Part shown: positions 1 through 21,210 of the stretch, in pieces
Numbering within the stretch: the stretch's first letter is position 1
How the letters are laid out: every line of letters starts with the position of its first letter
From: a virus
Virus record (IMG/VR): IMGVR_UViG_3300032092_000312
Span: 1 to 21,210 of that record
Reading direction: 5' to 3' (one strand)
DNA length: 21,210 bases
Position numbers and translations under genes: made by a program
The notes under the pieces: model-generated
Told to the model about the DNA's origin: nothing
Databases searched by the model: none
What the model saw: the letters and a program-made list of their open reading frames with translations, nothing else

Positions 1-64
1 CTCAATTGGATAGAGCAACTGACTCATAATCAGTAGGTCGCAGGTTCGATTCCTGCAAGGTGCA
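1..64 (+). tRNA. tRNA with CAU anticodon (elongator Met or Ile2), 5' end cut off
   Basis: The sequence reads as a tRNA from the D-stem onward. The anticodon stem is ACTGA/TCAGT (18-22 and 30-34), a perfect 5-bp pairing around loop CTCATAA, with anticodon CAT at 25-27. The T arm is GCAGG-TTCGATT-CCTGC, followed by the acceptor strand AAGGTGC and discriminator A64. The first ten nucleotides (5' acceptor strand, positions 8 and 9, and the first D-stem base) lie left of the window. CCA is not encoded; CTA follows. The anticodon stem lacks the three G-C pairs of initiator tRNA, so it is either elongator Met or an Ile2 type in which C34 would be changed to lysidine. The missing 5' half prevents a choice. 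Phage-encoded tRNAs are common in T4-like genomes. Confidence 0.93.
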
Positions 65-65
65 C

Positions 66-78
66 TAAAAAGTAAGTT
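66..78. repeat. Left arm of a 13-bp perfect inverted repeat
   Basis: TAAAAAGTAAGTT at 66-78 is the exact reverse complement of AACTTACTTTTTA at 431-443. The two arms bracket the 105-aa gene at 103-420. The left arm starts two bases after the tRNA discriminator base. The right arm runs into the terminator stem. Confidence 0.75.
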
Positions 79-86
79 ATTAAAAT

Positions 87-93
87 AAAGGAG
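87..93 (+). promoter_or_regulatory. Shine-Dalgarno site for the 105-aa gene
   Basis: AAAGGAG at 87-93 lies nine bases before the ATG at 103. It is one of only two clear Shine-Dalgarno sites placed correctly before a gene in this window; most other starts have only A/T-rich leaders. It supports the ATG at 103 as the real start. Confidence 0.6.
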
Positions 94-102
94 AAACAAA
101 TT

Positions 103-420
103 ATGGAAACAACATCTTTCATTTTAGGTATACTCTCAATTGTTGCAGTTGCTTTTATGGCTGTGATTATTTGGGGTATAGTTAAGATTAACAAGTTAAC
201 ATTTGAAATAAAGGCCACTCATGAGTGGATAGATAATGGTACTCGAGATAGAGATTATAATTTTGAACAAGTTTATAAAAAAATTGTTGAAAATGATCGT
301 CAAATATCTTATGAATTTGAACGAATTCAGAACCAGATAGCTGAGAGTCGTTCGTATACAGATTCACGTATAGATAAAGTGCTAGGTACAACTGGTGCTA
401 AACAATTAATTAAAGGATAA
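103..420 (+). CDS. Small membrane-anchored coiled-coil protein, function unknown
   Basis: 105 aa. Residues 6-28 form one strongly hydrophobic segment (FILGILSIVAVAFMAVIIWG), followed by a hydrophilic, charged region. From about residue 58 to 100 the spacing of hydrophobic residues among Glu, Lys, Arg and Gln suggests a helix or coiled coil. The likely topology is an N-terminal anchor with the body in the cytoplasm. No enzyme motif is visible and I do not recognise a family. The gene stands alone: it has its own Shine-Dalgarno site, is closed by a strong terminator, and sits between the arms of a 13-bp inverted repeat beside a tRNA. That setting fits a separately acquired accessory gene. The 91-aa protein at 2037-2312 has the same anchor-plus-helix plan without obvious sequence similarity. 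Confidence 0.8.
   Translation: METTSFILGILSIVAVAFMAVIIWGIVKINKLTFEIKATHEWIDNGTRDRDYNFEQVYKKIVENDRQISYEFERIQNQIAESRSYTDSRIDKVLGTTGAKQLIKG
396..414 (+). repeat. 19-bp direct repeat, copy 1
   Basis: TGCTAAACAATTAATTAAA occurs here and again at 686-704. Here it encodes AKQLIK just before the C-terminal Gly and stop of the 105-aa protein. The second copy encodes the same six residues, in the same frame, inside the 137-aa protein. Confidence 0.7.
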
Positions 421-430
421 TAATAATTTC

Positions 431-443
431 AACTTACTTTTTA
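431..443. repeat. Right arm of a 13-bp perfect inverted repeat
   Basis: AACTTACTTTTTA at 431-443 is the reverse complement of 66-78. It lies between the stop codon of the 105-aa gene (420) and the terminator stem, overlapping the first base of that stem. Confidence 0.75.
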
Positions 444-467
444 AAGCGGCTTTTAGCCGCTTTTTTT
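443..467 (+). terminator. Strong intrinsic (Rho-independent) terminator
   Basis: AAAGCGGCT (443-451) pairs perfectly with AGCCGCTTT (455-463) around a three-base TTT loop, and an uninterrupted T run extends to 467. The GC-rich core stands out against the AT-rich surroundings. It would end transcription of the tRNA and the 105-aa gene, isolating them from the 137-aa gene. It is the only convincing intrinsic terminator I can see in the window. Confidence 0.93.
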
Positions 468-540
468 CTTAATATATTATGATATATATAAAATATAAGT
501 AAGTGTATTAACCCCACTTAAAATCGCTTTTTACCATATG

Positions 541-546
541 TATAAT
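541..546 (+). promoter_or_regulatory. Possible -10-like TATAAT next to the start of the 137-aa gene
   Basis: TATAAT at 541-546 lies two bases before the ATG at 549, so a transcript from it would begin inside the gene. A true promoter would more likely use upstream A/T-rich matches around 480-500. The 80-base gap after the terminator must hold a promoter for the 137-aa gene, but in such AT-rich DNA I cannot pick it out. Confidence 0.2.
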
Positions 547-548
547 GT

Positions 549-962
549 ATGAATATTAATAAAATATTTAGTTTATTTAAGTCTCCTGAAGAACCTGAAG
601 AGACTATATCACAGATAGATTTATCTGAAAGTCCTGTAGTCTGGATAGGGATGTTTAAAAGATTAATCATTAATTATGAGACATTTGCTAAACAATTAAT
701 TAAATTTTTAGGTGATGCTAATCCAGATCTAGATGTTGTTGAGATTGAAAGAATTAGTGGGTATATGGTTTATGATAAAGCTTATAATCATTTATTTAAA
801 TTAGATATTATTAATCAAACACATCTTGATTGTATTCATTTATACTCAGATGATATATTTAAAAAAACATTAGACGCGGCTTTGATATATTTTGAAGGTG
901 TAGAAGAATATGAAAGATGTATATTTTTAAAACAAATTCAAGATATAGTAAATCTTTCTTAA
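549..962 (+). CDS. Conserved-looking 137-aa protein, function unknown
   Basis: 137 aa, acidic and apparently mostly helical, with no signal peptide or membrane segment. The N-terminus is a short Lys/Phe-rich helix followed by a Glu/Pro-rich linker (about residues 12-20), then an alpha-helical domain to the end. I do not recognise a family and see no catalytic motif. The gene lies alone between a strong terminator (443-467) and a 98-bp gap carrying AACGT repeats, so it is probably a single-gene unit. Residues 46-51 (AKQLIK) are encoded by the second copy of a 19-bp direct repeat shared with the end of the 105-aa gene. The ATG at 549 is the first in-frame start after the gap and has no Shine-Dalgarno site. 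Confidence 0.75.
   Translation: MNINKIFSLFKSPEEPEETISQIDLSESPVVWIGMFKRLIINYETFAKQLIKFLGDANPDLDVVEIERISGYMVYDKAYNHLFKLDIINQTHLDCIHLYSDDIFKKTLDAALIYFEGVEEYERCIFLKQIQDIVNLS
686..704 (+). repeat. 19-bp direct repeat, copy 2
   Basis: Identical to 396-414 (TGCTAAACAATTAATTAAA) and read in the same frame as AKQLIK. A shorter 14-base version, AACAATTAATTAAA, also occurs near 3250 in the 113-aa gene as part of EQLIKM. Confidence 0.7.
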
Positions 963-990
963 GAATAATTTGGCCCCACAACTTTATTTT

Positions 991-1048
991 ATTATAGTAT
1001 AATTACGGGTTATGAAAAAGAACGTTATAACGTAATAACGTTTATAAT
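991..1048 (+). promoter_or_regulatory. Candidate control region of the sigma-factor operon: AACGT triple repeat and TATAAT boxes
   Basis: AACGT occurs at 1021, 1029 and 1037, an exact 8-bp period. The same stretch (1021-1042) is a near-perfect palindrome: AACGTTAT and ATAACGTT are its outer arms, and 20 of 22 bases are symmetric. Upstream, ATTATAGTATAAT (991-1003) is a perfect palindrome around G997. TATAAT at 1043-1048 lies 12 bases before the ATG at 1061. The arrangement looks like an operator next to a promoter for the four-gene operon. No protein that would bind it is identifiable here. Confidence 0.4.
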
Positions 1049-1060
1049 ATAAAATAGTAT

Positions 1061-1264
1061 ATGAAACATAGAAACAGTATTTTACATGAACTCAATAAAA
1101 TTGAGGGATTAACTAATCAACTTAATTTTATTGTTAATCAACAACAGCCAATTGAAGAATATAGAGCTGCTTTAGAACGTATTAGAGAATCAATTGAACA
1201 AGCTAGAGCATATATTGAGAATGAACCTATTGATGGTTATGAATTAAATGTTGCCGCACGATGA
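1061..1264 (+). CDS. 67-aa helical protein, first gene of the gp55 operon, function unknown
   Basis: 67 aa, almost entirely predicted helix. Residues 4-25 and 31-54 have a heptad-like spacing of Leu/Ile among charged residues, suggesting a helical hairpin or short coiled coil. There is no membrane segment or catalytic motif, and I do not recognise it. The ATG at 1061 follows the AACGT/TATAAT control region, and the stop overlaps the next start as ATGA (1261-1264). It is therefore translationally coupled to the HD-domain gene and may act with it, for instance as a small partner subunit; this is inference only. Confidence 0.75.
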   Translation: MKHRNSILHELNKIEGLTNQLNFIVNQQQPIEEYRAALERIRESIEQARAYIENEPIDGYELNVAAR

Positions 1265-2040
1265 AACAATTAACAGCTGAACAAATCCAAGATAATTGGA
1301 ATAAATTTTTATCTATTATTGATACTCATATTTCTGAACCTCGTCGTTCAAAATTAAAAGTATTTTATGAACAATACGCTGAACGTATTATGTTTATGCC
1401 TGCTTCTCATAAAAAAGAATATCATAATGCATTCCCAGGTGGCTATGTAGATCATGTATTACGAGTAGTACTTTGCGCTTTTAAATTAAATGAAGTTTGG
1501 GTTGATATGGGAGTAGATACTTCAACGTATACATTTGAAGAACTAGTATTTGCTTCTTTAAACCATGACTTAGGTAAAATGGGAGATGAACAAAATGAAT
1601 CATATATCCCCCAGACAGACCAATGGCGTAAAGAGAAACTAGGTGAAGATTATAAATTCAATGATCGACTTGAATATATGTCAGTACCAGATCGTGGATT
1701 ACATTTACTTATATCTCACGGTATTACATTTTCTAAAAATGAAATGTTAGCAATTAAGTTACATGATGGTCTATATGATGATGCTAATAAGCCATACTTA
1801 ATGTCTTGGTCACCAGAAACAAAACCACGTACTGCGTTAGTGTTTATCGTGCATCAAGCAGATTTAATGGCGGCACGTATTGAGTTCGAGCAAGTATGGA
1901 TGCCTAAACTTAAAGGTGAAGTAACCCAAAATAATTCATCAAATTTTACAATTGAAAAAAATAAAAAAGCACCTGTTAAAACTAAAGCTTTAAGTAATAT
2001 CAAGAGTGAAGGTTTAAAAAGTTTATTAGATAATATATGA
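1261..2040 (+). CDS. HD-domain phosphohydrolase
   Basis: 259 aa. The HD-superfamily metal-site pattern is visible: His65 in GGYVDH (preceded by FP), His102-Asp103 in NHDLGKMG, further His153 and His168, and Asp201 in VHQAD. HD enzymes use one or two metal ions to hydrolyse phosphate esters of nucleotides, cyclic nucleotides or RNA ends. The GG-x-x-x-H to HD-[LI]-GK layout most resembles the HD domain of YhaM-type exoribonucleases, but there is no OB-fold domain, so the substrate cannot be named. The C-terminal 40 residues are Lys/Asn/Ser-rich and probably disordered. The gene overlaps both neighbours by ATGA and sits two genes before the late sigma factor. Nucleotide-pool control, RNA turnover or removal of a host defence signal are all possible. 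Confidence 0.88.
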   Translation: MKQLTAEQIQDNWNKFLSIIDTHISEPRRSKLKVFYEQYAERIMFMPASHKKEYHNAFPGGYVDHVLRVVLCAFKLNEVWVDMGVDTSTYTFEELVFASLNHDLGKMGDEQNESYIPQTDQWRKEKLGEDYKFNDRLEYMSVPDRGLHLLISHGITFSKNEMLAIKLHDGLYDDANKPYLMSWSPETKPRTALVFIVHQADLMAARIEFEQVWMPKLKGEVTQNNSSNFTIEKNKKAPVKTKALSNIKSEGLKSLLDNI

Positions 2041-2312
2041 TAGTTGCAATTATTATATTAAGTTTAATGGTCGTGATCTTAGGATACACGACCTTTAACT
2101 TACTTAGAAAAAATGAAAAACAAGAAGATATCCTAGTAGGATATATGTCTTATTTGAATAAAGTATCTGATATAATTGAAATGTCAGATAAAAAACTTAA
2201 AGAAATAGATGCTAAAGAATCATTCAAATCAGATGATGAAGTAGGATTTTTCTTTGAATCAGTTAAACAAATCCAAAGTATTTTAAACCAATTCAATATT
2301 AAAAATCTATGA
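2037..2312 (+). CDS. Small membrane protein with a cytoplasmic helical tail
   Basis: 91 aa. Residues 1-20 are hydrophobic (IVAIIILSLMVVILG) and form one transmembrane anchor, followed by a positively charged stretch (LLRKNEK). This suggests the N-terminus outside and the body inside. Residues 25-91 are hydrophilic and helical with coiled-coil character. There is no catalytic motif and I do not recognise a family. Its stop and start overlap both neighbours (ATGA at 2037-2040 and 2309-2312), so it is made in step with the HD protein and gp55. It may tether something to the membrane, but the sequence does not show what. Confidence 0.8.
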   Translation: MIVAIIILSLMVVILGYTTFNLLRKNEKQEDILVGYMSYLNKVSDIIEMSDKKLKEIDAKESFKSDDEVGFFFESVKQIQSILNQFNIKNL

Positions 2313-3022
2313 GTGAAATAACAACAGTAGTTAAACCTAAAACAAGTGGAATGTATTTTACTCAAGAGACAGAAAATGCAATTATTGAATATAATAATAC
2401 TTTAGATTATAATTTAAGAGATAAAATTTATCGTGAACGTATTCATTATGCTTTTTTTAAATTAACAGAAAATATTATTCATACTTTTAAATTTTATTAT
2501 ACTGAGGTAAGCAATATTGAAGATTTACAACATGAGGTAATTTCATTTTTACTCTCTAAAATTCATCTTTTTAACCCAGAAAAAGGAGCTAAAGCATATT
2601 CATATTTTGGTACAATTGCTAAACGTTATCTTATTATTTCAAATACTAAAAATTATAAAAAACGAGTAGATAAAGCACCAATTGAAGAACTTGAATCAGA
2701 TGAGAAATATAGTTACTCGTTATCAGATGACCCTGTAGATAAACTTTCTTTATTTTTAGATGAATTCACAGGATATTGTTCTAAAAATATATATAAACTT
2801 TTTCCTAAAGAAAATGATGCTAAAATAGCAGACGCTATTCTAGAATTATTTCGTAAAAGAGAGAATATAGAAATTTTTAATAAAAAAGCACTATACATAT
2901 ATATCCGAGAAATAATTGATGTTAAAACTCCTAAAATCACTAAAATAGCTAATAAATTATATGATATGTTTAAAGAACATTATTATTTCTATTTAGAGAA
3001 TGGTTATACAAATTTTCCATAA
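2309..3022 (+). CDS. gp55: Late-transcription sigma factor, T4 gp55 family
   Basis: 237 aa, compared with 185 aa in T4. gp55 is a highly diverged sigma-70 relative that lets host RNA polymerase recognise the late promoter -10 box, working with the sliding clamp in T4. The N-terminal MYFTQETENAIIEYN and the segment at about residues 70-110 (EDLQHEVISFLLSKI, then FNPEKGAKAYSYFGTIAKR) match the sigma region-2 core-binding and -10-reading layout of gp55 proteins in marine T4-like phages. The middle (about 120-160) is acidic and Ser-rich and accounts for part of the extra length. The C-terminus ends in aromatic residues; whether this is a clamp-binding tail cannot be told by eye. The gene is last in an ATGA-coupled operon and immediately precedes the 16-kb late block it would activate. 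Confidence 0.87.
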   Translation: MSEITTVVKPKTSGMYFTQETENAIIEYNNTLDYNLRDKIYRERIHYAFFKLTENIIHTFKFYYTEVSNIEDLQHEVISFLLSKIHLFNPEKGAKAYSYFGTIAKRYLIISNTKNYKKRVDKAPIEELESDEKYSYSLSDDPVDKLSLFLDEFTGYCSKNIYKLFPKENDAKIADAILELFRKRENIEIFNKKALYIYIREIIDVKTPKITKIANKLYDMFKEHYYFYLENGYTNFP

Positions 3023-3035
3023 TCATATTTATGGA
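3016..3035 (+). other. Small inverted repeat at the early/late boundary
   Basis: TCCATAA (3016-3022, containing the gp55 stop) pairs with TTATGGA (3029-3035) around a six-base loop. No T run follows, so it is not a typical intrinsic terminator. It could be a weak mRNA stem or a binding site at the junction between the gp55 operon and the virion block. Confidence 0.35.
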
Positions 3036-3047
3036 TAAATAAATATA

Positions 3048-3389
3048 ATGAATGGTTTAGATAATATTGTATTTGGTGGTAAAAAATTTTCTGATATATT
3101 AGAAGAGATATATAATAATCAAAAGAAAAAAGAAAAACAAATCTCTGCTCTAATAGCAGAACTTAAACCATTAGTAAATGAAATAGGTGATGCTACTTTG
3201 ATTGTTCCTTTAATTAAAGAATACTTAGAAATAGGTGTTAAAAATGATGAACAATTAATTAAAATGGCAACTATTATCCAGCGTGTTATGAATAATAACG
3301 GCACAGCTGAGAATGGTTTTGGTATTTCTGAAGAAGAAAAAGCTCAATTACTCGCTGAAATAGATAAATTTAAAGAAGGAGGTGAGTAA
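3048..3389 (+). CDS. 113-aa helical protein at the head of the virion block, function unknown
   Basis: 113 aa, helical and charged. Residues 24-32 are Lys-rich (KKKEKQ), and residues 33-85 contain several Leu/Ile-rich amphipathic helices. A Gly/Asn linker (about 85-95) leads to a final acidic helix. It resembles no family I can name. Its stop overlaps the spike gene start as TAATG, and its last codons carry the spike gene's Shine-Dalgarno site, so the two are tightly coupled. A small baseplate-assembly or chaperone role would fit, but that is inference. The length matches T4 gp33 (112 aa), yet the C-terminus lacks the hydrophobic clamp-binding tail of gp33, so I do not assign it. The start is preceded by GATAAATA at 3034-3041, close to the T4 late box TATAAATA. 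Confidence 0.78.
   Translation: MNGLDNIVFGGKKFSDILEEIYNNQKKKEKQISALIAELKPLVNEIGDATLIVPLIKEYLEIGVKNDEQLIKMATIIQRVMNNNGTAENGFGISEEEKAQLLAEIDKFKEGGE
3376..3385 (+). promoter_or_regulatory. Perfect ten-base Shine-Dalgarno site for the spike gene
   Basis: AAGGAGGTGA is fully complementary to the usual 16S rRNA 3' end and lies three bases before the ATG at 3389. It is encoded within the last codons (Glu-Gly-Gly-Glu) of the 113-aa gene. It strongly supports the ATG at 3389 as the start and is exceptional in this window. Confidence 0.7.
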
Positions 3390-4810
3390 TGGCTTTACAA
3401 AATTGGACAAATAAAGGTCTTAAAACTATCTTTAAAAACAGTGGTGGGAAAACTACTGATCAGTCAAATGCCTCTCAACAGCAGATTTTCTTTTCATCTT
3501 ATAGGGTTAGAGATATAGTTTTAGATAAAGATTTTAAAGATCCAAATAGTGAAAATGATCCTTCTCATGATTTTGAATATTTTGGTGGGTGGAATGGTAT
3601 AGGTACTATTATTATAGAACCTGTTGATGATGGTGGTGTCACTAATGAAAGACCTCCTATTGATTTTGCTATACCTTTTTTCCCTAATATAAAACATTAT
3701 CCTCTTAAAAATGAAATTGTTTGGGTTATACAATTAGCTGATGCTGATGCTGGAGCTAATATTTCACAAACAACTAATTATTATTTACCACCAATTAATA
3801 TTTGGAATAGCCAACTTCACAACGCTATACCTTATATACCCCCAGATGGAGTTTCCTCAGCTACATTACCAAATTATCAAGCTATTGAAAGTGGATCATC
3901 AGGAGGAGTTAGAAGAGTAGATGATGAAGGAACTGATATAGATTTAGGATCTACATTTAATGAAAGTAATGCTATTGATAAACATCCTTTATTACCATAT
4001 GAAGGAGATATAATTTATGAGGGACGTTTTAGTAATTCATTAAGATTCGGATCAACAGTTAGTGAAGCTATTCATGCTAATAATTGGTCATCTGAAGGTT
4101 ATGATGGAGATCCTATCACTATTTTAAGGAATGGACAATCATATAATCAATTTGGAGTGGATGGGACAACTGATCCTTGGGTACCATGTGTTGAAAATAT
4201 AAATGAAGACCAATCTTCAATATATTTAACTTCTACTCAACAAGTACCTTTAAACCTAATTAGTGATATCCCTTCATCATATGATTTAACAGGGTTAAAA
4301 GAAACTCCTGTAACCCCAACTCAATTCGCAGGTAATCAAATTCTTTTAAGTTCTGGTAGATTAGTTTTTAATGCTAAAAATGACCATATACTTCTAAGCT
4401 CAGATAAATCTATACATTTATCATCTAATACTTCTATTAATTTAGATACAGGTGATCAAATAGTTTTAAATACAGATAATGCTAAAGGTAAAATAACATT
4501 AATATCTGATAAAATATATTTAGGTTTACCCGAAAGCCCAGGAGCTGAAGGATACCCAGGAGCTGCTCTTCAATCTTTAGTTTTAGGTGAAGATTTAGTA
4601 CAAGTTTTAAATTCAATATATTTAATGCTTAGAAAAATACAAGAAGCTATGAAAAATTCAAATATACCATCTGATATAGGTAATTTATCTGATGTTTCAT
4701 TAGTTAATGCGGCTGCTGGATTAAGCACACAAATAAAATCATTTAAAAAACTTATTGGTGAACCTAAAAGTAGTCCTTTATTATCTAAAACAACTAAAAC
4801 ATATCGTTAA
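3389..4810 (+). CDS. gp5: Baseplate hub / tail-tip spike, gp5-like, without lysozyme domain
   Basis: 473 aa. An N-terminal domain (about residues 35-140) reads like the OB-fold of gp5/VgrG-type hub spikes (YRVRDIVLD, then GGWNGIGTI and NEIVWVIQL). Residues 205-225 carry EGDIIYEGRFSNSLRFGSTV, a pattern I associate with spikes of T4-like phages. Residues 316-380 show regular short beta-strands with polar repeats (NQILLSSGRLVFNA, then IHLSSNTSINLDTGDQ), as expected of the triple-stranded beta-helix that pierces the outer membrane. A helical C-terminal part (about 390-473) follows. T4 gp5 has 575 aa with a lysozyme domain between OB-fold and helix; no lysozyme motif is present here. The gene lies at the head of the hub/wedge cluster and abuts the next gene (TAAATG). 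Confidence 0.8.
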   Translation: MALQNWTNKGLKTIFKNSGGKTTDQSNASQQQIFFSSYRVRDIVLDKDFKDPNSENDPSHDFEYFGGWNGIGTIIIEPVDDGGVTNERPPIDFAIPFFPNIKHYPLKNEIVWVIQLADADAGANISQTTNYYLPPINIWNSQLHNAIPYIPPDGVSSATLPNYQAIESGSSGGVRRVDDEGTDIDLGSTFNESNAIDKHPLLPYEGDIIYEGRFSNSLRFGSTVSEAIHANNWSSEGYDGDPITILRNGQSYNQFGVDGTTDPWVPCVENINEDQSSIYLTSTQQVPLNLISDIPSSYDLTGLKETPVTPTQFAGNQILLSSGRLVFNAKNDHILLSSDKSIHLSSNTSINLDTGDQIVLNTDNAKGKITLISDKIYLGLPESPGAEGYPGAALQSLVLGEDLVQVLNSIYLMLRKIQEAMKNSNIPSDIGNLSDVSLVNAAAGLSTQIKSFKKLIGEPKSSPLLSKTTKTYR

Positions 4811-6397
4811 ATGGCTTATAATTTACCTTTACCCACTTCAGGACTTACAACAAACCAGTTAGGTTCTTTTGATATAGGATCTAATACTTTTGGCCCTAAT
4901 GAAAGTATTAATACTAATGAAGCTATAGAAAAAAATATAATTTTTGAAGGAATAATTATTGATAAAGACGCTAAACCCATCCCAGGTGTTACTGTTACTT
5001 TCTCACAAACCCCTGATCTTAATTCTCCCCCAGATAAAATTATTAAACCAATAACTAAAACTCTAACAACTGACTCAAAAGGAGAATGGTCAATAACATA
5101 TCCTTTAACAGATATTAATCTTAAATATGTTGATATAATATTTGTTAAACCTGAATATAAAACTGAAAAAGTAAAAAAACCACGAGTTACTAAAACTTAT
5201 CCTGTTGAAGAATTTACAGTTGAAAAAATTTCAACCTCAGAAAATGAACCTCCATATGAATATAGAGTTGGTAATGAAATTTTTAAAAACGCTGATCAAA
5301 TAAAAGCTAAGAAAGACGCTGATGATTATCAAACTAAAATGAGTAACCCTAAATATAAAGGGGCTAGTGTTGTAAAAATTAAGAAAAAATTAACTAAATC
5401 TCCTCCTATTAAAGAAGCTTTACAAAATTTAATTCAACCTATACTTGATGAAATAAGTGAAGCTGAAGTGAATCAATCTGATAAGATTAATAGTCGAAAA
5501 GTATTTCCTTTAGTTAAATTATCTTATTTAATAGCTATAGGTAAAGAAAAAGCTAAAGAAAAATTAATACCTTTTATAATGAAGATATTATTAAAATTTG
5601 GTTTACCTGTGGTACAAGCTATAGCTAATAAAATTTCTATTGATAAAGTTAAAGATCAAATCCTTTGCCCAACCATATCTGCCTTACAAAATTTAACTAA
5701 ACAACGAAATAAAATTACTAAACAAATAAATAGTCTTTACAAATCTATATCTACTATGGCTAAAGTATCTATGGGAATAGAAACAGCCATGTCCGCTTTA
5801 AAAATTGGTATCATAGCTATTGGACTTGTGCCTTTCCCCATGCCTCCAGCTGTACCTGTAGTAGCATCTAAACTTGAAGAATTATTAAAAAGATTTGGTG
5901 TTTTTGTGAATGTGGCTACATTAGCTTTAGCTGCTTTTGGTACTGTTTTAGGAATAATATTAGGTTTATTAAATGGATTGGATGCTCTTTTACAAATATG
6001 TCTTCAAAGTCAAAATGAAGCTATATCTGAAGGTAATGGAAATAATGGAGGTGATGGAAACAATGGAAATAATGGAAATAATAGAGGTAACGCTGGTCAA
6101 ATAGCTATTGAAACTTTTGAAAAAATTAATGATGAATTAAATTTATTTGTTAATGAGTCAACTGGTGTTAATAACCAAATTGTTATTAATAATAAACAAA
6201 CATATAAAGGATTTACTTTAAAATTAGTATTAGATCCTTATAGCCCATTACAATATCCTAAACGTTATGCTCAAGCATTAACATTAACAGGAGTCCCAGT
6301 ATTAAGAACAGATTCATCATTTGCGTCAGATCCTCAGATATTAATAGAACAATTAAAATTCCTTATAGATTCAAATCCTGATTTAACAGCTGGATAA
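4811..6397 (+). CDS. Putative hub-associated virion protein: carboxypeptidase-regulatory-like domain, hydrophobic helices, Asn/Gly linker
   Basis: 528 aa, a mosaic. After a disordered start, residues 43-120 form a beta-sandwich of the carboxypeptidase-regulatory-like type (FEGIIIDKDAKPIPGVTVTF, then a TDSKGEWSI turn). A Lys-rich stretch (120-200) leads to long helices (200-320). Two hydrophobic segments follow, residues 330-352 (IGIIAIGLVPFPMPPAVPVV) and 361-390 (FVNVATLALAAFGTVLGIIL). An Asn/Gly repeat at 408-427 joins them to a compact C-terminal domain (about 440-528). The gene directly abuts the spike gene and precedes gp25, so a hub role is likely. In T4 the hub also holds the tape measure gp29 (590 aa), and this protein could fill that place or insert into the inner membrane. 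I do not recognise a specific T4 homologue. Confidence 0.72.
   Translation: MAYNLPLPTSGLTTNQLGSFDIGSNTFGPNESINTNEAIEKNIIFEGIIIDKDAKPIPGVTVTFSQTPDLNSPPDKIIKPITKTLTTDSKGEWSITYPLTDINLKYVDIIFVKPEYKTEKVKKPRVTKTYPVEEFTVEKISTSENEPPYEYRVGNEIFKNADQIKAKKDADDYQTKMSNPKYKGASVVKIKKKLTKSPPIKEALQNLIQPILDEISEAEVNQSDKINSRKVFPLVKLSYLIAIGKEKAKEKLIPFIMKILLKFGLPVVQAIANKISIDKVKDQILCPTISALQNLTKQRNKITKQINSLYKSISTMAKVSMGIETAMSALKIGIIAIGLVPFPMPPAVPVVASKLEELLKRFGVFVNVATLALAAFGTVLGIILGLLNGLDALLQICLQSQNEAISEGNGNNGGDGNNGNNGNNRGNAGQIAIETFEKINDELNLFVNESTGVNNQIVINNKQTYKGFTLKLVLDPYSPLQYPKRYAQALTLTGVPVLRTDSSFASDPQILIEQLKFLIDSNPDLTAG
6032..6091 (+). repeat. Asn/Gly-coding tandem repeat
   Basis: Sixty bases built mainly from 9-bp GGAAATAAT-like units (at 6038, 6056, 6065 and 6074) encode residues 408-427 of the 528-aa protein, almost only Gly and Asn. 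It is a flexible linker and a likely site of length change by slippage. Confidence 0.8.
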
Positions 6398-6413
6398 TTA
6401 AATATTTATATAT

Positions 6414-6761
6414 ATGAAAATAGATTTATTAAAAAAGTTAATTAAAGAAGCAGTTCATGAGGCAATTCAAGAAGAAATTAAAGATATACTTCTTGAAGCA
6501 GTACGAGCTCCTAAAACTGTAGTTAATGAAAATGCTAATCCTATTCCTTATACTACAAAACCTTCAACCATCAACCCAGATATTAAACGTAATTTACGTA
6601 ATATGATAGGAGGTGAATTTGATGCTACTATAGTAGCTAATTCATCACATACTCAACCAGCTTATACTCCTCCTCCTATTAGCACAACAGGTGAAGGTTC
6701 AAGTTTACCTGGTGGTGAAGTAAGTTTAGATCAAATAATGGGATTAATGAGTACTAAATAA
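6414..6761 (+). CDS. 115-aa protein: amphipathic helix plus disordered tail, function unknown
   Basis: 115 aa. Residues 1-30 form a long amphipathic helix (LLKKLIKEAVHEAIQEEIK), with Leu/Ile/Val on one face and Lys/Glu on the other. Residues 31-100 are rich in Pro, Thr, Ser, Asn and Gly and look disordered, and a short C-terminal helix (LDQIMGLM) ends the chain. I do not recognise a family. The start at 6414 follows a TATTTATA box (6403-6410), and the stop overlaps the gp25 start as TAATG. The position between hub and wedge genes suggests a small assembly factor or linker in the baseplate; this is inference. Confidence 0.75.
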   Translation: MKIDLLKKLIKEAVHEAIQEEIKDILLEAVRAPKTVVNENANPIPYTTKPSTINPDIKRNLRNMIGGEFDATIVANSSHTQPAYTPPPISTTGEGSSLPGGEVSLDQIMGLMSTK

Positions 6762-7165
6762 TGGCTGTACAAATATCATATCGTCATCCTTTAGATATAG
6801 ATAAAAGAGTAGCTATAGGAGTATCTATTCCATTTAATGGTCCTGCTGTTTTTAATCCTATATATATAACTAGTGATCAAATTAAATCTAATATAATTAA
6901 TTTTATATTAACAAATAAAGGAGAAAAATTATTTCAACCTAATTATGGGGCTGATTTAAGAAGAATGATTTTTGAGAATATAAATGAAAATAATTTAAAA
7001 ACTTTAGAAATTAAATTAACTAATGATATACAAAATACTTTTCCAAATGTAAAAATTCAAAGTTTAATTTTTTCTCAACCTACTTTTCAAGAATATTCTT
7101 TACAATTAGATATAACATATACTTACTTTAATAATTCTTCTCAAAATATTCAAATATTATTATAA
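6761..7165 (+). CDS. gp25: Baseplate wedge subunit gp25
   Basis: 134 aa, matching T4 gp25 (132 aa). The family signature is visible at about residues 53-72: a GEKLFQPNYGADLRRMIFE block with the Gly-Glu-x-x-x-x-Pro-x-[FY]-Gly pattern shared by gp25, P2 gpW and type VI secretion TssE. The C-terminus is a beta-rich tail. gp25 connects the wedge core (gp6/gp7) to the first ring of the contractile sheath and helps start sheath assembly. The gene sits directly before gp6, an arrangement common in contractile tail systems. The start overlaps the stop of the 115-aa gene; no Shine-Dalgarno site is present. Confidence 0.93.
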   Translation: MAVQISYRHPLDIDKRVAIGVSIPFNGPAVFNPIYITSDQIKSNIINFILTNKGEKLFQPNYGADLRRMIFENINENNLKTLEIKLTNDIQNTFPNVKIQSLIFSQPTFQEYSLQLDITYTYFNNSSQNIQILL

Positions 7166-7172
7166 AATATAA

Positions 7173-9011
7173 ATGGCTACAGAAAATAGAGATATAAAAT
7201 ACTTAAATAAAGATTTTGGTGATTTAAGGAATGCTCTTATTGAATTTACTAAAACTTATTTCCCTAGCACTTATAATGATTTTTCCCCATCATCCCCTGG
7301 TATGATGTTTATGGAAATGTCAGCTTATATAGGTGATGTTTTATCATTTTATCTTGATAATCAAATTCAAGAAACTTTTGCTCAATACGCTAGACAAGAA
7401 AGTAATTTATATTCTTTAGCTTATATGTTAGGTTATAAACCTAAAGTAACAGGAGCTGCTACTGTATCTATTGATTTTTACCAAAAAATTCCTTTAGCTG
7501 GAGGTGAACCAGATTATGATTATGCTGTTTATATTCCAAGTAATATAGCTTTATCTTCTAATATAGCTGGTGCTTCAAATTTTTTATTAACTAATCCTGT
7601 AGATTTTTCTTTTTCTAGCCATCAAGACCCCACAGAAATAACAGCTGTTCCTCCTACAACACCTGGTGGTCCTGTTGAATATTATCTTCTTAAAAAAACT
7701 AAAGAAGCAGTTTCTGGGAATATTCAAACTAAAACATTTACTTTTGGAACAGCTCAGCGATTTCAAACAATTGAAATTAATGATTCTAATATTATACAAA
7801 TATTAGATATTGTAGATAGTGATGGTAATATATGGTATGAAGTACCTTATTTAGCCCAAGAAATGGTTATAGATAATATAACTAACACAGAGACAGACTC
7901 AGGAGAGGTACCTTATTTATTACAATTAAAAAAAGTACCTAGAAGATTTGTATCAAGATTTATCTCACCTTCAGTTCTTCAAATTCAATTTGGAGCAGGC
8001 ACAACCACAGCTAATGTTGAAGAAGAAGTAATCCCTAACCCAAATAATATTGGATCAACCTTAACAAGAGGAATTTCCCCATCTTTTGTTAATACAGCTT
8101 ATGATCCAGCTAATTTTTTGTATACTAGCACATATGGTATTTCTCCTTCTAATACTACTTTAACTATTAGATATTTAACAGGAGGTGGAGTATCAGCTAA
8201 TATACCTGCTAACTCTCTTAACACTATATCTAACACAACAAGTATTACTTTTCCATCAGGTATAAGTGGAGTGTTAGCTGAAGAAATTAAAAACTCAGTT
8301 GTAATTAATAACCCAGTAGCAGCTAGTGGTGGTCAAAATGGAGACACAGTTGAGGAATTAAAACTTAACTCATTAGCAGCTTTTGGTACTCAATTAAGAA
8401 CAGTGACTCAAGCTGATTATATTATTAGAGCTTTAAGTTTACCATCTCAATATGGATCTTTAGCTAAAGTCTATGCTGAACCAGAAAAACTAGAAAATTT
8501 AACCCCAGGTGAATCTTTATCAGCTACAAACTTATATGTTTTAGCTTATGATAGTAATAAAAATTTAAAAGCAGCTTCACCAAGTTTAAAAAATAATTTA
8601 AAAAAATACTTATCTCAATATAGAATGGTTAATGATTCTATTAAAATTAGAGATGGTTATGTTATTAATATTAGTGTTGGATTTGATATAATTGTATTAC
8701 CTAATTTTAATAATAATGATGTGCTGCTTAGATGTGTGAATGCTATTAAAGGTTATTTTAATATTGATAAATGGCAAATGAATGAACCTATTATTTTAAA
8801 AGATATATATATATTATTAGATAAAATAAATGGTGTTCAAACAGTTAGTGATGTGAATATCACCAATTTAATAGGAGGTAATTACTCTCCTTGGGCATTT
8901 GATATACCTGGAGCTACAAGTGGGAATGTAATTTATCCTTCTGTGGATCCAATGATCTTTGAAGTCAAATTCCCAGATATCGATATTAAAGGACGCGTTG
9001 TATCTTTATAA
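7173..9011 (+). CDS. gp6: Baseplate wedge subunit gp6 (baseplate J-like)
   Basis: 612 aa, compared with 660 in T4. The N-terminus (NKDFGDLRNALIEFTKTYFP, then SPGMMFMEMSAYIGDVLSFY and a LGYKPK block) is characteristic of gp6 in T4-like phages. The middle and C-terminal half have the baseplate-J plan, including DTVEELKLNSLAAFGTQLRT followed by VTQADYIIRAL (about residues 392-418). Near the end there is a helix-strand motif in which WQMNEPIILKDIYILLDKIN matches the usual J-family C-terminal block. gp6 dimers form the inner ring of the baseplate and drive its conformational change on host contact. It lies seven bases after gp25 and shows no truncation. Confidence 0.93.
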   Translation: MATENRDIKYLNKDFGDLRNALIEFTKTYFPSTYNDFSPSSPGMMFMEMSAYIGDVLSFYLDNQIQETFAQYARQESNLYSLAYMLGYKPKVTGAATVSIDFYQKIPLAGGEPDYDYAVYIPSNIALSSNIAGASNFLLTNPVDFSFSSHQDPTEITAVPPTTPGGPVEYYLLKKTKEAVSGNIQTKTFTFGTAQRFQTIEINDSNIIQILDIVDSDGNIWYEVPYLAQEMVIDNITNTETDSGEVPYLLQLKKVPRRFVSRFISPSVLQIQFGAGTTTANVEEEVIPNPNNIGSTLTRGISPSFVNTAYDPANFLYTSTYGISPSNTTLTIRYLTGGGVSANIPANSLNTISNTTSITFPSGISGVLAEEIKNSVVINNPVAASGGQNGDTVEELKLNSLAAFGTQLRTVTQADYIIRALSLPSQYGSLAKVYAEPEKLENLTPGESLSATNLYVLAYDSNKNLKAASPSLKNNLKKYLSQYRMVNDSIKIRDGYVINISVGFDIIVLPNFNNNDVLLRCVNAIKGYFNIDKWQMNEPIILKDIYILLDKINGVQTVSDVNITNLIGGNYSPWAFDIPGATSGNVIYPSVDPMIFEVKFPDIDIKGRVVSL

Positions 9012-9033
9012 TTTTTTATATTTATAATTAAAA

Positions 9034-10155
9034 ATGGCTGTTTATAAGATTTTTCCAACTAAAGATGCTACTATCTATTCATTATACCCTAGTAAAAATA
9101 CTGGTTTAGATGAAATTATAGAAGCTTCAACTATTATTACTAATGCTTCATCTTTACCGCATACTAGTAGATTTTTAATTCAATTCTCTACTAGTGAAAT
9201 TAATGATATTATTAATAATAAAATTAGTGGATCTCAATGGCAAGCTAATTTTAGAGGATATTTATCTAATTTAGAAGGATTAAATTTAGATACTCGATTA
9301 GAATTTTACCCTATCTCATCTTCTTGGAATATGGGCACAGGTAAATATAATTATTCTCCTGAAACACAAAATGGTGTTAGCTGGACTTGGAGATCTTACT
9401 CAGGTAGCAATGCTTGGACTACAAGCGGATTTTCAGCTTATGTTACTGCTTCATATAGTGGAACATTAGGAGGAAGTACATGGTATACTGGATCATCTAA
9501 CCCTACAGTTTTACCTATATTTTCAACTCAGAGTTTCACTTATTTTGATACAGGTGATATTAATACTAATATCACTAATATGGTTAAAGCATGGTATAGT
9601 GGTACTATTGATAATAACGGTTTAATAGCTAAACAAGCTGTTGAATTTATTTATGATGATAACTATCAAATTAAAACACAGTTCTTTTCTAGAGATACTA
9701 GCACTATTTATCCTCCTCAATTAGAATTTAGATGGAGAGATTATATATTTAATACAGGCTCTTCTACTAATACTACATTAAACACTACCCATGCTACTAT
9801 AGCTATTAATGAAAACCCAGGTATTTTCTATCCTGAAAGTATAAATAAATTTAGAATTAATAGTAGACCAACATATCCAACAAGAACTTTTCAAACAGCT
9901 TCCTATTATACAAAAAATTATTATCTTCCAACGTCATCATATTATTCAATAAAAGACTTGGATACTAATGAAGTTGTTATAGATTACGATGATCAATATA
10001 CTCAATTAAGTGCTGATGAACAAGGTAGTTATTTTACATTATATATGAATGGTTTAGAACCTGAAAGATATTATAAGATTTTAATTAAAACTATTATTAA
10101 TGGTTCAACAATAATTTTTGATGATAATTATTATTTTAAAATCATAAATGGCTAA
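9034..10155 (+). CDS. DNRLRE-like virion protein, probably baseplate
   Basis: 373 aa. Residues 1-60 (IFPTKDATIYSLYPSKNTG, then SRFLIQFS) and about 170-235 (TGDINTNITNMVKAWYSG, NGLIAK, then FFSRDTSTIYPPQLEFRW) match the layout of DNRLRE domains, beta-sandwich folds best known from extracellular and cell-surface proteins. Between them are aromatic-rich segments with many Ser/Thr/Gly (SSWNMGTGKYNYSPETQNG). The last 100 residues look like a second beta domain. No signal peptide is present, as expected for a virion part. The gene follows gp6 and overlaps the next gene by eight bases. T4 has gp7 and gp8 here, and I see no clear similarity to either. A surface-exposed wedge or fibre-attachment protein is the likeliest role. 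Confidence 0.72.
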   Translation: MAVYKIFPTKDATIYSLYPSKNTGLDEIIEASTIITNASSLPHTSRFLIQFSTSEINDIINNKISGSQWQANFRGYLSNLEGLNLDTRLEFYPISSSWNMGTGKYNYSPETQNGVSWTWRSYSGSNAWTTSGFSAYVTASYSGTLGGSTWYTGSSNPTVLPIFSTQSFTYFDTGDINTNITNMVKAWYSGTIDNNGLIAKQAVEFIYDDNYQIKTQFFSRDTSTIYPPQLEFRWRDYIFNTGSSTNTTLNTTHATIAINENPGIFYPESINKFRINSRPTYPTRTFQTASYYTKNYYLPTSSYYSIKDLDTNEVVIDYDDQYTQLSADEQGSYFTLYMNGLEPERYYKILIKTIINGSTIIFDDNYYFKIING

Positions 10156-10504
10156 TTATACTTTAAATAGAACTGTTTTTAAAAAAGAAGCTTATGAAAA
10201 TGCTATAGATACTTCTTTCGCTCAAGTATCAACACCTACTCCTCCTTTAGAAGATACTATCACAATAGAAGAATTTTTTAGTTTATATGATATTCTCTTT
10301 TATGATATACCAACTATAGGAGAAGTAAATTCACATGAATATATAGCTCAAACAAGTGGTGAATATGCTGATTTTGATAAAACAAATGAAGAAATTCAAG
10401 CATTATTAGATGAGATAACTGAATTAAGAAGACAAAATTTAGATTTAAATCAACAAGTTATTAATCTACAAATCTCAGCTAGCTCACCTCCAACTGTTAC
10501 TTAA
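10148..10504 (+). CDS. 118-aa coiled-coil protein, probably virion-associated
   Basis: 118 aa. The N-terminal 75 residues are acidic and rich in aromatic residues (EEFFSLYDILFYDIPT). Residues 78-110 form a clear coiled coil (EEIQALLDEITELRRQNLDL) with Leu/Ile at heptad positions, followed by a short Ser/Pro tail. No family is recognised. The ATG at 10148 lies within the last codons of the DNRLRE-like gene, giving an eight-base overlap that suggests coupled expression. A small trimerising or bridging component between baseplate proteins would fit the position and coiled coil. Confidence 0.72.
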   Translation: MANYTLNRTVFKKEAYENAIDTSFAQVSTPTPPLEDTITIEEFFSLYDILFYDIPTIGEVNSHEYIAQTSGEYADFDKTNEEIQALLDEITELRRQNLDLNQQVINLQISASSPPTVT

Positions 10505-10515
10505 TATTACCCCTA

Positions 10516-13431
10516 ATGTCAGCTATAATTAATCAAATAAACCCAGTTACTTTTGAGTTACAAACATATACACCTCAAGATTTAACATCTATCCCTTCTG
10601 AAAAAATTAACTCAGATTGGGGAGGAACTAGTAGTTATGCCGAATGTACTATTATATCAGCTGATGGTAATTTTCAAATAACTGATCAAAATTTTAATAG
10701 TTCTTTAGGATCTACTTTTGTATCATCTGATGGTGTATCTTATAATGTTGATTTAGATCCTGAAAAAGTTTTAATAAATAAAGGATTCACTAGTGGTGAA
10801 TATAATGTAGTTTTTAGATTTTTAAGAAATGAATTAAGTTCATCTTCTGATAATCGACCTTATCTTATTAAAGAAATATCAGCTGATAGAACAGAATTAA
10901 GAATAGTATCAAATTTCATAAATAATGATGATCTAATAAAATTTGTGACAGAATTTAGATCTAGGCCTAATTCTGGGTATTTTCAAGATTTTTATCTTAA
11001 TTTTGGCAGTAATAATTTAATTATAGCTAATAATTTATTAATTGATAATTCAAAAGAAAAATATGATTTATTAATTAATTTATATGAACCCTTACCTCAA
11101 CAATTTAGGCTAAGAGAACCATTATGGATAGTAACTCAACCAGCTGACCCTTTAGCTTTTAATGTTAAATTTCAACCTAAAGTAGTTAAACCTAAAGTTT
11201 TCACTCCAACTCTTAAGAGTGCTAATTTTAATATACCTATAAAAGATAAAACTAATAATTCAACAACATATCTTACTTATAATCAACTAATAACATCTTC
11301 TTCAATCACACCATATCAACAACTTCTTTCTTATTTAGAAGAAAAAAGTATTGATATAGGTGTTGATTATACTAAATTTGAAAATTTTGTACATTTCTCT
11401 TCAGCTAAAACTAGAATAGAAAATTTTTATTTTAAATTAAAACTAATTAATCAGTATAGACTTGAAATTAGAGATTTAGAAGCCTCTTCAACTAACTATG
11501 ATCCTGTAAAAGCCAATGTGGTCCTCATCCAGGATAAAATTAGTAATGTAATTAAGAATTTTGATGGTTATGAATATTTTTTATATTTTACTTCAGGTTC
11601 AGAATATGCTTATCCTAAAAGTGCTACTACCCTAACTCCTCCATATAGTTTATTAGCTACATCAAGTGCAGCTGCTCAGTCATGGTTAACATCATCACTA
11701 GAAAGTGCTTCTATTTATGACGCTAATAATAAAGATTACCTATATTACACTATCCCCGATTATTTAAGGGAAGATCCTCAAAATGACCCATATAAGATTT
11801 TTATTGATATGATGGGACAATATTATGATAATATATGGATTTATTATAAAGATGTTTCTAATCGTTATAATGGAGATAATAGATTAAATTACGGTATATC
11901 TAAAGATCTAGTAGCGGATGCTATTAAATCATTTGGATTAAACATTTACCAAAATAACGCTTCCTCAGATGATTTATTTAATGCTTTTATAGGATACAAC
12001 CCAAATAGTACAGCTCGTAAAGTAACTTCAGCTACATTACCTCCAAAAGCTGATAAAGAAGTTATAACAACCTATGAATTTGTCTCTCAAGAATCTTTAA
12101 ATATACCTTTAAATGATGTAAGTAAAGAAATATATAAACGTATTTACCATAATTTACCTTATTTATTAAAATCCAAAGGAACAGTCGCTGGTTTGCAAAA
12201 CATCATCAGCATGTTTGGTATAACTAGCTCTATTTTAACTATAAAAGAATTTGGAGGTGTATATAGCTTACCTGATAGCCCTAATATAGCATCTTATCCT
12301 GGAGCGCAAATAGTAACAGGGATTGGAGATGTTATTCCTGATAATATAGAAATCATATCAGATACTAAAGCTTCTTCATCAATGGTTCCTATAGTCACTT
12401 TAGATGGAGACAATACTTATAAACCAATGGTATTACCAATGGTTAAAAGTGTATTCCAAGAACCATGGTATGATTCTCCAATTAAAAAAAGTTTATCCCC
12501 TAGTGTTAATACTATAGAAATAGGATTTTCTCCACAAAATGATCTTGATAATTATATTAAAGACATTACTTCTCAAACAGATATTGGAGCACTTATAGCT
12601 AATCCTATTCTTGATTATCTTGGATATAGTCCATATTATGCTTCTGTTTTGAGTTTTGCTTCTCTTACTTTAGATAATAATACTTATGATTTAATGTCTT
12701 ATATTAGATTAATAAAATATTTTGATAATTTATTATTCTTAATGATTAAAGATTTTACTCCAGCTAAAACAAATCTTAAATCAGGAATTATTATTAAACC
12801 GCATCTATTAAATAGAAGTAAACTTGATACTCCTAAAGCTTATATAAATAGTAGTTCATATACAAGTTTAATACCTCCCTCAGACCAAGTTATAGGAGGT
12901 ACAGGAGGTGCATTTGATAAATTTAATACTCTAACTCACCCTTCAAATAGTCAATTTTGGTATGAACAAATACCTACTCCTTTAGGTTACACTAGTTCAT
13001 ATCATAAAGATCAATCTGAATTTTATAATGGTGAATTACCTAATTATCCTTTAATAGTAACTAACGGAGAAGTTAATGCTTTAAATATATTAAAGAATAA
13101 TCCAACTTACTTAAATTTCCAAATAGTCAATTTCTCAAACCCCTCAGCTTCATTTATAAATGGAGGTGATCCTGGGTCAAATACTATAGCTTTATGGTTT
13201 GACGCTACAGAAGGAACATTTAATACACCTAATATATATCTCCCACCTAATTATGGCCCTGGACTTAGTGGAATTACTAACTCACCAAATAGTACTCCAA
13301 CTTCAACAGTTCCAGATTCATTACCTATAACTACAGATAGGGGAGGATCATCAGGAGGTGGAACAGGTGGTAGCATAATAGGAGGTGGAGGTAGAAATAC
13401 TTACCCTGATGCTCCTCAATCATCAAGATAA
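10516..13431 (+). CDS. Large baseplate wedge candidate, gp7 / tail protein I-like core
   Basis: 971 aa, close to the 1032 aa of T4 gp7. Residues 429-470 (FIDMMGQYYDNIWIYYKDV) and 536-585 (YHNLPYLLKSKGTVAGLQ, then ITSSILTIKEFGG) carry the Lys-Gly-Thr block (554-556) and the helices around it typical of the P2 gpI / tail protein I family, which pairs with gpJ/gp6 in the wedge. Long N- and C-terminal extensions flank this core. The last 30 residues are Gly/Ser-rich (about 942-962) and disordered. The position downstream of gp6 and the length agree with a gp7 role: gp7 and two gp6 copies form the wedge core. The identification rests on motif and position, not on overall similarity. A 29-base gap with a TATTTATT box follows. 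Confidence 0.68.
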   Translation: MSAIINQINPVTFELQTYTPQDLTSIPSEKINSDWGGTSSYAECTIISADGNFQITDQNFNSSLGSTFVSSDGVSYNVDLDPEKVLINKGFTSGEYNVVFRFLRNELSSSSDNRPYLIKEISADRTELRIVSNFINNDDLIKFVTEFRSRPNSGYFQDFYLNFGSNNLIIANNLLIDNSKEKYDLLINLYEPLPQQFRLREPLWIVTQPADPLAFNVKFQPKVVKPKVFTPTLKSANFNIPIKDKTNNSTTYLTYNQLITSSSITPYQQLLSYLEEKSIDIGVDYTKFENFVHFSSAKTRIENFYFKLKLINQYRLEIRDLEASSTNYDPVKANVVLIQDKISNVIKNFDGYEYFLYFTSGSEYAYPKSATTLTPPYSLLATSSAAAQSWLTSSLESASIYDANNKDYLYYTIPDYLREDPQNDPYKIFIDMMGQYYDNIWIYYKDVSNRYNGDNRLNYGISKDLVADAIKSFGLNIYQNNASSDDLFNAFIGYNPNSTARKVTSATLPPKADKEVITTYEFVSQESLNIPLNDVSKEIYKRIYHNLPYLLKSKGTVAGLQNIISMFGITSSILTIKEFGGVYSLPDSPNIASYPGAQIVTGIGDVIPDNIEIISDTKASSSMVPIVTLDGDNTYKPMVLPMVKSVFQEPWYDSPIKKSLSPSVNTIEIGFSPQNDLDNYIKDITSQTDIGALIANPILDYLGYSPYYASVLSFASLTLDNNTYDLMSYIRLIKYFDNLLFLMIKDFTPAKTNLKSGIIIKPHLLNRSKLDTPKAYINSSSYTSLIPPSDQVIGGTGGAFDKFNTLTHPSNSQFWYEQIPTPLGYTSSYHKDQSEFYNGELPNYPLIVTNGEVNALNILKNNPTYLNFQIVNFSNPSASFINGGDPGSNTIALWFDATEGTFNTPNIYLPPNYGPGLSGITNSPNSTPTSTVPDSLPITTDRGGSSGGGTGGSIIGGGGRNTYPDAPQSSR

Positions 13432-13460
13432 TATAAAATTAATATTTATTATTAAAAAAT

Positions 13461-14069
13461 ATGGCTACAAGTGCTACTGTTTATGGAGTTGCTAATATTA
13501 AAGGTTATAAAATGATGAAAATTAGCAAAACTTTTAATGGGGAAGATATATCACCTTTATTATATAATTTACAATCTGTAACTATACCCTCAACTAATTT
13601 TGGAGCTTTAACATTTAATATTATTAGTGCGTATAATTACCCTAGTTATTTTCTATATTATGTATCTGTAGTGCCTTTATCTACCACAGCCACATTTAAT
13701 GCTGGGCCATCTGTTAATCTTAGTCCTGGCTTATCTGGTTTTGTTGGAAATGATTATGATGTATATTATGGTACTGTTAATACACCTCAATTTTCTAATT
13801 ATATTATGGCTCCTGAATATGGATGGAGAGGAGGTATAAGTACACCTTCTAATTTTAGTCTTATAATAAATGGTATAGCTGATAGAGCCCCTGTTCAAGA
13901 CTCAAATTACGCTTCTCCATCTTGGTCTAATATTAGATATAATGGTTCAAGAATTAGTTCATTTGATTTTAATGTAGCTGCTCCTCTTAATCCTCCTTTG
14001 CCTAAAACAATTGGTGGAGGCAGAACATCCACCACCGCAAACAATAATGCAGACACAAGAAATAAATAA
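13461..14069 (+). CDS. 202-aa beta-rich protein in the virion block, function unknown
   Basis: 202 aa. Composition is typical of a virion protein: many Ser, Thr, Asn, Gly, Tyr and Pro, with alternating hydrophobic residues suggesting beta-structure throughout. There is no membrane segment and no enzyme motif. The C-terminal 25 residues (PKTIGGGRTSTTANNN) are low-complexity and resemble the Gly-rich end of the preceding 971-aa protein (IIGGGGRNTYPD). I see no resemblance to T4 gp53 despite the similar length (196 aa). Both flanking gaps are short, and a TATTTATT box lies 10 bases upstream of the start. A wedge-periphery or fibre-related part is likely. Confidence 0.75.
   Translation: MATSATVYGVANIKGYKMMKISKTFNGEDISPLLYNLQSVTIPSTNFGALTFNIISAYNYPSYFLYYVSVVPLSTTATFNAGPSVNLSPGLSGFVGNDYDVYYGTVNTPQFSNYIMAPEYGWRGGISTPSNFSLIINGIADRAPVQDSNYASPSWSNIRYNGSRISSFDFNVAAPLNPPLPKTIGGGRTSTTANNNADTRNK
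14012..14034 (+). other. GC-rich hairpin near the 3' end of the 202-aa gene
   Basis: TGGTGGA (14012-14018) pairs with TCCACCA (14028-14034) around a nine-base loop, inside the coding sequence for the Gly-rich tail. No T run follows, so it is not an intrinsic terminator. It could slow degradation of the upstream mRNA, or it may simply reflect Gly and Thr codons. Confidence 0.35.
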
Positions 14070-14092
14070 AATATAAAATCTGTATATAGAAT

Positions 14093-15682
14093 ATGATTAA
14101 TAATACATCTTTATTCACTGATCTTGATACTCAAAATTATAATTATGGTACACGTACTGATATTCCTGTAGCTGAAAAAAATCAAACTTATTTTGCTTAT
14201 TGGGATGGTATAGGAGGTACAGGAGCTGAAATACCAAACCAAACTGCTTATTTTATTAAATATATAATTGATACAGAAGGTAATGTTACTAACCCTGAAC
14301 CAAACTCATCAGGAACTAGAAAAGAAGCTATAGGTTTATATAATTTAACTAATAATTTTGAAGTCGGAAAAAAAGCTATTATTAAATTAATAGAATCAGA
14401 CCCAACTATAGATACTATATCTAAAGACTCAGATATATTAGGTACTTATACTATAACTGGTATAGGGACATTAAAAAATATCATGACTACAGAAATAGGT
14501 AAAAAACCTAGTGATTATTTAGATACTATGAGTTTTTATGACCCTAAAAAACCTGATTCTTTTTTAGAAACTGTACCTTTTTTTAACGCTAGATATAAAT
14601 GGGCTAGTTCTTACGCTTACACTAAAGCTATTGAACAATCAGCTTCATATGTTGAACCAGTATGGCAAAACGGTTGGGATAACGCTCAAATAACACCCCC
14701 ATCTAATCCTCCCCATATATATCCTTATAGAACAATCCAACCATTAACTTCTTCATTAGATGCAGGTACAAGAGTTAGATTTACTTTACTTATATATTTA
14801 AGTCAAATAAAATTCGCAGTTCCTAATGATTTACCTGCTGGTAGTTGGAATAGTAATGCTGCTAATAATAATAGTATTTATTTTAGAATAAAAAACCATA
14901 CTACAGGACAAAATATTTTTGGATCAGGTTGGATAACCCCAACATCTACAGATATTAATAGTCCTAATGGATATTGGTTTGAAACAGGTTGGAGAGATGT
15001 TAAATTAACTGATAAAATTGTTGTTACAGCTCAATTAGCTAATAACGCCTCAGGTTCAGGAGCTAACTATAAAGCTATCCGTATAGACAATGATAGTTTA
15101 TTTTCAGCTGAACAAGAATATAATCCAGGTCAATTAATAGCTGGGTATAATATGGCTTATAGTCCATATTTTAGAAAAATTGAACATTATTTTGACCATA
15201 GTACACTTAGTTTTTCTAATGATATGGAATCTATTTTTGGTTCAAGTCTAGCTCAATCAGTAACATCTGATCAACAATTATTTGGTTTTAGTCCTTCAAC
15301 TATTCCTTTTGGTAATCTTCAAATTGGAGATTATATTAGATTTGAATATAACCCAGACATGGTCCATAGAATTATAGGCCTTACCGCTAGATCATCATCA
15401 GTTGATGGATCAGTAACCTCATTATCTATGAATGTAGCTCCAAGTTTATTCCCAATACCATCAGGTAGTGATAATAGTGATATAACTTCTAGTATAAATA
15501 CAGATCATTTCACTATATATAGAATAGAAAATGATGGTAGATATGTTATTTTAGATGTACCTAAAACATCAAAAGGAAATGCTTACTCAGGTATACTCCA
15601 ATCAGAATTTTCATCTCAAGAATTATTAACTAAATATGATAAATTAATTACTGATTTAACATCAAAAGAAATAATTCAATAA
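14093..15682 (+). CDS. 529-aa virion structural candidate, function unknown
   Basis: 529 aa without signal peptide or membrane segment. The sequence appears beta-rich and aromatic-rich (ARYKWASSYAYTKAI, then EPVWQNGWDNAQ). Residues about 220-320 look like a jelly-roll or carbohydrate-binding-like sandwich (RVRFTLLIYLSQIKF, later GYWFETGWRDVKLTDKIV). A second beta domain (about 390-510) contains the block IGDYIRFEYNPDMVHRIIGL, which resembles SH3- or OB-like barrels. I do not recognise a T4 homologue. It lies between the wedge genes and the conserved 221-aa structural gene, so a baseplate rim, short fibre or receptor-facing role is plausible. That is inference from position and composition. 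Confidence 0.75.
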   Translation: MINNTSLFTDLDTQNYNYGTRTDIPVAEKNQTYFAYWDGIGGTGAEIPNQTAYFIKYIIDTEGNVTNPEPNSSGTRKEAIGLYNLTNNFEVGKKAIIKLIESDPTIDTISKDSDILGTYTITGIGTLKNIMTTEIGKKPSDYLDTMSFYDPKKPDSFLETVPFFNARYKWASSYAYTKAIEQSASYVEPVWQNGWDNAQITPPSNPPHIYPYRTIQPLTSSLDAGTRVRFTLLIYLSQIKFAVPNDLPAGSWNSNAANNNSIYFRIKNHTTGQNIFGSGWITPTSTDINSPNGYWFETGWRDVKLTDKIVVTAQLANNASGSGANYKAIRIDNDSLFSAEQEYNPGQLIAGYNMAYSPYFRKIEHYFDHSTLSFSNDMESIFGSSLAQSVTSDQQLFGFSPSTIPFGNLQIGDYIRFEYNPDMVHRIIGLTARSSSVDGSVTSLSMNVAPSLFPIPSGSDNSDITSSINTDHFTIYRIENDGRYVILDVPKTSKGNAYSGILQSEFSSQELLTKYDKLITDLTSKEIIQ

Positions 15683-15709
15683 TATTTATAATAAAATAAT
15701 CTATATAAA

Positions 15710-16375
15710 ATGGGATATCTTAACAATTCAATAGTTACAGTTGACGCTATTTTAACAAGAGCTGGGAGAGCAGCTTTAGCTAGAGGCGATGGTTCTTTTA
15801 AAATTACACAATTTGCTTTAGCAGATGATGAAATTGATTATACTAATTATAACCCAAATGATCCTCGAGGAGCAGCTTTTTATGGAGCTGCAATTGAAAA
15901 CATGCCTTTATTAGAAGCATTTCCTGATGAGACTCAAGCAATGAAGTATTTACTTACTACTTTACCTAGAGGTTCATCTAAAATTCCTGTTATTGATTTA
16001 GGGTTTAGTGTTATATCTTTAGGTCAAGGAGCATCAGTAGCTATTACTCCTCAAACACTTAATTATTTAGGTGGCACTCAAACATATGAATCTTCAGGAT
16101 ATGTAGCTACAATAGCTGATACTAGACTATTTAATACAGTTAATGGTGTAGGTATTAATACAGCTAATGCTACTAATTTAAACTCAACAGGTACAGTTGG
16201 AGCTCAAGTGTCTAAAACAGTTATAGGTACAACTATTAATTTATCAGCTACAACTGTTAATTCTCTATTCCCTTCAGGAGTTAATACTTTATATACTTCA
16301 TTAACAGTTGTAGGTAGAGATAGTGGAGCTCGAGTTGTAGTTCCTGTTGTACTTAATAAAAATTCTAATAGTTAA
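15710..16375 (+). CDS. 221-aa virion structural protein of a type widespread in marine T4-like phages
   Basis: 221 aa. The N-terminus carries VDAILTRAGRAALARGDG (about residues 11-28), then FKITQFALADDEIDYTNYN (30-48). I recognise this pattern from structural proteins of T4-like phages in metagenomes, but I do not know a biochemically defined role. The C-terminal half (about 110-221) is rich in Thr, Asn, Val and Gly and looks like a beta domain ending in a strand-rich GRDSGARVVVPVVL block. A TATTTATA box (15683-15690) begins right after the preceding stop. Its place directly before three tandem paralogues suggests the four products form one assembly at the tail or baseplate periphery. Confidence 0.75.
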   Translation: MGYLNNSIVTVDAILTRAGRAALARGDGSFKITQFALADDEIDYTNYNPNDPRGAAFYGAAIENMPLLEAFPDETQAMKYLLTTLPRGSSKIPVIDLGFSVISLGQGASVAITPQTLNYLGGTQTYESSGYVATIADTRLFNTVNGVGINTANATNLNSTGTVGAQVSKTVIGTTINLSATTVNSLFPSGVNTLYTSLTVVGRDSGARVVVPVVLNKNSNS

Positions 16376-16391
16376 TAAAAATATTTAAATA

Positions 16392-17345
16392 ATGTCTTTT
16401 ACAAGATTAGATCCTCAAGATTTTTTAATTAGTGTTGATTCAGTTACAGCTCCTGTCTGGTCAAATACTTCTTCAGTCAATTTAACTTCTTTTACAACTA
16501 ATAATACTCAAGTTAGTAGTGATAGTGGTCAGTATTATGTTAATGCTTATAATGATAATGAAGTTCAATTCGCTGTAGCTTATGGGCATAGAAATGGATC
16601 TGGATCTATATATTATTATGCTGGAGCCCCAGGTTTAAGTCCTACAAAAACAGTTTATGATCAATTTAAAAATATTATATATGGTGAAGACGAAGGAGCA
16701 GTGTTTAACTTTTCAGGATTTGAATCAGATGATTTTTATGCTATAGTATTTAATAGAGCTCGTTATAAACAAGCTTTACTTCCAGGTAGTATTCAAATTA
16801 GTGGTTTAGTGAGTAGTGTTAAAATAACAGATAATAGTGCTATATCAACAGTTGTAGATTACTTAAACTGTGGTAGAGTATTTAGATTAGGATCTGGTAG
16901 TTTTGGAGATGGTAAAATGCCTTCATCAGCAACAAATGGTTCATATGGATTTTTACTCCCTGATATAGGAGTTATTCTCTTAAACCCAACAGCTTGTGGT
17001 ATAACTACTAATAGAAATGCTAATACAGATGGAAATAATCCTCAAACTGTTATTAATGAAATCTCAGATTTCTATGCTAATTTTCAAGAATCTATAACTT
17101 CAGATTTTGTATTTGTACGAGCTAGAAATGCTGAATACAATTACTCATGTAATCCTAGTTTCTTTCAATCTAGTAGTTTAGGTTTAGTTTTATATCCTGA
17201 TTTTGCTCAGAACCCTCAAACTTTTATTACTACAATAGGTTTATATAATGATAATAATGAGTTATTAGCAGTAGCTAAATTATCAAAACCACTTAAAAAA
17301 GACTTTACTAAAGAAGCTTTAATACGTGTTAAATTAGATTTTTAA
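16392..17345 (+). CDS. Tandem virion paralogue A (317 aa)
   Basis: 317 aa, first of three neighbouring related genes. Shared blocks with paralogue C (18170-19018) are the start (LDPQDFLISVDSVTAPVW against IAPEDFVFSNEIITDTCW), the middle (YKQALLPGSIQ, then LNCGR and LLPDIGVILLN), and the end from residue 240 (FVFVRARNAEYNYSCNPSFF, then ITTIGLYNDNNELLAVAKLS). The end block is also present in paralogue B. The fold looks all-beta apart from the ends; there is no signal peptide and no enzyme motif. I know the terminal block only as a recurring feature of phage structural proteins. It probably forms part of a ring or fibre-attachment structure, possibly in a hetero-oligomer with B and C. Confidence 0.78.
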   Translation: MSFTRLDPQDFLISVDSVTAPVWSNTSSVNLTSFTTNNTQVSSDSGQYYVNAYNDNEVQFAVAYGHRNGSGSIYYYAGAPGLSPTKTVYDQFKNIIYGEDEGAVFNFSGFESDDFYAIVFNRARYKQALLPGSIQISGLVSSVKITDNSAISTVVDYLNCGRVFRLGSGSFGDGKMPSSATNGSYGFLLPDIGVILLNPTACGITTNRNANTDGNNPQTVINEISDFYANFQESITSDFVFVRARNAEYNYSCNPSFFQSSSLGLVLYPDFAQNPQTFITTIGLYNDNNELLAVAKLSKPLKKDFTKEALIRVKLDF

Positions 17346-17349
17346 ATGA

Positions 17350-18168
17350 ATGGGTGCTTTCAAATCATTAACAGGTCAAGATGTTATTATATCTCCTTTA
17401 GTAGTTTATGGTAACTCACTTACAGGTTTTTCTCTTAAAGGTAAAAATGTTCCTTTTGGTTCCCCAGATGATATCTCTAACTCAAATGGATTCCCATCAG
17501 CATCATTAATTTATACTTCTATTAAACAATTATATTACAGTAATAATTTACCTAATCCTGAAGCTACATATAGTAGTTCTTTAAACGTTCGTAGATTTGA
17601 TAATTTCATTCAAAGTGATCTTTATGCTCCTATGAATTTTCCAACTGGATATGGAGATGAAATAACAGTGATCAGTATAAATAAACCTTTCTTTGGGGAT
17701 TATTTAAAACCTAGTAGTTTAAATATCGCTGGAGCGGTTGATGATGGAGAAGGAAATATGAGAGATGGAGATGTGAATGGCCTTATAGTTGGTAGAGTTA
17801 TTTATTCTCATGGTATAATAATTTTTACTGATGGAAGAACAGCTAACGCTAGTACTTTCCAATCCGCTAAAACTATTTATGAGACCCAATATAAATGCAC
17901 TATTAGACCAGATGAATTTAATTACTCACAAAATCCTACTATATTAAAAACAACTCGACCAACTAACCCTATTTCAGCTAATGGTCAACCTGTTGATTTT
18001 GGAGGAGTTGTTGAAGATTTTGTAACTGGATCATCTTTTGCTCCATATATAACAGCTGTAGGTTTATATGACTCTAATAATGTATGTTTAGCTGTTGGTA
18101 AATTAGCTTTACCTATACCTACAAGTAGAACAACAGATATGAATATAATTGTAAGTTTAGATAGATAA
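17350..18168 (+). CDS. Tandem virion paralogue B (272 aa), most diverged
   Basis: 272 aa. It shares with A and C the C-terminal pattern FNYSQNP (residues 190-196), ITAVGLYDSNNVCLAVGKLA and the closing strand (MNIIVSLDR). The first half differs: it lacks the ALLPGS and LNCGR blocks but keeps the short Gln-Asp start motif (TGQDVIIS) seen as PQDFLIS in A, and a hydrophobic strand (HGIIIFTDG) where A and C have LLPDIGVILL. It begins four bases after the stop of A and ends one base before C, so all three are probably read from one message. The divergence suggests a separate role within one complex, not a recent copy. The ATG at 17346 is out of frame. Confidence 0.75.
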   Translation: MGAFKSLTGQDVIISPLVVYGNSLTGFSLKGKNVPFGSPDDISNSNGFPSASLIYTSIKQLYYSNNLPNPEATYSSSLNVRRFDNFIQSDLYAPMNFPTGYGDEITVISINKPFFGDYLKPSSLNIAGAVDDGEGNMRDGDVNGLIVGRVIYSHGIIIFTDGRTANASTFQSAKTIYETQYKCTIRPDEFNYSQNPTILKTTRPTNPISANGQPVDFGGVVEDFVTGSSFAPYITAVGLYDSNNVCLAVGKLALPIPTSRTTDMNIIVSLDR

Positions 18169-18169
18169 C

Positions 18170-19018
18170 ATGCCTTTACAAAAAATAGCACCTGAAGATT
18201 TTGTTTTTAGTAATGAAATAATTACTGATACATGCTGGAGAAATGCTAATGGTCGTCTTTTAGATGATACTTCTCCATCTTTTAATTCTTTTACTTTCAC
18301 AAATGGAAATCCTAATGCTTCTCCTAGTAATAATATGACTATTACCACTTATGGAAGTACTGGAAACCCACAATTTAGTGTAGCTACTGTAGATGGAAAT
18401 AATGGATTAGGAGCCATACAAAATATTGTTACTGGCTGTAAAAATACCCCTATAAGTTGGGGAGGATCTAATAAAACTAGTTTAACAGTAGTATCAATAG
18501 CTAGAGGAAGCTACAAATCAGCCCTACTACCAGGTAGTTTTCGTCTAGGGACTCTTACAGATAATAGTAATATGGGCCAACCCCAAATATTAAACTGTGG
18601 TAGAGCATATAATGTAGTTACTGGAACTGTATTACCTGGAGGTGGATTTACTTATGGCTTCTCATCCACACCTGAGCAGATACAAGGACTTTTCCTCCCA
18701 GATGTTGGATTAATTTTATTAGATAGTTTTCCTGGAACTAGTGATTTTACTCTTAGAACAGAAGACCCCACCCCAACCACTCAAGTTTTTATTAGAGCTA
18801 GAAACTTTGAATATAATTATTCTATGAACCCTAGTTTTATTTCTGGTAGTACTGGAGATTTATGGTTTAAACAATTTGATTATCATCCTCAAACTTACAT
18901 TACTTCTATTGGTTTATATAATGATGATGGTGTATTAATGGCTACAGCTAAATTACCTCAACCATTTAAAAAAACTTTTGAAACAGAATTATTAACAAGT
19001 GTTACTTTAAGATTTTAA
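18170..19018 (+). CDS. Tandem virion paralogue C (282 aa)
   Basis: 282 aa, close relative of A at both ends and in the middle: PEDFVFSNE at the start, YKSALLPGSFRLG and ILNCGR in the centre, LFLPDVGLILLDS, then VFIRARNFEYNYSMNPSFI (residues 206-224) and ITSIGLYNDDGVLMATAKLP near the end. It is about 35 residues shorter than A; the difference lies in loops between the shared blocks. It is the last gene of the virion block, followed two bases later by the GIY-YIG endonuclease gene. No terminator separates them. Confidence 0.78.
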   Translation: MPLQKIAPEDFVFSNEIITDTCWRNANGRLLDDTSPSFNSFTFTNGNPNASPSNNMTITTYGSTGNPQFSVATVDGNNGLGAIQNIVTGCKNTPISWGGSNKTSLTVVSIARGSYKSALLPGSFRLGTLTDNSNMGQPQILNCGRAYNVVTGTVLPGGGFTYGFSSTPEQIQGLFLPDVGLILLDSFPGTSDFTLRTEDPTPTTQVFIRARNFEYNYSMNPSFISGSTGDLWFKQFDYHPQTYITSIGLYNDDGVLMATAKLPQPFKKTFETELLTSVTLRF

Positions 19019-19020
19019 AC

Positions 19021-19497
19021 ATGAATAACTGGTTTTGGTATGAAAATATGGAAGTCAAAGAATTTAAAACAATAGAAGATTTCCCACAAGATTGTTTTGG
19101 TTTCATCTATGAAATTAAAAACACAATAACAGGTAAGTTCTATATTGGTAAAAAAAGTCTTTACCATAATTTAAAGAAAAAATTAACTAAAAAAGAACTA
19201 GCTGAACAATCTGGCCCTGGTAGGAAAGCAACTACTAAAAAAATACAAAAAGAATCTGACTGGACCACATATTGGGGTTCTAATAAAGAAATATTAGAAG
19301 AAATAAAAACAAGTGGTAACTTAGCATTCACTAGAAAAATTATTAAATTAGTAAGAACTAAAAAAGAGTTAACTTACTGGGAAACTGCTTATCAATGTAA
19401 GTACAATGTTTTATTTGTAAACAGTTATAATGATAATGTGTTAGGAAAATTTTTCAAAAAAGATTTTGCTCCTAATGCTCTTTTACATACATTATGA
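19021..19497 (+). CDS. GIY-YIG endonuclease, SegE-like
   Basis: 158 aa. The two halves of the GIY-YIG signature are present: GFIYEI (residues 27-32) and KFYIGKK (39-45). The downstream DWTTYWGS (80-87) and Glu121 in TYWETAYQ, the likely metal-binding residue, match the layout of short SegE-like endonucleases of T4-like phages. Such enzymes make site-specific breaks and spread by homing; some are domesticated. No separate DNA-binding domain follows, so specificity may come from the Lys-rich insert (about 51-75). It lies exactly at the junction between virion and replication genes, a usual spot for free-standing homing endonucleases. Met10 is an alternative start, but the ATG at 19021 fits the two-base gap better. 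Confidence 0.85.
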   Translation: MNNWFWYENMEVKEFKTIEDFPQDCFGFIYEIKNTITGKFYIGKKSLYHNLKKKLTKKELAEQSGPGRKATTKKIQKESDWTTYWGSNKEILEEIKTSGNLAFTRKIIKLVRTKKELTYWETAYQCKYNVLFVNSYNDNVLGKFFKKDFAPNALLHTL

Positions 19498-19500
19498 TGT

Positions 19501-20433
19501 ATGGTGAACCAATTATTAGTAACTTTAGTAGATTCTGTTTTAGGTAAAGGTAAAAACACCTCTAAAAACAATCGGGCATATGCTTGTCCGTTCTGTAAAC
19601 ATCATAAGCCTAAACTTGAAGTAAATATGGATACTAATGCTAAAGGTGATAACCCATGGCATTGTTGGGTATGTAATACCAAAGGTAGAAAATTATCACG
19701 TTTATTTAAACATCTAGAAACTACACCTGATAAACTCCAAGCATTATATTCTTTAGTAGGCACTTCTAAATCAGAACATACAGATGTTAATTTAGAACAG
19801 GTTAAATTACCTGAAGAATTTATTCCGCTAATTGATGTGACAGCCAATAATCTCATTGGTAGACGCGCTTTAGCTTACCTAAAACGCCGTGGTATTACTA
19901 AATATGATATCCTAAAATACAATATTGGTTACTGTGAACATGGACCATACTCTAACATGGTTGTTATACCTTCATATGATGAAAAAGGTAATTTAAATTA
20001 TTTTACATCTAGAGGATTTGAAGAATTTTCTAGATCCAAATATAAGAACCCAAATGTATCAAGAAATATTGTTCCGTTTGAATTTTTTATAAACTGGAAT
20101 GTACCTATCATCTTATGTGAAGGTCCATTTGATATGATGGCTATTAAACGCAATGTAATACCATTATTAGGCAAAAACATCCAGGATAAATTAAAGAAAA
20201 AACTTGTTACTTCACAAGTACAAAAAATATATATAGCATTAGATAAAGATGCTATTAAACAAGCTCTTTCATTTTGTGAAGATTTATTAAATGAAGGAAA
20301 AGAAGTTTATTTAGTAGAGTTAAAAGATAAAGACCCAAGTGAAATGGGTTTTGAAAATTTTACTAAATTAATCCAAACAACCCAACCATTAACATTCTCA
20401 AACTTATTTGAGAAAAAACTAGAACTAGTATGA
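19501..20433 (+). CDS. gp61: DNA primase, T4 gp61-like
   Basis: 310 aa, compared with 342 in T4. The N-terminal zinc ribbon has Cys29-x2-Cys32 (ACPFC) and Cys55-x2-Cys58 (WHCWVC). The TOPRIM catalytic domain shows Glu207 in LCEGPFDMMAI and Asp248-x-Asp250 in IALDKDA, the acidic residues that bind Mg2+ for RNA primer synthesis. The linker (about 110-190, RRALAYLKRRGITKYDI) matches the usual helical N-part of the polymerase core. In T4 the primase works with the gp41 helicase to make primers for lagging-strand synthesis. The start at 19501 lies just after the endonuclease stop; the ATG at 19497 is out of frame. The stop overlaps the next start as ATGA (20430-20433), coupling it to the nuclease gene. 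Confidence 0.92.
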   Translation: MVNQLLVTLVDSVLGKGKNTSKNNRAYACPFCKHHKPKLEVNMDTNAKGDNPWHCWVCNTKGRKLSRLFKHLETTPDKLQALYSLVGTSKSEHTDVNLEQVKLPEEFIPLIDVTANNLIGRRALAYLKRRGITKYDILKYNIGYCEHGPYSNMVVIPSYDEKGNLNYFTSRGFEEFSRSKYKNPNVSRNIVPFEFFINWNVPIILCEGPFDMMAIKRNVIPLLGKNIQDKLKKKLVTSQVQKIYIALDKDAIKQALSFCEDLLNEGKEVYLVELKDKDPSEMGFENFTKLIQTTQPLTFSNLFEKKLELV

Positions 20434-21210
20434 TAGAAAAAAATGTTCATGTCTATAAAAAAAGTGTTACTCGTATTTTAGATATAGACCCCACATCTAA
20501 AAGAGTTAGTATTTTAGATAATCGATTTTATAGTCGAAACCAAGACTACTACCCTTCAGTAACAAGCATATTACAGTTTATGCCTAAAGGTAAGTTTTTT
20601 GAAACTTGGCTTAAAGATGTAGGACATAATGCTGATGTTATAGCTAGAAAAGCAGCAGATGAAGGTACACAAGTACATGATGCTATTGAAAAGTATCTTA
20701 AAGGAGAAAAAATACAATGGTTAAATGAAGAAGGATATTCTAATTATTCAATGGATGTTTGGAAATTAATTCTTAAATTTCATGATTTTTGGACTACATA
20801 TAAACCTACTTTAATTGAAAGCGAAATCCACCTATTCTCAGATCAATATAAATACGCAGGAACATGCGATTTAGTTGTTGAAATTGATAGAGTAAGATGG
20901 TTATTAGATATTAAAACTTCAAATTCAATCCATACATCTATGGATTTACAATTAGCTGCTTATGCTCAAGCATGGAATGAGACATTTGAAGAAAAAATAG
21001 AAAAAACAGGCATTATTTGGTTAAAATCTTCTAAACGTGGTGAAGGAAAAGGAGATAAAATTCAAGGTAAAGGATGGGAGATATATGAACCAACACGTAC
21101 CTTTGAAGAAAATTTAAAATTATTTAATTCTATACATGAATTATTTAAACTTGAATATCCTAATCCAAAACCATCTTCTGAACAATTTCCTATTGAAATT
21201 CAACTAGACC
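20430..21210 (+). CDS. PD-(D/E)XK nuclease, RecB/Cas4-like, 3' end outside the window
   Basis: At least 260 residues are visible; the frame stays open to the window edge. The RecB-type core is clear: His83 in GTQVHDAIEKY, Asp147 in AGTCDLVVEI, Asp160-Ile-Lys162 in WLLDIKTS, and the Gln174-x3-Tyr178 motif in LQLAAYAQAW. These residues form the single metal-dependent nuclease site of the superfamily. Cas4-type cysteines for an iron-sulfur cluster are not visible in this portion. Such enzymes in phages act in recombination, DNA processing or host DNA breakdown. Overlap with the primase stop (ATGA) suggests a role alongside replication. It is not the T4 gp46/gp47 nuclease, and the substrate and polarity cannot be told from the sequence. 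Confidence 0.88.
   Translation, partial: MIEKNVHVYKKSVTRILDIDPTSKRVSILDNRFYSRNQDYYPSVTSILQFMPKGKFFETWLKDVGHNADVIARKAADEGTQVHDAIEKYLKGEKIQWLNEEGYSNYSMDVWKLILKFHDFWTTYKPTLIESEIHLFSDQYKYAGTCDLVVEIDRVRWLLDIKTSNSIHTSMDLQLAAYAQAWNETFEEKIEKTGIIWLKSSKRGEGKGDKIQGKGWEIYEPTRTFEENLKLFNSIHELFKLEYPNPKPSSEQFPIEIQLD

Follow-up and report, generated by a model that had tools for sequence, protein, structure and literature searches.

What does a contractile-tailed phage do with a large modular protein that is encoded directly beside its spike? We address this question for a 528-residue protein encoded in a 21,210-base stretch of DNA (the window), and because the window is an entire virus record, ideas about the protein were tested on its relatives. 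The original prediction had placed this chain with the hub or spike, next to a spike that lacks a lysozyme, and had proposed that it acts either as a tape measure or as a pilot that pierces the inner membrane. The open reading frame is genuine, with an ATG that abuts the stop codon of the spike gene (TAAATG), and the parts that had been named in it can all be recognised (Table 1).

Table 1. Coordinates of the 528-residue protein, its parts and the neighbouring tail genes in the window.
Feature	Position (residues of the 528-aa protein)	Strand	Basis or remark
Probable central spike gene, 473 aa	3389..4810	+	OB-like part and beta-strand shaft, no lysozyme match
528-aa spike-adjacent modular protein	4811..6397	+	Open frame, ATG, family profile matches, gene order
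Transthyretin/CarboxypepD_reg-like beta-sandwich, front half	4928..5404 (40-198)	+	AF2, structural match, weak Pfam
Helical connector preceding the hairpin	5408..5659 (200-283)	+	AF2
Conserved antiparallel helical hairpin	5666..6031 (286-407)	+	Cys286 at 5666-5668, Cys397 at 5999-6001
Charge-free hydrophobic stretch, second hairpin helix	5912..5980 (368-390)	+	Not family-wide
Asn/Gly linker, family-variable	6032..6091 (408-427)	+	Sequence, alignment
Conserved C-terminal alpha/beta domain	6188..6379 (460-523)	+	Profiles, AF2
115-aa gene after the core protein	6414..6761	+	Between spike and gp25 in 158/158 distinct core loci
gp25-like baseplate wedge gene	6761..7165	+	PF04965, 28.3 bits (cut-off 27.2); phrog_261, E 9e-15
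gp6-like baseplate wedge gene	7173..9011	+	phrog_6, E 2.2e-17; 47.8% identity to the immuto baseplate wedge protein

The AF2 model of the protein was built from 55 sequences, and the best of five reached a pLDDT of 81.2 and a pTM of 0.66 (the other four had pLDDT values of 69.0-76.1). Confidence varies along the chain: residues 1-37 and 454-459 fall below 50, the linker near 411-430 has values of 54-58, the turn of the hairpin near 321-350 values of 66-82, and the base of the hairpin values of 86-95. The strands modelled at residues 42-139 and 186-193, beside which residues 149-178 form a small strand-helix piece, match transthyretin-like domains, in agreement with the carboxypeptidase-regulatory-like sandwich that had been predicted. 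Structural re-alignment paired 81 residues within 43-198 with the transthyretin-like domain of carboxypeptidase D (5aq0_B, Z 11.1, 2.0 A), with 9h68_C tying at Z 11.1. The Pfam CarboxypepD_reg score of the window protein is 19.3 bits, under the curated cut-off of 32.3, and two relatives exceed that cut-off (L096 with 33.5 bits and L168 with 33.8 bits). The front half is thus modelled as a transthyretin-like sandwich. Behind it the long helices occupy residues 200-283 (in several pieces), 289-338 and 347-407, the last two forming a hairpin with a Pro-rich turn near 345. They are followed by the Asn/Gly linker, most of which is missing from the closest relative (P0004, 510 aa), and by the compact C-terminal domain, modelled with strands and a helix at 463-521. 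PHROG and Pfam gave no peptidoglycan-cutting domain in the window protein, and no PAAR family was among its Pfam matches up to E 1.

Because the beta-sandwich fills the rows returned by Foldseek for the whole model, which are dominated by intradiol dioxygenases, the hairpin and the C-terminal domain were barely probed for their fold by this route. Two helical rows from VIA (Z 10.5 and 10.1) are mimics of virus fusion cores and fall within the stated noise for helical bundles. When the family profile was run against PDB sequences, the best match was a helical stretch of the archaeal S-layer protein SlaB (8qox_B, E 5.5e-5), the remainder being at E 0.02 or worse and chiefly helical proteins, among them chemotaxis receptors; the window sandwich is matched structurally by 8qox_B as well (Z 10.0), and we take both matches as probable instances of common folds rather than as homology. 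The best structural matches in BFVD were two proteins of uncultured Caudovirales phages, A0A6J5KV62 (“Uncharacterized”, E 9.5e-9) and A0A6J5LXM8 (“DUF3597 domain-containing”, E 3.4e-8), each aligned in part, with TM-scores of 0.23 and 0.24 of the query.

The 473-residue product of the upstream gene, described as a lysozyme-less spike in the original prediction, indeed has no lysozyme match in PHROG or Pfam, and a PHROG lysis match was likewise absent from all 26 spikes examined. Its match to DUF2345 in Pfam has an E value of 0.0024, under the cut-off. The model of the spike is poor (pLDDT 62.4), possibly owing to the intertwined, trimeric shaft that spikes of this kind have, and Foldseek returned nothing for it at E 0.001, the best match being a processome protein at 0.13. 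Structural re-alignment gave nine contractile-system baseplate or spike chains among 50 rows, all at Z below 7 and so below the clear level: P1 (6.5), Streptomyces (6.1), A-1(L) (5.9, rmsd 21.8), Pa193 and PhiTE (5.7), phiKZ and VgrG (5.6), AFP (5.5) and Anabaena (5.2). The top row was a human CHMP4B hairpin (Z 6.7), and the others were ribosomal and helical proteins. The DUF2345 match, the gene order and these weak structural matches together support the identification of this neighbour as a spike without lysozyme.

Comparisons of the window protein with other viral sequences place it in an uncharacterised family of mostly uncultured contractile-tailed phages, encoded between the spike and gp25. 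A tblastn search of 50,697 phage records with the window protein found the isolates of Flavobacterium phage immuto alone, through a match of 60 residues (46.7% identity, E 6e-6). The matched protein has 371 residues and lies in the gene order spike, family protein, small protein, gp25, gp6; the hairpin and C-terminal parts are common to the two proteins, and their fronts differ. In the same records the window, immuto, L039 and L058 queries retrieved either nothing or the isolates of immuto, under the name “DNA repair ATPase”, and the query L096 matched 279 records, of which the 20 listed match its LysM/peptidoglycan-binding region alone. The family is widespread among environmental viral contigs, a scan of which gave at least 522 stretches with a relative, and a scan of genome contigs gave no cellular relative. 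A search of the window's own record with PF06841 was silent, as was its control.

The slot was also approached through gp6, that is, through loci that were not selected via the protein itself. From a gp6 scan of IMG/VR the best 80 of at least 596 loci were kept, so that the counts describe the nearest gp6 relatives. Counting as core any match at E 1e-3 to either of the two profiles (hairpin or C-terminal), we found it in 56/56 of the loci whose DNA reaches 1.5 kb or more beyond gp6 on the upstream side, and all 44 loci that contain both spike and gp25 have it between these two genes, the figure of 44 counting presence and the position coming from a separate reading of gene order; in one of these 44 (L084) the core sits in the spike ORF itself. 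The profiles were seeded from eight sequences and iterated on the same loci, and two members (L045 and L047) match the hairpin profile only. Among all distinct loci the core is present in 158 of 160, a figure biased upward because most of these loci were fetched through the protein itself. The two misses are more distant relatives. In Microcystis phage Mel-JY01 the slot is occupied by a 176-residue protein and an endolysin-like one (phrog_181, E 9.9e-33), and in the uncultured phage LR756508 by ORFs of 175 and 223 residues. The family comprises 163 distinct complete ORFs, including two fragments of 70 and 212 residues, and the alignment comprises 55 distinct complete ORFs, after removal of the L002 duplicate and of ORFs truncated at contig ends.

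What is constant in this family, as judged from the profiles and the alignment, is a core made of a two-Cys helical hairpin and a compact alpha/beta domain. Cys286 and Cys397, which had escaped the original prediction, are the only residues invariant in 55/55 aligned members, and 149 of the 163 distinct complete members have exactly two cysteines. The spacing between the pair ranges from 111 to 159 residues across the alignment, and the Pro-rich turn keeps close to its midpoint (mean offset +2.3, sd 3.5, range -3 to +8). In the AF2 model both cysteines lie where the hairpin opens, and simple arithmetic on its helices, mirrored round the turn, sets residue 286 opposite about residue 399. We infer from the model and the invariance that Cys286 and Cys397 may be joined by a disulfide, which would clamp the hairpin at its open end; other parts of phage tails have disulfides, as reported for Milano (PMC10811340).

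The suggestion of a tape measure has some appeal, in that the protein is rich in helices with hydrophobic stretches and one member (L077) weakly matches a tape-measure PHROG (E 0.004), but the genomes of relatives argue strongly against it. The original prediction had proposed, as a check, to look for a separate tape measure in the rest of the window's genome; in the complete genome of a relative, immuto, the family member is encoded at 80.4-81.5 kb and an annotated tape measure of 1006 residues (gp037) at 150.8-153.8 kb, after the sheath and tube. The region at 147-154 kb contains sheath, tube and hub subunit, all with PHROG matches, together with the tape measure, which has no PHROG match and was so named by the depositors; sheath and tube are about 66 kb from the family member. 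G013, G014, G015 and G002 each encode a homologue of this tape measure 1.8-2.9 kb downstream of a sheath gene, and Mel-JY01 has one as well (E 5.7e-15). The first three are long contigs in which the core protein is also present, G013 encoding a member (L119, 503 aa) that aligns almost end to end with the window protein at 43.5% identity; G002 ends before the slot. Neither a sheath nor a tape-measure match was obtained in G001, G016, G017 and G018, which are fragments and make up half of the eight long records searched, and immuto gp037 gave no credible match in the 21,210 bases of the window (E 4.0). Complete members also range from 245 to 854 residues with their end domains swapped, and none of the 44 gp6-retrieved slots has the position shortly after the tail tube gene that a tape measure would suggest. 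A separate tape measure and the core protein are encoded in the same genomes, and therefore the family protein, on this genomic comparison, is not the tape measure in immuto, G013, G014 and G015. We reject this role for the family and regard it as vanishingly improbable for the window protein.

The second suggestion, that the hydrophobic hairpin leaves the hub after the spike has penetrated, inserts in the inner membrane and opens a channel for DNA, depends on how unusual the hydrophobic stretches are. The segments that had been noticed are present: hydrophobic 19-mers occur in the window protein within 322-352, within 368-397 and also at 253-271, and the second hairpin helix carries a charge-free run of 29 residues and a 19-mer with a KD value of 2.31. 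Values above 2.0 between the two cysteines were found in 13/55 members. However, their clustering does not exceed what composition would give. When residues 286-397 of the window protein were shuffled, 97% of shuffles contained a 19-mer above 1.6, and across the family shuffles gave such a 19-mer in 68%, against 34/55 observed; even a run as long as 29 arises in 13% of window shuffles. No such 19-mer lies between the cysteines in 21/55 members, charge-free runs of at least 18 in the second helix are confined to 29/55, and five of the six aligned immuto-like members have a run of only eight there. Transmembrane-like helices are accordingly not conserved in the family beyond the shuffled expectation, and because the hydrophobic stretches follow from composition a general pilot role is unlikely. 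For the window protein itself we consider a pilot improbable; in its own lineage the 29-residue charge-free run makes such a function possible, without support family-wide.

The part of the protein in front of the hairpin is, by profile matches, exchangeable, being either absent or made of transthyretin-like (CarboxypepD_reg), endolysin-like, or LysM and PG_binding modules. The range of 245 to 854 residues (two fragments aside) mostly reflects sequence preceding the hairpin, and many members of 274-290 residues have nearly no front half. A transthyretin-like (CPD-like) domain was found by our own profile in 34/163 members and not in the other 129, and PF13620 matches at E 0.01 in 14/55 aligned members. 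An endolysin-like module was assigned by phmmer to 7/163 distinct members. Three of these match the phrog_90 endolysin (L020, E 6.6e-12; L069, E 2e-14; L130, E 7e-14), and the other four (L168, L160, L123 and L140) are counted through phmmer matches to L020 and L160, their front ends having only PHROG matches of unknown function (phrog_37890 and phrog_30077) and no endolysin name. A phmmer search of the PDB with the first 175 residues of L020 gave no match. LysM and PG_binding were seen in a single member, L096, with LysM, CarbopepD_reg_2 and PG_binding_1 all above their cut-offs.

Modules are also found next to the core gene rather than within it. The gap between spike and core holds more than 150 bases of extra DNA in 24 of 158 core loci, and in 20 of these 24 the extra DNA encodes a protein with a CPD-like domain by our own profile. 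In L054, a separate gene of 342 residues with a CPD-like domain (23.1 bits, below the cut-off) precedes a short core gene (245 residues) and seemingly holds the part that corresponds to the front half and connector of the window protein.

Several individual loci deserve mention in their own right. In L175 (3288-4271) and L189 (3262-4266) genes between spike and core join a transthyretin-like domain to DUF5675 (above cut-off), with a sub-threshold Tlde1_dom match, a pairing reminiscent of type VI secretion system (T6SS) cargo. Some inserted proteins had looked OmpA-like by eye, an identity dropped when Pfam reported none. L162 (1824-4268) has a swapped front end that PHROG and Pfam did not identify at the place where L160 and L168 carry the endolysin-like module, and in L155 (2117-3392) the spike-side insert gene, whole in L152 and L154, is split into two ORFs. 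In L084 (3865-6018) a single ORF of 718 residues comprises both spike and core, joined, by eye, inside the transthyretin-like domain; only one contig shows this fusion, which might have arisen by deletion or through faulty assembly.

We favour the reading, at a probability of roughly 0.6, that the family protein serves the contractile tail as a carrier associated with the spike, which would dock by its core and present interchangeable modules to the cell envelope. The constant core would sit on the spike or the central hub with its hairpin stapled at the open end by the putative disulfide, and on sheath contraction the front half, facing the envelope, would be driven through with the spike and would then bind or cut peptidoglycan. 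This is the best explanation because a constant core beside the spike is combined with swapped fronts, a minority of which carry wall-cutting or wall-binding modules. The proposed contact with the spike follows from the gene order and the one fused ORF, and to this extent the hub or spike association in the original prediction is supported, in contrast to its tape-measure and family-wide pilot roles. The payload role itself is inferred from a minority of members, endolysin-like in 7/163 and CPD-like in 34/163. Since its front half contains no recognised enzyme, the window copy most likely binds or positions something (the wall, the spike or other cargo) and would not cut. Against the carrier reading stand the seven members in which extra sequence follows the C-terminal domain instead (L053, L066, L067, L077, L093, L094 and L256), and the coreless slots of Mel-JY01 and LR756508.

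The same constancy of the core could mean that the protein is purely structural, the core joining the spike to the wedge (gp25/gp6) or plugging the tube lumen above the spike, with the front half an ornament or folding aid. The near absence of a front half in many members fits this, as does the position beside gp25, and a hairpin as long as that of the AF2 model could bundle in the lumen. However, some chains that contain the core also carry endolysin-like, LysM or PG_binding modules, which suggest a task at the envelope, as do the DUF5675 proteins at the neighbouring insertion site, and we find a purely structural role rather doubtful. More tentatively, the carrier could be one case of a general tail-tip dock for cargo, always beside the spike, in which a disulfide-stapled hairpin and a C-terminal clamp hold freely swapped front ends that cut the wall, bind it or act as adaptors, and the staple is perhaps opened by the reducing interior of the host, releasing cargo or spike; such a dock might correspond, in phages, to the loading of T6SS effectors by way of transthyretin-like domains.

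The carrier reading has parallels in known contractile systems. T6SS spikes are reported to use transthyretin-like domains for effector loading (PMC7376260, PMC7043769), and the VgrG proteins described there (E. coli VgrG1 and P. aeruginosa VgrG2b, VgrG4b and VgrG5) resemble the phage family in bringing such a domain to a contractile spike, although in VgrG it is C-terminal on the spike itself and in the phages it belongs to the product of the next gene, together with the hairpin core. We regard this likeness as one of working principle and fold class, and do not claim homology. In phage T4 the lysozyme lies inside the spike protein gp5, at residues 174-339 as reported in PMC4576200, and gp5 with the PAAR tip gp5.4 brings spike and wall-cutting to one place in the tail, as may be the case in this family; here, in contrast, the spike has no lysozyme match and it is the neighbouring protein that carries an endolysin-like module in some relatives.

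The closest named protein is immuto gp115 (YP_010114568.1), which occupies the same slot between the spike gp116 and gp114/gp25/gp6 and has both the two-Cys hairpin and the C-terminal domain. It differs from the window protein in its length of 371 residues, in a front that by eye is charged and coiled-coil-like, with no transthyretin-like domain, and in its second hairpin helix, which is not hydrophobic (L006 row). The protein (L002 17077-18192, NC_055915 80392-81507) is deposited as “DNA repair ATPase, RecN”, a name that is probably wrong because gene order and profile put gp115 in the spike-adjacent family. None of the records met gave the family an informative name. No description of the family was found in an abstract-level search, nor was the hairpin core seen described, and a limited literature search for this domain order found none; the parts are of known kinds, and their combination and the two-Cys core appear new. 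If the carrier reading is true, these contractile tails separate the needle from the tool that breaches the wall and can swap the tool while leaving the needle unchanged, phage spikes are linked to the transthyretin-like loading domains of T6SS, and immuto gp115 is a directly testable protein.

Three further observations concern other genes of the window. A gene at 2309-3022 resembles sigma-70 region 2 (Pfam E 8e-4; late-sigma PHROG E 0.01, both weak), and by eye a sigma-like gene stands ahead of the tail cassette wherever a locus extends far enough. Three neighbouring paralogues of 317, 272 and 282 residues, with no PHROG match, lie at 16392-19018; the first and third are 33% identical (E 6e-38) and the middle one is more weakly related (E 1e-7 and 2e-5). 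The adjacent gene at 19021-19497 matches phrog_447 “NAD synthetase” (E 2e-30) as well as homing-endonuclease families, and because of the latter matches and of a GIY-YIG protein in a similar position in Mel-JY01 the NAD synthetase label may be wrong.
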